64,000 bases of DNA from Cellulomonas shaoxiangyii (GTDB lineage Bacteria; Actinomycetota; Actinomycetes; Actinomycetales; Cellulomonadaceae), in contig NZ_CP039291.1 in NCBI RefSeq assembly GCF_004798685.1, forward strand, positions 310,001-374,000, in the 5' to 3' direction. Position 1 is the stretch's first letter. Every line of letters starts with the position of its first letter. The notes under the pieces were generated by a model. That model was not told the origin of the DNA. It was given only the letters and a program-made list of their open reading frames with translations, and did no database searches. The position numbers and the translations under genes were made by a program. Of this stretch, positions 1 to 64,000 are shown piece after piece.

Positions 1-36
1 GCACGCGGCGGCGGTCGACGGGTGGCACCGGACCTC

Positions 37-74
37 CCTGGACGAGGTGGACGTGCCTGGACGAGGTGGACGTG
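37..74. repeat. 19-bp tandem duplication at the window edge
   Basis: Two exact adjacent copies of a 19-bp unit beginning CCTGGACGAGGTGG lie at 37-55 and 56-74. Because 19 is not a multiple of three, the copy shifts any reading frame crossing it: a Leu-Asp-Glu-Val-Asp reading is in frame 2 in the first copy and frame 3 in the second. The rest of 1-196 holds no gene I can support. It could be the frameshifted tail of a gene outside the window. Confidence 0.7.
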
Positions 75-196
75 CGTCAAGGATGCCCGAAAGGCCCCGC
101 CCCGCGCCGCGCGGACCCGTGCCGCGAGACCGTCGTCGAGGGGGCGTGAGGTGCCCGCCGACGCGGTCTCACGGGTCGCCGTCGGACGCCGCCCGG

Positions 197-202
197 TAGC
201 CT
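197..202 (+). promoter_or_regulatory. TAGCCT -10 box, leaderless start of the DUF5926 gene
   Basis: TAGCCT is followed by exactly six bases and then the GTG at 209, so transcription should begin at or next to the start codon. No Shine-Dalgarno sequence is visible. Confidence 0.65.
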
Positions 203-208
203 CGGCCC

Positions 209-1030
209 GTGCCCGCCAACGACACCTTCGTCCTGCGTCCCTTCGAGGGCCTGCCCGGTGAGCCCGACTGGGTCGCGCTCCGCGAGCTGGTCCCCGCCGC
301 CACCGCGACCGCCCGGACCACCGCCGAGCACGGCGCGCGCGACGTCGTCGTGACGACCGTGCTGCCCAGCTCCTGGTCCGCGCTGCACCGCGCCGACGGC
401 ACCGTGCTGCTCGCCCTGCAGACCGGGACGAGCTCGGGCGACGCGAGCCGCGACCTTGCGACCGCGCTGCTGCTCGCGCTCGACGCCGAGCCCGGCACCG
501 CGATCGAGACGATCGGCCTGCCGACGCCGGGTCCCCGCCTGCAGGACGTGCTCGACCTGTCCGTGCCGTTCGAGGTCACGGTCGAGGAGAGCTTCTCCTA
601 CTGGCTCGACCCCAGCACCGAGAAGACGCCGGAGCTCGAGGCCGCCATCGAGGAGGCCGACGCCGGCATCATCGACACCCGCAAGCTCGCCGCGGTGGAC
701 TCCGCCTACTGGTGCCGGATGGGCGCCAGGGAGTACGTGCGCTGGGCGCAGGCGGAGGACGAGCAGGTCGTGCTCGACGGCCTCGCGCGCCTGCACGGCC
801 GCCGCGAGTCCGGCTTCGACGGCGGGCGCTTCCTCGGCTACTTCCGCGCCGCCGGCCTGGTCGTGCCCGTGTGGGAGCTCGCCCGCGGGTCCGAGGCCGA
901 CGACGTCGAGGCGCCCCTCGCCGAGTTCGCGCCGCGTCTGGCCGCGGCCATGGCCGACACCGCACCGCTCGACCCGAACGCCCGCCGCGCCCGTGCCGGG
1001 CTGGTCGCGCGGCAGGTCACGCTCCGCTGA
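209..1030 (+). CDS. DUF5926 family protein
   Basis: A 273-residue soluble protein recognised as the actinobacterial DUF5926 family, whose members are often mislabelled SecA-like because of a C-terminal metal-binding tail in relatives. This copy ends in VARQVTLR and has no Cys-rich tail. It has no signal peptide or membrane segment. Mid-protein is acidic with a conserved-looking YW..MGAREYVRWA stretch around residues 170-185. No enzymatic motif is visible and no function can be assigned. It precedes a GT2 glycosyltransferase and lies near pheA and serS, a neighbourhood I recall as conserved in other actinobacteria. The GTG at 209 is chosen because of the TAGCCT box six bases upstream. Confidence 0.75.
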   Translation: MPANDTFVLRPFEGLPGEPDWVALRELVPAATATARTTAEHGARDVVVTTVLPSSWSALHRADGTVLLALQTGTSSGDASRDLATALLLALDAEPGTAIETIGLPTPGPRLQDVLDLSVPFEVTVEESFSYWLDPSTEKTPELEAAIEEADAGIIDTRKLAAVDSAYWCRMGAREYVRWAQAEDEQVVLDGLARLHGRRESGFDGGRFLGYFRAAGLVVPVWELARGSEADDVEAPLAEFAPRLAAAMADTAPLDPNARRARAGLVARQVTLR

Positions 1031-1123
1031 ATCGTGCGCGACCTGCGCGTCCGTCCGGGTGGCGGCGGGGTCGCACGGCTCGGACGGGGCGTGGTCGTGA
1101 GGCGGCCGCGCCCCGTTCGTCGC

Positions 1124-1129
1124 TAGGGT
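1124..1129 (+). promoter_or_regulatory. TAGGGT -10 box of the GT2 gene
   Basis: TAGGGT with a seven-base gap points to GTG 1137 rather than GTG 1128 as the start, since 1128 overlaps the box itself. Confidence 0.55.
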
Positions 1130-1136
1130 GGGAGCC

Positions 1137-1958
1137 GTGACACCCACGGGGAGCGAGGCCGGCCGCAGCCAGGAGAAGGCCGTCGAGAGCCGCCCCCGCG
1201 GGCCCCGGCAGCGTCAGCGCGTCGCCGTGATCATCCCGGCGAAGGACGAGTCCCGGCGCATCGCCGCGACCGTCCGCTCCGCGCGCGCCATCCCGCACGT
1301 CGACCTCGTCCTCGTGGTCGACGACGGGTCGGAGGACAACACGCAGCACGTCGCGCGTGAGGCCGGTGCGGTCGTCGTGCGGCACTCCCACAACCGCGGC
1401 AAGGCGGCCGCCATGGAGACGGGCGCCGCGGTCGTCGCGATGCGCGACGCGCCGGACCGCCTGCCCCGCATGCTCCTCTTCATCGACGGCGACCTCGGCG
1501 ACACGGCCGTCAACACCGCGCCGCTGGTCGCGCCCGTCCTCGACGGCGTCACGGACCTCACGATCGCCCTGCTGCCGCCGCAGCCCGGTGCCGGCGGCCG
1601 CGGGCTCGTCGTCGGCGCCGCGCGCCGGGCGATCGTCTCGATGACGGGGTGGACGCCGACGCAGCCGCTGTCCGGCATGCGGTGCCTCACGCGCGCGGCG
1701 TTCGAGGCGGCGACGCCGCTCGCCCGCGGGTGGGGCGTCGAGGTCGGCATGACCATCGACCTGCTGCGGCAGGGCTACCGCGTGCTCGAGGTGCCCTGCG
1801 ACCTGCGGCACCGTCCGTCCGGCACGGACCTCAAGGGCCAGCTGCACCGGGCCGCGCAGTACCGCGACGTGCAGATCGCGGTCAACGCCCGCCGCGCGCG
1901 CTCGGCGGCGTCGTCGGTGCGTCGGACGCTGACGCCGGGGGAGCGCCCGGTCCGCTGA
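1137..1958 (+). CDS. family 2 glycosyltransferase
   Basis: A cytoplasmic GT-A fold sugar transferase of 273 residues. The N-terminal Rossmann-like part carries IIPAKDES at about residues 32-39, the nucleotide-sugar binding VVDDGSEDN at about 60-68, and an FIDGDL metal site at about 115-120 that plays the DXD role. A LSGMRCL segment and a WGVEVGM stretch follow, as in GT2 enzymes that transfer glucose or mannose to lipid carriers or small acceptors. No transmembrane tail is present. Donor and acceptor cannot be told from sequence; glucosyl-3-phosphoglycerate synthase-like or polyprenyl-phosphate transferases are possible. Its last 77 bases overlap, tail to tail, the end of the gene on the other strand. 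Confidence 0.8.
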   Translation: MTPTGSEAGRSQEKAVESRPRGPRQRQRVAVIIPAKDESRRIAATVRSARAIPHVDLVLVVDDGSEDNTQHVAREAGAVVVRHSHNRGKAAAMETGAAVVAMRDAPDRLPRMLLFIDGDLGDTAVNTAPLVAPVLDGVTDLTIALLPPQPGAGGRGLVVGAARRAIVSMTGWTPTQPLSGMRCLTRAAFEAATPLARGWGVEVGMTIDLLRQGYRVLEVPCDLRHRPSGTDLKGQLHRAAQYRDVQIAVNARRARSAASSVRRTLTPGERPVR

Positions 1959-4374
1959 CCGTCGGCCGGTCCGCGGCCGCACCGTCCCGCCCGGCCGCGT
2001 CGCCGTCCGCGTGGTCGCCGTGCGCGTGGGCGCCGTCGGTCGCGTCCGTCCCCGGCCCGGGGCCGACGCCCGGCGCGTCGTCCGCCGGGTGCGCGAGCCG
2101 CCACTGCGCGGCGGCCGCGACGAGGCACGGCACGGCGACGGCGATGCCCGTGGCCAGCACGACGATGCCCGAGTCGTTCATGAGGAACCCGATGGTCAGC
2201 GCGACGCCGCTGGCGGCGACGGCCGGGCGCAGCAGCGGGACGGCGCTCTGCAGCCCCGCGAGCGGCGAGCCCTCGCCCATGAGCGCGCCCCGCCGGGGTC
2301 GCGGCCCGGCGAGCACGAGCCACGTCAGGGCCACGCCGCCGATCGCGAGGACGAGGTAGCGCCACGACGCGAGCACGCGCAGGTTCACCGAGAGCTTGCG
2401 CCACACGACGTCCCACAGGCCGCCGTCGAGCACGGTGGCGAAGAACCGGCCCAGGTGCGTGCGGTCGGCGGGCGCGCGCAGCCAGTCGAGGAACGCGAAG
2501 CCCAGCACGAGCGCACCGCCCACCACGCCGACGAGCAGCACGACCTTCCAGGACACCCGCCGCCCGCTCACGGCGACGGCGAGCATCGCGAAGGCCACGA
2601 GGATCGCGACCGGCCCGCCGAAGTCGGCGCCCCACTGCGGCGCCCCGTCGACGACGGCGAGCACGAGCCCGAGCAGGACCACGAACGCGACCGCGGCGCG
2701 GCGGCGGCCCGCACGCAGGAGGGCGTCGGCGACGACGACGGCGACGAGCACACCGGCGGCCGTGATCAGGGCGAACGCCTGGTTGCTCATGCCGTAGAAC
2801 CGGGCCGCCATGATGCGCTGCGCACCCATCGGCGCGTCGATCACCAGCGGCGAGCCGACGAGCGCGTCGACGACGAGCGTCACGACGGTCACGCCCGCGA
2901 CCACGCCGGCCGGCCCGAGGACGTGCCGCCGCCACGGCCCCGCGAGCGCCGCCGCGGTGACCACCGCGATGATGCCGAGCAGCGTCCACCAGAACGCCGT
3001 GACCGGCCGATCCGAGCGCCACCAGGGCACGAGCCCGACGAGGAACGACGCGACGGGTGCCGCCCCCAGGGCGAGCGCGGCCACCTGCAGCACCCGCAGC
3101 GCGGGGCTCAGCGCGCGGCCGTCGGCCCGTCCCCGGCGCGTCAGCACCACGGCGGCGGCGAGGAACAACGCCGCCTGCGCGAGCACCAGCCGTGCCGAGA
3201 ACGACCCCGACACGCGCGTGACGGCCGACGCCTCCTGCTGCGCGTCGAGCAGCGCCGCCACGCGGGCCCCGCCCGTCGCGGGCCCGGGGACGGGCCGGAT
3301 CTCGGCCCCCGGCAGCGCGGGCGCGTCGTCGAGCAGCCCGAGCAGGGCCAGCAGCGTCGGCGTGACGTCCGTGGTCTGCACGACGCCCGCCTGCCGGGTC
3401 GACCCGGAGGTCAGCAGGCTCTCCCCGAAGGCCGGCTCGGTCTCGCGCGGGCCGACGGCGGCGGCGACCTGCAGCGCCACGCGCCCCGAGTCGGCCAGCG
3501 AGACGACGAGCACGGTCGCGTCGCGGCCGGCCAGCGCATCGAGCACGGCGCCGACCCGGGCGTCCACCGTCACGGCCTGCTGCGCGCGCGACGGCTCGAC
3601 GATCGACTCGGACCCCGGCAGGTCGGACCCCTCGGGGGCGTCGCCGAGCGGCACCTCGTCCTCGTCCTCCTCGCCGGTGGCCGGGTTCCCTGACGGGTCG
3701 GCCGACGGCAGGCGCGGCGCGGTGCCGTAGCCGGGGTCGCGGATCTGGCCCGCGTCGACGACGAGCAGGTCGGCGCCGGCCGCGTCACGCACGAGGCGCC
3801 CGAGCGCGGTCGTCGACGTGGGGCTCCGCACGTGCTCGCCGACGGGTACGCCCCGCGGGTCGGCCAGCGCGATCGCCGCGCCCGGGCCGATGCCGACGGC
3901 CGTCGCGCCGGCCTCCGCGAGGATGCGTCCCAGCGTGCCGGGGCGGGCGCCGTAGGACTCGGCGTTCGCGGAGGCGAGGAAGTCGTCCCAGCCGGGGACG
4001 GTGCCGTCCTCGCCCGGCGCGCGCAGGCTGCGGCACGTGCGGTCGTCCACCGTGAGGTCGGCGGCGCGGGCACCGGCGGACACGGCGAGCCAGCCGTCGG
4101 CGGGGCACGAGCGCGTCGCCACGGAGCGCGCCGCCACGGCGCCGACCGACCCGTCGCGGGAGAGCTCCCAGAGCGCCGGCGTCGTCAACGAGCCGACGTC
4201 GTCCCAGCGCAGGCCCGTGACACCCACGAGCACGACGGGCCCGGGCACCGGCGTCTCCAGCGCGCTCGCGGCGGGTCCGGGTGCGGCCGCGGCCGGTGCG
4301 ACGACGCCCACGCCGAGCACGGCCGTGAGCACGGCCAGCAGGACGGGGACGACGGCGCGCAGGGACCGGGGCAC
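1882..4374 (-). CDS. membrane protein with exported alkaline-phosphatase-like domain
   Basis: An 830-residue protein. Residues 1-31 form a signal or anchor sequence ending in APAAAAP. The next roughly 330 residues read as an extracellular alkaline-phosphatase/sulfatase-type fold (VVLVGVTGLRWDDV near the start, LLVVDAG, VLVVSLADSG, then a QTTDVTPTLLALLGL stretch), though a full metal-site set is not evident. About ten hydrophobic segments follow from about residue 385 to 760, and a Pro/Asp-rich cytoplasmic tail closes the protein. The family is an uncharacterised conserved actinobacterial one; a role in envelope glycan or lipid chemistry is inference. The open frame continues upstream to 5754, but GTG 4374 is chosen because TACCCT lies six bases before it and the signal peptide starts there. 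Confidence 0.7.
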   Translation of the reverse strand: MPRSLRAVVPVLLAVLTAVLGVGVVAPAAAAPGPAASALETPVPGPVVLVGVTGLRWDDVGSLTTPALWELSRDGSVGAVAARSVATRSCPADGWLAVSAGARAADLTVDDRTCRSLRAPGEDGTVPGWDDFLASANAESYGARPGTLGRILAEAGATAVGIGPGAAIALADPRGVPVGEHVRSPTSTTALGRLVRDAAGADLLVVDAGQIRDPGYGTAPRLPSADPSGNPATGEEDEDEVPLGDAPEGSDLPGSESIVEPSRAQQAVTVDARVGAVLDALAGRDATVLVVSLADSGRVALQVAAAVGPRETEPAFGESLLTSGSTRQAGVVQTTDVTPTLLALLGLLDDAPALPGAEIRPVPGPATGGARVAALLDAQQEASAVTRVSGSFSARLVLAQAALFLAAAVVLTRRGRADGRALSPALRVLQVAALALGAAPVASFLVGLVPWWRSDRPVTAFWWTLLGIIAVVTAAALAGPWRRHVLGPAGVVAGVTVVTLVVDALVGSPLVIDAPMGAQRIMAARFYGMSNQAFALITAAGVLVAVVVADALLRAGRRRAAVAFVVLLGLVLAVVDGAPQWGADFGGPVAILVAFAMLAVAVSGRRVSWKVVLLVGVVGGALVLGFAFLDWLRAPADRTHLGRFFATVLDGGLWDVVWRKLSVNLRVLASWRYLVLAIGGVALTWLVLAGPRPRRGALMGEGSPLAGLQSAVPLLRPAVAASGVALTIGFLMNDSGIVVLATGIAVAVPCLVAAAAQWRLAHPADDAPGVGPGPGTDATDGAHAHGDHADGDAAGRDGAAADRPTVSGPGAPPASASDAPTTPPSARGGR

Positions 4375-4380
4375 CGCCTC

Positions 4381-4386
4381 AGGGTA
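4381..4386 (-). promoter_or_regulatory. TACCCT -10 box of the phosphatase-fold membrane protein
   Basis: Read on the minus strand, TACCCT is separated by six bases from GTG 4374. It rules out the far longer upstream extension of the reading frame. Confidence 0.6.
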
Positions 4387-4512
4387 CGTGCGCGGACTAC
4401 GCTCGGCGGGGCCGCACGGGCGGCCACGGGCCGCGGTGCGCCCCGTCGCGGCGCCGGTCCGGCACCCGCGGCGGTCGGCGTGCCGAGCCCGCCGCGAGCA
4501 GCAGGAGGGTCG

Positions 4513-5469
4513 ATGGGCGTGCCGCGCTACGCGTACCTCGGACCGGCCGGGACGTTCACCGAGGAGGCGCTGCGGCGGGTCGCGTCGCCGGACGAGGCCG
4601 AGTACCTGCCGCAGACCGACGTGGGGTCGGCCATCGCGGCGGTGCGCTCGGGCGCGGCGGACTACGCCGTCGTCGCGATCGAGTCGACCGTCGAGGGCGG
4701 CGTCACCGCGACGCTCGACGCGCTCGCCACGGGTGTGCCGCTCGTCGTGCTGCGCGAGGTGCTCGTACCGGTGCAGTTCACGCTCGTCGCCGCGCCGGGC
4801 ACGCGCCTCGAGGACGTCGCGCGCGTCAGTGCGCACCCGCACGCGTGGGTGCAGTGCCGCCGCTGGGTCGCGGCGCACCTGCCCCGCGCCGTGCACGTGC
4901 CCGCGACCAGCAACACCGCGCCCGCGGCGCTGCTCGTCGAGGCGCTCGCCGCCGGTGACGCCGGCACGCTGCCGTTCGACGCCGCACTGGTGCCGCCGGG
5001 GGCGGTGGCCACCTACGGCCTCGCGCCGCTCGCGGACAGCGTGGCCGACAACGCGTCGGCCCTCACGCGCTTCGTCGTCGTCGGACCGCCGGGCGAGGTC
5101 CCGCCGCGTACCGGCGCCGACAAGACGAGCCTCGTCGTGCACCTGCCCGACAACGAGGCCGGTGCGCTGCTCGCGATGCTCGAGCAGTTCGCCGTGCGGG
5201 GGGTGAACCTGTCCCGCATCGAGTCCCGCCCGATCGGCGACGCGCTCGGCCGCTACTCCTTCTCCATCGACGCCGAGGGCCACATCACCGACGAGCGCAT
5301 GGGCGAGGCGATCATGGGCCTGCACCGGCGCTGCCCCTACGTGCGCTTCCTCGGCTCCTACCCCCGGGCCGACGCCGTCGCGCCGACCGTGCACGTGGGC
5401 ACCGCCGACGCGGACTTCGTCGAGGCACGGGCGTGGCTGGCCCGCCTCCGCGCGGGCGACGCCTCCTGA
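4513..5469 (+). CDS. pheA: prephenate dehydratase
   Basis: Converts prephenate to phenylpyruvate in phenylalanine synthesis. The 318-residue protein has the PDT catalytic domain at residues 5-190, opening with YLGPAGTFTEEAL and containing the catalytic TRF triplet at 185-187. A C-terminal ACT domain at about 205-290 carries the phenylalanine-binding ESRPIGDALGRY motif at 237-248, so feedback inhibition by phenylalanine is expected. It has no chorismate mutase domain, as usual in actinobacteria. The ATG at 4513 is preceded by a good GGAGG at 4504-4508. It diverges from the membrane protein at 4374. A 36-residue tail follows the ACT domain. Confidence 0.95.
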   Translation: MGVPRYAYLGPAGTFTEEALRRVASPDEAEYLPQTDVGSAIAAVRSGAADYAVVAIESTVEGGVTATLDALATGVPLVVLREVLVPVQFTLVAAPGTRLEDVARVSAHPHAWVQCRRWVAAHLPRAVHVPATSNTAPAALLVEALAAGDAGTLPFDAALVPPGAVATYGLAPLADSVADNASALTRFVVVGPPGEVPPRTGADKTSLVVHLPDNEAGALLAMLEQFAVRGVNLSRIESRPIGDALGRYSFSIDAEGHITDERMGEAIMGLHRRCPYVRFLGSYPRADAVAPTVHVGTADADFVEARAWLARLRAGDAS

Positions 5470-5543
5470 CACCGGCCCCGCCGCCCCGCCCCGCGACCTC
5501 GCTCGCCGCCCCCGCCCCGCCCCCGCCCCACGTTCGCCGTGAA

Positions 5544-5591
5544 GGCAACCTGGTGACCGGTGCGACGCCCGAGACCGCGCGCGAGGTTGCC
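5544..5591 (+). terminator. long-loop inverted repeat downstream of pheA
   Basis: GGCAACCT at 5544-5551 is an exact reverse complement of AGGTTGCC at 5584-5591, with a 32-base loop. It may end the pheA transcript or be a protein-binding site; the long loop makes termination uncertain. Confidence 0.3.
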
Positions 5592-5593
5592 CT

Positions 5594-5645
5594 CGCGGTG
5601 GCGGTGGCGGTCGCGGTGGCGGTGGCGGTCGCGGTCGCGGTGGCG
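5594..5645 (+). repeat. GCGGTS hexanucleotide tandem repeat
   Basis: About eight head-to-tail copies of GCGGTG or GCGGTC lie just upstream of the riboswitch promoter. No protein is supported here. The tract is prone to slippage and could change the spacing upstream of the promoter. Confidence 0.75.
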
Positions 5646-5678
5646 TGGACGCGTCCGTGCGTCCGCCGGGGGCGTCGC

Positions 5679-5684
5679 TAGCAT
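5679..5684 (+). promoter_or_regulatory. TAGCAT -10 box of the TPP riboswitch transcript
   Basis: TAGCAT sits about ten bases before the first conserved riboswitch bases, putting the likely RNA start near 5691. No good -35 box is seen. Confidence 0.5.
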
Positions 5685-5693
5685 CGCCGCGAC

Positions 5694-5784
5694 CACACGG
5701 GAGCCCGCACCAGCGGGCTGAGAGGACGGCTGACGGGCCGTCGACCGTTCGCACCTGTCCGGATCATGCCGGCGTAGGGAGTGC
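5694..5784 (+). ncRNA. TPP riboswitch (THI element)
   Basis: The RNA shows both diagnostic halves of the thiamine pyrophosphate aptamer. GCCCGC/GCGGGC forms one stem and is followed by the CTGAGAGG box at 5718-5725. A variable arm follows, then ACCTGTCCGGATCATGCC and GGCGTAGGGA at 5752-5780. The closing P1 stem is short (CAC/GTG). The start codon at 5786 lies five bases past the aptamer, and the only Shine-Dalgarno candidate, GGGAG at 5777-5781, is made partly from the conserved GTAGGGA end. Ligand binding should therefore hide the ribosome site directly; no separate expression platform or terminator is present. Confidence 0.93.
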
Positions 5785-5785
5785 C

Positions 5786-7165
5786 ATGCCTGACGTGCGT
5801 CCCGTCCTGCCCACCCCCGGTGCCGAGGCACCGTCCGACGGCGCCCGGCCGCCCCGCCGCGGCCCCGACCACCCCACCCGAGCGGCCGCCGACCCCGCCC
5901 GCGCGGCCGTGCGCGGCGGCGTGCTCGGCAACTACGTCGACCAGTTCGACATCTTCCTGCCCGTCCTGGCGCTGGCTCCCGTGGCCGCAGAGCTCTACGG
6001 CACGCGGGCAGTCGTCACCTACGCGGGCCTGGTGTTCGTCGCGACGCTCGTCGGGCGTCCGCTCGGGGCGGCGGTCCTCGGCTCGCTGGCCGACCGGGTC
6101 GGACGGGCGGTCGTCGCGCGGGCCAGCATGCTCGGCCTGGCGGTGACGACGCTGCTCATCGCGGCGCTGCCGGTGGCGGCGATGACGCACGAGGCGGTGC
6201 TGCTCGCGGTCGTCGTGCTGCGGTTCGTCAGCGGCGTGCTGATCGGCGGCGGGTACACCTCGGCGGTGCCGCTCGCGATCGAGTGGACGGCGCCGCGCCG
6301 GCGCGGGCTCGTCAGCGGGGTCGTCATGGCGATGTCGCCCGCGGCCAACGCGACGATCGCCGCGCTCGTGCTCGTGCTGCTGGGCACGCTGGGACCGGAC
6401 GGGTACGCGGCGTGGGGGTGGCGCGTGCCGTTCGTCGTGGGCGCGGCCCTCGCGTTCGTCGCGGTCGGGCACTTCCGCCGGCACGTGCGGGACACGCCGG
6501 AGCGCGCGGCGGCCGCGCCGGCCGGGCGTCCCCTGACGACCGTGCTGGTCGGCGCGGAGCGGCACCGCCTGTGGCGGCTCATGGTGCTCATGACGGGCCT
6601 GTGGCTCTTCACCAACCTGGCCGTCGCGGTGGTGACGTCCCAGCTGGGGGTCGTCGCGGGGCTCGACGGCGCCGCCGTCACGCGCACCATGCTCGTCGCG
6701 ACGGCCGTGTCGGCGGCGGCGATGGTCGCGAGCGGGCACGCCTCGACCCGCGCGGGCCGGCGGCGGTACCTGACCGCGTTCGGCGCGGCCGCGGCCGTGC
6801 TCGCACCGGCGAGCTACCTCGCCGGGTTCGCAGGCCCCGCGTCGCCGGCGGCGCTCGTCGCGCTCGTCACCGTGCTGCAGGTCGTCACGGTGTCGGCGTA
6901 CGGGCCGATCGGCGCGTACCTGGCCGAGCGCTTCCCGCCCGCGGTCCGCTCGAGCGGGTACGGCACGGCCTACAGCCTGTCGATCGTGCTGCCGGCCCTG
7001 TACCCGTTCTGGCTGCCGCCGCTGCAGCGGGCGTTCGGCGACGTCGCCCCCGTGGCGGCCCTGCTCGCGGTGGCGGGCGTGCTCGTCGCGGTGGGCGCGG
7101 CCACGTCGCCGGGGGAGGCGATGACCGAGGGGCCGGCGGCGCCGGCGACGCCCGCCGGCGCGTGA
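5786..7165 (+). CDS. MFS transporter under TPP control, candidate thiamine/precursor importer
   Basis: A 459-residue major facilitator protein with about twelve membrane segments after a Pro/Arg-rich cytoplasmic N-terminus of about 45 residues. The first helix region LGNYVDQFDIFLPVLAL and the loop 2-3 motif GSLADRVGRA at about residues 95-104 resemble the metabolite:H+ symporter branch (ProP/ShiA-like). The TPP riboswitch immediately upstream implies import of thiamine, HMP, thiazole or a related compound; that substrate is inferred from regulation only. The frame is open back to 5645, but that region lies before and inside the riboswitch, so ATG 5786 is the start. It is monocistronic, with a strong hairpin after the stop. 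Confidence 0.85.
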   Translation: MPDVRPVLPTPGAEAPSDGARPPRRGPDHPTRAAADPARAAVRGGVLGNYVDQFDIFLPVLALAPVAAELYGTRAVVTYAGLVFVATLVGRPLGAAVLGSLADRVGRAVVARASMLGLAVTTLLIAALPVAAMTHEAVLLAVVVLRFVSGVLIGGGYTSAVPLAIEWTAPRRRGLVSGVVMAMSPAANATIAALVLVLLGTLGPDGYAAWGWRVPFVVGAALAFVAVGHFRRHVRDTPERAAAAPAGRPLTTVLVGAERHRLWRLMVLMTGLWLFTNLAVAVVTSQLGVVAGLDGAAVTRTMLVATAVSAAAMVASGHASTRAGRRRYLTAFGAAAAVLAPASYLAGFAGPASPAALVALVTVLQVVTVSAYGPIGAYLAERFPPAVRSSGYGTAYSLSIVLPALYPFWLPPLQRAFGDVAPVAALLAVAGVLVAVGAATSPGEAMTEGPAAPATPAGA

Positions 7166-7171
7166 CGAGCC

Positions 7172-7200
7172 CGGCGCCCCGGCCCGCGGGCCGGGTGCCG
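7172..7200. terminator. bidirectional hairpin between MFS and lipid kinase genes
   Basis: CCCGGCCC at 7178-7185 pairs with GGGCCGGG at 7188-7195, and the stem can extend outward through CGGCG/TGCCG. It lies between two convergent genes. No T-run follows on either strand. Confidence 0.6.
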
Positions 7201-7229
7201 GTCGTCGGCGAGGACCGGTGCCGCAGCCG

Positions 7230-8375
7230 TCAGGCGGGGACGCGGACGACGAGCGCCTGGCGGTCCACGCGCGCCTCGATCTCCGTGGCGCGGCCCACGA
7301 CGTCGCCGTCGACCTGCACGGCCTCGGGCCCGCCGGCGCCGAGGCGCACCTTCTTGGCGCGGACGTGGTCGATGCGCCCGATCTTCGCCGGCAGGTCGTT
7401 GCGCACGCCGACGCCCTGCAGCACGACCTCGCCGAACAGCTGCGCCCAGCCGGCGATCCCGCCGCGCGTGTCGATCATCGCCACGTCGAGCTCGCCGTCG
7501 TCGATCACGGCGTCGGGCAGGAGCGTGATGCCGCCGGGCAGCTTGCCGCAGTTGCCGATGAGCAGGCTGCGCACCCGGATGGTCGACGTGGGCTCGTCGT
7601 CGAGCTTCAGGCGCAGCCGCAGCCGGCGGCCGTTGAGGTGGCGTGCGCCGGAGACGAAGTACGCCATCCAGCCGACCTTGGCCTTGAGGTCCTCGTCGGT
7701 GTCGGCGACCATCTGCGCGTCGAACCCGAGCCCGGCGATGACGAGGAAGACGTGGTCGCGCGGCTGGTCGGTGTCGGCGGGCATGTCGTCCGCCGCCTCG
7801 GCGATGTCGTCGTCCATCTGCGACTCCCACTTCGTGACCCGCAGCCAGCCGACGTCGATCGGCTTGTCCTGGCCGTCCAGCGCGACGGCCATCGCGGCGA
7901 TCGGGTCGTTCAGCGGGATGTCGAGGTTGCGGGCGAGCAGGTTGCCCGTGCCGAGGGGCATCAGGCCCATCGGCACGCCCGTGCCGGCGAGCGCCTCGGC
8001 CACCGCGCGGACCGTGCCGTCGCCGCCGACCGCGATGACGACGTCGGCGCCTCCCTCCAGGGCGGTGCGCGTCTGGCCGACGCCCGGGTCCTCGACCGTG
8101 GTCTCGAGCCACAGGGGCTCGGGCAGGTAGCGCTCGGAGGCGGCCTTGTAGACGGCGGCACGCAGCTCGGGCACGTCGGGCTTCGACGGGTTGGCGACGA
8201 AGGCGACGAGGCGACCCTCGCGCGGCGCCACCGGCGCCTGCTCCTCCGCCTCGGCCCGCGCGACGTCGGCGTCGGCGCGCTGGCGGCGCTGCTGCGCGAA
8301 CACGACGCCGGCCAGCGCGAGCGCCAGCACGGCAAGCACGGCGGCGACGACCGAGACCCACTCCACCCAGGACAT
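7230..8375 (-). CDS. diacylglycerol kinase family lipid kinase
   Basis: A 381-residue DagK-like enzyme that phosphorylates a lipid or sphingoid-type alcohol with ATP. Residues 1-27 form one membrane anchor, followed by a short charged linker. The catalytic N-domain has VAFVANPSKP at about 56-65 and the nucleotide motif AVGGDGTVRAVAEAL at about 113-127, followed by GLMPLGTGNLLARNL. The second beta-sandwich domain has GNCGKLPGGITLLPDA and closes with QVDGDVVG. The substrate cannot be named; membrane anchoring suggests lipid turnover or phosphatidate recycling. ATG 8375 is chosen since TACGTT lies six bases upstream. Confidence 0.85.
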   Translation of the reverse strand: MSWVEWVSVVAAVLAVLALALAGVVFAQQRRQRADADVARAEAEEQAPVAPREGRLVAFVANPSKPDVPELRAAVYKAASERYLPEPLWLETTVEDPGVGQTRTALEGGADVVIAVGGDGTVRAVAEALAGTGVPMGLMPLGTGNLLARNLDIPLNDPIAAMAVALDGQDKPIDVGWLRVTKWESQMDDDIAEAADDMPADTDQPRDHVFLVIAGLGFDAQMVADTDEDLKAKVGWMAYFVSGARHLNGRRLRLRLKLDDEPTSTIRVRSLLIGNCGKLPGGITLLPDAVIDDGELDVAMIDTRGGIAGWAQLFGEVVLQGVGVRNDLPAKIGRIDHVRAKKVRLGAGGPEAVQVDGDVVGRATEIEARVDRQALVVRVPA

Positions 8376-8381
8376 GGCGCG

Positions 8382-8387
8382 AACGTA
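8382..8387 (-). promoter_or_regulatory. TACGTT -10 box of the lipid kinase
   Basis: TACGTT on the minus strand, six bases before ATG 8375. It lies 80 bp from the oppositely directed serS promoter. Confidence 0.6.
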
Positions 8388-8469
8388 CCGGCACGCCCGG
8401 GGTCCGGCGATCCGGACGGCGCATCGGCCCGGCACGTCTGCCGGACGCGGCGGTGTCGCCGACGGTCGG

Positions 8470-8475
8470 TAGTGT
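8470..8475 (+). promoter_or_regulatory. TAGTGT -10 box of serS
   Basis: TAGTGT with a six-base gap to GTG 8482; no ribosome site is present. No T-box-like leader fits in the short gap to the divergent gene. Confidence 0.6.
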
Positions 8476-8481
8476 CGTCGG

Positions 8482-9792
8482 GTGATCGATCTGCGGCTCC
8501 TGCGGGAGGACCCCGATGTCGTGCGCGCGAGCCAGGTGGCGCGCGGTGAGGACCCGCACCTCGTCGACGAGGTGCTCGACGCCGACGCCTGGCGCCGCTC
8601 CGCCCTGACGGAGTTCGAGACGCTGCGCGCCGAGCAGAAGGCGCAGGGCAAGAAGGTCGCGCAGGCGTCCGGTGACGAGAAGCAGGCGCTCCTCGCGCAC
8701 ACCAAGCAGCTCGCCGAGCGGGTCAAGGCCCTGCAGGCGGACGCCGCCGCGGCGGAGGAGCGCGCCACCGAGCTCGCGCGCCGCATCGGCAACGTGGTCG
8801 AGGAGGGCGTGCCCGCCGGCGGTGAGGACGACTACACCGTGCTCGAGCACGTGGGCACGCCGCGCGACCTGGCGGCCGAGTACGGGCCCGACTTCGTCGT
8901 CCGGGACCACCTCGACCTCGGCGAGGGGCTCGCTGCCATCGACACGGAGCGCGGGGCGAAGGTGTCGGGCGCACGGTTCTACTTCCTCACGGGGATCGGC
9001 GCGCGCCTCGAGCTCGCGCTGCTGACCGCCGCGACCGACCTGGCGCTGCGCAACGGGTTCACGCCGATGATCACGCCGACGCTGGTCAAGCCCGAGATCA
9101 TGGCGGGCACGGGGTTCCTCGGCGCGCACGCCGACGAGATCTACCGGCTCGAGGCGGACGACCTGTACCTCGTCGGCACGAGCGAGGTCGCCCTCGCGGG
9201 CTACCACAAGGACGAGATCCTCGACCTGGGCGACGGCCCCCTGCGGTACGCCGGCTGGAGCGCGTGCTACCGGCGCGAGGCCGGCTCGTACGGCAAGGAC
9301 ACCCGCGGCATCATCCGCGTGCACCAGTTCCACAAGGTCGAGGCGTTCGTGTGGACCCGCCCCGAGGACGCCGCGGACGAGCACCGCCGGATCCTCGCGT
9401 GGGAGAAGGAGATGCTCGCGCTCGTCGACCTGCCGTACCGCGTCATCGACACGGCCGCGGGCGACCTCGGCTCGAGCGCCGCCCGCAAGTTCGACTGCGA
9501 GGCGTGGCTGCCCAGCCAGCAGCGCTGGATGGAGGTCACGTCGACGTCCAACTGCACGACGTACCAGGCGCGCCGCCTGGGCGTGCGTGAGCGCACCGAG
9601 GACGGCATGCGCACGGTGGCCACCCTCAACGGCACGCTCGCCACGACGCGCTGGATCGTCGCGATCCTCGAGAACCACCAGCAGGCCGACGGGTCGGTCC
9701 GGGTGCCCGAGGGTCTGCGCCCGTACCTGGGCGGCCTCGAGGTGCTGGAGCCCGTCGCGGCGCAGGGGGCGGGTCGGGGGGCCGCCCGATGA
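8482..9792 (+). CDS. serS: seryl-tRNA synthetase
   Basis: Charges tRNA-Ser in the cytoplasm. The 436-residue class II enzyme begins with [17 protein letters not shown] and a long antiparallel coiled-coil arm (residues about 25-110) that grips the long variable arm of tRNA-Ser. The catalytic core shows motif 2 as [26 protein letters not shown] sequence around residues 262-283. Motif 3 is [19 protein letters not shown] around 390-408. Length is normal. Two tRNA-Ser genes are also in this window (24.5 and 57.0 kb). The stop codon overlaps the next gene's ATG (ATGA), so the HAD gene is translationally coupled. Confidence 0.97.
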
Positions 9793-10586
9793 GCCGCACC
9801 CGCCTGGTCGCCCTCGACGTCGACGGCACGCTCATGAGCTACGACGGCGTCATCTCCGCGGACGTGCGGGCGGCCGTGGCCGACCTCGTCGCCGCGGGCG
9901 TGCACGTCGTCGTCGCCACGGGCCGGTCGATGCACTCGGCCGTGGACGTCGCCCTCGACCTCGGCCTCACGCGGGGCTGGGCGGTGTGCTCCAACGGCGC
10001 GGTCACGGCCCGCCTCGACCCCGACGCCCCGGGCGGGCACACCGTCGCGCACGCCGTCACGTTCGACCCCGCGCCGGCGCTGCGGGCCATCGCGCTGGAG
10101 ATCCCCGACGCGCTGTTCGCCGTCGAGAACCTCGGCGTGGGCTTCCTCGTCACCCGGGAGTTCCCGCCGGGCGAGCTGACGGGCGCGCACCGCGTCGTCG
10201 GGTTCGACGAGCTCGTCGCGCGGCCCGCGACCCGCGTCGTCGTCCGCAACCCCGCCGGCACGCCGGAGGAGTTCCACGAGCTGGTGCAGCGCGTCGGCCT
10301 GCACGAGGTGTCGTACGCCGTCGGGTGGAGCGCGTGGCTCGACCTCACGCCGGGCGGCGTGACCAAGGCGAGCGCGCTCGAGGAGGTGCGGCGCGAGCTG
10401 GGCGTCGAGCCGTTCGAGACGCTCGCGGTCGGCGACGGGGAGAACGACGTCGAGATGCTGCGGTGGGCGGCGTGCGGCGTCGCGATGGGCCACGCGCTCG
10501 AGCACGTGCGGCTCGCGGCCGACGAGGTCACGGGCACGATCGAGGACGACGGCGCAGTCGCGGTCCTGCGGCGCGTCCTGGCCTGA
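9789..10586 (+). CDS. Cof-type HAD-IIB phosphatase
   Basis: A 265-residue soluble Mg-dependent phosphatase of the HAD superfamily, type IIB cap. Motif I is DVDGTL at residues 10-15 with Asp10 as nucleophile. Motif II is the Thr of VVATGRSM at about 40. The catalytic Lys is in GGVTKASAL near 195, and motif IV is [10 protein letters not shown] near 215. Substrates of such enzymes are sugar phosphates or pyridoxal/flavin phosphates and cannot be told here. It shares an ATGA junction with serS; this pairing recurs in actinobacteria but its reason is unknown. Confidence 0.9.
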
Positions 10587-10690
10587 CCTGCGGCGACGCG
10601 CACGCCGCGGCCCTCGGGGGTTCCCGCGCACCGTCGCGCCCAACGTTCCCACCGTGACCTGATCGTGACCGGTTCGTCTGTGTTTCGCCC

Positions 10691-10719
10691 TTGCACGGCT
10701 TGCTGAAACGGACTTGTCT
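10691..10719 (+). promoter_or_regulatory. possible promoter of the sugar ABC operon
   Basis: TTGCAC and TTGTCT are separated by 17 bases, 57 bp before the binding-protein start. A loose GTTTC/GAAAC inverted pair (10682-10686 and 10705-10709) overlaps it and might bind a sugar-responsive repressor. The -10 match is weak. Confidence 0.3.
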
Positions 10720-10775
10720 CGGTGCAGGCCGGGCCGACGACGGTCCGCCAACGACCACGAGGACGTGGAGGTCCC

Positions 10776-12167
10776 ATGAAGCGGATCCAGAGGAGGCGCG
10801 GGCTCACGCTCGCCGCATCGGTCGCCGGGCTCGGGCTCGTGCTCACGGCGTGCTCGGGCGGTGACAGCGGCGACGGGGGCGACGGCGGGACGACCGGGGG
10901 CGCCGGGGAGGCGGCCGTCGACTGCTCCGAGTTCGAGGAGTACGGCGACCTCGAGGGCACCACCGTCACGGTGTACACCTCGATCGTCGACCCCGAGGCG
11001 GAGCAGCAGCGCGACTCGTACGCCCCGTTCGAGCAGTGCACGGGCGCGACCATCGAGTACGAGGGCTCGCGCGAGTTCGAGGCGCAGCTGCCCGTCCGGC
11101 TCGAGGCCGGCAACCCGCCCGACATCGCGTACATCCCGCAGCCCGGCTTCCTCGCCTCGCTCGTGGCGGAGTACCCCGACGTCGTGCAGGCGGCACCGGA
11201 GGCCGTGGTCGACAACGCGAACGAGTACTACTCCGAGGAGTGGGTGAACTACGGCACCGTCGACGGGACGCTGTACGCGACGCCGCTCGGCGCGAACGTG
11301 AAGTCGTTCGTCTGGTACTCGCCCGCCCTGTTCGAGGAGAACGGGTACGAGATCCCCGCCACGTGGCAGGACCTGCTCGACCTCACCGACCAGATCGTCG
11401 AGGACAACCCCGACGCCAAGCCGTGGTGCGCGGGCATCGAGTCCGGCGACGCCACCGGCTGGCCGGCCACCGACTGGCTCGAGGACGTCGTGCTCCGCAC
11501 GGCCGGGCCTGACGTGTACGACCAGTGGGTCAACCACGAGATCCCGTTCGACGACCCGCAGATCGTCGCGGCGCTCGAGGAGGCCGGCGGCATCCTCAAG
11601 AACGAGGACTACGTCAACGGCGGCCTCGGCAACGTCGAGTCCATCGCCACGGCGCCGTGGACCGAGGCCGGGCTGCCGGTCATCGACGGCTCCTGCTTCC
11701 TGCACCGCGCGGCCAACTTCTACGCCGCGAACCTCGAGGGCTACGAGGTCGCCGAGGACGGCGAGATCTTCGCGTTCTACCTGCCCGGCCCGACCGAGGA
11801 CGAGAAGCCCCTGCTCGGCGGCGGTGAGTTCGTGACCGCGTTCTCGGACCGCCCGGAGGTCCAGGCGTTCCACGCGTACCTGTCGAGCCCGCAGTGGGCC
11901 AACGCCAAGGCCGAGTCCACCCCGGGTGGCGGCTGGCTCAGCGCCAACAGCGGCCTCGACCGTGACCTGCTGACCTCGCCGATCGACCAGCTGTCGTTCG
12001 ACCTGCTGACCGACGACGCGTACACGTTCCGCTTCGACGGCTCGGACCAGATGCCGGGTGCCGTCGGTGCCGGTGCGTTCTGGCGCGAGATGACGGCCTG
12101 GATCAGCCCCGGGCAGGACGCGCAGACGACGCTGACGAACATCGAGGCGGCCTGGCCGACCAGCTGA
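10776..12167 (+). CDS. sugar ABC transporter substrate-binding lipoprotein (AglE-like)
   Basis: A 463-residue extracellular binding protein. It has a type II signal peptide with lipobox LTAC (Cys at about residue 28) followed by a Gly/Ser/Asp linker. The family 1 binding-protein fold contains VTVYTSIVDPEAEQQ, a PDIAYIPQPG domain crossover and several Trp residues (WYSPALF, WPATDWLED) suited to sugar stacking. The partners resemble alpha-glucoside AglFG permeases, so an alpha- or mixed-linkage oligosaccharide is likely; the exact ligand is not shown. The start has GGAGG at 10767-10771. A strong hairpin separates it from the permeases. Confidence 0.88.
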   Translation: MKRIQRRRGLTLAASVAGLGLVLTACSGGDSGDGGDGGTTGGAGEAAVDCSEFEEYGDLEGTTVTVYTSIVDPEAEQQRDSYAPFEQCTGATIEYEGSREFEAQLPVRLEAGNPPDIAYIPQPGFLASLVAEYPDVVQAAPEAVVDNANEYYSEEWVNYGTVDGTLYATPLGANVKSFVWYSPALFEENGYEIPATWQDLLDLTDQIVEDNPDAKPWCAGIESGDATGWPATDWLEDVVLRTAGPDVYDQWVNHEIPFDDPQIVAALEEAGGILKNEDYVNGGLGNVESIATAPWTEAGLPVIDGSCFLHRAANFYAANLEGYEVAEDGEIFAFYLPGPTEDEKPLLGGGEFVTAFSDRPEVQAFHAYLSSPQWANAKAESTPGGGWLSANSGLDRDLLTSPIDQLSFDLLTDDAYTFRFDGSDQMPGAVGAGAFWREMTAWISPGQDAQTTLTNIEAAWPTS

Positions 12168-12184
12168 CGTCGCGACTCGTGCGT

Positions 12185-12215
12185 GGTGGGGGTCACCGCT
12201 CCGGTGGCCCCCACC
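12185..12215 (+). terminator. intra-operon hairpin after the binding-protein gene
   Basis: GGTGGGGG at 12185-12192 pairs with CCCCCACC at 12208-12215, and CACCG with CGGTG inside, giving a near-perfect 14-bp stem with a three-base loop and no following T-run. In this position it probably acts as partial terminator or mRNA 3' stabiliser, giving more binding protein than permease. Confidence 0.7.
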
Positions 12216-12271
12216 AGGCTGTCCGCCGTACCCGCCGGCCACGGGCCGGCACGACGAGGGGATGACCTTCC

Positions 12272-13261
12272 GTGGACTGGTTGCTCCGCCCGGACACGAC
12301 ACCCGAGAAGCTGCTGCTGATGGTCGTGGCCATGGCGCTGTTCGTCGTGGTGATGGGCGCGATCCTGCTCGGGGTGGACCGCCTGAAGCGGGCGCCGACC
12401 TGGCTGGTCGTGCTCGGCTTCCTGGGACCGACCCTGCTGTTCCTCACCTTCGGCCTGCTCTACCCGGGCCTGCGCACCGTCGTCGCGTCCTTCCAGGACT
12501 CGCGCGGCAACGGGTTCGTCGGGTTCGACAACTACGTCACCGCGTTCACGCAGGACCAGTTCCAGCTCGTGCTGCGCAACACGGCCCTCTGGGTGGTGCT
12601 GGTCCCGCTCGCGGCGACGTTCTTCGGCCTCGTGTACGCGGTGCTGGTCGATCGCACCCGGTTCGAGTACGTCGCCAAGACGCTGATCTTCCTGCCGATG
12701 GCGATCTCGCTGGTGGGGGCGTCGATCATCTGGAAGTTCGTCTACGAGTACAAGCCCGACCAGGGCAACGTGGCGCAGACGGGCCTGCTCAACCAGCTCC
12801 TGGTCTGGATGGGGCTGCCACCGCAGCAGTTCCTGCTCGACCAGCCGTGGAACAACGTCGCGCTCATCGTCGTCATGGTGTGGATCCAGGCCGGGTTCGC
12901 GATGACCGTGCTGTCGGCGGCGATCAAGGCGATCCCGGACGACATCGTCGAGGCCGCCCGGCTCGACGGGCTGCACGGCGCGAAGATGTTCCGCTACATC
13001 ACGGTGCCGTCGATCCGCCCGGCGCTCGTCGTCGTCGTGACGACCATCGCGATGGCGACGCTGAAGGTCTTCGACATCGTCCGGACCATGACCGGCGGCA
13101 ACTTCAACACCTCGGTCGTGGCGTACGAGTTCTACACGCAGAGCTTCCGGGCGCAGCAGCGGGGGCTGGGTGCCGCGCTCGCGGTCATCCTGTTCCTGCT
13201 GGTCATCCCGATCATCGCGTACAACGTCCGGCAGCTGAGGCTCGCGGAGGAGATCCGATGA
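12272..13261 (+). CDS. sugar ABC transporter permease (AglF-like)
   Basis: A 329-residue inner-membrane permease of the MalF type with about eight membrane helices. The coupling-loop EAA motif is DIVEAARLDGLHGAKMFRYI near residues 230-250, which docks an ATPase. The segment FLPMAISLVGASIIWKFVYEYKP is typical of the alpha-glucoside branch. GTG 12272 follows GAGGGGA at 12255-12261. The stop overlaps the next gene's start. No ATP-binding subunit is encoded nearby, so the system must borrow a shared one such as MsiK, as actinobacterial sugar importers often do. Confidence 0.88.
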   Translation: MDWLLRPDTTPEKLLLMVVAMALFVVVMGAILLGVDRLKRAPTWLVVLGFLGPTLLFLTFGLLYPGLRTVVASFQDSRGNGFVGFDNYVTAFTQDQFQLVLRNTALWVVLVPLAATFFGLVYAVLVDRTRFEYVAKTLIFLPMAISLVGASIIWKFVYEYKPDQGNVAQTGLLNQLLVWMGLPPQQFLLDQPWNNVALIVVMVWIQAGFAMTVLSAAIKAIPDDIVEAARLDGLHGAKMFRYITVPSIRPALVVVVTTIAMATLKVFDIVRTMTGGNFNTSVVAYEFYTQSFRAQQRGLGAALAVILFLLVIPIIAYNVRQLRLAEEIR

Positions 13262-14196
13262 CCGTCATCCCGCCGACGACGCTGGTCGACCCGACCGAGG
13301 CCGACACGCGCAAGCTCGGCACGCTCACGCGGGCGGAGCAGCGGGCGATCGCGGCCAAGGGCAGGCTCAGCTCCCCGTGGGCCTCGGGCATCGCGATCGT
13401 GCTGGCGATCGCGTGGACCGTGCCGACGTTCGGCCTGCTCGTCACGTCCTTCCGGCCGCGGACCGAGATCCGCTCCTCGGGGTGGTGGACGTTCCTGCAG
13501 GACCCGCAGGTGACGCTCGAGAACTACAGCGAGGTGCTGTTCGGCTCCTCCACGAGCTTCGCGACGTTCTTCGTCAACTCCCTCGTGATCACGCTGCCCG
13601 CCGTCGTCATCCCCATCGCGCTGGCCCTGCTCGCCGCGTACGCGTTCGCGTGGATCGACTTCCGGTTCCGCGAGCTGCTGTTCGTCGCGGTGTTCGCGCT
13701 GCAGGTCGTGCCGATCCAGGTGACGCTCATCCCGCTGCTGTCGCAGTACGTCAGCTGGGGCCTGAACGGGTCGTTCTGGGTGGTGTGGCTGTCGCACTCG
13801 ATCTTCGCGCTGCCGCTCGCGATCTACCTGCTGCACAACTTCATGAAGGACATCCCGGCGTCGCTGGTCGAGGCGGCGCGCGTCGACGGTGCCGGGCACG
13901 TCACCGTGTTCTTCCGCGTGCTGCTGCCGCTCCTGACGCCGGCGATCGCGTCGTTCGGCATCTTCCAGTTCCTGTGGGTGTGGAACGACCTGCTCGTCGC
14001 GCTCGTGTTCGTCGGCGGCACCACCGACGTGGCGCCGCTGACGGTCCGCATCGCCGAGCTCGCCGGCACCCGCGGGTCGCAGTGGCACCTGCTGTCCGCC
14101 GGGGCGTTCGTCGCGATGATCGTGCCGCTCGTCGTCTTCCTGGCGCTGCAGCGGTACTTCGTCCGCGGTCTGCTGGCGGGGTCCGTCAAGGGCTGA
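13258..14196 (+). CDS. sugar ABC transporter permease (AglG-like)
   Basis: A 312-residue MalG-type permease with a cytoplasmic N-terminus of about 45 residues and six membrane helices. The EAA loop is SLVEAARVDGAGHVTVFFRV near 200-220, followed by PLLTPAIASFGIFQFLWVWND. Its ATG overlaps the stop of the previous permease (ATGA), so the two are made together. The open frame extends back through the other permease region in this frame, but that is a shadow of the first permease. A 19-bp terminator follows. Confidence 0.9.
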   Translation: MTVIPPTTLVDPTEADTRKLGTLTRAEQRAIAAKGRLSSPWASGIAIVLAIAWTVPTFGLLVTSFRPRTEIRSSGWWTFLQDPQVTLENYSEVLFGSSTSFATFFVNSLVITLPAVVIPIALALLAAYAFAWIDFRFRELLFVAVFALQVVPIQVTLIPLLSQYVSWGLNGSFWVVWLSHSIFALPLAIYLLHNFMKDIPASLVEAARVDGAGHVTVFFRVLLPLLTPAIASFGIFQFLWVWNDLLVALVFVGGTTDVAPLTVRIAELAGTRGSQWHLLSAGAFVAMIVPLVVFLALQRYFVRGLLAGSVKG

Positions 14197-14201
14197 CGCG
14201 T

Positions 14202-14242
14202 CGACGAGGGCCCCGGTGCGCGCCGCACCGGGGCCCTCGTCG
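14202..14242 (+). terminator. strong terminator of the sugar ABC operon
   Basis: A perfect 19-bp stem, CGACGAGGGCCCCGGTGCG at 14202-14220 against its exact complement at 14224-14242, with a three-base loop. It lacks a T-run and ends 10 bp before the next promoter. Confidence 0.85.
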
Positions 14243-14251
14243 TGCGCCGCG

Positions 14252-14257
14252 TAGCCT
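14252..14257 (+). promoter_or_regulatory. TAGCCT -10 box of the EamA gene
   Basis: TAGCCT, six bases, then GTG 14264. It insulates the gene from the upstream operon together with the terminator before it. Confidence 0.6.
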
Positions 14258-14263
14258 GACCGC

Positions 14264-15136
14264 GTGCCCGCCCCGCTGCTGTTCGTCGTCTCGGGGCTGA
14301 CGCAGTACGTCGGCGCCGCGATCGCCGTCGGCCTGTTCGCGGTGCTCCCTGCGGGCGTCGTCGCGTGGCTGCGGATCGCGGTCTCCGCCCTGGTGCTGCT
14401 GGCGTGGCGCAGGCCGTGGCGCGACCGCGGCCTGTGGGAGCCGCGCCGCCTGGGCCTCACCGCGGCGTTCGGCGTCGTGCTCGCGGTCATGAACGTCGCG
14501 TTCTACGTCGCCATCGAGCACCTGCCGCTCGGCACCGCCGTCGCGCTCGAGTTCCTGGGGCCCGTCGCCGTGGCCGCCGTGACGGGCGTCGGCTGGCGGG
14601 ACCGCGCGGCCATCGCCGTCGCCGCCGTGGGCGTGGTGCTGCTGGCGGGCGTCAGCCTCGACGCCGGTCCGGGCGCCGTCACGGGCCTCGTCGCCATCGG
14701 CGTCTCCGCCGTCTGCTGGGCGGCGTACATCGTGCTCGGGCGCCGCGTCGCCCGGTCCGGTGCGCCGGGGGCGGGCGGGCTCGCCGTCGCGATGACCGCC
14801 GGGGCGCTCGTCCTCGCGCCGTTCCTCGCCGGCGGTGCGGGGCCGGCCCTGCGTGACCCGGGGCTCGCGGCGCTCGTCGTCGCGATCGCCGTGTGCTCGT
14901 CCGTGGTGCCGTACGCGCTCGAGCAGGTCGTGCTGCGGCGGGTCAGCGCGGCCACGTTCGCCGTCCTGCTCGCGCTCCTGCCCGCCACCGCCGCCGTCGT
15001 CGGCGCTGCCGTGCTGCGGCAGTGGCCGCACGGGCTCGAGCTCGTCGGCCTCGTCCTGGTCTCCGGTGCCATCGCGCTGACCGCGCGGTCCGGCGCCGAG
15101 GAGCCCGCCGAGGCGGCGGCGCCCCCGGCCCCCTAG
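14264..15136 (+). CDS. EamA family (RhtA-like) transporter
   Basis: A 290-residue membrane protein with ten predicted helices in two EamA repeats. It resembles RhtA-type exporters of threonine, homoserine and other metabolites, with VAFYVAIEHLPLGTAVALEFLGPV in the first repeat and VVPYALEQVVLRRVSAATFAVLL-like sequence in the second. The substrate is unknown. The gene stands alone, converging on bpa with a shared hairpin between. Confidence 0.82.
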   Translation: MPAPLLFVVSGLTQYVGAAIAVGLFAVLPAGVVAWLRIAVSALVLLAWRRPWRDRGLWEPRRLGLTAAFGVVLAVMNVAFYVAIEHLPLGTAVALEFLGPVAVAAVTGVGWRDRAAIAVAAVGVVLLAGVSLDAGPGAVTGLVAIGVSAVCWAAYIVLGRRVARSGAPGAGGLAVAMTAGALVLAPFLAGGAGPALRDPGLAALVVAIAVCSSVVPYALEQVVLRRVSAATFAVLLALLPATAAVVGAAVLRQWPHGLELVGLVLVSGAIALTARSGAEEPAEAAAPPAP

Positions 15137-15144
15137 CCGGGAGA

Positions 15145-15173
15145 GCCGGGGCCGTCAGAGGTACTGCCCCGGC
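15145..15173. terminator. hairpin between EamA and bpa genes
   Basis: GCCGGGGC at 15145-15152 pairs with GCCCCGGC at 15166-15173. On the minus strand the stem overlaps the last codons of bpa; the convergent position fits a bidirectional terminator. Confidence 0.45.
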
Positions 15174-15766
15174 GTGGGTCGCACGTCGCCGCTGTCGGCC
15201 TGCGGTGCGGGCATGCCGAACGGGACGCCCGGCCCAGGCGGGCGGGCGCCGGGCGGCAGGGCGCGGCGCATCTGCGTGAGCTGTGCCTGGGCGGCCATCT
15301 GCTGGGCCACCAGCGCCGTCTGGATGCCGTGGAAGAGCCCCTCCAGCCAGCCCACCAGCTGGGCCTGCGCGATGCGCAGCTCCGCGTCGGAGGGCGCCGC
15401 GTCCTCGGAGAACGGCAGCGCGATCCGCCGCAGCTCGTCGACGAGCTCCGGGGACAGCCCTTCCTCGAGCTCGTGCAGCGACCGCTCGTGGATGTCCGCG
15501 AGCCGGGCGCGCGCGGCGTCGTCGAGCGGCGACGCCCGGACCTCGTCGAGCAGCTGCTTGATCATCGTGCCGATCCGCATGACCTTCGCGGGCTGCTCGA
15601 CCATGCCGGCGACGTCCTCGCGGCGGTCGTCGTCCTGCTCCGGCGGGGCGTCCCCCGCAGGGCCGTCGGGGCCGCCGGGCTCCCCGCCCGCGGGGACCAC
15701 CACCATGCGCGGGCGGTCGTCGGGCGTGCGGGCCTCGTCGTGCCGGGTGTCGTCCACCCTCGCCAT
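15155..15766 (-). CDS. bpa: bacterial proteasome activator family protein
   Basis: A 203-residue protein of the Bpa/PafE (former DUF2587) family, the ATP-independent ring that opens the 20S proteasome to unfolded proteins. The acidic, Pro-rich N-terminus (about residues 1-55) is disordered. A helical core from about 60 to 165 carries VEQPAKVMRIGTMIKQLLDEV and LVGWLEGLFHGIQTALVAQQM. The C-terminus ends in GQYL, the tail that docks in proteasome pockets. No proteasome genes are in this window. ATG 15766 gives the full protein; GTG 15757, with CAGAAT seven bases upstream, is an alternative leaderless start. Confidence 0.9.
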   Translation of the reverse strand: MARVDDTRHDEARTPDDRPRMVVVPAGGEPGGPDGPAGDAPPEQDDDRREDVAGMVEQPAKVMRIGTMIKQLLDEVRASPLDDAARARLADIHERSLHELEEGLSPELVDELRRIALPFSEDAAPSDAELRIAQAQLVGWLEGLFHGIQTALVAQQMAAQAQLTQMRRALPPGARPPGPGVPFGMPAPQADSGDVRPTPGQYL

Positions 15767-15904
15767 TCTGGCCCCGGGCACGCGTGCCCGCAGCGTGGGT
15801 CGGGGTGGTCGCCGACCGGGGCCGGTGCCGGGTGCCCACCCACGGACGGCGGGAGGGCCCGCGACCCCGCCGCCGGCCGCCCGTGCCGCGGCGTCGGCGC
15901 TGGC

Positions 15905-15910
15905 TAGGCT
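15905..15910 (+). promoter_or_regulatory. TAGGCT -10 box of the epimerase gene
   Basis: TAGGCT is six bases before ATG 15917, within the 150-bp divergent gap with bpa. Confidence 0.6.
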
Positions 15911-15916
15911 GGCGGC

Positions 15917-17149
15917 ATGGCGTGGCTGAGCACCCCGGCGCATCACCGTTGGCTCGAGGCGGAGGCGGACCGGCTCTGGGAGTTCGGGCACGCGTCCCGG
16001 CTCCCGGGCGGCGGCTTCGCCCGCCTCGACGACCGGGGGCGCCCCGCCGACGGGCCGGTCGAGCTGTGGATCACGTGCCGCATGACGCACGTGTACGCGC
16101 TCGCGCACCTGACGGGGCGGCCGGGCTCCGCGGCGCTGGTCGACCACGGGCTCGCCGCGCTCGCGGGGATCTTCCACGACGCCGAGAACGGCGGCTGGTA
16201 CGCCGAGGTCGAGCGCGACGGCACCCCGCGGGACGACGGGAAGGCGGCGTACCCGCACGCGTTCGTCGTGCTGGCGACGGCGAGCGCGACCGCAGCCGGA
16301 CGTCCGGGCGCGCGGGCGCTGCTCGACGAGGCGCTCGCGGTGCAGGAGCGGCACTTCTGGGACGACGCCGCCGGCATGGCCGTCGAGGCGTGGGACCGGA
16401 CGTTCACGGACCTCGACACCTACCGCGGCGTGAACGCGAACATGCACACCGTCGAGGCGTACCTCACCGCCGCCGACGTCACCGGTGACCGGCGCTGGCT
16501 CGAGCGGGCGGTGCGGGTCGTCGAGCGCGTCGTGCACGGCTTCGCCGCCGGCAACGACTGGCGCATCCCGGAGCACTTCGACGACACCTGGACGCCCGAC
16601 CTCGAGTACAACGCGGACACGCCCGCGCACCCGTTCCGCCCGTATGGCGCGACCATCGGCCACTGGTTCGAGTGGGCCCGGCTGACGCTGCACGCCCGTG
16701 CCGCGCTCACGGCGCGCGGGGACCACCCGCCCGCGTGGATGCTCGACGACGCCGTGGCCCTCTTCGACGCGGGCGTCCGCGAGGGCTGGGACGTCGACGG
16801 CGCGCCGGGCTTCGTCTACACCGTGGACTGGGAGGGCCGCCCGGTCGTGCGCGAACGCATGCACTGGGTCGCCGCCGAGGCCGTCGCCGCGACCGCCGCC
16901 CTCGCCCACGCGACGGGGGAGCAGCGCTTCGACGACCTGTACACGACGTGGTGGGAGTACATCGGCACCCACGTCCTCGACCGCGAGGGCGGCTCGTGGT
17001 GGCACGAGCTCGGCACCGACAACCGGGTGTCGCGCACGGTGTGGGCCGGCAAGGCCGACCTGTACCACGCGGTGCAGGCGACGCTCGTGCCGCGCCTGCC
17101 GCTCGCACCCGTGCTCGCGCCCGCCCTCGCCGCGGGCCTGCTCGGCTGA
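15917..17149 (+). CDS. AGE family sugar epimerase/isomerase
   Basis: A 410-residue (alpha/alpha)6-barrel enzyme of the N-acylglucosamine 2-epimerase family. It interconverts aldoses with ketoses or C2 epimers (mannose, glucose, cellobiose or sulfoquinovose-type sugars by member). Visible landmarks are an early RLPGGGFARLD-type segment, the histidine-bearing NANMHTVEAYL around residue 175, EHFDDTWTPDLEYN with GATIGHWFEWARL around 235-255, and RMHWVAAEAVAA around 315. The paired histidines and RMHWV segment are those of active family members. Substrate cannot be fixed from sequence. It is monocistronic and leaderless, with 20 bp to the convergent oxidoreductase. Confidence 0.85.
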   Translation: MAWLSTPAHHRWLEAEADRLWEFGHASRLPGGGFARLDDRGRPADGPVELWITCRMTHVYALAHLTGRPGSAALVDHGLAALAGIFHDAENGGWYAEVERDGTPRDDGKAAYPHAFVVLATASATAAGRPGARALLDEALAVQERHFWDDAAGMAVEAWDRTFTDLDTYRGVNANMHTVEAYLTAADVTGDRRWLERAVRVVERVVHGFAAGNDWRIPEHFDDTWTPDLEYNADTPAHPFRPYGATIGHWFEWARLTLHARAALTARGDHPPAWMLDDAVALFDAGVREGWDVDGAPGFVYTVDWEGRPVVRERMHWVAAEAVAATAALAHATGEQRFDDLYTTWWEYIGTHVLDREGGSWWHELGTDNRVSRTVWAGKADLYHAVQATLVPRLPLAPVLAPALAAGLLG

Positions 17150-17168
17150 GGCGTCCCGCCGCCGGTCG

Positions 17169-18182
17169 TCACGGCTCCAGCAGGAGCTTGCCGAAGACGT
17201 CGCCGGACGCGAGCAGGCGGTGCGCCTCACCGGCCTCGGCGAGCGGGAGGCGGGCGTGCACCACCGGCCGCACCCGCCCGTCGGCCACCATCGGCCACAC
17301 GTGCGCGGCCACCTCGGCGAGGATCGCGTCCTTCTGCGCCGCCGGCCGGTCCCGCAGCGTCGTCCCGATGACCGACCCGCGCCGTGCCATGAGCGCCGCG
17401 AGGTCCAGCTCGCCGCGGCGACCCTGCTGCAGCCCGATGACGACCAGCCGCCCGCCCTCCGCGAGCACCGCCACGTTCGCGCCCAGCGCCCGCCCGCCGA
17501 GCACGTCGAGCACGACGTCCGCGCCCCGGCCGTCGGTGGCCTCCCGCACGCGGTCCGTGACGTCGCCCTCGCGGTGGTCCAGGACGACGTCGGCCCCGAG
17601 GGCGGCCACGCGGGCGCACCGCTCGGGGCCGCCGGCCGTCGCGACGACGCGGGCACCGAGCGCGCGCCCCAGCTGGACGGCGACCGACCCGACGCCGCCG
17701 GACCCGCCGTGCACGAGCAGCGTCTCCCCGGGCGCGATCCGGGCCGCGCGGAGGTTCGACCAGACCGTGGCGACGGCCTCCGGCAGCGCCGCCGCGTCGA
17801 CGAGCGGTAGCGCCTCGGGCAGGCGCAGCGCGTGGGTTCCCGCCACGGTCACCCGGTCGGCGTAACCGCCCCCGGCGAGCAGCACCGCGACCCGGTCCCC
17901 GACCTGCCACGGGTCACCCGTGGGGCCCACGGCGCCCGGGCCCGGCGCACCGTCCGCACGCGGACCCAGAGCCGCGACGACGCCCGACGCCTCCAGCCCC
18001 GGCCACGCGGGTGCACCCGGCGGCGGCGGGTAGCGCCCCTCGCGTTGCAGCAGGTCAGCGCGGTTCACGCCCGCGGCGGCGACCTCGACCAGCAGCTCTC
18101 CGGGACCGGGCGACGGCTCGGGCACCTCCTGCACGCGCAGGACCTCGGGCCCGCCGGGCCTCGTCACGACGACGGCTCGCAC
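17169..18182 (-). CDS. NAD(P)H-quinone oxidoreductase, zinc-free MDR family
   Basis: A 337-residue medium-chain reductase. The GroES-like N-domain carries AAAGVNRADLLQREGRYPPPPGAP, characteristic of the quinone reductase/PIG3 branch. The Rossmann domain has VHGGSGGVGSVAVQLGRALGA around residues 150-170 for NADPH. The Cys ligands of zinc alcohol dehydrogenases are absent, so it probably reduces quinones or enones. An unusual Gly/Pro/Ala insertion (GPRADGAPGPGAVGPTG) interrupts the N-domain near residue 85. GTG 18182 is used instead of the longer upstream frame because TAGGGT sits seven bases before it. Confidence 0.85.
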   Translation of the reverse strand: MRAVVVTRPGGPEVLRVQEVPEPSPGPGELLVEVAAAGVNRADLLQREGRYPPPPGAPAWPGLEASGVVAALGPRADGAPGPGAVGPTGDPWQVGDRVAVLLAGGGYADRVTVAGTHALRLPEALPLVDAAALPEAVATVWSNLRAARIAPGETLLVHGGSGGVGSVAVQLGRALGARVVATAGGPERCARVAALGADVVLDHREGDVTDRVREATDGRGADVVLDVLGGRALGANVAVLAEGGRLVVIGLQQGRRGELDLAALMARRGSVIGTTLRDRPAAQKDAILAEVAAHVWPMVADGRVRPVVHARLPLAEAGEAHRLLASGDVFGKLLLEP

Positions 18183-18189
18183 GTCGCGA

Positions 18190-18195
18190 ACCCTA
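18190..18195 (-). promoter_or_regulatory. TAGGGT -10 box of the quinone oxidoreductase
   Basis: Minus-strand TAGGGT with a seven-base gap to GTG 18182. It removes the nine extra residues that the longer frame would add. Confidence 0.6.
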
Positions 18196-18280
18196 GGCAC
18201 CGGCGGCACTCGATGGTGGGATGAGGCGTCGCGGCGGCGTGGGGGATTCGCGAAGTACGCGGCGTATCGGACCAGGTGGC

Positions 18281-18286
18281 TACCGT
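18281..18286 (+). promoter_or_regulatory. TACCGT -10 candidate for the conservon
   Basis: TACCGT within GGCTACCGTGG lies 139 bp before cvnA; the same GCTACCGTG string recurs at 22860-22868 before the roadblock gene. A leader of about 130 nt would follow. No -35 match is evident. Confidence 0.35.
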
Positions 18287-18424
18287 GGCAAACTCAGCGC
18301 CGGGCTAATGGTCCGGTGTCCAGGTACCGATGAGACGCAGACGGCAGTCACCCGACGCCGGCGCGGCTCGCCAGACGGTGCGTCCGCGAGAGCGTCCGAC
18401 GTCGGGCGAGAGGAAAGGATCGAC

Positions 18425-21400
18425 ATGCTGCGACGGCTCGGCATCCGTGCCAAGGTCCTGGCGGTCCTCGCCGTGCCCATGATCGTCCTCCTGGCCGCCG
18501 GCGCGTTCATCTCGAACAACGCGCTCCAGGAGCTGCGCTACGCCCGTGCCTCCCAGCAGGTGGTCCGCACGCTCGACGCATTCGCGCCGCTCGCCGCGGC
18601 GTTCCAGCAGGAGCGGACGGCGTCGCTGACGTACGCGCCCAAGGAGCAGGTCGACGCGGCGCGTGCCGAGACCGACAAGGCGCTGGCCGCGACCCGCGAG
18701 GTGACGGCGGACCTGGACCTGACGCAGTTCCCGGCCTCCGTGGTGCGCGACTTCCAGGAGGTGCAGGACTCGTACCGGGTCGCGCTGCCCCAGCTGCGGG
18801 AGCGCGTCGACCAGAACGCGCAGCGCACCGTCCTCAAGAACGGGTTCGCCACCATCGTCGACGGGCAGCTGCGCGTCGTCGAGGGCGTCGCGAACTCGCT
18901 GCGCGACCGTGAGCTCTCGGAGTACCTGACCGCGAACCGCGAGGTCGCCGTCCTCGTCGACGCGCTCGTCACCGAGTACATCGCCGGTGTCGAGCTGCTC
19001 AGGGCGGTGACCGACAGCCCCGCGGCCTCCCGCGGGTTCCAGGCCCTGACCACCACGACGGAGCTGGGCCGCGAGCGCGCCCGCATCAGTGTGTCGAACC
19101 TCGAGATCGAGGGCCTGCTGGTCTCCAGCGGCGACCCCACCCCGACGCTCCTCGCCCAGCGGTCGCTGTTCGCGCAGGGCAACGTGGCCGCCCTGCGCTC
19201 CATCGACGCGCCGGAGTGGTTCGACGAGACCAACCGCCAGCTCGCGATGCTCAACGAGGTCAACGACGGCGTGCTCACCGGCGCCGACCGGCAGGCCGGC
19301 GCCGCCGTGGGCGACGCCCGCGACACCGCGCTCGTCACGATCGCACTCGCGGTGCTCGCCGCCGTGGCGTCCTTCCTGTTCGCCACCGTCGTCGCCCGCA
19401 GCATCGTCGTCCCGCTGCGCCGCCTGACCAGCGCCGCCGCGGACGTCCGCGAGCAGCTCCCGAAGCTCGTCGAGCAGGTGGCCGTCCCCGGCGAGGGGCC
19501 GGAGATCTCGCTGGCCCCCATCCCGGTGACCTCGAGCGACGAGGTCGGCCGCCTGGCCCAGGCGTTCAACGCGGTCAACGCGCAGACCATCACGGTCGCC
19601 CAGGAGCAGGCCGCGCTGCGTGGCTCCATCGCCGAGATGTTCGTCAACGTCGCGCGCCGCGACCAGGTCCTCCTGAACCGGCAGCTGTCCTTCATCGACT
19701 CGCTCGAGCGGGCGGAGGAGGACCCGGGGACGCTGGCGAACCTGTTCCGCCTGGACCACCTCGCCACCCGGATGCGACGCAACGCGGAGTCCCTCCTCGT
19801 CCTCGCCGGCATCGACTCCGGCCGTCGTCTGCGCGACGCCATGCCGCTGTCCGACGTCATCCGCACCGCCTCGTCCGAGATCGAGCAGTACGACCGCGTC
19901 GAGCTCGACCTGCAGGTCGACCCGCACATGCTCGGCTTCAACGCCCTCTCCGCCGCCCACCTGCTGGCCGAGCTGCTCGAGAACGCGACCGTGTTCTCCG
20001 AGCCGGAGACGCCGGTCATCGTCAGCACGGGTGTGCAGGGCGCATCGGTCATCGTGCGGATCACCGACCAGGGCCTCGGCATGACCGAGGCCGAGATGGC
20101 GTCGGCCAACCACAAGATCGCGTCGGTCTCGGCGAGCGACGCCCTCGGCGCCCAGCGCCTCGGCCTCTTCGTCGTCGGCCGCATCGCCCAGCGCCTGGGC
20201 GCCGAGGTCACGCTGCGCAAGCGCCCCTCCGGCACGGGCACCGACGCGCTCGTGCGCTTCCCCAGCACCCTGTTCTCCGCGAACGAGGTCGCCGGGTTCG
20301 GCGCCCCTCCGCTCACCGGCGCGCCGGCGCAGCAGGCCCCCGTCGCCCAGATCGAGGCCCCGGCCGTCCGCGAGGTCGACCTCGCGGAGCTGACCGACGG
20401 CGCCACGTCGCTCGGCCTGCCGCGCCGCCGCCGCGGCGACGACAGCGCCGCGACCCCCGTCGCACCGGAGGCGCCCGCGCCGGACGACGCGCCGATCCCG
20501 GTGCCGAGCCTGGGGGGCAACGGCCTCCCGACGCGCTCCCGCAAGACCTTCGACGAGGACAACATCGTCCTCCCCGAGACGCCCGAGGCCACCCTCGCGC
20601 CCGAGCTGTCCGCCGACAGGGGCGAGTGGATCCCCGAGGTCGCGGCCGCGCCGCGCGTGATCGGCGGCCTGCCGAGCCGGACCCGCGCAGCGACGTCCGC
20701 GTGGGCCGCGCCCGACACGCAGGACGACACGCAGCAGCCGACCCCGGCGGACCCCGCGACGCGTGCCGGGCTGTTCTCCGGCTTCCGCAACCGCGAGGCG
20801 CTCGTCACGACGCACGTGGACGAGCGCGAGTCCGCCCCCGCGGCGTTCCACGTGCCGGGCCTCGTGCCCGACGAGGGCGCGTCGTCGTCGTCGGCGCAGT
20901 CGCCCGACTCCGGTTGGCCCGTGCCGTCGTGGCGGGAGCCGGCGCAGAGCCCGGCGCCGCTGCCCAGCCGCGGGGCCGAGGGCCTGCCGTCCCGCACGTC
21001 GGCCGCTCCCGAGGACGCCACCAGCGCGATCGCGCCGTGGGCGACCGAGGAGCAGCCCGCGCAGGAGCAGCCATGGGCGCAGGCGGAGCCGGAGCCGTGG
21101 GCACCGGCCCAGGAGGAGTCGGCGCCGTGGGCGCCGGCCCACGAGGAGCAGCAGCCGTGGGCCCCCGCGGCGCAGGTGACGGACTCGGAGCCGTGGGCCC
21201 CCGCGCAGGCTGAGTCGGAGCCGTGGGCTCCTGCGCAGGCTGAGTCGGAGCCGTGGGCCCCGGCGCAGGCTGAGTCGGAGCCGTGGGCTCCCGCGCAGGC
21301 TGAGTCGGAGCCGTGGGCTCCCGTCCTGGCCGAGCAGCAGCCGTGGGCCCCTGCTCAGGCCGAGCAGCAGCCGTGGGCGCCCGCCGCCGGCCCCGCGTGG

Positions 21401-22831
21401 GGCGACCCGCAGCAGGCCGTCGCCGAGGAGCAGGCCCCCGCCGACGAGCCCGCGCCCGCCGACGAGCCCGTGCCGTCGTTCACCGCGTACAGCGGCTACT
21501 CCGGCTGGGCCGGCAGCGCCGACCAGCCGACGATCGACTACACCGCGCCGTACGTCCCCTTCGAGCGCACGCTCGACGAGGCCCGCGCGTGGCACACCGG
21601 TGCGATCCCGGTGGTCCCCGAGCCCGCACGTCGGCACCCGGAGCCGGCCGCGCAGCACCACGACCCCGCGCCCACGGCCGAGCAGCTGCCCAGCCGCACC
21701 GCCGCGACGCCGGCACCGGTCCTGCTCGAGCCCGACCCGGAGGAGGAGGCCCCCGCGGGGCCGTGGGCGCCCGTCCCGGCCCAGCAGCAGGTGGCCGCCG
21801 AGCAGCCCGCGTGGGCGCCGACCGCGCCCGAGCCGCCGCGGTGGGAGGCGCCGCAGTGGCAGGACGAGACCCCGCCCGCGCAGGCGCAGCCTGCCCCCGC
21901 GGACGACCGTCCGGCCACCCCGGCCTGGAGCCGGCAGGCCACCGGGTGGCAGGCGCCCGTCGAGCAGCCGACGCAGGTCTTCTCGCCGATCGAGGCCGCC
22001 GAGGCGGTCGCGCAGACGCAGGAGCCCGTCGAGTACGCCCCGGCACCGCAGTACCAGGCGCCGCCGTCGGCGTCGCGGCCGCTGGTGCAGCGGACCCCCG
22101 CCGCGTCGGCGCAGCCCGCGTGGCAGCCGGCCGACTCCGCGCCGTCCGCTGCGACCGACCAGCACGCCCCCGCCTTCGGGGACCTGGTCCGGCCGGTCGA
22201 CGACAAGCCCAAGCGCCGCTGGGGTGCCTTCTTCGGTCGCCGCAAGGACGACGGCACGGAGCCCGACGCGGGCCAGCAGGCCCCGGTGGCGCCGAGCGCT
22301 CCGGTCCGGTCCTCCGCGTGGGGCGCCGAGCCGGCGGCCCCGGCGGCGGACAGCTGGCAGGCACCGACGTGGTCGGCCCCCGCGGCTGCGGCCGCACCGG
22401 CGCCCGCGCCCGTGCAGGAGCAGCGCCCCGCGCCGTCGTGGTCGTCGTCCTCGTCCGACTGGTCGGCCCGGCCGGCCCCCGCTGCGCAGCCGGCGTCCGC
22501 CGTGCCGCAGCCGTCCGTCCCGCCGTCGGTCGCCCCGCGCGTCGGCACGCTGGACGACGAGGTCGCCGCCATGCTGGCGCTGCGCTCCGACATCCAGGAG
22601 CAGGCATTGTCCGAGCTGAGCCAGCTCTCGGCCTACCGGCCGAGTGCGGTCGGGGCAGGCGCCGAGCGCCTGATCAAGCGCGTGCCGACCGCCGTCCCCG
22701 CGGCGCCGGCACCGACGGAGGAGCGGCCCGTGCAACGTGACGCGGAGCAGCTGCGCTCGCGACTCTCCAGCTTCCAGTCCGGCACCTCGCGCGGGCGGCG
22801 TGCCGCCGGCGACCCGGATGGTGACGCATGA
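18425..22831 (+). CDS. cvnA: conservon sensor histidine kinase-like protein (CvnA)
   Basis: The sensor of a conservon, a membrane-associated signalling unit modelled on eukaryotic G-protein coupled systems. The 1468-residue protein has an N-terminal helix (about 12-34), a long helical extracellular nitrate/nitrite-sensing type domain (to about 300) and a second helix near 310. A HAMP segment and a kinase core follow, with FRLDHLATRM (His445) and the ATP-binding N-box AELLENATVF near 515 and DQGLGMTEAEM near 550. The C-terminal 850 residues are low-complexity Pro/Ala/Trp-rich, including tandem PWAPAQAE repeats, with a basic KPKRRWGAFFGRRKD patch near 1262. The SD is AGGAAAGG at 18411-18418. 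The tail is much longer than the kinase itself and variable by repeat slippage. Confidence 0.9.
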   Translation: MLRRLGIRAKVLAVLAVPMIVLLAAGAFISNNALQELRYARASQQVVRTLDAFAPLAAAFQQERTASLTYAPKEQVDAARAETDKALAATREVTADLDLTQFPASVVRDFQEVQDSYRVALPQLRERVDQNAQRTVLKNGFATIVDGQLRVVEGVANSLRDRELSEYLTANREVAVLVDALVTEYIAGVELLRAVTDSPAASRGFQALTTTTELGRERARISVSNLEIEGLLVSSGDPTPTLLAQRSLFAQGNVAALRSIDAPEWFDETNRQLAMLNEVNDGVLTGADRQAGAAVGDARDTALVTIALAVLAAVASFLFATVVARSIVVPLRRLTSAAADVREQLPKLVEQVAVPGEGPEISLAPIPVTSSDEVGRLAQAFNAVNAQTITVAQEQAALRGSIAEMFVNVARRDQVLLNRQLSFIDSLERAEEDPGTLANLFRLDHLATRMRRNAESLLVLAGIDSGRRLRDAMPLSDVIRTASSEIEQYDRVELDLQVDPHMLGFNALSAAHLLAELLENATVFSEPETPVIVSTGVQGASVIVRITDQGLGMTEAEMASANHKIASVSASDALGAQRLGLFVVGRIAQRLGAEVTLRKRPSGTGTDALVRFPSTLFSANEVAGFGAPPLTGAPAQQAPVAQIEAPAVREVDLAELTDGATSLGLPRRRRGDDSAATPVAPEAPAPDDAPIPVPSLGGNGLPTRSRKTFDEDNIVLPETPEATLAPELSADRGEWIPEVAAAPRVIGGLPSRTRAATSAWAAPDTQDDTQQPTPADPATRAGLFSGFRNREALVTTHVDERESAPAAFHVPGLVPDEGASSSSAQSPDSGWPVPSWREPAQSPAPLPSRGAEGLPSRTSAAPEDATSAIAPWATEEQPAQEQPWAQAEPEPWAPAQEESAPWAPAHEEQQPWAPAAQVTDSEPWAPAQAESEPWAPAQAESEPWAPAQAESEPWAPAQAESEPWAPVLAEQQPWAPAQAEQQPWAPAAGPAWGDPQQAVAEEQAPADEPAPADEPVPSFTAYSGYSGWAGSADQPTIDYTAPYVPFERTLDEARAWHTGAIPVVPEPARRHPEPAAQHHDPAPTAEQLPSRTAATPAPVLLEPDPEEEAPAGPWAPVPAQQQVAAEQPAWAPTAPEPPRWEAPQWQDETPPAQAQPAPADDRPATPAWSRQATGWQAPVEQPTQVFSPIEAAEAVAQTQEPVEYAPAPQYQAPPSASRPLVQRTPAASAQPAWQPADSAPSAATDQHAPAFGDLVRPVDDKPKRRWGAFFGRRKDDGTEPDAGQQAPVAPSAPVRSSAWGAEPAAPAADSWQAPTWSAPAAAAAPAPAPVQEQRPAPSWSSSSSDWSARPAPAAQPASAVPQPSVPPSVAPRVGTLDDEVAAMLALRSDIQEQALSELSQLSAYRPSAVGAGAERLIKRVPTAVPAAPAPTEERPVQRDAEQLRSRLSSFQSGTSRGRRAAGDPDGDA
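21172..21385 (+). repeat. 30-bp tandem repeats encoding PWAP decapeptides in cvnA
   Basis: Five or so nearly exact 30-bp units (GAGTCGGAGCCGTGGGCTCC-type) run from about 21180 to 21340, each encoding a ten-residue S-E-P-W-A-P-A-Q-A-E block, flanked by degenerate copies from about 21070. Third-base differences (GCTCCT, GCCCCG, GCCCCC) show that the units have begun to diverge while the peptide is kept. Confidence 0.9.
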
Positions 22832-22861
22832 TCCCCCCTCTCCTCGCGGTAACGCCCGCGC

Positions 22862-22867
22862 TACCGT
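22862..22867 (+). promoter_or_regulatory. second TACCGT element before the roadblock gene
   Basis: CGCTACCGTGAC repeats the element seen upstream of cvnA. With 49 bp to the next start it may give extra transcription of cvnBCD. Confidence 0.35.
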
Positions 22868-22915
22868 GACGCCCCAGCCCGCAGTCGGCCCTGACTGCAC
22901 CATGAAGGAGGAAGT

Positions 22916-23365
22916 GTGACCGCGCTCAGCACCGAGGCAGCCAACTTCGGCTGGCTCCTGGACAACTTCGTCCGGACCGTGCCCGGCACTCGCCACACGC
23001 TCGTGGTGTCGGCCGACGGTCTGCTCATGGCGATGTCCGAGCAGCTCGACCGCACCAGCGGCGACCAGCTCGCGGCGATCGTCTCCGGGATGTCGAGCCT
23101 GACCCGTGGCGCGTCGCGCCAGCTGCGTGCGGGGGAGGTGCGTCAGGCGATCATCGAGATGGACCAGCTGTTCCTCTTCCTCATGAGCGTCTCCAACGGC
23201 TCCGTCCTCGCCGTGGTCGCGGAGTCGACGTGCGACGTCGGCCTGATCGGGTACGAGATGGCGATGCTCGTCTCGCGCACCGAGGCGACGTTGACCCCGC
23301 AGCTCATCTCCGAGATGCGTGGTCAGCTCCCCGTCGACGGGGCGACCCGGGCCCCGGTCGCCTGA
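22916..23365 (+). CDS. cvnB: roadblock/LC7 domain protein (CvnB)
   Basis: A 149-residue small dimeric roadblock/LC7 protein, the usual regulator of the conservon GTPase, acting as scaffold or GTPase-activating partner at the membrane. Typical landmarks are FGWLLDNFVRTVPGTRHTLVVSADGLLMA at residues 10-38 and later RQAIIEMDQLFLFLMSVSNGSVLAV. It starts at GTG 22916 behind an unusually strong AAGGAGGAA at 22905-22913. That Shine-Dalgarno is itself inside a five-codon ORF (22902-22919) whose stop overlaps this start. The gap after cvnA is 84 bp, the longest in the operon. Confidence 0.93.
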   Translation: MTALSTEAANFGWLLDNFVRTVPGTRHTLVVSADGLLMAMSEQLDRTSGDQLAAIVSGMSSLTRGASRQLRAGEVRQAIIEMDQLFLFLMSVSNGSVLAVVAESTCDVGLIGYEMAMLVSRTEATLTPQLISEMRGQLPVDGATRAPVA

Positions 23366-23375
23366 GGCATCGACG

Positions 23376-23753
23376 ATGAGCGAACACGTCGAGTACGAGG
23401 CCAGGACGGTCCGGCCGTACGCCGTGACCGGCGGTCGCGTGCGCTCGGCTCGCTCCGACTGGCCCCTCGAGGCGCTGGTCGAGGTCATGCCGGGCGCCGT
23501 GGCCAGCACGGGCCTGACGCCTGAGAAGCGCGCGATCATCCAGCACGCGTCGGCCGGGTACATCTCGGTCGCCGAGCTGTCGGCGCTCCTCCACCTGCCG
23601 CTCGGGGTGGTGCGGATCCTCGTGTCCGACCTCACCGACGCCAACTACGTCCGCGTGCACACCTCACAGCCGGTCGAGGTCAACACCGGTGAGTCCCCCG
23701 CCCTGTCCCTGAGCGTGCTGGAGAGTGTTCTCAATGGCATTTCCGCCCTCTGA
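23376..23753 (+). CDS. cvnC: DUF742 protein (CvnC)
   Basis: The third conservon component: a 125-residue DUF742 protein with an N-terminal VRPYAVTGGR segment and a winged-helix-like centre (RAIIQHASAGYISVAELSALLHLPLGVVRILVSDL, residues about 52-88). It is thought to bridge the kinase-like sensor and the GTPase; DNA binding has not been established for the family. It begins 10 bp after cvnB, and its end overlaps the start of cvnD by 20 bp, so expression is coupled. Confidence 0.93.
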   Translation: MSEHVEYEARTVRPYAVTGGRVRSARSDWPLEALVEVMPGAVASTGLTPEKRAIIQHASAGYISVAELSALLHLPLGVVRILVSDLTDANYVRVHTSQPVEVNTGESPALSLSVLESVLNGISAL

Positions 23754-24345
23754 CGCCGCCGTCGCCGCTCCGGCGGGGACCGCGGGCGCCATCGCCCCCA
23801 CCGTCGTCAAGATCGTCGTCGCCGGCGGGTTCGCCGTCGGCAAGACGACCTTCATCGGCTCGATCTCCGACATCGAGCCCCTCAACACCGAGGCCGCCAT
23901 GACGGAGCACTCGGTCGGCGTCGACGACGCCGGCGGGGTCAGCGACCGCAAGACGACCACGACCGTCGCCATGGACTTCGGCCGCATCGCGCTCCCCGGC
24001 TCCCTCTGGCTCTACCTGTTCGGCACGCCGGGCCAGGACCGCTTCCTGTTCATGTGGGACGACCTGGTCCGCGGCGCGATCGGCGCGGTCGTGCTGGTCG
24101 ACACGGACCGGCTCGACCAGTGCTTCCCGGCGGTCGACTACTTCGAGAGCCGCGGCATCCCGTTCGTCGTCGGCGTGAACTGCTTCGACGGCATCGCGAA
24201 GCACCAGCTCGAGGACGTCCGCGAGGCCCTGGCGATCCCCGCCCACGTGCCGGTGCTCTACACCGACGCACGGTCGCGTGCCGCGACCAAGCAGGCGCTC
24301 ATCGCACTCGTCCAGCTCGCCATGGAGCGCCTGCGCTCCCGGTGA
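23734..24345 (+). CDS. cvnD: conservon small GTPase (CvnD)
   Basis: The switch of the conservon. The 203-residue Ras-like ATP/GTP-binding protein carries the P-loop GGFAVGKTT at residues 34-42. Switch I is a TTTTVAMDFG-like stretch near 75, switch II is FGTPGQDRF near 95-103, and VNCFDG near 150 stands where classical GTPases have NKXD. That replacement is usual in this family and may relax nucleotide specificity. ATG 23734 is preceded by GGAGAG at 23720-23725 inside cvnC. A terminator-like hairpin lies 15 bp past the stop. Confidence 0.93.
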   Translation: MAFPPSDAAVAAPAGTAGAIAPTVVKIVVAGGFAVGKTTFIGSISDIEPLNTEAAMTEHSVGVDDAGGVSDRKTTTTVAMDFGRIALPGSLWLYLFGTPGQDRFLFMWDDLVRGAIGAVVLVDTDRLDQCFPAVDYFESRGIPFVVGVNCFDGIAKHQLEDVREALAIPAHVPVLYTDARSRAATKQALIALVQLAMERLRSR

Positions 24346-24359
24346 CCCCGCACGTCACG

Positions 24360-24389
24360 ACGGCCGGTCACCTGCGGGGGACCGGCCGT
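24360..24389 (+). terminator. terminator of the conservon operon
   Basis: ACGGCCGGTC at 24360-24369 pairs exactly with GACCGGCCGT at 24380-24389 across a ten-base loop. Confidence 0.7.
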
Positions 24390-24497
24390 CCGTGCACCCG
24401 GCACGGGCGGAGCGCCGTGCCGTGCCCGCCCTCCGAGGCGCGCAGGTGCCGTCGGACCGTGTGGGAGACTGCCGCGGACCGGCGCGTGCGCCGGCCG

Positions 24498-24587
24498 GGA
24501 GGGCTGGCTGAGCGGCCGAAAGCGACGGTCTTGAAAACCGTTGGTGCGGTGACCCCGTACTCAAGGGTTCGAATCCCTTGCCCTCCG
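24498..24587 (+). tRNA. tRNA-Ser(UGA)
   Basis: A 90-nt serine tRNA. The acceptor arm is GGAGGGC/GCCCTCC with discriminator G at 24587. The anticodon stem is ACGGT/ACCGT with loop CTTGAAA, placing anticodon TGA at 24532-24534. There is a long variable arm and a T-arm AAGGGTTCGAATCCCTT. CCA is not encoded. Serine tRNAs are frequent integration targets, but no duplicated 3' end is seen next to this one. Confidence 0.97.
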
Positions 24588-24630
24588 CCCGGGCGGGCGC
24601 GATCCCGTGGTCCCGCTGCGGCCGCCCCCG

Positions 24631-24636
24631 TAGGCT
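24631..24636 (+). promoter_or_regulatory. TAGGCT -10 box of the Nudix-ASCH gene
   Basis: TAGGCT with a seven-base gap to GTG 24644. The frame extends upstream only into the tRNA, which rules out earlier starts. Confidence 0.6.
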
Positions 24637-24643
24637 CCCGCGG

Positions 24644-25666
24644 GTGCAGACACGGGTCGCGGCGTACGTGGTGGTGCTCGACCAGGTCGGGGGCGTGCCG
24701 CACCTGCTGCTCGCGCGGCTCAACGGGGCCGCGGCCGGCCGGTGGACGCTGCCCGGCGGCGGGATCGACCCGGGCGAGGACCCCGCCGACGCGGCCGTGC
24801 GCGAGGCCCGCGAGGAGACCGGGCTCGACGTGGTCCTCGACGGGCTGCTCGGCGTCGACTCGCTCGTCGTGCCGGCCGAGGAGCGGTTCAACCCGACCTC
24901 CGAGGACGCGCACGGCATCCGCCTGCTCTACCGCGCGCACGTGGTCGGCGGTGTGCTGGCACCGGAGGCGGACGGGTCGACGGACGCGGCGGCGTGGGTC
25001 CCGCTGGCGGAGGTGGACGCCCTCGCGCGGGTCGAGCTCGTCGACGTCGCGCGCCGGATGGCGGGGCCGGCGGTGCCGGTGCCGAGCGGCGGGACGCCCG
25101 CGCACGTGCTCCCGGACCGGCCCGCGCCGGACACCGCCGACCCCGCACCGCGCGACCCGGCCCCCCTCGACCCCGCCCCGCTGGACCACGCCGCGGCCGC
25201 GGCGATGTGGGCCGACTACGTCGCCGCGCACCCGCACGCGGCCGGCGACGAGTACGTCGTGGACCGCTTCGGCGACTCCGCCGCCCTGTCCGACGAGCTC
25301 CTGGCCGTGGTGCTCAGCGGCCGCAAGCGCGCGACCGCCGAGCTCGTCAGCGAGTTCGCCGCGCGCGCGGAGCGGCTGCCACGCATCGGTTCCCACTGGG
25401 TCGCGTGCGACGGGGCGGGGCGTCCCCGGGCCGTCCTGCGCAGCACCGAGCTGCGCATCGCGACGTTCGGCCAGGTCGACGAGCGGTTCGCGTACGACGA
25501 GGGCGAGGACGACCGCACGCTGGCGTCGTGGCGCCGCGAGCACCGGCGCTACTGGGAGCGCACGGTCGCGCGTCGCGGCGGCACGTGGTCGGAGGACGAC
25601 GAGATCGTCCTCGAGCGGTTCTCCGTGGTGTGGCCGCCGGAGCACGCGGCCGCGGCCGCGCCGTGA
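24644..25666 (+). CDS. Nudix hydrolase fused to an ASCH domain
   Basis: A 340-residue two-domain protein. Residues 1-145 form a Nudix hydrolase with an intact box: [19 protein letters not shown] followed by EETGL, with all catalytic Glu residues present. A Pro/Asp-rich linker of about 40 residues follows. Residues about 185-335 form an ASCH domain ([48 protein letters not shown]), a PUA-like fold linked to RNA binding or modified-nucleoside hydrolysis. A role in sanitising or salvaging modified nucleotides is inference. It lies directly after tRNA-Ser on the same strand but has its own promoter. Confidence 0.85.
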
Positions 25667-25718
25667 CGCACCGACCCGCGTCGGCTCTGGGCCGGCACGG
25701 GACCTGCGCGCCCTCCGG

Positions 25719-26174
25719 TCAGCCCGCCGCGCGCCGCACCAGCTCCGCGATGCGCTCCTCCTCGGCCGCGGACAGGCTCGTCAGCGCGTACGCGGTCGGC
25801 CACATCGCCCCGTCGTCGAGCGCCGCGACGTCGTTGAAGCCGAGCGTCGCGTAGCGGGAGCCGAACTTCGCCGCGGCCTGGAAGAAGACGAGGACCTTGC
25901 CGTCCTTCGCGTACGCCGGCATGCCGTACCAGGTCTTCGGGGTCAGGTGCGGGGCGGCCTCGCGGACGATCGCGTGGATGCGCTCGGCGAGTGCGCGGTC
26001 CGCGTCGGGCAGCTCCGCGACCTTCGCCAGGAGGTCCGCCTCGGGGTCGGCCTTCGTGCCGCGCTTGCGCGACTTCTTCACCTCCGCGGCGCGCTCCTTC
26101 ATGGCGGCGCGCTCCTCGGCGGTGAAGCCCGCGCCCTCCGCGTCCGTGGCCTGCGTCGACGTCGTCCCGGTCAT
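25719..26174 (-). CDS. DUF1801 (YdhG-like) domain protein
   Basis: A 151-residue soluble protein. The N-terminal 55 residues are a Lys/Glu-rich helix (TAEERAAMKERAAEVKKSRKRG). The rest is the DUF1801/YdhG fold, with HLTPKTWYGMPAYAKDGKVLVFF and SRYATLGFND. Some relatives were proposed as iron-chaperone-like; no activity is established here. ATG 26174 has GAGGAG about eight bases before it. A minus-strand TAGCAT at 26207-26212 is a plausible -10 for a leader of about 25 nt. Confidence 0.75.
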   Translation of the reverse strand: MTGTTSTQATDAEGAGFTAEERAAMKERAAEVKKSRKRGTKADPEADLLAKVAELPDADRALAERIHAIVREAAPHLTPKTWYGMPAYAKDGKVLVFFQAAAKFGSRYATLGFNDVAALDDGAMWPTAYALTSLSAAEEERIAELVRRAAG

Positions 26175-26334
26175 GTCCGTGCTCCTCGTCTCGGTGGCAA
26201 CGCCCATGCTAGGGGCGGCCCTGACCTGCGACTTCTCGGTTCCTGATCGCTTCGCGGGCGCCACGGTTGCACCGGTGAGGCGTCCGGATGACACTCGGGA
26301 GGAGGGTTGTCACCCACGCGAGTGAGGAACGGCG

Positions 26335-27921
26335 ATGAGCCGCACCACGGACTCCGGGGCTGCGACGGGGGAGCCGGAGCTCGTGCTCTCCCCGCGGACG
26401 GTCTACGTGATCTTCAGCGCCCTCCTGGCGGCGATGTTCCTGTCCGCCCTCGACCAGTCGGTGGTCAGCACGGCGCTCCCGACGATCGTGGGCGACCTGC
26501 GCGCGGCGCAGCACGAGGGCTGGATCATCACCGCCTACCTGCTGGCCATCGCCGTCGTCATGCCGATCTACGGCAAGCTCGGTGACCTGCGCGGGCGCCG
26601 GCAGCCGTTCCTCGTCGCGCTGGCGATCTTCGTGGTCGGCTCCACGGGCTCCGCGTTGTCGGCGTCGTTCGTCGACCTCGTGGTGTGGCGCTCGGTCCAG
26701 GGCCTGGGTGCCGGCGGGCTGGTGATCCTGAGCCAGGCGATCATCGCGGACATCGTCTCGGCGCGGGACCGCGGCAAGTACATGGGCCCCATGGGCGCGG
26801 TCTTCGGGATCGCCACCGTCGCCGGGCCGCTGCTGGGCGGCTGGTTCACCGACGGCCCGGGGTGGCGGTGGTGCTTCTGGCTCAACGTGCCGATCGGCCT
26901 GGTCGCGCTCGCCGTCGCGTGGTCCCGCCTCCGGCTGCCGTCGCGCACGCCGAGCAGGCGGTTCGACCTCGGCGGCGCGGTGCTCATGGCGACGGCGACC
27001 GCCGGCATCGTGCTCCTGACCAGCTGGAGCTCGATCTCCAGCGACGCGCGGTACGACTGGAGCAGCCCGGTGCTGCTCGGTCTCGCCGCAGCGACGGTGG
27101 CGGCGCTGGCGGCGTTCCTGGTCGTGGAGACGAAGGTGGCCGACCCGCTCATCCCGCTCCGGCTCTTCCGGAGCCGCACGTTCTCCGTGTCGGTCTCGAT
27201 CGCCCTGCTGCTCGGCATGACGATGTTCGCGGCGCTCTCGTTCCTGCCGACGTTCCTGCAGATGGCGCGCGGCTACGACGCCACGGAGGCCGGCCTGCTC
27301 ATGCTGCCCATGACGGTCGGTCTCATGATCACGGCGATCGGCTCGGGCATCCTCATCTCCGCCACGGGCCGGTACAAGCTCTACCCGATCGTCGGGCTGG
27401 GGGTCGCGACCGTCGGGCTGGCGCTGCTGACCCGGCTGACCGCCGACATCTCCATGGTGACCTTCGGGACCATGATCTTCGTCCTCGGGTTCGGCCTGGG
27501 CCTGGTGATGCAGACGATCGTGATCGCGGTGCAGAACGCCGTCCCGCCCGAGATGGTCGGCGTGGCGACGTCGACGAACAACTTCCTGCGGGAGATCGGC
27601 GCCGCGGTCGGCACGAGCGTGTTCTCCACGGTGTTCACCACGAACCTCACCTCCCGGCTGGCCGAGGCGGTCCGGGACGCGCCCCCGGGCGACGTGCCGC
27701 AGGGCTTCGGTGCGGACGCGCTGACGCCGGAGCTGGTCGACCGGCTGCCCACCGCGCTGCGCGAGCTCGTCGTCACCGCGTACACCGACGCCCTCGCCCC
27801 CGCCTTCTGGTACCTCGTGCCGCTCGGCGTGGTCGGCTTCGGGATCGCCTTCCTCATGAAGGAGGTGAAGCTCTCCGACAAGGCCGGTCTGGTGGCCCGG
27901 GGCGCCGCGGTCGGCGGGTGA
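26335..27921 (+). CDS. DHA2 family MFS drug exporter
   Basis: A 528-residue, 14-helix drug:H+ antiporter of the EmrB/QacA type. Signature motifs are LDQSVVSTALPTIVGDL at the end of helix 1, GKLGDLRGRRQPF in loop 2-3, and a motif C region GPLLGGWFTDGPGWRWCFWLNVPIGL around residues 165-190. It probably expels hydrophobic drugs or a natural product. No TetR or MarR gene is adjacent, so its regulation is not visible. The start has GAGGAA at 26324-26329, and 160 bp separate it from the divergent DUF1801 gene. Confidence 0.9.
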   Translation: MSRTTDSGAATGEPELVLSPRTVYVIFSALLAAMFLSALDQSVVSTALPTIVGDLRAAQHEGWIITAYLLAIAVVMPIYGKLGDLRGRRQPFLVALAIFVVGSTGSALSASFVDLVVWRSVQGLGAGGLVILSQAIIADIVSARDRGKYMGPMGAVFGIATVAGPLLGGWFTDGPGWRWCFWLNVPIGLVALAVAWSRLRLPSRTPSRRFDLGGAVLMATATAGIVLLTSWSSISSDARYDWSSPVLLGLAAATVAALAAFLVVETKVADPLIPLRLFRSRTFSVSVSIALLLGMTMFAALSFLPTFLQMARGYDATEAGLLMLPMTVGLMITAIGSGILISATGRYKLYPIVGLGVATVGLALLTRLTADISMVTFGTMIFVLGFGLGLVMQTIVIAVQNAVPPEMVGVATSTNNFLREIGAAVGTSVFSTVFTTNLTSRLAEAVRDAPPGDVPQGFGADALTPELVDRLPTALRELVVTAYTDALAPAFWYLVPLGVVGFGIAFLMKEVKLSDKAGLVARGAAVGG

Positions 27922-27966
27922 GCGGCGCCCGTCGCCGGGGGCGGAGCGGGCGGTCGCGCGCCGGCC

Positions 27967-28806
27967 TCAGAAGGCGGGCAGCACCTCGCCGGACGGCCAG
28001 CGCTCCTCGATGAAGGCCTTCACCTCGTCGGAGTGCAGCAGCTCGTCGAGCGTCACGAGCGCCTCGTCCTGCGCGTCCTGCGACCGGACCGCCAGCACGT
28101 TGGCGTACGGGTTGTCGACGCCCGACTCGAGCAGGATGGCGTCCTCGGCGGGGCTCAGGCCCGCCTCGAGCGCGAAGTTGCCGTTGACGACCGCGGCGTC
28201 GACGTCCTGCAGCGACACCACGAGCTGCTCGGGGGCCGTCTCGATGAGCTCGAGGTCCTTCGGGTTCTCCTCGACGTCGAGCAGCGTCGCGTCGCCGTCG
28301 GTCTCGGCGAGCGTGATCAGCCCCGCCTCGACCAGCAGGTCCAGCGCGCGCGACTGGTTGCCCGGGTCGTTCGTGATCGCGATCGTGCCGCCCACGGGGA
28401 TGTCCTCGACGGACTCCACCGACTCGGAGTACAGGCCGTAGGGCTCGATGTGCACGCCCTCGAAGTGGTCGAAGTCGAAGCCCTGCTCCTCGACCTGCGC
28501 CTCGAGGTACGGCACGTGCTGGAAGTAGTTGGCGTCCAGCTCACCCTCGGCCAGCGCCGTGTTCGGCAGGACGTAGTCGGTGAACTCGCGGATCTGCAGC
28601 TCGATGCCCGCGTCCGCGGCGAGCTCGTCCTGGACGAACTGCAGGATCTCCGCGTGCGGGACGGGGCTCGCGCCGACGACCAGCACGGTCGCGCCGTCCT
28701 CCGCCGTGGCGCGGCCGTCCGGCTCGACGTCCCCGCCACCCGAGCAGCCCGCCATCACCAGGGCCGCGGCGGACAGGACGGCGGCGGTGCGGAGGGTTCG
28801 CTTCAT
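27967..28806 (-). CDS. metQ: methionine ABC transporter binding lipoprotein
   Basis: The substrate-binding part of a MetNIQ importer for methionine and its sulfoxide. The 279-residue protein has a lipoprotein signal with lipobox VMAGC (Cys at about 21). The NlpA/MetQ fold shows VGASPVPHAEILQFV, the aromatic binding wall NYFQHVPYLEAQ, HIEPYGLYS, and IAITNDPGNQSRAL. It is the last gene of a minus-strand operon, 77 bp after metI, and starts with GAGGAA about eight bases upstream. The binding-protein gene is at the distal end here. Confidence 0.92.
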   Translation of the reverse strand: MKRTLRTAAVLSAAALVMAGCSGGGDVEPDGRATAEDGATVLVVGASPVPHAEILQFVQDELAADAGIELQIREFTDYVLPNTALAEGELDANYFQHVPYLEAQVEEQGFDFDHFEGVHIEPYGLYSESVESVEDIPVGGTIAITNDPGNQSRALDLLVEAGLITLAETDGDATLLDVEENPKDLELIETAPEQLVVSLQDVDAAVVNGNFALEAGLSPAEDAILLESGVDNPYANVLAVRSQDAQDEALVTLDELLHSDEVKAFIEERWPSGEVLPAF

Positions 28807-28883
28807 GGGGGTGGTTCCTCTCGGTGCACGCCCTCGGGTCGAGGGCCGGGTCTGCGGACGGGGGCCGGCGCCCGGGTGCGCGC

Positions 28884-29564
28884 TCACCGGTGGTCCAGGC
28901 GGCGCGCGAGGGCGTCCCCGGCGACCTGGACGACCGTGACCAGGACGACGATGACGACGACGGACGTGTAGAGGACGACGGGGTCGAAGCGCTGGAACCC
29001 GTAGCTGATGGCGAGGAAGCCGAGGCCGCCGGCGCCGATCGCGCCGACCATCGCGGAGAAGCCGATGAGCGAGATGACGGTGACGGTGAACGCGGACACG
29101 ATCGACGGCAGCGCCTCGCGCACCAGCACCTGCGAGACGACCGTCGCGGTCGTCGACCCCATGACGCGCGCGGCCTCGACCTTGCCCGCGGCGACGTCCC
29201 GGACGGCGGTCTCCACGAGGCGCGCGAAGAACGGGATCGTGCCGATGCTCAACGGCACGACGGCGGCCTCCCAGCCGAGGCTCGTGCCGACGAGCGCACG
29301 GGTCAGGGGGATGAGCGCGACCGCGAGGATGATGAAGGGCAGCGCGCGCAGCACGTTGACGACGACGCCGAGCACCGCCGAGACGGGCCGGTTCGGGGTC
29401 AGGCCGTCGGGTGCGACGGACCGCAGCAGCAGCCCGAGCGGCAGCCCGACGACCAGCGTCACCAGCGCCGACAGCCCGACCATCTGCAGCGTCTCGGCCG
29501 TCGCCGTGGGGAGCATCCCGGCGATCACCCGGTTCGACGTGAGCTCGGCCCACAGCTCGCCCAT
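28884..29564 (-). CDS. metI: methionine ABC transporter permease
   Basis: A 226-residue inner-membrane permease with about five helices. The ATPase-docking loop is KVEAARVMGSTTATVVSQVLVREALP near residues 130-155, matching MetI. The preceding stretch VLRALPFIILAVALIPLTRALVGTSLG is the family hallmark. Its ATG shares one base with the metN stop (TGATG), so translation is coupled. Confidence 0.93.
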   Translation of the reverse strand: MGELWAELTSNRVIAGMLPTATAETLQMVGLSALVTLVVGLPLGLLLRSVAPDGLTPNRPVSAVLGVVVNVLRALPFIILAVALIPLTRALVGTSLGWEAAVVPLSIGTIPFFARLVETAVRDVAAGKVEAARVMGSTTATVVSQVLVREALPSIVSAFTVTVISLIGFSAMVGAIGAGGLGFLAISYGFQRFDPVVLYTSVVVIVVLVTVVQVAGDALARRLDHR

Positions 29565-30592
29565 CAGGTGACCCCCTCGCGGCGGCCGGCCGCGGGGTCG
29601 GGGCCCCCCGCCTCGCGTCCCGTGACCACCGGGTCCAGCCCGGCGGCGCGCAGCCGGGCGACCACGGCGTCCGTGCCGGACCGCGGAGCGTCGACGAGCA
29701 GGCGCCCGACCCGCCGGCCGGCGAGCGGCTCGACCGTGGCGGACAGCACCTCGACGTCGTCGCCGAGGGCCGCGACGGCGGCGAAGGCGTCGCGGGTCGC
29801 GACGTCGTCCGTGGCGTAGGTGACCTCGACGAGGTCCCGGCGCGCCTCGGGCGGCAGGTCGGGCACGGGCACGAGGGCGCGGGACAGCGGCGAGCCCGTG
29901 GCCGTGACGACCTCGGTCAGCGGGCCCGACTGCACGACGCGGCCGTGCTCGAGCAGCGTCACCTCGTCGCATACCTCGCGGACCACCGACGGCTCGTGCG
30001 TGATGACGACGACGGTGATGCCGAGGCGGTCGCGCAGGTCGCGGACGAGCCCGAGGATCTGGCGGGTCGTCTCGCCGTCGAGCGCGGACGTCGGCTCGTC
30101 GCACAGCAGGACGGCGGGCTCGGTCGCGAGGGCGCGGGCGATGCCCACGCGCTGCTTCTGCCCGCCGGACAGCTGCGCCGGGTACGCGCCGGCGCGGTGC
30201 CCGAGGCCGACGAGGTCGAGCAGCTCGGCGACGCGGGCCCGGCGCCGCTCGCGCGGCACGCCCGCGACCTCGAGCGGGAACGCGACGTTGGCCGCGATCG
30301 TGCGCGAGTCGAGCAGGTTGACGTGCTGGAACACCATCCCCATGCGCCGGCGGGCGGCGCGCAGCTGCTTCTCCGACAGCCCCGTCAGGGTCGTGCCGTC
30401 GACCGTGACGGTGCCCGACGTCGGCTGCTCGAGCCCGGTGAGGCAGCGGATCAGCGTCGACTTGCCGGCGCCGGAGCGGCCGACGATGCCGTGCACCACG
30501 CCGCGCCCGACGGTCAGGTCGAGGCCGTCGAGCGCGACGACGGGCCCGTCGGCGGACGGGTACACCTTGCGCAGGGCGGACAGCTCGATCAC
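29564..30592 (-). CDS. metN: methionine ABC transporter ATP-binding protein with NIL domain
   Basis: A 342-residue ATPase that powers methionine import. Walker A is GRSGAGKST at residues 38-46, the signature is LSGGQKQR near 143, Walker B is AVLLCDEPTSALD near 163, and the H-loop is VVVITHEP. A C-terminal NIL domain (about 265-325) binds methionine and shuts down transport when the cell is full. GTG 30592 is the start. The 219-bp gap upstream includes a Cys-rich small ORF that may attenuate the operon. Confidence 0.94.
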   Translation of the reverse strand: MIELSALRKVYPSADGPVVALDGLDLTVGRGVVHGIVGRSGAGKSTLIRCLTGLEQPTSGTVTVDGTTLTGLSEKQLRAARRRMGMVFQHVNLLDSRTIAANVAFPLEVAGVPRERRRARVAELLDLVGLGHRAGAYPAQLSGGQKQRVGIARALATEPAVLLCDEPTSALDGETTRQILGLVRDLRDRLGITVVVITHEPSVVREVCDEVTLLEHGRVVQSGPLTEVVTATGSPLSRALVPVPDLPPEARRDLVEVTYATDDVATRDAFAAVAALGDDVEVLSATVEPLAGRRVGRLLVDAPRSGTDAVVARLRAAGLDPVVTGREAGGPDPAAGRREGVT

Positions 30593-30721
30593 GGGGACGT
30601 CCCTTCGTCGAGGCGCAGGGCGCGACGCGGACCGCGGGTGTCGCGGGCGGGAGGGTGGCGCCGGGCGGGGCGCCGACGTGCCGCGGGGGCGGCGGGGCGA
30701 GCCGCGGCCCGCGGGGTCACC
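30593..30721 (-). promoter_or_regulatory. GC-rich structured leader between the small ORF and metN
   Basis: About 130 bases of leader RNA with several competing hairpins, for example GGCGCC at 30658-30663 against GGCGCC at 30670-30675 and CCGCGG/CCGCGG pairs near 30700-30715. No SAM or SAH riboswitch consensus is visible. The layout of a small ORF followed by alternative stems fits attenuation. Confidence 0.4.
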
Positions 30722-30811
30722 TCAGCGGCGACACAGGACGCCGCGACACGTGCCCGCCGCGGCGGCAGCCGGGCGCGCGCAGATCGGGGCGTGGCATGAC
30801 ATGTCGGTCAT
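30722..30811 (-). CDS. 29-codon Cys-rich leader peptide candidate upstream of metNIQ
   Basis: A short ORF of 29 codons beginning MTDMSCHAPICARP. It contains four cysteines (residues 6, 11, 22 and 27) and ends GVLCRR. Cys is rare in this proteome, so four in 29 codons upstream of a sulfur amino-acid importer is notable. Cys-rich small upstream ORFs that act by ribosome stalling during cysteine shortage are known in actinobacteria for sulfur genes. Stalling near codons 22-27 would alter folding of the RNA before metN. Translation itself is not shown: no clear SD is visible at ATG 30811 or the in-frame ATG 30802. Confidence 0.5.
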   Translation of the reverse strand: MTDMSCHAPICARPAAAAAGTCRGVLCRR

Positions 30812-30840
30812 GGAAGCACAGGCCGCTCCGCCCACCCCGT

Positions 30841-30865
30841 CGGCGTCTCGACGACCGAGACGCCG
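30841..30865. promoter_or_regulatory. perfect palindrome between metN leader and nei, possible operator
   Basis: CGGCGTCTCG at 30841-30850 and CGAGACGCCG at 30856-30865 are exact inverted arms around five bases. It lies 30 bp upstream of the small ORF. An operator for a sulfur regulator is possible; a hairpin is the alternative. Confidence 0.45.
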
Positions 30866-30909
30866 CGGCCCGGTGCGTCTCACTCCGTGAGCCGAGTGGG
30901 AGCCCGCCG

Positions 30910-30915
30910 TAGGGT
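30910..30915 (+). promoter_or_regulatory. TAGGGT -10 box of the Nei-like gene
   Basis: TAGGGT with a seven-base gap to GTG 30923, fixing the start so that the protein begins with the catalytic Pro-Glu-Gly. Confidence 0.65.
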
Positions 30916-30922
30916 GGCGGGC

Positions 30923-31852
30923 GTGCCCGAGGGTCATACCGTCCACCGCATCGCCCGGCAGCTGACGCTCGACCTCGTGGGCCGGCCGGTGTCCGTGTCG
31001 TCGCCGCAGGGGCGGTTCGCGGACGGGGCCGCCCGGCTCGACGGGCGGACGATGCTCGCGGCCACCGCCGTCGGCAAGCAGCTGTTCTGCCCGTTCGACT
31101 CCGGCGAGGTGCTGCGCGTCCACCTCGGCCTGTACGGCGCGTGGGACCTGTACGGGCAGGTCAGCCCGCTCACCGCCGGGGACGCGACGCGCGCGAGCCT
31201 CGGGGCGCCGCGCGTGCGCCCGGCGACGCGGCTGCGCGTCGGCGAGGACGAGTCCGAGCACGCCGCCGACGACGGCCTCGCGTGGCCCCCGCCGCCGCTC
31301 GGGCAGGTGCGCGTGCGGCTCGCCACCGACGCGTTCGTGGCCGACCTGCGCGGGCCGTCGGCGTGCGAGGTGCTCACGCCCGACGACGCTGCGGCGGTGC
31401 GCGACCGCCTGGGGCCCGACCCGGTCGCCGTCGACGACGTCGACGCCGCCGGCGAGGTGGTCGTCGAGCGCGTGACGGGTCGCGGCGTCGCCGTCGGGCA
31501 GCTGCTCATGGACCAGTCCGTCGTCGCCGGGATCGGCAACATCTACCGCGCGGAGCTGCTGTTCCGCGCGCGCCTCGACCCGTGGACGCCCGGACGCCGC
31601 GTGCCCGCCGGGACCGTCCGCGCGCTCTGGCGCGACTGGGCGGGCCTGCTCGCCGACGGCATCCGCGACGGCGTCATGCTCACGCGCGAGGACCTCGACG
31701 CCGCCGGCCGCGAGGCCGCCCGGCACGACCCCGCGCTGCGGCACTGGGTGTACGGCCGCGGTGGCCTGCCGTGCCGCGTGTGCGGGACGCCCGTCGTCGT
31801 GGAGGACATGGCCGCGCGCCGGCTCTACCGCTGCCCGGCCTGTCAGGTCTGA
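30923..31852 (+). CDS. Fpg/Nei family DNA glycosylase
   Basis: A bifunctional base-excision repair glycosylase of 309 residues. After removal of Met the protein begins PEGHTVHRIA, with the Pro nucleophile and Glu general acid of the Fpg/Nei family. The H2TH region includes GQLLMDQSVVAGIGNIYRAELLF near 195-217, and the zinc finger closes the protein with CRVC...CPAC. The THXXA-type start and the lack of an Fpg lesion loop favour the mycobacterial Nei2/endonuclease VIII-like branch, which acts on oxidised pyrimidines. It diverges from metNIQ with no functional link. Confidence 0.9.
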   Translation: MPEGHTVHRIARQLTLDLVGRPVSVSSPQGRFADGAARLDGRTMLAATAVGKQLFCPFDSGEVLRVHLGLYGAWDLYGQVSPLTAGDATRASLGAPRVRPATRLRVGEDESEHAADDGLAWPPPPLGQVRVRLATDAFVADLRGPSACEVLTPDDAAAVRDRLGPDPVAVDDVDAAGEVVVERVTGRGVAVGQLLMDQSVVAGIGNIYRAELLFRARLDPWTPGRRVPAGTVRALWRDWAGLLADGIRDGVMLTREDLDAAGREAARHDPALRHWVYGRGGLPCRVCGTPVVVEDMAARRLYRCPACQV

Positions 31853-31888
31853 GCCGGGGCGCCCGCCGGCGGGCCGCCCGCGTACCCG

Positions 31889-32536
31889 TCAGGTCGCGGT
31901 CGTCGCCGGCGGGACGCGCTCGCCGACCGGCACGGGGAGGTCCACCGTGTTCGACCGCGTCGCCAGCGGGCACGCCCAGCGGGGGTCGTACGCGCACGAC
32001 GGGTTGTAGGCGAAGTTGAGGTCGACGACGAGCCGCTCCACGCGGTCGCAGCCGAGGTCCGCGCCCTTGATCGTGTCGAGCACGTACCGCCCGCCGCCGT
32101 ACGTGCCGCCCGGCTGCCCCGCCGACGCGTCCTTGAGCGGCAGGAACAGCCCGCCGCCGTACCCGCGCAGCGACCACAGCGTGACGCGGCCGAGCCCCGG
32201 CAGGTCGACCGTGCCGATGCGGTCGTACCCGACCACGCCGTCGGTGCCCGTCGCGACGTCGAGGCGCTGCCCGGGGGCCGGGTCCACCGACACCTCGAAC
32301 CGGTACGCGCGGTCGTACGGCGCCACGTCCAGCCCGCCGAAGTCGGCCCGGGCGTCCGCCGACAACGGTGAGGCGGGGTGCCGGCTGAAGAGCTCGTCGC
32401 GCTGCTGGACCCACACGGCGTGCGCGCCCGCCGGGTCGTCCCGCGCGATCGCGCGCACCTGCGCGTAGGTCTCCGCGACCCGGCGTCGCCAGTCGGCGAC
32501 CTCCAGCGCGGCGGTGAGCGGAGTTGCGTCGTGCAC
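31889..32536 (-). CDS. DUF1684 family protein
   Basis: A 215-residue soluble protein of the DUF1684 family. Recognisable stretches are WRRRVAETYAQVRA at the start, RDELFSRHPASPLSADAR near 48-65, WSLRGYGGGLFLPLKDASAG and GGGRYVLDTIKGADLG, and the near-terminal DLNFAYNPSCAYDPRWACPLA. The conserved Asn-Pro-Ser-Cys-Ala-Tyr segment is typical, but the family has no proven biochemical role. GTG 32536 has CAGTGT six bases upstream (32543-32548), a one-mismatch leaderless box, so the much longer upstream frame is not used. Confidence 0.8.
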   Translation of the reverse strand: MHDATPLTAALEVADWRRRVAETYAQVRAIARDDPAGAHAVWVQQRDELFSRHPASPLSADARADFGGLDVAPYDRAYRFEVSVDPAPGQRLDVATGTDGVVGYDRIGTVDLPGLGRVTLWSLRGYGGGLFLPLKDASAGQPGGTYGGGRYVLDTIKGADLGCDRVERLVVDLNFAYNPSCAYDPRWACPLATRSNTVDLPVPVGERVPPATTAT

Positions 32537-32629
32537 GTCTCCACACTGACGGACGCGGGGCCGACCGGCACGTCGGGCGTGCCGCGGCCCTGCCGGGCGG
32601 CGCGCACGGGCCGTGCGAGGCTGAGCGGC

Positions 32630-33574
32630 ATGGATCTGCGCATCTTCACCGAGCCCCAGCAGGGCGCCACGTACGACGACGTGCTCGCCGTCGCACGCGC
32701 CACCGAGGACCTGGGCTTCGACGCCTTCTTCCGCTCCGACCACTACCTCACGATGGGCGGGGACGGCCTGCCCGGCCCGACCGACGCGTGGACGACGCTC
32801 GCCGGGCTCGCGCGCGAGACCAGCCGCGTGCGGCTGGGCACGCTCGTCTCGTCGGCGACCTTCCGCTACCCCGGCGTGCTCGCCATCCAGGTCGCGCAGG
32901 TGGACCAGATGTCCGGCGGGCGCGTCGAGCTCGGGCTCGGCGCCGGCTGGTTCGCCGAGGAGCACGCGGCGTACGGCATCCCGTTCCCGGAGAAGCGGTT
33001 CGGCATCCTCACCGAGCAGCTCGAGATCGTCACCGGCCTGTGGGGCACGCCCGTCGGCGAGCGGTTCGAGCACCACGGCGAGCACTACACGCTGACGGAC
33101 TCGCCGGCCCTGCCCAAGCCGGTGCAGCACTCGCCGCTGCACCCCGACCGTGCCGGCGTGCCCGTCATCGTCGGCGGCGGCGGTCCGCGGCGCACGCCGC
33201 GCCTCGCCGCGCGGTTCGCGGCCGAGTACAACCAGGCGTTCCCGGAGCTGGACGGCATCCCCGGGCGGATCGACCAGGTGCGCCAGGCGTGCGTCGAGGA
33301 GGGGCGCGACCCCGACACCCTCATCCAGTCGGTCGCGCTCGTGCTGTGCGTCGGCCGCGACGACGCCGAGGTGGCCCGCCGTGCCGCGGCGATCGGCCGC
33401 GAGGCGCAGGAGCTGCGGGAGCACGGCATCGCCGGCACGCCCGACGAGGCCGTCGAGCGGCTGCGCACGCTGGCCCAGCAGGGGGTGCAGCGCGTCTACC
33501 TGCAGGTGCTCGACCTGCACGACCTGGAGCACCTGCAGCTCGTCGCCGAGCAGGTCGCACCGCACCTGGGCTGA
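32630..33574 (+). CDS. LLM class F420-dependent oxidoreductase
   Basis: A 314-residue luciferase-like TIM-barrel protein that should use coenzyme F420 for hydride transfer. It begins with DLRIFTEPQQGATYDDVLAVA, has FRSDHYLTMGGDGLPGPTDAWTTLAGLA near 33-60, then LGTLVSS, and VDQMSGGRVELGLGAGWFAEEH near 95-116, with VPVIVGGGGPRRTPRLAARFA later. These match actinobacterial F420 reductases more than FMN monooxygenases. The substrate is unknown. The start is supported by a degenerate GAGGCT box seven bases upstream. Confidence 0.85.
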   Translation: MDLRIFTEPQQGATYDDVLAVARATEDLGFDAFFRSDHYLTMGGDGLPGPTDAWTTLAGLARETSRVRLGTLVSSATFRYPGVLAIQVAQVDQMSGGRVELGLGAGWFAEEHAAYGIPFPEKRFGILTEQLEIVTGLWGTPVGERFEHHGEHYTLTDSPALPKPVQHSPLHPDRAGVPVIVGGGGPRRTPRLAARFAAEYNQAFPELDGIPGRIDQVRQACVEEGRDPDTLIQSVALVLCVGRDDAEVARRAAAIGREAQELREHGIAGTPDEAVERLRTLAQQGVQRVYLQVLDLHDLEHLQLVAEQVAPHLG

Positions 33575-33593
33575 GCGCGAGCGGCGCCCCGGC

Positions 33594-33621
33594 GGCCGGT
33601 CCGTCAGTCGGCGGACCGGCC
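33594..33621. terminator. bidirectional terminator between convergent genes
   Basis: GGCCGGTCCG at 33594-33603 pairs exactly with CGGACCGGCC at 33612-33621, loop of eight. It overlaps the stop codon of the minus-strand gene. Confidence 0.7.
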
Positions 33622-34977
33622 CGCCGCCGGCGCGCGCTCGGCCGCGCCGTCCTGCGCCGAGCCCCCCGGTGCGTCGTCGACCGGCGCCTCGTCCACGGGC
33701 GCCTCGTCCGTCGCCACCTCGTCCGTCGGTACCTCGACGACCGCGCCCCGCGGCCGCCACCGGCGCGCCCCCACGCGGGCGGCGTCCGACGCCGACGGCG
33801 GTCGCACCAGGTGCACCACGGACACGACGAGCAGCACGACCAGCCCGACGTTGCGGGCGGCCAGCAGCAGGGTGGTGCCCGGCACGCCCTCCAGCACGTC
33901 GAGGTACCACCACGGGTAGACGACCTGCGTCGCCAGCGCGACGGCGGCGACCGTGACCGCCGTGCGGCCCCACCACGGCCGCCGCAGGGCGAGCGCCACC
34001 GCCACCGGGGGCGCGAGCCACGTCATGAACTGCGGGCTGCCCACCTTGTTGCCCACGATCAGCACGAGCGCCATGAGGAAGGCGCCGCGCACGACGAAGT
34101 CCCCGCGCACGGCGTCGTCCGACCAGAACGTGGCCCCGTCCCGGCGCCGGCACCACCAGAGCACCGCCGTCGCGAGCAGCACGCCCACCACGAGCACCGC
34201 GCCGAGCACGTCGGCCATCGTCTGCGTGCCGGGCCCGGTGATCTCGTAGGTGACGAGATCGGCGTTGAGGTACCGCCGCACCGACGTCGTCCACAGCCCG
34301 GCGACGAGCCAGGGCGTCGCGCCCACCGACTCGATCTGCAGGCCGCGCGAGCCCTGCTCCAGCACGAACGAGACGACGTGCCGGCCGCCACCGAGCGCGA
34401 GGACGATGCCCACGACGACGACGCACACGGCTGCCGCGGGGACGACGACGTCGCGCCACGGCCGGCGGGACGCGAGCAGGAGCGGCACGATCGCGGCCCC
34501 CGGCGACACCTTCACCCAGGCCCCCGCCGTGACGAGCGCGGCCGACAGCCGTGGGGCGGACAGCGCGGCGAGCAGGGCGAGCACCGACATCGGCGCGACG
34601 ACGGAGTCGAGGCGGCCGATCGCGACGGGCCCGAGCAGGACGAGGAAGCCGAGCCACCAGCCCGCCGCGACGGCCCCGCCGGGACGGCGCAGGAGCGCGG
34701 CGACAGCGACGGCGTCGAGCGCGGTCACGAGCACGCACCACCCGAGCAGGTACGCGCCGCCCGCGGCGGTGCCGGCCACGAGCGTCGGGGCCAGCAGCGG
34801 CACGAGTGCGCCGGCGGGGTAGACCCACGCCTCGTCGAGCGCCGGCCACCGGCCGGTCGTCAGGCCCGTCTCCATCCAGCGCCGGTACAGGTCGACGTCG
34901 CCGAAGGACTGGTGCACCAGGACGAGGGAGCCGAGCCGGGTCAGCCACACGTGGGCCGCGACGAAGGCGACCCACAC
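33604..34977 (-). CDS. GT87-like membrane glycosyltransferase
   Basis: A membrane protein of at least 457 residues with about ten helices, resembling DUF2029/GT87 polyprenol-dependent mannosyltransferases of the actinobacterial envelope. The catalytic first periplasmic loop is FGDVDLYRRWMETGLTTGRWP (residues 25-45), with the Asp pair expected for this fold, followed by WVYPAGALVPLLAP. The last 70 residues are a cytoplasmic Glu/Asp/Pro tail with VDEAPVDEAPVDD repeats. GTG 34977 is the conservative start. A CTG at 35025, in frame, has a better site (GGAGG at 35031-35035, five-base gap) and would add LPGTTALARPRAVTAA, completing the first helix with a positive flank; I think that is the true start. 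Confidence 0.75.
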   Translation of the reverse strand: MWVAFVAAHVWLTRLGSLVLVHQSFGDVDLYRRWMETGLTTGRWPALDEAWVYPAGALVPLLAPTLVAGTAAGGAYLLGWCVLVTALDAVAVAALLRRPGGAVAAGWWLGFLVLLGPVAIGRLDSVVAPMSVLALLAALSAPRLSAALVTAGAWVKVSPGAAIVPLLLASRRPWRDVVVPAAAVCVVVVGIVLALGGGRHVVSFVLEQGSRGLQIESVGATPWLVAGLWTTSVRRYLNADLVTYEITGPGTQTMADVLGAVLVVGVLLATAVLWWCRRRDGATFWSDDAVRGDFVVRGAFLMALVLIVGNKVGSPQFMTWLAPPVAVALALRRPWWGRTAVTVAAVALATQVVYPWWYLDVLEGVPGTTLLLAARNVGLVVLLVVSVVHLVRPPSASDAARVGARRWRPRGAVVEVPTDEVATDEAPVDEAPVDDAPGGSAQDGAAERAPAAGRSAD

Positions 34978-35056
34978 GGCGGCGGTGACGGCACGCGGGC
35001 GCGCGAGGGCGGTGGTACCGGGCAGGGTGACCTCCGGGGCCGACGGGAGCGCGTCC

Positions 35057-35062
35057 AGGCTA
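35057..35062 (-). promoter_or_regulatory. TAGCCT -10 box of the GT87-like gene
   Basis: Minus-strand TAGCCT placed about 32 bases before the CTG 35025 codon. An RNA starting near 35050 would have a leader carrying the GGAGG that serves CTG 35025 rather than GTG 34977. Confidence 0.45.
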
Positions 35063-35150
35063 CGTGACGGGCGCCGCGTGCGGGCGGGGTCGGGGCGGCC
35101 GGAGGCGCCGGCGGACGGTCGCGCGCACGACGGGCGCGACCGTCCGGGGG

Positions 35151-35171
35151 TCAGCGGTCAGCGGTCAGCGG
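35151..35171. repeat. three tandem TCAGCGG units at a stop codon
   Basis: TCAGCGG occurs three times in a row. On the minus strand each unit reads CCGCTGA, so slippage would change the end of the 100-residue protein by heptamers and shift its frame. Confidence 0.7.
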
Positions 35172-35453
35172 TCGTTTGTCCGGGTCGTCGTCGTCGCGGC
35201 GGCCGCCGAGCGGCTCGGCGATCCCGCCGGGCGCCGCGACGGCGAGGCCGCCGGTGCCCGTCCCGGCCATGCCACCCGGTGCGGCCGGGAACGGCGGCAC
35301 GACGCCGTGGCCCACGTCGGGGTCCGTCTCGTCGACGTCGTCGGGTGCGGGCGGCGCCTGCGGTTCGGTGCTGCTGACCGGGTCGGGCGCCGTCGCGGGC
35401 GTCAGGTCGTCGTGCTCGGGGCGCGGCTCGTCGGGTGTCGTGGGGAGGGACAT
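35151..35453 (-). CDS. small acidic Pro-rich protein, unknown
   Basis: A 100-residue protein I do not recognise. It is rich in Pro, Asp, Gly and Ala, has no membrane segment or cysteine, and looks disordered (VDETDPDVGHGVVPPFPAAPGG in the middle, GGRRDDDDPDKRP near the end). It is kept as a gene because ATG 35453 has a near-perfect AAGGAGG (35459-35465) at the right spacing. Its stop codon lies in a triple TCAGCGG repeat, so length could vary between strains. It stands between the GT87-like gene and the nucleobase permease. Confidence 0.6.
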   Translation of the reverse strand: MSLPTTPDEPRPEHDDLTPATAPDPVSSTEPQAPPAPDDVDETDPDVGHGVVPPFPAAPGGMAGTGTGGLAVAAPGGIAEPLGGRRDDDDPDKRPLTADR

Positions 35454-35565
35454 CGTCGGCCTCCTTCGTCTCGGGGAGAGGGGCCACCACGCTGCCACGG
35501 GGAGCGTCCGGGCGCCTCCCGGGGTGTCGCGGCGGCGCGGTAACGCCCTCGTGACGCCGAGTGGC

Positions 35566-35571
35566 TAACGT
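35566..35571 (+). promoter_or_regulatory. TAACGT -10 box of the nucleobase permease
   Basis: TAACGT lies eight bases before GTG 35580 and 53 bases before the preferred GTG 35625. RNA starting near 35579 would then carry GAGGGAG at 35609-35615 as ribosome site. Confidence 0.45.
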
Positions 35572-35624
35572 CGCCCCCGGTGCGCACGCGTGGGCGGCGC
35601 ACCGACTCGAGGGAGCGTGGTCGC

Positions 35625-36959
35625 GTGGCGGGCTGGGGATGGACTGTGCACGGGGACGGCAGGTCCGTCGCACCGGGCGAGGTGGTGGCGCCCGGCGAGC
35701 GCCTGGCGTGGGGCCGCACCGTCGGCATCGGGATGCAGCACGTCGTCGCGATGTTCGGCGCGACGTTCCTCGTGCCCCTCATCACCGGCTTCTCGCCGCA
35801 GACGACGCTGTTCTTCTCGGCGGTCGGCACCGCGCTGTTCCTGATCGTCACGCGCAACCGGCTGCCCAGCTACCTGGGCTCGAGCTTCGCGTTCATCGCA
35901 CCGATCGGGGCCGCGACGGCGTCGGGCGGGCAGTCGGTCGCGGTCGGCGGCATCCTCGTCACGGGCCTGCTGCTGGCGGTCGTCGGCGTGGTCGCGCACC
36001 TCGCGGGCACGCGGTGGATCGACGCGCTGATGCCGCCGGTGGTCACGGGCACGATCGTCGCGCTCATCGGCTTCAACCTGGCACCGGCGGCGTGGGGATC
36101 GTGCACCGACGACGGCTGCACGGGCTTCCGCGCGGCGCCCGTGACGGCGATGGCGACGCTGCTCGCGATCGTCCTGGTGACGGTGCTGTTCCGGGGCATC
36201 CTCGGGCGGCTGTCGATCCTCGTGGGCGTGCTGGTCGGCTACGCGGTCGCGCTGCTGCGCGGCGAGGTGGACCTGACGACCGTCGGCGAGGCCGCGTGGG
36301 TGGGCCTGCCCCCGTTCGTCGCTCCCTCGTTCGACCCCGCCGTGCTCGGGCTGTTCCTCCCCGTCGTGCTGGTGCTCGTCGCCGAGAACGTCGGCCACGT
36401 GAAGTCGGTCGCGGCGATGACCGACACCGACCTCGACCCGTACGTCGGCCGCGCGCTGCTGGCCGACGGCCTGGCGACGACGCTCGCGGGCACCGGCGGC
36501 GGCTCCGGCACGACGACGTACGCCGAGAACATCGGCGTCATGGCGGCGTCGCGGGTGTACTCGACGGCCGCGTACTGGGTGGCGGCCGCGACGGCGCTGC
36601 TGCTGTCGCTGTCACCGAAGTTCGGCGCGCTCGTCGCGACCATCCCCGACGGGGTGCTGGGCGGCGCCGCCACGGTGCTCTACGGGATGATCGGCCTGCT
36701 CGGCGCGCGGATCTGGGTGCAGAACCGCGTCGACTTCTCCTCGCCGGTGAACCTGATGCCGGCCGCGGTCGCCCTCATCGTGGGCATCGCGAACTACTCG
36801 TGGTCCGTCGGCGAGCTGCGGTTCGAGGGCATCGCGCTGGGCACCGCCGCCGCGATCGGGCTCTACCACCTCATGCGGGTCGTGGCCCGGTGGCGCGGGA
36901 CGCACGACGAGCCGGCGACGCCGGCGTCCGTGCCGGGCGGCGAGGAGCTGCGGCACTGA
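35625..36959 (+). CDS. NCS2 family nucleobase (uracil/xanthine) permease
   Basis: A 444-residue membrane transporter of the uracil/xanthine permease family with about 12-14 helices. Family marks are WTVHGDGRS at the N-terminus, LAWGRTVGIGMQHVVAMFGATFLVPLITG near 25-55, the second half-helix region LVLVAENVGHVKSVAAMTD near 250, and the signature region GTGGGSGTTTYAENIGVMAASRVYS near 288-312. A proton-coupled purine or pyrimidine base importer is expected; the base is not determined. GTG 35625 is chosen over GTG 35580 because it has GAGGGAG nine bases away and matches the usual N-terminus. Confidence 0.88.
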   Translation: MAGWGWTVHGDGRSVAPGEVVAPGERLAWGRTVGIGMQHVVAMFGATFLVPLITGFSPQTTLFFSAVGTALFLIVTRNRLPSYLGSSFAFIAPIGAATASGGQSVAVGGILVTGLLLAVVGVVAHLAGTRWIDALMPPVVTGTIVALIGFNLAPAAWGSCTDDGCTGFRAAPVTAMATLLAIVLVTVLFRGILGRLSILVGVLVGYAVALLRGEVDLTTVGEAAWVGLPPFVAPSFDPAVLGLFLPVVLVLVAENVGHVKSVAAMTDTDLDPYVGRALLADGLATTLAGTGGGSGTTTYAENIGVMAASRVYSTAAYWVAAATALLLSLSPKFGALVATIPDGVLGGAATVLYGMIGLLGARIWVQNRVDFSSPVNLMPAAVALIVGIANYSWSVGELRFEGIALGTAAAIGLYHLMRVVARWRGTHDEPATPASVPGGEELRH

Positions 36960-36970
36960 CGTGAGCCGAC

Positions 36971-37001
36971 GGGGCCCGTGCGCAGCTGCCGCGCGGGCCC
37001 C
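36971..37001. terminator. bidirectional terminator after the permease
   Basis: GGGGCCCG at 36971-36978 pairs with CGGGCCCC at 36994-37001 between two convergent genes. Confidence 0.6.
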
Positions 37002-37010
37002 CTCGGCGCG

Positions 37011-37640
37011 TCAGCCCTCGGGCGCGGGCTCCTCGGGAGCGGGCTGCTGCGCGGCCTGCGCCAGCTCGGCGAACGGCTTGCAGCCCTCGGGGCCGACCAG
37101 CGGCGCGGCCGGGTCGAGTGCGACCTGCTCCACGGGGAGCAGCGTGGCGAAGTCCGCGCCGAGCACGAGGTCCACGCTCGCGTCCTCGCGGGTGTCGAGC
37201 GCGAGCTGGGCCTCGGGCAGGTGGGCGCGCAGCGTGTAGGCCGCGGCGATGCCGTTGGTGCCGGACACGATGCGCCCGACCCCCGCGGTGTCCGGACCGT
37301 TCGCGGTGGACGCGACGACGAAGCCACGCCCCTGCAGGTCCGTGGCGGTGGACGCCGCCAGGCCGGACCGGTTCGCGCCGTTCAGGACGTTGACCGGCAC
37401 CTGGCCGGCCGGGACCGGCAGCGCACCCTCGGGCGGGCACCACACGGCCTCGGCGGTCGCCGTCGGTGCCGGGCGCGAGAAGTCCCGCTCCAGGAACGGC
37501 AGGGAGATGCTCTCGGTGTAGAGGGCGGCGGAGCCCACACCGGCGACCGCCAGCCCGGCCAGCAGCACCCCGAAGACGACGGCCTGCCGCTCGTGCATGT
37601 GCCGGCGCCGCAGCTGCCGTGCCAGGTCCTGGTCGCTCAC
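37011..37640 (-). CDS. LytR C-terminal domain protein
   Basis: A 209-residue single-pass membrane protein. Residues 1-20 are basic and cytoplasmic, one helix spans about 20-43, and the exported part carries the LytR_C (CPS2A-associated) domain: VPVNVLNGANRSGLAASTATDLQGRGFVV near 80-108 and VGRIVSGTNGIAAAYTLRAHLP near 118-140. The catalytic LCP domain is absent, so this is the stand-alone accessory form, probably binding cell-wall polymer. The tail is Pro/Glu-rich. It follows the 98-residue gene by 13 bp with SD GGAGGG, as an operon. Confidence 0.85.
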   Translation of the reverse strand: MSDQDLARQLRRRHMHERQAVVFGVLLAGLAVAGVGSAALYTESISLPFLERDFSRPAPTATAEAVWCPPEGALPVPAGQVPVNVLNGANRSGLAASTATDLQGRGFVVASTANGPDTAGVGRIVSGTNGIAAAYTLRAHLPEAQLALDTREDASVDLVLGADFATLLPVEQVALDPAAPLVGPEGCKPFAELAQAAQQPAPEEPAPEG

Positions 37641-37653
37641 GACGCCCTCCGCC

Positions 37654-37950
37654 TCAGCTCAGCACCAGCACGCGCGCGTGCAGGAGTGCACGCTGCTGCA
37701 ACGCAGCTCGGACGGCGCGGTGCAGGCCGTCCTCGAGGTACATCACGCCCCTGTGCTCGACGACGTGCGCGAACAGGTCGCCGTAGAAGGTCGAGTCCTC
37801 CGCCAGCAGCGCCGCCAGGTCGAGGGTCCGCTTGGTGGTGACCAGCTCGTCGAGCCGGACCTGCCGCGGGGGCACGTCCGCCCACTGTGCGGGGGTGACG
37901 CGCCCGTGGTCCGGGTACGGGCGCCCGTCACCCACCGCCTTGAAGATCAC
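37654..37950 (-). CDS. conserved small actinobacterial protein with DGxHR motif
   Basis: A 98-residue protein of a conserved actinobacterial family, seen elsewhere next to LytR_C genes and sometimes labelled a VapB-type antitoxin. Key features are GDGRPYPDHGR at 7-17, PPRQVRLDELVTTKRTLDL at 27-45 and MYLEDGLHRAVRAALQQR at about 70-87. The Asp-Gly-Leu-His-Arg string resembles the DGxHR loop of the ParB/sulfiredoxin fold, which suggests nucleotide or phosphate handling rather than an antitoxin; that is inference. No toxin gene is adjacent. GTG 37950 has TACACT six bases upstream. It starts the operon with the LytR_C gene. Confidence 0.7.
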   Translation of the reverse strand: MIFKAVGDGRPYPDHGRVTPAQWADVPPRQVRLDELVTTKRTLDLAALLAEDSTFYGDLFAHVVEHRGVMYLEDGLHRAVRAALQQRALLHARVLVLS

Positions 37951-37956
37951 GTGCCG

Positions 37957-37962
37957 AGTGTA
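37957..37962 (-). promoter_or_regulatory. TACACT -10 box of the DGxHR/LytR_C operon
   Basis: Minus-strand TACACT, six bases before GTG 37950. Confidence 0.6.
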
Positions 37963-38054
37963 GGGGCAGGCCCCCGCCGCCCGGGCCGTCCCGACGGGCG
38001 GGTGCGGCACGTCACCCGCCCGCACGCCCGCGCGCGCGGATACACGCCCAGGTG

Positions 38055-38092
38055 TTGACCCGGTGGCCACCGGCAGCGTTGAATCGATCAAA
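38055..38092 (+). promoter_or_regulatory. promoter with LacI-type operator before the rhamnogalacturonan lyase
   Basis: TTGACC at 38055-38060 and TTGAAT at 38079-38084 are separated by 18 bases. The -10 overlaps the near-palindrome TTGAATCGATCAAA (38079-38092), with the CG centre typical of LacI-family operators. A sugar-responsive repressor would block the polymerase here. The leader to ATG 38179 is about 90 nt. Confidence 0.55.
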
Positions 38093-38178
38093 ACGGACGG
38101 GAGAGCGCATTCCTGCGGCTCCCCGCGTCGGTCACCGACGACCGCACCGCGGCCCGTCCGGCTCCGGAAGGGGAACCG

Positions 38179-40788
38179 ATGACCCTGCGCACCCGACGAC
38201 GTGTGCACCTCCTGACCGCCCTGCCCGCCGCCGTGTGCGTCGGCGCGCTCGCGCTCGCGGGCGCCGTCGCGCCGGCCGCCGCCGCACCCGCCCCCGCGAC
38301 CGGCGCCCTCGCCGCGAAGGGCGGCCACCGCACCGACGCCGTCCAGCTCGAGCGGCTCGACCGCGGCGTCGTCGCCGTCGCGACGTCCGAGGGCGTGTTC
38401 GTGTCCTGGCGCCTGCTCGCCCCCGAGGTCACGGGCGCGACGGCCGACACCCAGACCGGCCCGCAGTTCGCGGTCTACCGCGACGGCGCGCGCATCGCGA
38501 CCGTCGAGGGCGCGACCAACCTGCTCGACGCGGACGGCGCCGCGACGTCGGTCTACCGCGTCGCGGCGGTCGTCGACGGCGTCGAGGTCGACGTCAGCCC
38601 CGACGCGACCCCGTGGGCCGGCCACCACGACATCCCGCTGCGCAGGCCCGCCGACGGCGTGACCCCCGCGGGCGAGGCGTACACCTACGCCGCGAACGAC
38701 ATGAGCGTCGGCGACGTCGACGGCGACGGCCAGTACGAGTACCTGGTCAAGTGGGACCCGTCGAACTCCAAGGACGTGTCGCAGGTCGGCTACACGGGCA
38801 ACGTCTACCTCGACGCCTACGAGCTCGACGGCCGGCACCTGTGGCGCGTGGACCTCGGCGTGAACGTCCGCGCCGGTGCGCACTACACGCAGTTCCCGGT
38901 GGCGGACTTCGACGGCGACGGCCGTGCCGAGCTCATGGTGAAGACGGCGCCGGGCACGACCATCACGACGTACGCGCCGGACGGCTCGGTGCGCGCGACG
39001 CGTCCCGTGACGCTGCCGGCCGACGACGTGGCCGCCGGCGTCACGCACGCCGACGACTACCGGATGAGCCGGGCCGACTACTACGAGCACGTCGTGGAGA
39101 TGTTCCGCGGCTGGTCGACCCGTGAGGAGGTCGTCTCCGGGCAGTGGCCGGCGACGCTCGAGGAGGCCTTCGGCATCGCGCCGCAGTACACCTACCCGCT
39201 CTCCGACGCGGACGCCCGCGCGCTGACCGACTACTTCATGGACGTGTACGCGCCCGGCCGCTCGGCCCGCAACGTGCTCCGGAACTTCGAGGGCTTCGTG
39301 CTCGAGGGCCCGGAGTACCTCACGGTCGTCGGCGGCGACGGCCGCGAGCTGCAGACGGTCGACTACAAGCCCGGCCGTACCGACGACGGGCTGCTGTGGG
39401 GCGACTACGCGATGTCCCGCATCGAGCCCGGCAACCGCGTCGACCGGTTCCTGTCCGGCGTGGCCTACCTCGACGGGCAGCAGCCCTCCGCGGTCTTCGC
39501 CCGCGGCTACTACACGCGCTCGACGCTCGTGGCGTACGACTGGGACGGCAAGCGGCTGCAGGAGCGCTGGTACGTGGACTCCGGCTGGACGCCCATGACG
39601 AACCCGTTCAACGACGGCCCGCACGGCCGCCCCGGCACGGACCCCGAGTTCGGCCGCATCACGACCCAGGGCTTCCACTCGCTGTCCGCGGCGGACGTCG
39701 ACGCCGACGGCCGGCACGAGATCGTCTACGGCTCCGCCACCATCGACGACGACGGGTCGCTCCTGTACACGTCGTTCGCCACCATGCCCGAGGGCAGCGC
39801 CACCCCGGGCGTCGAGGCGGGCCTCGGCCACGGCGACGCCATGCACGTCACGGACATCGACCCCCAGCGCCCGGGCCTGGAGATCTTCACCGTGCACGAG
39901 GGCGGCGCCTACGCGCCCTACGGCATGGCCATGCGCGACGCGGCGACCGGCGAGACGCTCTTCGGCGTCTACTCCGGCCGGGACACGGGTCGCGGCATGA
40001 TCGGCGACGTGCGCCCCGACGTGCCGGGCCTCGAGGCGTGGGCCAGCCTGCCGGGCGGGTCGGACGCGTCCGGGCTCTACTCCGCGGACGGTGACGTGCT
40101 GCAGCCGGAGATCTACGGCACCAACCAGTCGATCCGCTGGGCGGCCGACGGCACGACGCAGCTCGTCAACGGCTCGGGCACGGCCACGCCCACCATCGAC
40201 GACGCGACGCGCGGCACGCTGCTCACCGCGACCGGCACGCTGACGAACAACGGCACCAAGGGCAACCCGTCGCTCGTCGCCGACGTCCTCGGCGACTGGC
40301 GCGAGGAGCTCTTCCTGCGGACCGCTGACTCGTCCGCGATCCGGGTGTTCGCGTCCACCGAGGTCACCGACCGCGGGCTCGTCACGCTCATGCACGACCC
40401 GCAGTACCGGGCCGAGGTCGCACGGCAGCAGACGACGTACAACCAGCCGTCCTACCCCGGCTTCTACCTGGCCTCCGACACCGACATGACGACGGTGCCG
40501 GTCGCGCAGGCGTGGCTGCCGGGCAGCATCGACGCGCTGCGGGCGACGTTCCAGCAGCTCGTGGCGTCGGGTCAGGTGCGCGGCCTGGCGGTGCTGGAGG
40601 GCATCGCGGCGATCGAGATCGCCGACCGGGCGGCCGACCGCGGGCAGACCCGGGCCGCGGTCGCGGCCCTGGACGCGTGGGCCGAGCGGCTCGAGCGGAT
40701 GCGTGACTCGCGCCTGTCGTCGGCCACCCCGGCGGCCCGCACGACCCTGACCACGCAGATCGACCGCATCACGACCGCCCTCCGCTAA
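38179..40788 (+). CDS. secreted rhamnogalacturonan lyase, PL11 family
   Basis: An exported enzyme of 869 residues that cleaves the rhamnose-galacturonate backbone of pectin by beta-elimination. Residues 1-37 are a signal peptide with an Arg-rich start and an Ala-rich cleavage region. The main domain, about 45-770, is the eight-bladed PL11 propeller, with Ca-binding loops DVDGDGQYEY, DFDGDGRAEL and DVDADGRHEI. Typical motifs are YLVKWDPSNSKD, LMVKTAPGT, the TTQGFHSLSAADVD block, and GDWREELFLR near 700. The last 85 residues form an Ala-rich helical FIMAH-type domain, probably for wall or substrate contact. No carbohydrate-binding module is evident. The start has GAAGGGGAA about six bases upstream. 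Confidence 0.92.
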   Translation: MTLRTRRRVHLLTALPAAVCVGALALAGAVAPAAAAPAPATGALAAKGGHRTDAVQLERLDRGVVAVATSEGVFVSWRLLAPEVTGATADTQTGPQFAVYRDGARIATVEGATNLLDADGAATSVYRVAAVVDGVEVDVSPDATPWAGHHDIPLRRPADGVTPAGEAYTYAANDMSVGDVDGDGQYEYLVKWDPSNSKDVSQVGYTGNVYLDAYELDGRHLWRVDLGVNVRAGAHYTQFPVADFDGDGRAELMVKTAPGTTITTYAPDGSVRATRPVTLPADDVAAGVTHADDYRMSRADYYEHVVEMFRGWSTREEVVSGQWPATLEEAFGIAPQYTYPLSDADARALTDYFMDVYAPGRSARNVLRNFEGFVLEGPEYLTVVGGDGRELQTVDYKPGRTDDGLLWGDYAMSRIEPGNRVDRFLSGVAYLDGQQPSAVFARGYYTRSTLVAYDWDGKRLQERWYVDSGWTPMTNPFNDGPHGRPGTDPEFGRITTQGFHSLSAADVDADGRHEIVYGSATIDDDGSLLYTSFATMPEGSATPGVEAGLGHGDAMHVTDIDPQRPGLEIFTVHEGGAYAPYGMAMRDAATGETLFGVYSGRDTGRGMIGDVRPDVPGLEAWASLPGGSDASGLYSADGDVLQPEIYGTNQSIRWAADGTTQLVNGSGTATPTIDDATRGTLLTATGTLTNNGTKGNPSLVADVLGDWREELFLRTADSSAIRVFASTEVTDRGLVTLMHDPQYRAEVARQQTTYNQPSYPGFYLASDTDMTTVPVAQAWLPGSIDALRATFQQLVASGQVRGLAVLEGIAAIEIADRAADRGQTRAAVAALDAWAERLERMRDSRLSSATPAARTTLTTQIDRITTALR

Positions 40789-40797
40789 CCCCCGCCC

Positions 40798-40839
40798 CGG
40801 AGGCATCGACCTCCGAGGCATCGACCTCCGAGGCATCGA
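40798..40839 (+). repeat. 15-bp tandem repeats after the lyase gene
   Basis: Two and a half to three copies of CTCCGAGGCATCGAC lie head to tail just before a long hairpin. Confidence 0.75.
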
Positions 40840-40892
40840 ACCCGGAGATCCTCAGCACCGCGCACCTCGGATGCTGAGGATCTCCGGGTTCG
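40837..40892. terminator. perfect 21-bp intergenic hairpin
   Basis: CGAACCCGGAGATCCTCAGC and one further A at 40837-40857 are the exact complement of 40872-40892, with a 14-base loop (CCGCGCACCTCGGA). It can end both convergent transcripts. The loop carries ACCTCGG, related to the CCTCCGAGG of the adjacent repeats, which hints at a dispersed intergenic repeat family rather than a plain terminator. Confidence 0.8.
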
Positions 40893-40907
40893 GCCACCGC
40901 GGGGGCG

Positions 40908-41660
40908 TCAGCGGGGTGGGAGGAGGGCGATGAGGGCGACGGCCACGGCCGTCGCCGCGGGGACGAACAGTGCGGCGGCCCACGTGAGGCGCCGGGCCCG
41001 GCGGGCGGCGGCAGCGATCTCCTGCGGCGTGCGCCCCGGTGCCGTGACGAGGTCGGCGTCGCCGTCCGCGCCACCGGCCAGGAGGGACGCCGACCCGAGG
41101 ACGAGGAGCACGAGCCCCGTCACGGCGACCGGCACAGGCGTCACCGACAGGACGTGCGCCGGCAGCAGCGCGATCGCGGCGGCGAAGACCGCCACCGGTA
41201 CGAGGCCGAGCAGGGACGCCTGCCACACGCGCAGGCGTGTGAGCGCGCGGACGATCGAGCCCGGCGCGACCGCGAACGCCACGGCGAGCAGGGTCGCCAC
41301 CGCCATGGTGGTGGCCGCGCCGGCCGTCAGCGACAGCTCCTCGCCGCGGATCCACGGCGGGACGGACCACGTCGTGGCGAGCACGCCACCGATCTGGACG
41401 AACGCGGCGAGCCCGTCGCGCAGGGGTGCGCGGCGCGGCTCGGGCACGGCGACCGCGTCGGCGAGCGTCGCGGCGTAGGCCTCCGGCGCGCCGAACGCCG
41501 TCGCGGCGTCCTGGCCGGAGTCGACGCAGTGGGCCTCGACCTCGGCGAGCGCGCTGCCGATGGTCGCTCCCGGCACGTCCCGCAGCCGCAGCTCGAGGAC
41601 CAGGCGCTCGCGCCACCGCGGCTCCACGTGCGGGGCGATGGTGCGCGGGTCGCTGGTCAT
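40908..41660 (-). CDS. HAAS-domain membrane protein paired with PadR
   Basis: A 250-residue protein. The N-terminal 75 residues form the helical HAAS/permease-prefix domain (WRERLVLELRLRDVPGATIGSALAEVEAHC, then FGAPEAYAATLAD), which PadR-associated membrane proteins share. Five or six membrane helices follow. Function is unknown; such pairs usually act as a regulator with its membrane signalling partner. Its ATG overlaps the padR stop by four bases (ATGA). Confidence 0.82.
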   Translation of the reverse strand: MTSDPRTIAPHVEPRWRERLVLELRLRDVPGATIGSALAEVEAHCVDSGQDAATAFGAPEAYAATLADAVAVPEPRRAPLRDGLAAFVQIGGVLATTWSVPPWIRGEELSLTAGAATTMAVATLLAVAFAVAPGSIVRALTRLRVWQASLLGLVPVAVFAAAIALLPAHVLSVTPVPVAVTGLVLLVLGSASLLAGGADGDADLVTAPGRTPQEIAAAARRARRLTWAAALFVPAATAVAVALIALLPPR

Positions 41661-42076
41661 CGAGATGCCTCCGGGTCGGGGACGGGCGGGCGGGAGGGGC
41701 CGCCGGCGTCGGGTGCAGGGCCGGCGGGTGCGCCGGTGACGAGGCTGCGGGTGAGGTCGGCGAAGCGGGCCCACGCGGCGGCGTCGCGCTCGAGGTGCGC
41801 GCGGCCGGCCTCGGTCAGCTCGTAGTACTTGCGGCCGGGCCCGCCGGCGCCGGGGCGCCACTCCTCGCGGACGAGACCCGCCGTGTGCAGGCGCCCGAGC
41901 AGGGGGTACAGCGTCCCGCCCTTGACCTCACCGAGGCCGGCGGCGTCGAGCCGCTGCGCGATGTCGTAGCCGTAGGTCGCGCCGTCGGTGAGCACGCGGA
42001 GCACGCAGAGCGTGAGCACGCCGCGCAGCCACTCGCCGGGCCAGTCGGCCGGGGGTGGGGTGGCGGTGCCGGGCAT
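41657..42076 (-). CDS. PadR family transcriptional regulator
   Basis: A 139-residue winged-helix repressor. The DNA-binding domain occupies residues 14-95: LRGVLTLCVLRVLTDGATYGYDIAQRLDAAG, then VKGGTLYPLLGRLHTAGLVREEW as recognition helix and wing, and KYYELTEAGRAHL. A short helix for dimerisation and a Pro-rich tail follow. It likely represses its own two-gene operon through the palindrome at 42091-42104. The effector is unknown. ATG 42076 is leaderless behind TACTGT. Confidence 0.92.
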   Translation of the reverse strand: MPGTATPPPADWPGEWLRGVLTLCVLRVLTDGATYGYDIAQRLDAAGLGEVKGGTLYPLLGRLHTAGLVREEWRPGAGGPGRKYYELTEAGRAHLERDAAAWARFADLTRSLVTGAPAGPAPDAGGPSRPPVPDPEASR

Positions 42077-42082
42077 GGCTAG

Positions 42083-42111
42083 ACAGTAGGGCTAACTAGA
42101 TAGCCACGCAA
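42083..42111 (-). promoter_or_regulatory. padR promoter with operator in the spacer
   Basis: Minus-strand TTGCGT (42106-42111), 17 bases, TACTGT (42083-42088), then six bases to ATG 42076. The spacer holds GCTAACTAGATAGC (42091-42104), a 14-base palindrome with one mismatched pair. A repressor bound there would occlude both boxes. Confidence 0.6.
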
Positions 42112-42270
42112 GATAGTGCGGCGTGGACCGGGAGCGCGGGCGTCGATGCCCGCGCAGGCGCCCCGGTACGCGGAGCGCCCACCCGCATGGCCGGCCTGAG
42201 GCCGTGGACCGTGCGGACGGGCGCGGGGGCAGGCGTCGCCAGGGCAGACGTCACCTGGCCAGACGCCACA

Positions 42271-42300
42271 AGGGCGCCCCGGCCGAAGCCGGGACGCCCT
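42271..42300 (-). terminator. terminator of the cold-shock gene
   Basis: On the minus strand AGGGCG...CGCCCT with an inner CCCGGC/GCCGGG and a TTCG tetraloop, about 20 bp past the csp stop, followed by a short T-containing tail. Confidence 0.75.
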
Positions 42301-42321
42301 CGTGATGAGCTGTGGTGGTGC

Positions 42322-42525
42322 TCAGACCGGCGCGACGTTGGACGCCTGCGGGCCCTTGGGGCCCTGCTGGACGTCGAACTGCACGCGCTGGTTCTCCTCG
42401 AGCGAGCGGTAGCCGCTCGTCGTGATGGCGGAGTAGTGCACGAACACGTCGGCGCCGCCGTCCTCGGGGGCAATGAAGCCGAAGCCCTTCTCGGCGTTGA
42501 ACCACTTCACGATGCCAGTAGGCAT
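42322..42525 (-). CDS. CspA family cold-shock protein
   Basis: A 67-residue single-strand nucleic acid binding OB-fold protein. RNP1 is KGFGFI (residues 13-18) and RNP2 is VFVHYSAI (27-34); the start [11 protein letters not shown] and the end QASNVAPV are standard. It acts as RNA chaperone in cold or stress. ATG 42525 has GAGGAGAAA just upstream. The gene sits behind its own promoter and a leader of about 100 nt, the arrangement seen for cold-regulated csp genes. Confidence 0.95.
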
Positions 42526-42612
42526 TGTTTCTCCTCATGCGGGTTGCTGCGACCCCGACGACCGGGACCGGTGAATCACGGTGGCCGTCGTCCGCTCCGG
42601 AGAACGTGATAC

Positions 42613-42662
42613 CCGGGTTTGCACCCGGACCGACAAGCTATGCACTGCGACTACGTGGACAA
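42613..42662 (-). promoter_or_regulatory. promoter and structured leader start of the cold-shock gene
   Basis: Minus-strand TTGTCC (42657-42662), 16 bases, TAGCTT (42635-42640). RNA would start near 42628, right at a hairpin CCGGGT/ACCCGG (42613-42628), and run about 100 nt before the start codon. Leader folding is a known route of cold control. Confidence 0.6.
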
Positions 42663-42792
42663 CACTAACCGCCCTGCGCCCCGAATGCGAGGCCCAGTCC
42701 CGGACGGACGTCCCGCGCACGTGTCCAGGGAGGCGTCTTCGCAGGTCAGCACGCCGTGGCCGGAGCGGGATGTGGCGTGCGACGCTGGTCCC

Positions 42793-43848
42793 GTGACCGA
42801 CACCCACGCTCCGACGGGCGCTCTCACCGACGTTCCGGGCCTGCGGGTCGGGCACGTGCAGCGCACCGACGACGGCTGGCTCACCGGGGTCACCGTCGTC
42901 CTGCCGCCCCCCGGCACCGTCGGCGGCGTCGACGTCCGCGGCGGTGGGCCCGGCACCCACGAGACCGACGCGCTCGACCCGCGCACGCTCGTGCCGACCG
43001 TCGACGCGGTCGTGCTCACGGGCGGCAGCGCGTACGGGCTCGTCGCGGCGCACGGGACGCAGCGCTGGCTCGCCGAGCAGGGGCGCGGCTTCGCCGTGTC
43101 GCCCGTGCCCGGCGAGGTCGTGCCGATCGTGCCGGCCGCCGCCGTGTTCGACCTCGGGCGGGGCGGGGTGTTCGGGAACCACCCGACGACCGCCATGGGG
43201 TACGCCGCCGCCGCGGCGGCGGACGCGTCCGGTGACGGCGCCCCGGTCGCCCGCGGGTCGGTCGGTGCCGGCACCGGCGCCGCGATCGCCGGTGCGGCCT
43301 ACAAGGGCGGCGTCGGCACGGCGTCCGTGCGGCTGGACGCACTGGGTGTCGTCGTCGCGGCGCTCGTCGTGGTCAACGCCGCCGGTGCGCCCCTGGGCCT
43401 GGGGGCCCCCGCGTCCGCGCCGGGCGGGCCGGTCGGCGCGGACGGGCCGCGAGGCACCGGTGGGCCGCTCGGCGCCGCCGGGGCGGCGAGCGCGACGGCG
43501 CTGCCGGCGAAGGGCGTGGGCGGTGCGCCGTCGCCGCTCAACACGACGCTCGCGGTGGTCGCGACCGACGCCGCGCTCGACCCGGCCGAGACGTCGCGCA
43601 CCGCGACCACCGCGCACGACGGCCTCGCCCGCGCGCTGGACCCCGTGCACACGCTCGCCGACGGCGACACCGTGTTCGCGCTGGCCACGGGCGCGGTCGC
43701 GCTGCCCGGCGACCGGCCGGACCGCGTCGCGGCGCTCGTGGCCGTCCAGGCGGCGGCGGCGACGGCCGTGCGTGCGGCCGTCGCGGACGCGGTGCGCTCG
43801 GCGGCCGGCGTGCGCACGGCGGCCGTGCACCTGCCGCCGTGGTGCTGA
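42793..43848 (+). CDS. P1 family (DmpA-like) peptidase
   Basis: A 351-residue Ntn-hydrolase-like peptidase of the DmpA/S58 family, made as a precursor that cleaves itself. Marks are LTDVPGLRVGHVQRTDDGWLTGVTVVLPP at the start, the GGGPGTHETDALDP and VVLTGGSAYGL blocks (residues about 50-82), and VGAGTGAAIAG near 155. The likely self-cleavage region is SPLNTTLAVVATDA near 240, where a Thr would become the N-terminal nucleophile. Substrates may be small aminopeptides or amides. GTG 42793 is chosen; the GACGCT box six bases upstream is a weak leaderless match. Confidence 0.85.
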   Translation: MTDTHAPTGALTDVPGLRVGHVQRTDDGWLTGVTVVLPPPGTVGGVDVRGGGPGTHETDALDPRTLVPTVDAVVLTGGSAYGLVAAHGTQRWLAEQGRGFAVSPVPGEVVPIVPAAAVFDLGRGGVFGNHPTTAMGYAAAAAADASGDGAPVARGSVGAGTGAAIAGAAYKGGVGTASVRLDALGVVVAALVVVNAAGAPLGLGAPASAPGGPVGADGPRGTGGPLGAAGAASATALPAKGVGGAPSPLNTTLAVVATDAALDPAETSRTATTAHDGLARALDPVHTLADGDTVFALATGAVALPGDRPDRVAALVAVQAAAATAVRAAVADAVRSAAGVRTAAVHLPPWC

Positions 43849-43885
43849 CGCGCGCGGGTGGGCCGGCGCGGTCGCCGGGGTGGGG

Positions 43886-44395
43886 TCAGGCCGTGCGGTC
43901 GAGGACGCCCCGCAGGTAGGACGCCTGCCCGGTGTGCTCCAGGTCGTCGGCGAGGATGCTGACGAGCCGGACCCCGAGGGTCACGGGCGGGTCCCAGTCC
44001 TCGTCGACCACGACGTCGAGGTCGCCGTCCTCGAGCCGCTCGAGGTAGGCCAGCGTCTGCGCGGTCGTCGCCTCGAGGTACCCCAGCAGCAGGTCGGCGG
44101 GGGCGCGCACCTGCGCCACGTCGGCGGGGGACTGCCCGTAGCCCGTGGCCGCGTCGTCGAACGGCAGGCCGAACCGCTGCGCCCAGCCCTGGGCCGTCCA
44201 CACCGCCTCGGTGCCCGCGAGCGGCGCGATCTGCGCGTCCTGCACGCGCGCGACGTGCCAGGCGAGCCACGCCAGCGTGTTGGCGTGCGGGTCCGGGCGG
44301 CGCACGAGGAGCTCGTCGTCGGCGCCGTCGAGCGCGGCGCGCAGCTCCTCCCCGATGCGTCCGAACCCGTCGGCCAGGACCTCGCCTGCGCGCAT
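43886..44395 (-). CDS. DinB family (mycothiol transferase-like) protein
   Basis: A 169-residue four-helix-bundle protein of the DinB/DUF664 type. Metal-binding His residues appear in WLAWHVARVQ near 43-52 and DDLEHTGQASYLRG near 150-163, with a third region upstream. In mycothiol-producing actinobacteria such proteins often serve as mycothiol S-transferases for detoxification; the exact substrate is unknown. ATG 44395 follows GGAGGAGG. It diverges from the CPBP gene across an AT-rich gap. Confidence 0.82.
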   Translation of the reverse strand: MRAGEVLADGFGRIGEELRAALDGADDELLVRRPDPHANTLAWLAWHVARVQDAQIAPLAGTEAVWTAQGWAQRFGLPFDDAATGYGQSPADVAQVRAPADLLLGYLEATTAQTLAYLERLEDGDLDVVVDEDWDPPVTLGVRLVSILADDLEHTGQASYLRGVLDRTA

Positions 44396-44506
44396 GGTGC
44401 CTCCTCCGCTCGTCGTCGCCCGGGGTGCCGGGTGCCTGGCGACGACGCTACGAAGGCTGCGTGCGGTGCGCGACCGGAGGGTCCAGCACGGGCGAATGTT
44501 TGATAA

Positions 44507-44519
44507 CTTGTAGAACAAG
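44507..44519. promoter_or_regulatory. AT-rich palindrome between DinB and CPBP genes
   Basis: CTTGTAGAACAAG is a perfect five-base-arm palindrome inside the most AT-rich short stretch of the neighbourhood (about 44496-44530). It lies 52 bp before the CPBP start and 112 bp before the DinB start, fitting an operator over divergent promoters. No adjacent regulator gene explains it. Confidence 0.4.
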
Positions 44520-44571
44520 CGCACCATACATGCCGGTGCGTCGTCACGGTCGACGACCCCGGAGGCCCGCC

Positions 44572-45600
44572 ATGACCGTCCCTCGACCTGTCCCGCCCGC
44601 ACCGCAGGGCAGCGCCGCCCCGACCCCGCCCCTCGACGCGTCGGTCGGGCCCGAGCGCGTCCCGTGGCGCGCCGTGGCGGTGTTCGTCCTCGTCGCGTGC
44701 GGCCTCGCCTGGCTCGTCGCGACGCCGCTGTGGACCGGGGACGGGGCGGACTCGCCGCTGTTCGCGCCGCTCGCCGCGGTGATGATGTGGACGCCCGCGG
44801 CCGCCGTGCTGATCGTGACGCTGGTGCTGCGGACCCCCGCACGCGACCGGCTGCGCGCGCTCGGCATCCGGCCGCTGCGCCCGGTCCGCCGCACGCTCGG
44901 GCTGACGGCCCTCGGGCTCGTCGCGCCCGTCGCCGTCGTGGCCGCGACCACGTTGCTCGCCGGTGCGCTGGGGCTCGTCGACCTCGACCTGGTCGGCCTC
45001 TCGGGGTTCGCCGCGCAGGTCGAGGGTGCGCTGCCCGCGGGCACCGCGATGCCGCCCGTCGGGGTGCTCCTCGCCGCGCAGCTCCTGGCCATCCCGTTCG
45101 CCGCGCTCGTCAACAGCCTGGTCGCGTTCGGCGAGGAGGTCGGCTGGCGGGGCTGGTTGCTGCCCGCGCTCCTGCCGCTGGGCACGTGGCCCGCGCTGCT
45201 GGTCAGCGGCGCCGTGTGGGGGCTCTGGCACGCGCCGCTCGTCCTGCTCGGCTACAACTTCGAGCGCACGGACGTCACCGGGGTGCTGCTCATGGTCGGC
45301 GGGTGCGTGGCCTGGGGCGTCCTGCTCGGGTGGCTGCGGCTGCGCAGCGCGTCGCTCTGGCCGGCGGTCGTCGCGCACGGGTCGCTCAACGCCGTGGGTG
45401 CGCTGGTGCTGCTGCTCGTCGCCGCCGGCCACACGCCGGACATGGCGGTCGCCGGGCCGCTCGGGCTCGTCGCGTGGGGGGTGCTGGCCGCCGTGGCGGT
45501 GGTCCTCGTCGCCACCGGGCAGCTGGGCGTCCGGCCTGCTCCGGGCCCCGCCACCGCGGCGGTGCCCGCCCCCGGGTCGCCGTCGACGCCGGCGGGCTGA
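44572..45600 (+). CDS. CPBP family intramembrane metalloprotease
   Basis: A 342-residue membrane protease of the CAAX/Abi type with about eight helices. The three catalytic motifs are intact: EEVGWRGWLLPAL (EExxxR, residues about 187-199), WGLWHAPLVLLGYNF (FxxxH-like) and VVAHGSLNAVGAL (HxxxN). Relatives process prenylated or exported peptides or give bacteriocin immunity; nothing nearby identifies the target. The start has GGAGG at 44561-44565. The C-terminus is a short Pro/Ala tail. Confidence 0.88.
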   Translation: MTVPRPVPPAPQGSAAPTPPLDASVGPERVPWRAVAVFVLVACGLAWLVATPLWTGDGADSPLFAPLAAVMMWTPAAAVLIVTLVLRTPARDRLRALGIRPLRPVRRTLGLTALGLVAPVAVVAATTLLAGALGLVDLDLVGLSGFAAQVEGALPAGTAMPPVGVLLAAQLLAIPFAALVNSLVAFGEEVGWRGWLLPALLPLGTWPALLVSGAVWGLWHAPLVLLGYNFERTDVTGVLLMVGGCVAWGVLLGWLRLRSASLWPAVVAHGSLNAVGALVLLLVAAGHTPDMAVAGPLGLVAWGVLAAVAVVLVATGQLGVRPAPGPATAAVPAPGSPSTPAG

Positions 45601-45609
45601 CCGCCCCCC

Positions 45610-46464
45610 TCAGCCGACGAGCTGCTCGCTGCGCTCCCACAGGATCCGCGCGAGCTCCGGGTCGTCCGCGCGCCGGTTCACCCGCGTGATGCGCCCGTCC
45701 GCCCAGTACTGGCCCGACGGCCAGTCCACGCCGGGGCGGCCGGACGCCAGCCGCACGAGGTCACGGGCACCCTCCTCGGGCGTGCGCAGCACGCGCTTGC
45801 CCAGCGCGGAGCGGTAGAACCAGCCGAACGCGTCCGGCGACGTCCCCGCGAAGCTGGTCGCGACGCCGCCCGGGTGCACGGCGGCCGAGGAGAGCCCGGC
45901 GCGGTGGTAGCGCCGGTGCAGCTCCCGCGTGAACAGGATGTTGGCCAGCTTGGCGTCGCCGTACGCGCGGAACGGCACGTAGCGGCGGGTGTCGGCGGGC
46001 CCGCCCAGCACCCCCACCTGCTCGGCCGTCAGGCGCGACCGGTGGTGGGCGGTGCTCGACGTCGTCACCACCGCGCCGCCGGCGGCCAGGAGGCGGTCGC
46101 GCAGCAGCTGCGTGAGCAGGAACGGCGCGAGGTGGTCGACCTGGAACGTCGTCTCCAGGCCGTCGTCCGTCATCACGCGCTCGGGGAACAGCCCGCCGGC
46201 GTTGTTCAGCAGGACGTCGATGCGCGGGTGCGCCGCGAGCAGGCGGGCGGCGAGCTCGCGCACCTGGTCGAGGTGCGCGAAGTCGGCCAGGTACGCGGGT
46301 GCGCCCACCTCGGCGGCGACGCGGTGGGTGCGCTCGGGGTTGCGGCCCACGACCACGACCTCGTGGCCCTCGCCGGCCAGCGCGCGCGCCGCGGCGGCAC
46401 CGATGCCGTCGCTCGCCCCCGTCACGACGATCGTGCGGCGGCTCTGCTGCGGGTCGTCCGTCAT
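45610..46464 (-). CDS. short-chain dehydrogenase, retinol-dehydrogenase-like
   Basis: A 284-residue NAD(P)-dependent SDR. The cofactor motif is TGASDGIG at residues 15-22, then LNNAGG near 86. The catalytic Ser is in TTSSTAHH and the Tyr-Lys pair is YGDAKLAN near 170. The C-terminal SGQYWADGRI and REL helices follow the WW-domain oxidoreductase/retinol-type branch common in actinobacteria. Substrate unknown. It starts with GAGGAG before ATG 46464 and may follow the acetyltransferase gene in the same direction, 42 bp apart. Confidence 0.85.
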   Translation of the reverse strand: MTDDPQQSRRTIVVTGASDGIGAAAARALAGEGHEVVVVGRNPERTHRVAAEVGAPAYLADFAHLDQVRELAARLLAAHPRIDVLLNNAGGLFPERVMTDDGLETTFQVDHLAPFLLTQLLRDRLLAAGGAVVTTSSTAHHRSRLTAEQVGVLGGPADTRRYVPFRAYGDAKLANILFTRELHRRYHRAGLSSAAVHPGGVATSFAGTSPDAFGWFYRSALGKRVLRTPEEGARDLVRLASGRPGVDWPSGQYWADGRITRVNRRADDPELARILWERSEQLVG

Positions 46465-46506
46465 GAGGGCTCCTCGGGATCGCGGGTGGGGGGACGCGTC
46501 GCGACG

Positions 46507-46956
46507 CTACGGAGCGGCGGGCGTGCCCGCGAGCCCGGCCGGCCGCACGAGCGCCGTGGCGTCCGGCGCGGCGAAGCCGAAGCGCTCGTACAGGCCGTGC
46601 GCGTCCTGCGTGAACAGCACCCAGCGCAGGTCGGCGCCGGGGCCGTCGTCGACCATCGCGCGCACGACCCGGGTACCGAGGCCGCGCCCGCGGTGGGCGT
46701 CGACGACGAAGACGTCGGCGAGGTACGCGAACCGCACGCCGTCCGAGACGGCGCGCGCGAACGCGACCTGGCGACCGTCCGGCGCGTAGGCCGCGACGAC
46801 GCGCCACGCGACGCGCACCTGCTCCTCGACCTCGGCCCGCGTCCGGTCGCGCCCCCAGTAGGCCTCCTGCGAGAGGAAGTCCCAGACGACGTCGAGGTCG
46901 ACGCGCGCGGGGTCGTCGTCGACCTCGTAGCCGTCGTCGGGCGCGTGTGCGGGCAC
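46507..46956 (-). CDS. GNAT family N-acetyltransferase
   Basis: A 149-residue acetyl-CoA-dependent transferase. The CoA site is VDAHRGRGLGTRVV (residues about 95-108), preceded by FAYLADVFV and followed by LFTQDAHGLYERFGF. The order is that of the YkwB/AAC-like small-molecule branch. The acceptor cannot be told. GTG 46956 is chosen by match length; there is no good ribosome site, and the upstream gene ends 21 bp earlier, so translation is probably coupled to it. Confidence 0.8.
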   Translation of the reverse strand: MPAHAPDDGYEVDDDPARVDLDVVWDFLSQEAYWGRDRTRAEVEEQVRVAWRVVAAYAPDGRQVAFARAVSDGVRFAYLADVFVVDAHRGRGLGTRVVRAMVDDGPGADLRWVLFTQDAHGLYERFGFAAPDATALVRPAGLAGTPAAP

Positions 46957-46976
46957 GGCGGTGGGCCGGTGTCGCG

Positions 46977-47462
46977 TCAGACGACCGACGCGACGAGGCG
47001 CAGCCGCTCGCCGAGCGCGACGTCGTCGACGCGCGGCGCGACGCCGCGGCCCGCGGGCAGGAAGGACGTCACGACGGGGCCGAGGCGGTCGAGGTCGACG
47101 TCCACGAGGGTCGCGCCCCCCTCGGACCGGGCCGTCGCGACACCGGCGGGCAGCTTCGCGAGCTGGTCGCGGACGGCGCTGGTGACGAACGACGACAGGT
47201 CCATCCGGAGCGTCGGGTGCTGCGCGACGACCGCCACCTGCCACGTGCGGCCGGTGACCCCGCGGTCCTCGATGCGCACGTCGACCGGGCCGGCGAGCCG
47301 GGTCGCCATCTTCACGGCGCCGGGCACGCCGGGCAGCTCGTGGACGGCGACGGTCGCGTGCACGGTGCTGCCGGACGCGCGCACGTCACGCACCGCGGTG
47401 GGCAGGGCCTGGGCGGCGCGGGCGAGGACGAGGGCCTCGTCGAGGCCGAGGGTGAGCTCCAT
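46977..47462 (-). CDS. conserved hypothetical protein (161 aa)
   Basis: I do not recognise this protein. It has 161 residues, no membrane span, and alternating beta-type segments: MELTLGLDEALVLARAAQALP at the start, VDVRIEDRGVTGRTWQVAVVAQHP in the middle, LRMDLSSFVTSAVRDQLAKLPAGV and DVDLDRLGPVVTSFLPA near the end. A repeated lipid-binding or START-like barrel is conceivable but unproven. ATG 47462 has TAGCCT seven bases upstream, which makes the gene credible. It leads the transcription unit with the GNAT gene. Confidence 0.65.
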   Translation of the reverse strand: MELTLGLDEALVLARAAQALPTAVRDVRASGSTVHATVAVHELPGVPGAVKMATRLAGPVDVRIEDRGVTGRTWQVAVVAQHPTLRMDLSSFVTSAVRDQLAKLPAGVATARSEGGATLVDVDLDRLGPVVTSFLPAGRGVAPRVDDVALGERLRLVASVV

Positions 47463-47469
47463 GCGGGTC

Positions 47470-47475
47470 AGGCTA
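47470..47475 (-). promoter_or_regulatory. TAGCCT -10 box of the 161-residue protein gene
   Basis: Minus-strand TAGCCT with a seven-base gap to ATG 47462. Confidence 0.6.
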
Positions 47476-47557
47476 CGGCGGGGCACCGACGCGCACCGGA
47501 CGAGCGTGGCGCGGAGCCGTCCGGCGACCCGCGGGCCGGGCCCGCTCGGGACCGGCC

Positions 47558-47851
47558 TCAGACGTCGAGCAGCCGCAGCGCGATGCGGACCGTGTCCCCC
47601 GGCTGCACCCCGGCGGCGGTGCGCACGGCGCGCTTGACGGGCAGCACGAAGGTCTCGCGGCCCTTGTCGGGGAACAGGGACGTGCGCCACGTCGTCGGCC
47701 CCAGCGTCACCTCGACGCGCACCGAGCCGAAGCCGCCCGTGCGCCCGCTCGTGAGCTCGTCGACGTCGTCCGCGACGTCGAACGGCAGCGCCGCGAACAC
47801 CCACGTGCCGCTCTCCTGGAACAGCGGGGCGTCGAACGTGAACTCGCTCAC
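47558..47851 (-). CDS. DUF1905 domain protein
   Basis: A 97-residue beta-barrel-like protein of the DUF1905 family. It starts SEFTFDAPLFQESGTWVFAALPFDVADDV and ends with the diagnostic LPVKRAVRTAAGVQPGDTVRIALRLLDV. The family often fuses to a YdeI/OmpD-associated domain; here it is alone. No function is established. GTG 47851 has TAGCGT seven bases upstream, removing the ten extra residues of the longer frame. Confidence 0.82.
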   Translation of the reverse strand: MSEFTFDAPLFQESGTWVFAALPFDVADDVDELTSGRTGGFGSVRVEVTLGPTTWRTSLFPDKGRETFVLPVKRAVRTAAGVQPGDTVRIALRLLDV

Positions 47852-47858
47852 CCGCCGG

Positions 47859-47864
47859 ACGCTA
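47859..47864 (-). promoter_or_regulatory. TAGCGT -10 box of the DUF1905 gene
   Basis: Minus-strand TAGCGT with a seven-base gap to GTG 47851; the same hexamer and gap serve the glycosylase gene at 49016. Confidence 0.6.
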
Positions 47865-47915
47865 GCGCGCCGGTCCCACACCCGGGCCCCGTCCGCTCGA
47901 CGCGGGCCGTCGGCG

Positions 47916-49016
47916 TCACCCCGCGTGCCGCAGCGGACGCCCGAGCAGGCCTGCGAGCCGCGCGACCTCGGCGTCCACGGCGGCGGCGTCGCGCGGTGGG
48001 GCGTCCGGGGCCCAGGTGGTCGTCACGGTGTCCCCGGAGAGCACCCACGTGCCGGCGACGCGGCCACCGACCAGCACGAGGTCCGCCCCCCGGCTGACCT
48101 CGGGCCGCAGCGCCGGCGGCACCACGTGCGGGTCGGCGGTGCCCGGCCCGAGCACCCACTGGTCGTAGCGCGGCAGCAGCCGCACGGCCCGCGACGGCGG
48201 CGTCGCCGCCAGGTCGTCGAGGTCCTCGTCCAGCACGAGCCGTGGCTCGTCGTCGACCTCGACCCAGCGCACGTGCGGGCCGAGCCGGTCGAGCCAGCGG
48301 GTCAGCTGCGCGCGCCGGACGCCCAGGCCCTCGCCGAGCCAGTAGTGCAGGTTCGCGGCCGACGCGGGGGCGTAGGCGCGCAGGTAGGTCTCGATCGCGC
48401 GCGGGCCCGCCTCGTCCACGTCGACCAGCCCGTGCCAGCGGCGGTTCGTGTCGAGGCGCTGGAGCGTGAGCCGGCCGTCACGGGGCGGCCCGAGGCACAC
48501 GTCGCCCTGCCAGGCCAGCGGCTTGAGCAGCGTCGCCGACGGGTTGGTGAGCGCGTCCTCGAGGTGGGCGAGGCGCGGGTGGGTCACGACGACCGACGCG
48601 AGCTGCTCGCGCGTGAGCGGGCCGTCCACGAGCGCGTCGCGCACCGCCGCCCGCAGCTCCGGCCAGTCCTCGGGTGCGAGCCGGTAGTGGCTCTGCCACC
48701 CGGGCCGCTCCCACATCCGGCTCGACGCCCGCAGCGCCAGGTGGACCGCCGCGTCGTCGGGCGTCATGAGGTGCACCGCGCCGCGGAACGCGAACGTCCG
48801 CACGAGGCTGCCGTCGGCCAGGGCGCGCGCGACGTCGCCGCGCGCCGAGCGCTGCAGGCGTGCCCGGACGCCGAGCTCGGCCTGCGCGGGGTCGAGCTGC
48901 GCCGCGACGGCGCCCAGGGCGCCGACCACGCCGGCGGGCGTCGTCGAGCCCGGCGGGTCCAGCAGCTGCCGCCGCAGGCGCCACGCGAGCGCGCCGGGCC
49001 AGGTGATCGGTGCCAT
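47916..49016 (-). CDS. AlkZ-like winged-helix DNA glycosylase family protein
   Basis: A 366-residue protein of the HTH_42 (winged helix DNA-binding) family that includes AlkZ and YcaQ, which unhook DNA crosslinks and remove bulky alkylated bases. The three winged-helix units include WRLRRQLLDPPG at the start, GSLVRTFAFRGAVHLM near 68-83, and a C-terminal beta domain (RYDQWVLGPGTADPHVV). The Gln-Leu-Asp in AVAAQLDPAQAELG near residue 39 fits the catalytic Q-x-D/Q-x-Q motif position. The family also contains uncharacterised members, so activity is likely but not certain. It has its own promoter and no antibiotic cluster nearby. Confidence 0.78.
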   Translation of the reverse strand: MAPITWPGALAWRLRRQLLDPPGSTTPAGVVGALGAVAAQLDPAQAELGVRARLQRSARGDVARALADGSLVRTFAFRGAVHLMTPDDAAVHLALRASSRMWERPGWQSHYRLAPEDWPELRAAVRDALVDGPLTREQLASVVVTHPRLAHLEDALTNPSATLLKPLAWQGDVCLGPPRDGRLTLQRLDTNRRWHGLVDVDEAGPRAIETYLRAYAPASAANLHYWLGEGLGVRRAQLTRWLDRLGPHVRWVEVDDEPRLVLDEDLDDLAATPPSRAVRLLPRYDQWVLGPGTADPHVVPPALRPEVSRGADLVLVGGRVAGTWVLSGDTVTTTWAPDAPPRDAAAVDAEVARLAGLLGRPLRHAG

Positions 49017-49023
49017 GCCGCGG

Positions 49024-49029
49024 ACGCTA
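49024..49029 (-). promoter_or_regulatory. TAGCGT -10 box of the AlkZ-like gene
   Basis: Minus-strand TAGCGT, seven bases before ATG 49016. It begins 12 bp past the stop of the upstream NADP-binding gene. Confidence 0.6.
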
Positions 49030-49040
49030 CCCGCGGCCTC

Positions 49041-49688
49041 TCACATGTCGCGGTACCGGCGGGCGGCGGCCAGGTCGGCGCGCAGGGAGTCGGCGGGGCC
49101 TCGGTTGTCGTAGGCGGGGGTGTCGCGCTGGACGCGCCACCCCTCCGACAGCGGGCTGAGCTCGACGACGTCGAAGCCGATCTCGTCGACGAACGCCGCG
49201 ACGCGCGCACGGGCGCCGGCGTCGTCCCCCGCCACGGCGACCGCACGGCGTCCCGGGGTGCCCGCGGCGGTGCCGTCGGTCGTCAGCTGGGCCGCGTGCG
49301 GGTGGTTGAACGCCTTCACGACGTGCGAGGAGGGCAGGTGCCGCTGGACCAGCTCCGACGTGGTCGTCGACTCGTCGTCCAGCTCCGCGACCCGCCCGTC
49401 CCGGTGCGGGTAGTAGTTGGTGGTGTCGATGACGACCTTGCCCGCGAGGGGCTCGACCGGCACGCTGCCGATCGCCCCCAGCGGGATCGTGACGACGACG
49501 ACGTCGCCGGCCTCCGCCGCCTCGACGGGCGTGCCGGCGCGGGCCCGGTCGCCCAGCTCCGCGACGAGGTCGACGAGCGTCGCGGGGCCGCGCGAGTTGC
49601 TCACCACCACGTCAAACCCGTGCCGCACCGCCAGGCGGGCGAGCTGCGAACCGATCTGACCTGCGCCGATGAACCCGATGGTCGTCAT
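49041..49688 (-). CDS. F420:NADP-reductase-like NAD(P)-binding protein
   Basis: A 215-residue Rossmann protein of the F420H2:NADP oxidoreductase/ProC-like family. It begins MTTIGFIGAGQIGSQLARLAV with a full dinucleotide site, then VVVSNSRGPATL (Ser-Asn-Ser-Arg favours NADP) and VIDTTNYYPHRDG, KAFNH and AVAGDDAGARARVAAFVDEIGFDVVEL. It may shuttle hydride between NADPH and F420, supplying the F420 oxidoreductase class seen at 32.6 kb, or be one of the many paralogues of unknown role. No ribosome site or TANNNT box is evident. Confidence 0.8.
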   Translation of the reverse strand: MTTIGFIGAGQIGSQLARLAVRHGFDVVVSNSRGPATLVDLVAELGDRARAGTPVEAAEAGDVVVVTIPLGAIGSVPVEPLAGKVVIDTTNYYPHRDGRVAELDDESTTTSELVQRHLPSSHVVKAFNHPHAAQLTTDGTAAGTPGRRAVAVAGDDAGARARVAAFVDEIGFDVVELSPLSEGWRVQRDTPAYDNRGPADSLRADLAAARRYRDM

Positions 49689-49790
49689 GCGGCGTGCAAC
49701 ACCGCGCCGGACCCCCGCTGTTCCGGCGTCACCCACCTGCGGCCGGGCGTTCGTCACCCGCAAGGCGCGTGCGGACCGGCCGGACGGACG

Positions 49791-50252
49791 TCAGGCCGCC
49801 GGACGCACCATCGTGACGTGCGGGATGCCGTCCTCGGAGTAGACGTCGGACGCGGCGGCGAAGCCGAACCGCGCGTACCAGCTCTCGAGGTGCGCCTGCG
49901 CGTCGAGGACCTGCTCCCGGCCGTCCGCCGCCGCGACCGCCGCGCGCATCAGCCGTGACGCGACGCCCGTGTTGCGCGCGGACTGCGCCACGCACAGCCG
50001 GCCGATCCGCGCCCGCGCCGGCGTGCCCTCGGTGGCCCCGTCCTCGAGCAGGCGCAGGTACCCGACGACGCGTCCCTCGCGCGTGGCGCGCAGGTGCCGC
50101 GCGCCCTCCTCGAGGTCGCGGCCGTCGATCTCCGGGTAGGCGCACCGCTGCTCGACCACGAACACGTCGACGCGCAGGCGCAGCACGTCGTACGCCTGGG
50201 TCGGCGTGAGGTCGTCCCAGGCGGACCAGGTCAGGGCGAGGGGCGCGGTCAC
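49791..50252 (-). CDS. ElaA-type GNAT acetyltransferase
   Basis: A 153-residue GNAT protein of the ElaA family. Hallmarks are YDVLRLRVDVFVVEQRCAYPEIDGRDLE at residues 20-47, then YLRLLEDG, IGRLCVAQSARNTGVASRLM near 83-102 as the acetyl-CoA site, and AQAHLESWYARFGF, VYSEDGIPHVTM at the end. The acceptor is unknown in any species to my knowledge. GTG 50252 has GACCAT six bases upstream, a one-mismatch leaderless box. Confidence 0.88.
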   Translation of the reverse strand: MTAPLALTWSAWDDLTPTQAYDVLRLRVDVFVVEQRCAYPEIDGRDLEEGARHLRATREGRVVGYLRLLEDGATEGTPARARIGRLCVAQSARNTGVASRLMRAAVAAADGREQVLDAQAHLESWYARFGFAAASDVYSEDGIPHVTMVRPAA

Positions 50253-50382
50253 CGGGTGATGGTCCCACCCGCCGCCGTGCCGCCGCGCCGCCGTCCACCG
50301 GTGCAGAGAGCAGGAACGGGCACCGTCCCGACGCGTGCCGCGCCGGACCCGCGAACGGCCCCGCGAGCCCCCCGCGCGCCGC

Positions 50383-50388
50383 TACGCT
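50383..50388 (+). promoter_or_regulatory. TACGCT -10 box of the M48 protease gene
   Basis: TACGCT lies 45 bp before ATG 50434, giving a leader of about 35-40 nt that contains the GAAAGGA ribosome site. Confidence 0.5.
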
Positions 50389-50433
50389 CCCGGCGACCCG
50401 CCGCCCGTGCGGGCTCCGCGAAAGGACCCCGGC

Positions 50434-52335
50434 ATGGTCACCACGCTGCGTGCAGCGCTCTCCGTCCTCCTGCTGGCCGGCTTCTACGTCGCCGCGGGTG
50501 GCCTCGTGGCCGTGTTCCTGTGGCTCACCGTGCTGGCCGCCCGTGCCGGTGCGGGGGCCGGGGCCGCCAAGCTCGGGCTCCTCGCGATCGTCGTGGTCGT
50601 GGCGCTCCTGCGGGCGCTGTGGCTCGTGGCACGCGCGAAGCCCGCGCCCGACCCGGGCGTCGAGCTCGGCGCCGCCGCGGCGCCCGAGCTGTGGGCGACG
50701 GTCCGCGAGCTGGCGGCCGCCGCGGACACGCGCGTGCCGGACGAGATCCGGCTCGTCCCCGAGGTCAACGCGGCCGTCTCCGAGGACGCCCGCCTGCTGG
50801 GCCTCGTCGGCGGCCGCCGGCGGCTGTACCTGGGGGTGCCGCTCGTGCAGGCGCTCGACGTCGCACAGCTGCGCTCCGTGCTCGCGCACGAGCTGGGCCA
50901 CTACTCGCGCAGCCACACGCGTCTCGGGCCCATCGCGTACCGGGGCCGCGCCGTGATCCTCGCGACCGTGCAGCAGCTGTCCGGCGTCGCGGGGTGGGTG
51001 CTGCGCGGGTACGCCCGGCTCTACCTGCTGGTGTCGGCGTCGGTCAGCCGCCGCCAGGAGCTGGAGGCCGACGAGCTGTCCGTGCGCGTCGTGGGCCGCG
51101 ACGTCGCGCAGGGGACGCTGCGCGAGCTGCCCGTCGTCGACACGGCGTGGGCGTTCTACACCGGCACCTACCTGGCGGACGGCTGGGAGTCCGGCCTCGC
51201 GCCGACCGCCCGCGGGTTCTTCGGGGGGTTCGGCGAGCTGCTGACCGCGCGCGGCTCGGAGCTCGCCGAGATCCGCACGCAGGCGCCGCCGCAGGAGCAG
51301 TCGGTGTGGGACAGCCACCCGTCGGTGGCGGCGCGCGTCGCCGCGATGGAGCGGATGCCGTCCGGTGACGTCCCCCGCGACACCCGCCCGGCGACCGTGC
51401 TCGTGCCCGGCTTCGCGGACGCCGCGACGGCTGTCGCCGAGGCGGCCGTCCGGTTCGAGGACCGCACGCGCCTGGAGTGGGACGAGCTCACCGCGCGGTC
51501 CGTCGCCACGGGCCAGCAGCGCACCGCGGACTCGGTGCACCGGGCTGCCGCGCGGGTCGCCGGGGTCCCGCGGGGGACGCTCGGGACGGTGCTCGACCTC
51601 GTCGCCGCGGGCCGGGGTGCGGAGCTGACCCGGGAGCTCGGCCTCGAGGACCCCGGCGCCGGGGAGAGCGACGGGGACGAGGTCGGTGCGGGCGACGGCG
51701 CCGACGAGGTGCCGCCCGTGCAGATGGCGCTGCACGTGGTCGTCCGTGCCGCTGCGGCGCAGGCCGGCGCGGCCCGGTGGCAGCACTCGTGGAGCGGTTC
51801 GGCCGAGCTGGTCGGCCGGGACGGTGCACCGTTCCCCGTGGAGGACGTCGTCACGGCCGCGGCGGGTCCGGGCGGCGCACCGGCGGCGCGGACGCTCCTG
51901 GCCGCGCTGGGCGTGGACGCCGACGCGGTGGGCCAGGTCGAGGAGCGGGCCACCGCGCACGGCGGCGAGGTGCTCGGGGGCATCGCGAACATGCAGATCG
52001 CGAAGGCGCACCACGACGTCGTGATCCTCGACAGGGGCCTGCTGCTCGTCCCGTGCCCCAAGCGGACCGAGGGCGGCCGGGACCGCATCGCCGCGCTGCT
52101 CGCGTCGGCGTCGGTCGTGGAGCTCGCGGCGCAGCACCGGTTCGTGCCGTTCGAGGACGTCGCGTCGGCAGCCGTGCTCAAGCGCGTGCCCGTGAAGGTC
52201 GCGTTCACGCTGCACGACGGCACGACGCTCGAGCTGAAGGAGCTGTGGTCGGGGGAGCGGCTCACGAAGAACAGCGACGAGCTGATGCTCGGCGCGGCCC
52301 AGCAGTTCGCGCCCGAGACGGTCGCGGCGCGCTGA
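50434..52335 (+). CDS. M48 family membrane metalloprotease
   Basis: A 633-residue zinc protease. Two membrane helices (about 8-36 and 47-66) precede the catalytic domain, whose zinc motif is HELGHY at 152-157 with the third ligand in RRQELEADELSVRV near 208-221. Relatives of the Ste24/HtpX type degrade misfolded membrane proteins. The C-terminal 300 residues are extra: an acidic DPGAGESDGDEVGAGDGADEV hinge near 410 and a soluble domain with LIVIL-rich strands (HHDVVILDRGLLLVPCPK), unlike HtpX and of unknown role. It is followed by an 11-bp-stem terminator. Confidence 0.85.
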   Translation: MVTTLRAALSVLLLAGFYVAAGGLVAVFLWLTVLAARAGAGAGAAKLGLLAIVVVVALLRALWLVARAKPAPDPGVELGAAAAPELWATVRELAAAADTRVPDEIRLVPEVNAAVSEDARLLGLVGGRRRLYLGVPLVQALDVAQLRSVLAHELGHYSRSHTRLGPIAYRGRAVILATVQQLSGVAGWVLRGYARLYLLVSASVSRRQELEADELSVRVVGRDVAQGTLRELPVVDTAWAFYTGTYLADGWESGLAPTARGFFGGFGELLTARGSELAEIRTQAPPQEQSVWDSHPSVAARVAAMERMPSGDVPRDTRPATVLVPGFADAATAVAEAAVRFEDRTRLEWDELTARSVATGQQRTADSVHRAAARVAGVPRGTLGTVLDLVAAGRGAELTRELGLEDPGAGESDGDEVGAGDGADEVPPVQMALHVVVRAAAAQAGAARWQHSWSGSAELVGRDGAPFPVEDVVTAAAGPGGAPAARTLLAALGVDADAVGQVEERATAHGGEVLGGIANMQIAKAHHDVVILDRGLLLVPCPKRTEGGRDRIAALLASASVVELAAQHRFVPFEDVASAAVLKRVPVKVAFTLHDGTTLELKELWSGERLTKNSDELMLGAAQQFAPETVAAR

Positions 52336-52362
52336 CCGGACGCGGCGGGGTCCGCGGCGGGG

Positions 52363-52390
52363 GGTCGTCCGGGCGGAGTCCCGGACGACC
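52363..52390. terminator. bidirectional terminator after the M48 gene
   Basis: GGTCGTCCGGG at 52363-52373 is the exact complement of CCCGGACGACC at 52380-52390, loop CGGAGT. Confidence 0.8.
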
Positions 52391-52401
52391 GGTCGCGGGC
52401 G

Positions 52402-52866
52402 TCAGCTGCAGTTGTCGCAGACGCCCGTCCCGGGCAGCACCTGGTTGCACGTCGGGCAGATCGCGGGCGGGCGCTCCTCCCGGGTGGGGGTGCGCGTGCT
52501 CGTCGCCGTGGTGCGCGGTGCGCGGGGGGTCGTCGCGCGCTTGCGTGCGGGCTTCGCCGCCGGCGCGGCCACCGCAGCGGGGGCCGGCTCGGGCTCGACG
52601 ACCTCGAAGCCGCGCTTGCGCAGGATCGCGACGGCCCCGGCCATGCCGTTGCTGAACTCCTCCGACGTGGCCAGCCGCCCGGTCGCGTAGCGGTGCGCGA
52701 CGCCGAGGATCGCCTTCGAGTCGTAGGTGCGGCCCTCGTGCACGATCGGCAGCTCGCCGGTGGGCTCGAACCCGTACAGCGCGAGGAACTCGTCACCGCC
52801 GCGCGCGTCGAACTCCTCGATCGCCTTGAGGATGTGCTGCTGGGTCACGGAGGAGAACGTCGCCAT
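52402..52866 (-). CDS. ScoMcrA-like N-terminal head domain protein with zinc ribbon
   Basis: A 154-residue protein. Residues 1-92 match the N-terminal head domain of ScoMcrA, a Streptomyces type IV restriction enzyme for modified DNA: VTQQHILKAIEEFDARGGDEFL, then HEGRTYDSKAILGVAHRYATG and a closing MAGAVAILRKRGFEVV. A 40-residue Ala/Pro/Lys/Arg/Thr linker, likely DNA-binding, leads to a zinc ribbon CPTC...CDNC (about 137-153). The sulfur-recognition and HNH nuclease domains of ScoMcrA are absent. It may be a DNA-binding accessory or reader; no restriction partner is adjacent. Start ATG 52866 has TAGGCT eight bases upstream and GGAG close by. Confidence 0.72.
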   Translation of the reverse strand: MATFSSVTQQHILKAIEEFDARGGDEFLALYGFEPTGELPIVHEGRTYDSKAILGVAHRYATGRLATSEEFSNGMAGAVAILRKRGFEVVEPEPAPAAVAAPAAKPARKRATTPRAPRTTATSTRTPTREERPPAICPTCNQVLPGTGVCDNCS

Positions 52867-52874
52867 GATGCTCC

Positions 52875-52880
52875 AGCCTA
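52875..52880 (-). promoter_or_regulatory. TAGGCT -10 box of the ScoMcrA-N gene
   Basis: Minus-strand TAGGCT, eight bases before ATG 52866; RNA would start within one or two bases of the codon or carry GGAG in a tiny leader. Confidence 0.5.
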
Positions 52881-52961
52881 CGGCGGTCCGGGGGGCTCCG
52901 GTCACTACCCGGGGCGCACCGCGCACCGCCGGGGTGCGCAGCCGCCGCGTCGCACGGTCGT

Positions 52962-53579
52962 TCAGTCGCCGCCGACGCCGTCGAGGACGTTGGTGACGAG
53001 GGCCGTGATGAAGTCGTCGGTGACCGGCTCGTCGGGGATGAGCATGCGGTGGTAGGCCGCGCCCCACAGCTGGTCGATGACGACCCGGACGTCGACGTCG
53101 GGACGGATCTGGCCGACCTGCTGGGCGCGTGCGAGCCGTTCGCCGGCCAGGCGGCGCCGTTCGGAGGAGTAGAGGCTCCGGTAGGCCGACGCCAGGTCGG
53201 CGTCGGTCTGGGACTGGCCGATGAGCTCGGTCAGGACCTTGCCGCCCGGGGTCCGGGTCATGATCCGGGACCAGGCCCGCAGCTGGCTGGTCAGGTCGGC
53301 GCGGATGTCGCCGGTGTCGGCGAACGCCAGGGGCTCCTCGACGGCGTGGAAGTACCCGTCCAGCGCCAGGGCGCCCTTGGACGGCCACCACTTGTACAGC
53401 GTGGTCTTGCTCACCCCGGCCAGTCGTGCGACCCGTTCGAACGTCAGGTCCGCGCTGCCCTCGGTCAGCAGGAGGTGCCCGACGGTCTCGAGGACGTCGG
53501 AGCGGACCTCCTCGGCGGGCCGGCGACCTCGACCCCGACGCGCGGGAGGCGCATCGGGTGGGCGGTGCTCACTGGTCAC
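52962..53579 (-). CDS. TetR family regulator of the SDR operon
   Basis: A 205-residue repressor. The Arg-rich N-terminal arm (RRGRGRRPAEEVRSDVL) leads into the helix-turn-helix LTFERVARLAGVSKTTLYKWWPSKGALALD at residues about 45-74. The C-terminal ligand-binding and dimer domain is of the TetR_C_11-like actinobacterial type. It is the last gene of a three-gene minus-strand run behind two SDR genes, 125 bp after the second, with SD GGAG before GTG 53579. The twin palindromes at the operon promoter are its probable operators, giving autoregulation with an unknown, perhaps carbonyl, inducer. Confidence 0.85.
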   Translation of the reverse strand: MTSEHRPPDAPPARRGRGRRPAEEVRSDVLETVGHLLLTEGSADLTFERVARLAGVSKTTLYKWWPSKGALALDGYFHAVEEPLAFADTGDIRADLTSQLRAWSRIMTRTPGGKVLTELIGQSQTDADLASAYRSLYSSERRRLAGERLARAQQVGQIRPDVDVRVVIDQLWGAAYHRMLIPDEPVTDDFITALVTNVLDGVGGD

Positions 53580-53704
53580 GGTTCTCCTGGGTCGACGGCG
53601 GGGCCTGGGGCCACTGTACGAACCGGGACGTGCGCGCTCGGCCGCCGCGCGGTGGCGGCGGGCCGCCCGCACCGCGAGCTCCCGTGGTGCGGGCGGCCGG
53701 TGGG

Positions 53705-54604
53705 TCAGCGGGCGGCGGGGAGCAGGTCCGCGAGGTCCACGCGCGCGAGGAACTCGCGCCGGACGCGGTCCGCGACCTCGGAGACCTCCCGCGAGCCGTC
53801 GTCGATGGGGTCGACGTGGACGCGGAACGGACGCGTCCCGGCGGGCAGGGCGACGATGCGGGCGATCTCGTCGGACACCATGGACGCGTCGGCGTCGGCG
53901 GGGGACAGGGCGGCCAGCTTCTCGGCGACCTGGTCCATGAGGCCCGGGTACCGGGTCTCGTACGCGGCCTCGACCTCGCGGTCGACCGGCGTGCCGCTGT
54001 GGGCGAAGTGGTTCGTGCCGCGGGTGAAGGACCCGGGCACGACGATCGAGGTCTCCACGCCCCAGCGCGCCAGCTCGGCGGAGTAGCTGACGGCCAGGGA
54101 GTCCATGGCGGCCTTGGCGGCGAAGTACGGGGCCAGGTACGGCGGCGTCCCGCCCTTGACGCTGGAGCTGGAGACCCACACGAGCAGGCCGGCGCCGCGC
54201 TCGCGCATCGCGGGCAGGGCGGCGCGGTTGACCCGCTGGGTCGACAGCACGTTGACGTCGTACAGCTCGGCCAGCTGCTCGGGGGTGAAGGCCTCCGCCG
54301 GGCCGACGACCATGTGGCCGGCGTTGTGGACCAGCACGTCGATGCGGCCGTGCTCGGCCAGGACCTGCGCGACGGCGGCGTCGACGGACGGCTGCGAGCT
54401 GACGTCCAGCTCGAGGGCGCGCAGGTCCACGGAGTGCTCGGCGGCGTAGTCGGCGGCGTCCCGGACCTGCGGGGCGTTGCGCCCCTCCGTGTCCCGCATG
54501 CCGGCGTAGACGGTGCCGCCACCACGCGCCAGGGCGCGCGCGGTGAGGGCACCGAACCCGCTCGACGCGCCGGTGATCAGGACGATCTGCTGCTGTGTGC
54601 TCAT
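53705..54604 (-). CDS. SDR family oxidoreductase (first of TetR operon pair)
   Basis: A 299-residue NADP-dependent short-chain reductase. The cofactor site is TGASSGFG at 11-18, followed by VHNAGHMVVGPAEAF near 97-111. The catalytic Ser lies in WVSSSSVKGG and the Tyr-Lys pair is YFAAKAAMDS near 163. The tail EVSEVADRVRREFLARVDLADLL is longer than in classical SDRs. The TGXXXGFG variant and tail resemble actinobacterial aldehyde or ketone reductases. Its start ATG 54604 has only a weak ribosome site, and a nine-base-arm hairpin sits just before it. Confidence 0.85.
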   Translation of the reverse strand: MSTQQQIVLITGASSGFGALTARALARGGGTVYAGMRDTEGRNAPQVRDAADYAAEHSVDLRALELDVSSQPSVDAAVAQVLAEHGRIDVLVHNAGHMVVGPAEAFTPEQLAELYDVNVLSTQRVNRAALPAMRERGAGLLVWVSSSSVKGGTPPYLAPYFAAKAAMDSLAVSYSAELARWGVETSIVVPGSFTRGTNHFAHSGTPVDREVEAAYETRYPGLMDQVAEKLAALSPADADASMVSDEIARIVALPAGTRPFRVHVDPIDDGSREVSEVADRVRREFLARVDLADLLPAAR

Positions 54605-54631
54605 GATCTGCTCGCTCTCACGATCGGGGTG

Positions 54632-54654
54632 GGGTCCCACGGGCGGTGGGACCC
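54632..54654 (-). terminator. hairpin between the two SDR genes
   Basis: GGGTCCCAC at 54632-54640 and GTGGGACCC at 54646-54654 are exact inverted arms with a five-base loop, inside a same-direction gap of 93 bp. It may attenuate the distal genes or protect the upstream mRNA; a regulatory operator is the alternative. Confidence 0.55.
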
Positions 54655-54697
54655 GAGGCGCGGCGTGCGGCACCGCGGACCGTGTGCACGGCGTCGG

Positions 54698-55441
54698 TCA
54701 GGCGAGACCGCCGTTGGTGAACAGCACCTGGCCGTTGACCCAGCGCCCGGGGCCCGCGAGGAAGGCGACGACCTCGGCGACGTCGTCCGGCTGTCCGAGG
54801 CGCTCCAGCGGGACGACCGTGGCGAAGTGCGCGACGGTCGCCTCGTCCTTGCCGTCGAGGAAGAGCGGCGTCGCGACGGGACCGGGGGCGACGGCGTTGA
54901 CCGTGACGTCCTTGCCGCGCAGCTCGCGGGCGAGGACCAGGGTCATGCCCTCCACGGCCGCCTTGCTGGCGGCGTAGGGCCCGTAGGTGGGCAGCTGGCC
55001 ACGGGTCTGGCTGGTGGAGAAGTTGATCAGCGCGCCGCCGGGCCGCAGCCGGTTCGCCGCGAGCTGGGAGACGACGAACGTGCCGCGGATGTTCGTGCGG
55101 TGCATGCGGTCGAGCGCGTCGAGGTCGAACGTGGCGATCGGCCCCAGGGTCATCGTCCCGGCCGTGTTGACCACCACGTCGACCCCGCCGAGCTCGGCCT
55201 CCACGGCGTCGAACGCGGCGGCCATCGCGTGCTCGTCGGCGACGTCCCCGCCGACCGTGATCGCCCGGCCTCCCACCGCGGTGACCGCGGCGGCGACGTC
55301 CTGCGCCCGGGCCGGGTTGCCGGCGTAGTGGATCGCGACTGCGATCCCGTCGTGGGCCAGCCGCTCGACGACACGGCTGCCGATGCCACCCGAGCCGCCG
55401 GTGACGAGCGCGACGCGGGTGCTGGTGGGTGTGGTGCTCAT
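54698..55441 (-). CDS. SDR family oxidoreductase (second of pair, promoter-proximal)
   Basis: A 247-residue classical SDR. The cofactor site is TGGSGGIGSRVVERL at 15-29, VNTAGTM replaces the usual NNAG near 87, the catalytic Ser is in NFSTSQTRG near 140, and YAASKAAVEGMTL near 153 holds the Tyr-Lys pair. The closing GRWVNGQVLFTNGGLA is typical of FabG-like 3-oxoacyl or polyol reductases. It is first in the operon with SD GGAGGG before ATG 55441. Substrate unknown; the TetR regulator suggests induction by a xenobiotic or aldehyde. Confidence 0.87.
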   Translation of the reverse strand: MSTTPTSTRVALVTGGSGGIGSRVVERLAHDGIAVAIHYAGNPARAQDVAAAVTAVGGRAITVGGDVADEHAMAAAFDAVEAELGGVDVVVNTAGTMTLGPIATFDLDALDRMHRTNIRGTFVVSQLAANRLRPGGALINFSTSQTRGQLPTYGPYAASKAAVEGMTLVLARELRGKDVTVNAVAPGPVATPLFLDGKDEATVAHFATVVPLERLGQPDDVAEVVAFLAGPGRWVNGQVLFTNGGLA

Positions 55442-55477
55442 GAGGCCCTCCGGGGGATCGATCGACCACGCCCTTAG

Positions 55478-55521
55478 TGGACGCTCAGTCCATATAAGCA
55501 CCACATGGACGATGTGTCCAT
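55478..55521 (-). promoter_or_regulatory. promoter with twin TetR-type operators
   Basis: Minus-strand TGGACA (55515-55520), 17 bases, TTATAT (55492-55497), a near-consensus promoter. Two palindromes TGGAC-N5-GTCCA cover it: ATGGACGATGTGTCCAT at 55505-55521 over the -35 box, and TGGACGCTCAGTCCA at 55478-55492 over the end of the -10 box and start site. Centre spacing is 28 bp. This fits binding by the TetR protein encoded at the operon end. Confidence 0.75.
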
Positions 55522-55611
55522 ATCTGTGGCGATGAGTCCCCTCGGTGCGGGCGTGGAGGCGCCACCGCGCCGGTCCTGGGGCAGGGGCCCCGTGCCTCAG
55601 GAGGCACTGGC

Positions 55612-55691
55612 TCACGCGCGGACGACGTCGGGGTAGAAAGCCGCCGGGTCGCCGCCCATGGCGGCCTTGACCCGCGCTCGCCACGCTAGGA
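55612..55691 (-). pseudogene. possible C-terminal fragment of a lost gene
   Basis: An open stretch without a start encodes about 26 residues ending AWRARVKAAMGGDPAAFYPD and VVRA before the stop at 55612, followed by a GTGCCTC/GAGGCAC hairpin (55592-55607). The sequence reads like a real protein end, but I cannot name the family. It faces the MerR remnant, as if a divergent pair had been eroded. Chance coding is possible. Confidence 0.3.
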
Positions 55692-55692
55692 G

Positions 55693-55708
55693 TTGACGTT
55701 GGCGTCAA
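55693..55708. promoter_or_regulatory. MerR-type promoter palindrome
   Basis: TTGACG at 55693-55698 and CGTCAA at 55703-55708 form the TTGACG-N4-CGTCAA dyad common at MerR-regulated promoters of actinobacteria. It sits 42 bp before the truncated MerR start and now drives only a 25-codon remnant. Confidence 0.55.
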
Positions 55709-55749
55709 GGGCAAGCCTGTCCGCGGGCGGCCAGCGAGGAGGAGGCGCT

Positions 55750-55827
55750 GTGCGCATCGGTGACGTGGCTGCCGCGGCGGGGCGCGCCACCCGCTATCGG
55801 AGCCGCTTCAGCGGTATCGCCGAGTGA
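55750..55827 (+). pseudogene. truncated MerR family regulator remnant
   Basis: Behind a strong GAGGAGGAG (55736-55744), GTG 55750 starts MRIGDVAAAAGRATRYRSRF, which keeps the first helix and turn of a MerR DNA-binding domain (MRIGDVAAAAGVSTRTLRYYE in intact relatives). It breaks off after about 17 codons and stops at codon 26. The dimerisation and effector regions are missing. Promoter, operator and ribosome site look intact, so loss of the body is recent or the breakpoint is an insertion boundary. Confidence 0.6.
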
Positions 55828-56146
55828 ACGACGAAGGCCCGGGATCTGCACTGCGCTGCCGCAGGCCACGGGCCCTTCGACCGGCGGGGATGGGGGACTT
55901 CGAACCGCCGAAGGCTTGTCGTTGACAGGTCAGACGTGCACTCGAGCGTGTTTCCGCGCCCACAAGGCCCCAGTTGACCGCAGTTCCCCGGGGCTCGGTG
56001 TTCCCGTGGGACAGGGCGCACGATCGACGAGGGCACACGCCGCGAGGGCGTACGTGCACGAGTCGACGCCGGCGGGTTGGGCTGTCGCCCTGCGCGCCTC
56101 GGAGTGCGTCCGTCGTGCAGGTGGACGCCGCACCGAGGCGCTCCCG
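55828..56146. other. non-coding stretch with tRNA-terminator-like hairpin
   Basis: No gene is supported here; open frames lack ribosome sites and normal codon use. It contains a bulged hairpin CGAAGGCCCG/CGGGCCCTTCG (about 55832-55879) directly before the tRNA-end copy, in the same place as the hairpin that follows the real tRNA-Ser. Near 56000-56020, GGTGTTCCC-N4-GACA recurs in similar form near 56893-56910. Confidence 0.4.
55883..55919 (-). repeat. degenerate copy of the tRNA-Ser(GGA) 3' end (possible attachment site)
   Basis: Aligned with 56960-56995, about 33 of 37 positions agree, including GGATGGGGGA, TTCGAAC and GGCTTG. The differences are two single-base indels and two or three substitutions, which break the T-stem. 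It is a direct repeat of the tRNA end 1.08 kb away, as left by tRNA-targeted integration. Confidence 0.6.
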
Positions 56147-56794
56147 TTACGCGCTATCCGCGGTCGTCACTTGCCCCGCTGTGTCGAGTACTCGAATCCA
56201 ATCGAGCAGTTCACGCCCGAAGTCGGTGAGGAGCTGGCGACGGTACGTGGGGGTGAAGATCGCTGCCACGTTGAGTGGGGCGACTCCTGCGCAGCCGACT
56301 TGAAACAGGGTCGCGCGGACAGCCGTCGGCTCGGCGGCCCACGCAGCACGTAGGCGCGATTCTACGTTCTGGGCGTCGGAGGGGAGGGCGTCCAGAACCC
56401 GGCGCAGACGCTCAAGGGCGCGGAGGTGCGGGGCATCCAGATGGGTAAGCGCCTGCACGTAGAGCTGCGACTCGTCCACCTTGGCGTCGTCGAGGACAGC
56501 CGCGGCGACGACCTGCGCAAGCAAAGCGCGCTTCGCATTCACGCCGGTCCGTACGGCCGCCTCCGCTGCGCGGATAAAAGTTGACTCGAGTATCGGATCG
56601 TCGGTCAGACGCTGCCCGAGCCGCTCAACCCCGGTGCGCTCGACAACATGCTCGGCGTACTCCGCTGCCCTCGCTCGATCCCTGGCATGGGCTTGCTCGA
56701 GCAGGACCGCAAACGAGCCACCAATTCCAGGTAACAGGTTCACGGCGGCGAGCTGCAGGACCTCTGGCCATGGCTTGATGCCGTCGTTGCCCAC
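56147..56794 (-). CDS. orphan protein of unknown function in tRNA-Ser island
   Basis: I do not recognise this 215-residue protein. It is mostly helical and soluble apart from one hydrophobic stretch (VLQLAAVNLLPGIGGSFAVLL, residues about 11-33). Mid-protein RAAEAAVRTGVNAKRALLAQVVAAAVLDDAKVDES resembles the helical repeats of some phage-defence or stress proteins, but that is only an impression. Codon 21 is TTA, and CCT, ATT, GGA and ATA codons are frequent, unlike neighbouring genes. GTG 56794 is chosen over the upstream frame because TACGGT lies six bases before it. It lies between the tRNA gene and the copy of its 3' end. Confidence 0.65.
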   Translation of the reverse strand: MGNDGIKPWPEVLQLAAVNLLPGIGGSFAVLLEQAHARDRARAAEYAEHVVERTGVERLGQRLTDDPILESTFIRAAEAAVRTGVNAKRALLAQVVAAAVLDDAKVDESQLYVQALTHLDAPHLRALERLRRVLDALPSDAQNVESRLRAAWAAEPTAVRATLFQVGCAGVAPLNVAAIFTPTYRRQLLTDFGRELLDWIRVLDTAGQVTTADSA

Positions 56795-56800
56795 GATGCC

Positions 56801-56806
56801 ACCGTA
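56801..56806 (-). promoter_or_regulatory. TACGGT -10 box of the orphan gene
   Basis: Minus-strand TACGGT, six bases before GTG 56794: the foreign-looking gene uses the host's leaderless signal. Confidence 0.55.
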
Positions 56807-56961
56807 GCGACGGACAGCGGGGTCGAGCAGCAAGTCGTACTCCTGAACCGCCCCGGGGTTCAAAGGAGTGGTGTGCCACGTGCTTGCCGGGGTGTTCCCA
56901 CAGGACAAGCGAACGAGGGCGGTTCACCGCGATTGCGCGGGCGAACCGCCCCTCGTGTCGG

Positions 56962-57046
56962 CGGAGGATGGGGGATTCGAACCCCCGAGGGCTTGCACCC
57001 AACACGCTTTCCAAGCGTGCGCCATAGGCCACTAGGCGAATCCTCC
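56962..57046 (-). tRNA. tRNA-Ser(GGA)
   Basis: An 85-nt serine tRNA on the minus strand. The acceptor is GGAGGAT/ATCCTCC with discriminator G at 56962. The anticodon stem CACGC/GCGTG encloses TTGGAAA, with anticodon GGA at 57012-57010. There is a variable arm of normal serine type and a T-arm GGGGGTTCGAATCCCCC. CCA is not encoded. A GGGCGGTTC/GAACCGCCC hairpin follows its 3' end (about 56926-56951). Its 3' end is duplicated at 55883. Confidence 0.97.
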
Positions 57047-57229
57047 TGGCCGCGGCAGCCGGTCGGGACCGACGAGCCGCGCGGAGAGTCTAGCCGAGCC
57101 GACGGCCCGTCCGTACCGCCCCGGACGCGGCACCGGGCCCCGGCGCGTTCGCGTCACCGCGGCCGGCCCTCGCGCGCTGTCGGTCCGGCGTGGTGGGGTG
57201 GCCGCGTGGCGAGGGGTCTCGCGGGGAGC

Positions 57230-57967
57230 ATGCGCAGCGCGCTGCCGGTCGTGCGCGTCGAGGTCGCCCCCGGCGGCGACGAGCCGGGCGCGCACGACTG
57301 GTACCGCGCGGTGCCCGCCGTCGCGCAGGTGCTGGCCGAGGGGTGGGACCTGTCCGCGGCCACCGTGCTGGTCGGGGACAACGGCGCCGGCAAGTCGACG
57401 CTCGTCGAGGGCGTCGCGGGGGCGTACGGCATGGGCCCGGAGGGTGGGGCCATCGGCTCCCGGCACAGCACGCGGGTCACCGAGTCGGGCCTGGCGGACC
57501 GGCTGCGCCTGCTGCGCGGCGTGGGGTCGCCGCGGCGCGGCTACTTCCTGCGGGCCGAGACGATGCACTCCTTCTACACGTACCTCGAGGAGAACCCCGG
57601 CGCCCGTGGCCCCCAGAACCCGGAGCCCGAGTTCCACGCCATGTCGCACGGGGAGTCGTTCCTCACGCTGATCGGCGACCGCATGATGCTGCCGGGCTTC
57701 TACGTGTTCGACGAGCCCGAGTCGGCGCTGTCGTTCACCGGCTGCCTCGCCCTCCTGCAGCACCTGCACGACCTCGTCCGCAACGACTCGCAGGTGCTGC
57801 TGTCGACCCACTCCCCGCTGCTCGCCGCGCTGCCGGGCGCCACCGTGTGGGAGGTCGGCGACTGGGGCCTGCGCCGCACCGCGTGGGAGGACCTCGAGCT
57901 GGTCCGGCGCTGGCGCGGTTTCCTCGACGACCCGCAGCGTTACCTGCGCCACGTGCTGGACGGGTGA
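57230..57967 (+). CDS. AAA family ATPase (ABC-type fold), unknown role
   Basis: A 245-residue stand-alone ATPase. Walker A is GDNGAGKST near residues 49-57. HAMSHGESFLTLI near 145 is the ABC-signature equivalent, FYVFDEPESAL near 168 is Walker B, and STHSPLLAALPGA near 202 is the H-loop. This AAA_15/23-like form occurs in nuclease-linked ATPases and housekeeping proteins of unknown role. No nuclease partner is adjacent, although the gene lies right beside the tRNA-Ser island. ATG 57230 is a conservative start; GTG 57206, with TGGGGT six bases upstream, is equally plausible. Confidence 0.82.
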   Translation: MRSALPVVRVEVAPGGDEPGAHDWYRAVPAVAQVLAEGWDLSAATVLVGDNGAGKSTLVEGVAGAYGMGPEGGAIGSRHSTRVTESGLADRLRLLRGVGSPRRGYFLRAETMHSFYTYLEENPGARGPQNPEPEFHAMSHGESFLTLIGDRMMLPGFYVFDEPESALSFTGCLALLQHLHDLVRNDSQVLLSTHSPLLAALPGATVWEVGDWGLRRTAWEDLELVRRWRGFLDDPQRYLRHVLDG

Positions 57968-58000
57968 CCGGCCGAGCCGGACGAACCGGACGCGAGTCGG

Positions 58001-58006
58001 TAGCGT
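58001..58006 (+). promoter_or_regulatory. TAGCGT -10 box of the Thr/Pro-rich membrane protein gene
   Basis: TAGCGT with a seven-base gap to ATG 58014, directly after the ATPase stop. Confidence 0.6.
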
Positions 58007-58013
58007 GAGGCGC

Positions 58014-59237
58014 ATGGACCAGACCGCCCCGCCCACCGGCACCCCGCCGCACGCCCGCCCGGAGCCGTGGCCCGTCGACGAGTGGCGCCAGCCCGCCATC
58101 GGCGCCGCGGTCGCACTGCTGACGCTGCCCGCCGTCGCGAGCGTGCTCGTGGGCGTGCTCGTCCTCGCGGTGCAGGGACGGCTGTCGTGGCTGCTCGTCG
58201 TCCTGTCCGCGCTGGTCACCGCGGCGATCGGCGCCCTGGCGGCGACCGTCGCGTTCCGCCGCCGCGACCGCGGGCCCGTGCGCCTGCTGGCGGCGGTGGC
58301 CGCCGCATGGGGCCTGGTCACGCTCGTCGCGGGCGTCGTCGTCGGCCTCGAGCTCGAGAGCACCGAGCGGGTGGCCCTCGCCGTCATGCTGGTGATCGGC
58401 GGTGCGTGGACCGCGCTGTTCGGCCTGCTGCTGTGGCTCGCGTGGCGCCTGCTGCCCCCGGGCGCGTCCGACGTGCGCACGCCCGCACTCGACGGCGACG
58501 ACGGGACGCACTCCGACGCGCCCGCCGCCGACGCGGCACCCGGCCGCGCGCCGGGCCGCACGACCGGACGCTCGACCACCGGCCGCCCGCCGGGCGTCAC
58601 CTCGCCCGGTCCGGCCGCGACCGACGACGCCGCGCCGGCGCCCGCACGGGACGCGGCCCCGGCCGACCCGACCACGACCGGCGACGACGACGCGTCCCTC
58701 GCCGACTGGCCCGAGTGGGGCGAGCGCCGCGAGCCGGGTGCCGCCGCCGACCATCCCGCGGCCGACGCGCCGCCCCGCCCCGCACCCGCCGGCGCGACGG
58801 CGGTCACGGCCGCGGACCTCGCCGCGGGCTCGGCCCCCGGCAGCCCGGCCCCCGGCAGCCCGGCCCCCGACAGCCCGGTGCACGCCGACCCGGCACCCGT
58901 GAGCACCGGCCGTCCCGAGCCGGTCCGCGACGCACCGGCCGGTCCGACGCCGACCGGGGCCACGTCGACCGCGCCCACGCCCGCGGGACGCACCACGTCC
59001 TCGGCGACCCCGCCGGCCTCGGCGGTCGACGACACGATGGTCGTCGAGGGCCCCCTCATCGACGACGACGACCTCGACGTCCCCGAGCCGCCGCCCGCGC
59101 CCGCGCGCCGCAGCGTCGGATCCCCGTCCGTGCGCACCCGGCGGGCGAGCGCCGGCGGCGAGCCGACGCAGCGCCTGACCGACCCCGGCGCGGAGGGCGG
59201 CCCGCCGACCCAGCGGCTGCCGCACGTCGACCGCTGA
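58014..59237 (+). CDS. membrane protein with long disordered Pro/Thr/Ala tail
   Basis: A 407-residue protein I do not recognise as a family. Residues 26-145 hold four membrane helices (IGAAVALLTLPAVASVLVG, LLVVLSALVTAAIGAL, LVTLVAGVVVG, VMLVIGGAWTALFGLLLWLAW). The remaining 260 residues are disordered, rich in Pro, Ala, Asp and Thr, with small repeats (SPAPGSPAPGSPAP-type at about 280-293) and TQRL at two places near the end, a form seen around phospho-Thr/FHA signalling in actinobacteria. Such signalling is speculation. It ends at a 14-bp terminator. Confidence 0.65.
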   Translation: MDQTAPPTGTPPHARPEPWPVDEWRQPAIGAAVALLTLPAVASVLVGVLVLAVQGRLSWLLVVLSALVTAAIGALAATVAFRRRDRGPVRLLAAVAAAWGLVTLVAGVVVGLELESTERVALAVMLVIGGAWTALFGLLLWLAWRLLPPGASDVRTPALDGDDGTHSDAPAADAAPGRAPGRTTGRSTTGRPPGVTSPGPAATDDAAPAPARDAAPADPTTTGDDDASLADWPEWGERREPGAAADHPAADAPPRPAPAGATAVTAADLAAGSAPGSPAPGSPAPDSPVHADPAPVSTGRPEPVRDAPAGPTPTGATSTAPTPAGRTTSSATPPASAVDDTMVVEGPLIDDDDLDVPEPPPAPARRSVGSPSVRTRRASAGGEPTQRLTDPGAEGGPPTQRLPHVDR

Positions 59238-59243
59238 CGACGT

Positions 59244-59284
59244 GCAGCGCGGACGGGCGCCGTTCCGGCCCCCGTCCGCGCTGC
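59244..59284 (+). terminator. 14-bp terminator upstream of the SRP RNA
   Basis: GCAGCGCGGACGGG at 59244-59257 pairs perfectly with CCCGTCCGCGCTGC at 59271-59284. It ends three bases before the ffs -10 box. Confidence 0.8.
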
Positions 59285-59286
59285 GT

Positions 59287-59292
59287 TAGGCT
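59287..59292 (+). promoter_or_regulatory. TAGGCT -10 box of the SRP RNA
   Basis: TAGGCT places the RNA start near 59299, at the first paired base of the SRP RNA. Confidence 0.6.
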
Positions 59293-59298
59293 GGGTCC

Positions 59299-59389
59299 AG
59301 ACCCCTCGTACGGCGTCACCCCGTTGAACCCCCCCAGGGCCGGAAGGCAGCAAGGGCAGGCGGGCTCTGGCGGGTGTGCGGGGGGTCCT
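59299..59389 (+). ncRNA. ffs: signal recognition particle RNA, small bacterial type
   Basis: The 4.5S-type scaffold for Ffh in membrane-protein targeting. The Ffh-binding core GGGCCGGAAGGCAGCAAGGG at 59337-59356 is present with its GGAA tetraloop. The outer arms GACCCC (59300-59305) and GGGGGTC (59381-59387) close one long hairpin of about 90 nt. There is no Alu domain. Its place close upstream of dnaX is usual in actinobacteria. Confidence 0.95.
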
Positions 59390-59519
59390 TGCATGCCCGG
59401 GACGGCCCCGCCGTCGTCCTCCCGTCGCCCCCGAGGTCCGCCCCCGGGCGGACCGGCCCCGCGCCCGGTCGCGACCCCCGGCCCACGACGACGCCCCGCC
59501 CGCGGCGCACGATCGGGGC

Positions 59520-60386
59520 ATGACCGCAGCGACCCCGCCTCCCCTCTCCCCGCCGCCTGGCAGCGCCGACCGACTCCCGACGGCGGCACCGGCCCCCGCG
59601 CCCACCACGCTGCCCGCCGGCCCCGTGACGTCCGCGTGGGCCGGCGACGTCCCACGCCTGGCGGCGCGCGGCCTCATCAAGCGGTTCGGGGAGACGACCG
59701 CGCTCGCGGGCGTCGAGGTCGAGATCCCCGATGGCGCCTCGCTCGCGGTGATGGGCCCGTCGGGCTCCGGCAAGTCCACGCTGCTGCACTGCCTGGCAGG
59801 CATATACCAGCCGGATGCGGGCGTCGTGGCGCTGCGCGGCCGGGAGGTCCAGGGCCTGTCGGAGAAGGAGCGCTCGCTGCTGCGCCGCAGCCAGTACGGC
59901 TTCGTGTTCCAGTTCGGGCAGCTGCTCTCGGAGCTGACGGCGCTCGAGAACGTGGCGCTGCCGGCGATGCTCACCGGGGCCTCGCGCGTCGAGGCCGAGA
60001 CGGCGGCCCAGCAGTGGCTCGCGGCGCTCGGCCTGGCCGGCACCGAGGGACGCCGCCCGGGTGAGCTCTCCGGCGGGCAGGCGCAGCGCGTCGCCGTCGC
60101 GCGGGCCCTCACCACGCGGCCGGACGTCGTGTTCGCCGACGAGCCGACCGGCTCGCTCGACCGCAGCACGGGCCACGACGTCATGCGCGTGCTGGTCGAG
60201 AGCACGCGGGCGGTCGGGGCGTCGCTCGTCGTCGTGACGCACGACGCGCAGGTGGCCGCGTGGTGCGACGCGCGCATCGACATGCTGGACGGGCGCGTCG
60301 TGCCGGCCGGCACCACGACCGGCGGCGGCGTCGGCCCCCGCACGGGCGAGCTCGAGGCCATCCGCGCCGCGGCGGTGCCGCGATGA
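59520..60386 (+). CDS. ABC transporter ATP-binding protein, LolD/MacB type
   Basis: A 288-residue ATPase for the permease that follows. After a Pro/Ala-rich N-terminus of about 45 residues come Walker A GPSGSGKST near 78, the Q-loop in YGFVFQFGQLLSEL, the signature LSGGQAQR near 182, Walker B VVFADEPTGSLD near 204 and VVVTHD. The VFQFGQLLSELT segment is that of the FtsE/LolD/MacB exporter class. The pair probably moves lipids, peptides or antibiotics outward or signals mechanically. ATG 59520 is used; its best box, CACGAT, is poor. It is coupled by ATGA to the permease. Confidence 0.88.
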   Translation: MTAATPPPLSPPPGSADRLPTAAPAPAPTTLPAGPVTSAWAGDVPRLAARGLIKRFGETTALAGVEVEIPDGASLAVMGPSGSGKSTLLHCLAGIYQPDAGVVALRGREVQGLSEKERSLLRRSQYGFVFQFGQLLSELTALENVALPAMLTGASRVEAETAAQQWLAALGLAGTEGRRPGELSGGQAQRVAVARALTTRPDVVFADEPTGSLDRSTGHDVMRVLVESTRAVGASLVVVTHDAQVAAWCDARIDMLDGRVVPAGTTTGGGVGPRTGELEAIRAAAVPR

Positions 60387-61753
60387 GCCGTCCCGCACTC
60401 AACCCCGTCCTCGCGCTCGCGCCGCGCCTGCAGCGCGCGGGCGGCCGCGACGGGCGCACGACCACGCTGCTGGCAGTCACCGCGTTCGCGGCCGCCACGG
60501 CGCTCGCACTGAGCGTCCTCGGCGGTCTGCTCGGCTTCATGGAGCGCGCGGCGCACCCGGTCGACGACTACCAGCGCGAGTACGGCTCGTTCTACGTCAC
60601 GCTCGCGGTCACGGCCGCGATCCTGCTGGTGGTGCCGGTCGTCACGCTGGCAGGCGCCGCAGCCAGGCTCGGCGTCTCCCGCCGGGACGCGCGCCTGGCG
60701 AGCCTGCGCCTGCTCGGGGCGACGCCGCGCGAGGTCGTCGCGCTGACGGTCGTCGAGACGGCGCTCCAGGGGCTCGTGGGTGCCGTCGTCGGGTCAGCGG
60801 CCTACGGCGTGCTGCTGCTCGTGTGGTCGCAGGTGCCCTTCCAGGGGCGGCCGTTCACGGTCGGTGAGCTGTGGGTGGGCGTGCCGGCCCTGCTGCTGAC
60901 GTGGCTCGCCGTGCCGGTCGTCGCCGCGGTGAGCGGCATGGTCTCGCTGCGGCGGGTGGTCGTGTCGCCGCTCGGCGTCGCGCAGCGCATGCAGCGCCCG
61001 GGCATGCGTGCCGTGCGACTGCTCGTGACGCTCGCCGGCCTCGGCGTGTTCATGGCGCTGTCCGCGCTCGGCGGCGCGCTGGGCGCCGCGCTCGTGGCGT
61101 TCCTGCTCGGCGGGCTGCTGCTCGCGTTCGCGACGATGAACGCGGTCGGCCCCTGGCTCGTGGGGCGCATCGGGCGCATCCAGCTGAAGCGCGCGCGGAC
61201 CCCGGCGCAGCTGCTCGCCGCGCGGCGGCTGCTGGACGACCCGCGCGCCGTGTGGCGCGTCGTCGGCGGGCTGGGCCTCGCGTCCTTCGTGGCGGGCTGC
61301 CTCGCGGTCGTGCCCGTCCTCACGGCGGGCGCGGGCGACGACCCCGACATGGTCATGCAGATGGGCGACATCCTCACCGGTGCGCTGCTCACGCTGGGCA
61401 TCGCGTTCCTCCTGGCGGCCGCGTCCGCGGGCATCGCCCAGGCGGCGCAGATCCTCGACCGCCGGCGCGAGTACGCCCTGGCCACGCTCGCGGGTGTGCC
61501 CGCCGACCTGTTCGACCAGGTGCGGCGGCGCGAGGTGCTCGTGCCGGTCGTCTACGTATCGGTCGGGTCGGCCGTCGCGGCGCTGGTCATGTTCTTCCCC
61601 GTCTTCGGGTACGCGGCCGTCACCGCGCCGCAGGGGCTGCTCCTGCTGCTCGGCAGCCTGGCGGCCGGCTGCGCGCTCGTGCTGGGCGCCACGGAGTCGG
61701 CGCGGCCGCTGCTGCGCCGCGTGCTCGCGGACACGGTGGTGCGCGCGGACTGA
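60383..61753 (+). CDS. FtsX-like ABC transporter permease
   Basis: A 456-residue membrane protein with about ten helices and an FtsX-type repeat at each end. The first repeat (residues about 60-175) includes RLGVSRRDARLASLRLLGATPREVVALTVVE. The second (about 330-440) includes ILDRRREYALATLAGVPADLFDQVRRREVLVP, the docking loops for the ATPase. No large periplasmic domain like that of MacB is present, which favours a bacitracin-export or lipid type of the actinobacterial two-gene form. Start overlaps the ATPase stop. Confidence 0.86.
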   Translation: MSRPALNPVLALAPRLQRAGGRDGRTTTLLAVTAFAAATALALSVLGGLLGFMERAAHPVDDYQREYGSFYVTLAVTAAILLVVPVVTLAGAAARLGVSRRDARLASLRLLGATPREVVALTVVETALQGLVGAVVGSAAYGVLLLVWSQVPFQGRPFTVGELWVGVPALLLTWLAVPVVAAVSGMVSLRRVVVSPLGVAQRMQRPGMRAVRLLVTLAGLGVFMALSALGGALGAALVAFLLGGLLLAFATMNAVGPWLVGRIGRIQLKRARTPAQLLAARRLLDDPRAVWRVVGGLGLASFVAGCLAVVPVLTAGAGDDPDMVMQMGDILTGALLTLGIAFLLAAASAGIAQAAQILDRRREYALATLAGVPADLFDQVRRREVLVPVVYVSVGSAVAALVMFFPVFGYAAVTAPQGLLLLLGSLAAGCALVLGATESARPLLRRVLADTVVRAD

Positions 61754-61781
61754 CGACGGACGACGGGGCAGGACGGACGGG

Positions 61782-61826
61782 TGGCGACGGGTGCGCGGAG
61801 GGCGGGCGCGTCGTCGCCCGTCGCCG
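61782..61826 (+). terminator. possible terminator before dnaX
   Basis: GGCGACGGG at 61782-61790 pairs with CCCGTCGCC at 61818-61826, with a 27-base GC-rich loop that can form inner stems. Confidence 0.4.
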
Positions 61827-61863
61827 TGATCTCGGCGCTTGTCCGGGTGTGGGTGGCGGCACG

Positions 61864-61869
61864 TAGGGT
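61864..61869 (+). promoter_or_regulatory. TAGGGT -10 box of dnaX
   Basis: TAGGGT, six bases, then GTG 61876. TTGTCC about 19 bases further upstream is an imperfect -35. Confidence 0.6.
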
Positions 61870-61875
61870 CAGCGC

Positions 61876-64000
<2,125 letters not shown>

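Follow-up and report, generated by a model that had tools for sequence, protein, structure and literature searches.

Comparison with Described Systems

Cis-mobilizable elements (CIMEs) have lost their integration and transfer genes while keeping attL and attR, and are regarded as ICEs or IMEs in a state of decay (as outlined in PMC5704250). Mapping of tRNA-targeted islands, as in the Islander approach, recognises the ends of an island from a regenerated target gene and a displaced fragment of it, and demands an integrase gene within (as summarised in PMC4383910). Among small accessory genes borne on mobile DNA, Abi-alpha (DUF4393, PF14337) has been presented as a prophage-borne abortive infection protein of Enterococcus faecalis (PMC6356687), and for the defence candidate PDC-M05 an antiviral role remains to be confirmed, according to PMC12988326.

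The window studied here is a 64 kb stretch (G000:C1:310001-374000) of a 3.9 Mb Cellulomonas genome, designated G000, and contains a small island at the 3' end of tRNA-Ser(GGA), with 1.08 kb between the tRNA and a displaced repeat of its end. In the terms in which CIMEs are outlined in PMC5704250, several features agree: the island has neither integrase nor transfer genes, a tRNA 3' end serves as its target, only one ORF with homologues is present, and both att ends are recognisable, with a decayed core. The CIMEs of that account derive from ICEs or IMEs, a conjugative parent being only a possibility for the window island, and no adjoining element able to carry the relic along was found. Judged by its sequence, the island may thus be regarded as a CIME-like relic. 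A regenerated tRNA with a displaced 3' fragment in one orientation also marks the ends of islands of the Islander type, and relatives with an empty site complete that picture; in contrast to what Islander demands (PMC4383910), there is no integrase gene inside the window island, which is only 1.08 kb long.

The cargo of the island resembles Abi-alpha, as the latter is portrayed in PMC6356687, in being a single small accessory protein on mobile DNA, and, by eye, in the order of a helical part followed by a C-terminal 'LTxFG' end; neither HMM search nor profile comparison, however, gives a match at the level of the family. Similar in build is a second island of the genus, in G007, which is likewise short, integrase-less and located at the same tRNA, and carries PDC-M05; its cargo is nevertheless different and the distal ends of the two islands have no direct similarity.

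Attachment Site and Terminator Exchange

The intact tRNA-Ser(GGA), the attachment target, lies at 56960..57046 on the minus strand (ARAGORN; Rfam tRNA E 3.5e-10), and its present 3' end would have been supplied by the element. A slightly decayed copy of this end at 55883..55918, on the same minus strand, represents the distal att core. It aligns with tRNA positions 52-87 over 37 columns with 33 identities, two mismatches and two single-base gaps, the two indels falling within about 26 nt. The local score of 50 compares with a maximum of 33 in 100 first-order Markov sequences (64 kb, both strands), and the best matches in the window with the tRNA and the repeat masked reach 24 on the same strand and 30 on the other.

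The terminator behind the tRNA appears to have been exchanged along with the tRNA end. The native terminator, now partly decayed and shifted together with the former 3' end, folds at 55831..55881 (minus strand) and begins with GGTCGAAGGGCCC, an identical start being found behind the tRNA in seven relatives. Within 24 nt behind the displaced repeat stands GAAGGGCCC, which is absent behind the intact tRNA, where an element-borne terminator-like hairpin is located instead (56913..56956, minus strand; the 64-nt stretch folds at -35.1 kcal/mol). Similar hairpins stand behind the tRNA in G014, G007 and G042.

Element Ends and Their Relatives

The sequence just inside both boundaries points to a likely parent. 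G014 carries an element of about 30 kb at the same tRNA, with a tyrosine integrase of 434 aa (PF00589, E 1.5e-15) that starts 100 nt behind the tRNA. The tRNA-side end of the window island (56873..56959, minus strand), comprising the hairpin and a GGGAACAC repeat, is 81% identical to the corresponding 87 nt of G014 (L049:9225-9311), and this similarity stops approximately at the G014 integrase start codon. At the other boundary, 55880-56011 is 71% identical over 146 columns to the far end of the G014 element; a second comparison gave 81% and 73% for the two ends. Because this identity figure takes in the tRNA repeat, both ends were scored with the repeat left out: the tRNA-side end reached 88, the best of 500 random pairs being 29, and for the distal end (55919..56011, minus strand, with AACTGCGGTCAACTG and GGAAACACGCTC) the score was 54, compared with 32 for the best random pair. 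None of the 500 random pairs attained the score of either end, and since each of them alone surpasses all pairs, the two ends are related to G014 independently. The GGGAACAC repeats and the AACTG/GTCAAC stretches may be integrase arm sites.

Other comparisons gave a looser picture. The tRNA-side end of the window scores weakly against G007 (27, reached by 2 of 500 random pairs) and G042 (25, reached by 3 of 500); the distal end scores 27 against G042 (4 of 500) and remains at chance level against G007 (score 17, a value that 248 of the 500 pairs attain). Between the distal ends of G007 and G042 the score is 65, and between those of G042 and G014 it is 47, no random pair of 500 reaching the value in either case. 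As these two scores are strong, the window, G007, G042 and G014 form one loose four-member family. In G007 the displaced core lies 1.55 kb from the tRNA and is followed by a hairpin of non-native type, the island being integrase-less; in G042, 77 integrase residues match before other genes follow, and the far end is on another contig.

A G014-type integrase is absent from G000 at E<=1e-60, and the only one of 118 genomes to possess it is G014 itself. None of the four PF00589 matches of G000 lies inside the window island, where tblastn with the G014 integrase found nothing either. Eleven genomes with islands at tRNA-Ser(GGA), the window's included, were listed and searched for recombinases by PF00589 only; the island contains such a match in G014, G027, G066, G069 and G077, and contains none in G000, G006, G007, G025, G032 and G042, the last being split over contigs and only partly readable. 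The G025 island (L069, L123), 21.6 kb long and among those with no PF00589 match inside, resembles the G014 element in its far end and in parts of its interior, and differs at the tRNA-side end.

The first-pass annotation had read this locus as a direct repeat of the tRNA 3' end bounding the remains of a minimal integrative element that lost its integrase. The repeat proves to be real, and the ends matching G014 together with an island free of PF00589 bear out the loss. A minimal source element is unlikely, given that the ends belong to an element of 30 kb.

Occupancy of the Site across the Genus

The tRNA-Ser(GGA) regions of 77 other genomes of the genus gave 78 loci (G034 has two), G046, G054 and G064 standing outside this count as they had no full-length match. 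Two of the 78 loci end at the tRNA, leaving 76 readable ones. The native terminator (CGAAGGGCCCG.. / ..CGGGCCCTTCG) follows the tRNA directly in 55 of these, a paired GGGAACAC repeat end does so in three (G007, G014 and G042), and the remaining 18 show other sequence. Displaced 3' copies were detected in the fetched flanks of 7 of the 55 native-terminator loci (G006, G027, G030, G032, G066, G069 and G077; the copy in G030 has only 19 nt), these flanks extending 2-14 kb behind the tRNA, so that larger islands can escape notice.

The empty-site arrangement, suggested earlier as a check, is illustrated with window neighbours on each side by G011, G029 and G065, where the window's upstream AAA gene and one downstream gene flank a tRNA with its native terminator, with no cargo homologue at the site and no displaced tRNA copy behind the tRNA within the fetched flanks. 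G039 has three downstream neighbours in common with the window, and its terminator counts as 'other' by the strict pattern. The cargo gene is found at the corresponding place in no other genome of the 81, which disposes of the objection that relatives might carry the same gene with the same spacing. The tRNA-Ser(GGA) site in the window is occupied, the native terminator being displaced and both ends matching the G014 element, and the inserted element would have lost its integrase.

Between the island and the downstream genes common to relatives, the window contains a TetR-like gene and two SDR genes (52962-55460); near the tRNA in relatives, SDR matches at E<=1e-15 amount to a single one, of 32%, in G027. 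Farther along, 52402-52866 encodes a small protein similar to the N-terminal region of type IV methyl-directed restriction enzymes (PADLOC 8.8e-17); relatives of this small protein occur near tRNA-Ser(GGA) in several genomes.

Cargo Gene and Protein Family

The single ORF with homologues in the 1.08 kb insert (56147..56794, minus strand) is oriented like the tRNA and encodes 215 aa with an all-helical predicted fold. It starts with GTG at 56794, approximately where its homologues begin to align, and its stop codon ends at 56147. The TTA at codon 21, noted earlier, is the only one among 19,722 codons in 46 heuristically picked ORFs, and GC3 is 0.74, compared with 0.89 and 0.96 for the next two genes downstream. 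A sigma-70 consensus scan of 55800-57100 found no promoter. A TACGGT hexamer, read by eye, ends 6 nt before the GTG, and a leaderless transcript is plausible. Just past the stop, the fold of 56094..56141 (minus strand) gives a hairpin with no T run, a possible terminator that the consensus scan did not pick up.

A direct search with the cargo recovered 8 proteins, including the window's own P0001 cluster (2 members on 2 contigs), and a profile search recovered 43, both searches scoring only the candidates that shared most words. The best relatives have 48% identity in the direct search and 52% over half of the query in the profile search. The 46-row alignment (A3) contains near-invariant KRR, AVLDDAxVD and PHxR stretches, and the AlphaFold2 model of the cargo is all-helical with a mean pLDDT of 89.9 and a pTM of 0.84. 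Members occur in 7 of the 81 genomes of the genus (E<=0.001); in a sample of 394 genomes from the class, 4 have a member at E<=1e-5, and that of the window is one of them.

The family is undescribed. The cargo has no match in Pfam or NCBIfam and none among PADLOC families at E<=10; the best PADLOC result for the 46 members is GajB, at E 0.0054 in one member, and the searches made found no solved or viral relative. A second unnamed family (A5), seeded by a Candidatus Planktophila protein, is related to it at an hhalign probability of 98.1%, the seed itself having been found with A3. Abi_alpha (PF14337) was considered and set aside. By the Pfam cut-off no family is assigned to the cargo, and sub-threshold matches appear in 2 of 46 members (best E 0.0038) and, in the related family, in one member out of 17 (E 0.059). 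Profile comparison by hhalign gave 2.4%, with 15 of the 16 fetched Abi_alpha matches in the test and L142 omitted for a long reading frame that looked wrong.

As had been proposed, homologues were sought near integrases and defence genes, and in several genomes relatives of the protein do lie near recombinases or defence genes. In G018 a homologue is within 2 kb of PDC-S06 (3.1e-117) and Mrr_cat; in G053 one stands about 0.5 kb from Abi_2 (5e-07); in G065 the homologue stands between a large serine recombinase, at about 1.2 kb, and a Fic gene, at about 1.7 kb. The G014 homologue, with only a weak PDC-S32 neighbour (4.8e-4), lies 106 kb away from the G014 element, so that no intact element of the G014 family was observed to contain the cargo. 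A Rhodococcus plasmid homologue (35%) follows annotated phage head genes. In G020 (L063, G020:C18, 9609-11454) a homologue follows tRNA-Leu(CAA) closely on its downstream side, and genes of the ParB and DUF932 types lie beyond it; relatives match for 0 to 53 nt past the tRNA-Leu, a far end was looked for and not found, and the locus is perhaps a second tRNA-anchored island. In G073 (L156, G073:C407, 3400-10032) a homologue has genes like those of nucleotide metabolism around it and accompanies an adenylosuccinate-synthetase-like/AAA protein, DUF3644 and, by eye, a MazG-looking ORF, a cluster that may resemble nucleotide-modification clusters. The links of the family to defence are circumstantial.

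Defence-type Modules at tRNA-Ser(GGA)

In five of the ten other islands, selected ORFs were scanned with PADLOC (two ORFs in G007, one in G027, three in G032, four in G066 and two in G077), with G006, G014, G025, G042 and G069 left out. Matches spanning most of a protein occur in four of the five scanned islands. The G007 island encodes a nucleotidyltransferase/HEPN pair (PDC-M05A 1.8e-51, PDC-M05B 6.2e-13), PDC-M05A/B is also found in the G066 island (L117), the G032 island (L111) has IetA (2.8e-143) and IetS (8e-293), and the G077 island (L109) has NsnA (4.3e-59); the matches in G027 are partial and RecD-like. Ten window genes were scanned as a control, and three of them match at E<=1e-5, namely two ATPases and one restriction-enzyme-like N-terminus, the strongest (2.9e-26) being an ABC ATPase. 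Based on chosen ORFs of five islands, tRNA-Ser(GGA) may be a hot spot for defence genes in the genus.

Origin of the Island and Alternative Readings

The reading we prefer, at a probability of about 80%, is that the island is the integrase-less relic of a G014-type element at tRNA-Ser(GGA), whose gene has been kept as an accessory anti-phage gene. A G014-type tyrosine integrase would have inserted the element at the T-loop/acceptor end of the tRNA, giving the latter a new 3' end and terminator, and an internal deletion would later have taken out the integrase. The relic is presumably immobile in G000 now, because no cognate integrase was found there and the att core has acquired two indels. 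The 215-codon ORF has stayed open and alignable while the displaced tRNA end took these indels, and for this reason the cargo may have been kept by selection, with a role that would be anti-phage. As a first guess, the product could be an Abi-like single-protein effector with a helical body and a C-terminal winged-helix-like end.

Another reading concerns the function assigned to the cargo: the gene may have served the former element in stability, regulation or immunity, for example in superinfection or maintenance, and not in defence. The proximity of homologues to defence-type genes in G018 and G053 would argue against this, as does retention after the loss of the element, which suggests a benefit to the host, and we consider such a role of the gene rather unlikely.

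The mobility of the island can also be seen differently. Instead of a dead relic, it might be a non-autonomous cassette still moved by an integrase acting in trans, as both element ends are kept, G007 offers a further short island that lacks an integrase, has a different single module and is tied to the family at its distal end through G042, and G014 could provide a helper integrase within the genus. Such movement is improbable given that G000 has no cognate integrase, that the att core carries two indels and two mismatches, that the distal end of the window has no direct similarity to that of G007, and that no close cargo relative (48% at best; 52% over half of the query) attests to recent movement. 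It is tempting to go further and to picture the integrase-less islands of 1-2 kb in the window and G007 as non-autonomous one-module defence cassettes that retain their attachment ends, with insertion and exchange carried out in trans by G014-type integrases, with the window cargo as a new single-gene anti-phage family; this we regard as speculative and quite doubtful. That the repeat represents a tandem tRNA-Ser gene in decay, with an ordinary chromosomal gene lying in between, is hardly credible: it is tRNA sequence on the same strand and at a short distance, but its similarity begins at tRNA position 52 and covers the 3' T-arm/acceptor part only, the D-arm and anticodon parts are missing, Rfam gives no tRNA match there (E<=0.1), the adjoining sequence is related to the distal end of an element that has an integrase, and the fetched flanks of G011, G029 and G065 contain no displaced copy behind the tRNA.

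Significance

The island in the window is of an ordinary kind, well supported, and its cargo family is the interesting part. As the relic of an integrative element it is very short and has clean boundaries, and its likely parent family can be named. Integrase-less islands of this sort are missed by mapping that demands an integrase, for example by Islander as summarised in the abstract of PMC4383910. For Cellulomonas, tRNA-Ser(GGA) emerges as a possible point of accumulation for defence modules, and the cargo family, with 46 aligned sequences and a confident helical model, offers a compact, possibly new defence gene amenable to tests on its own.
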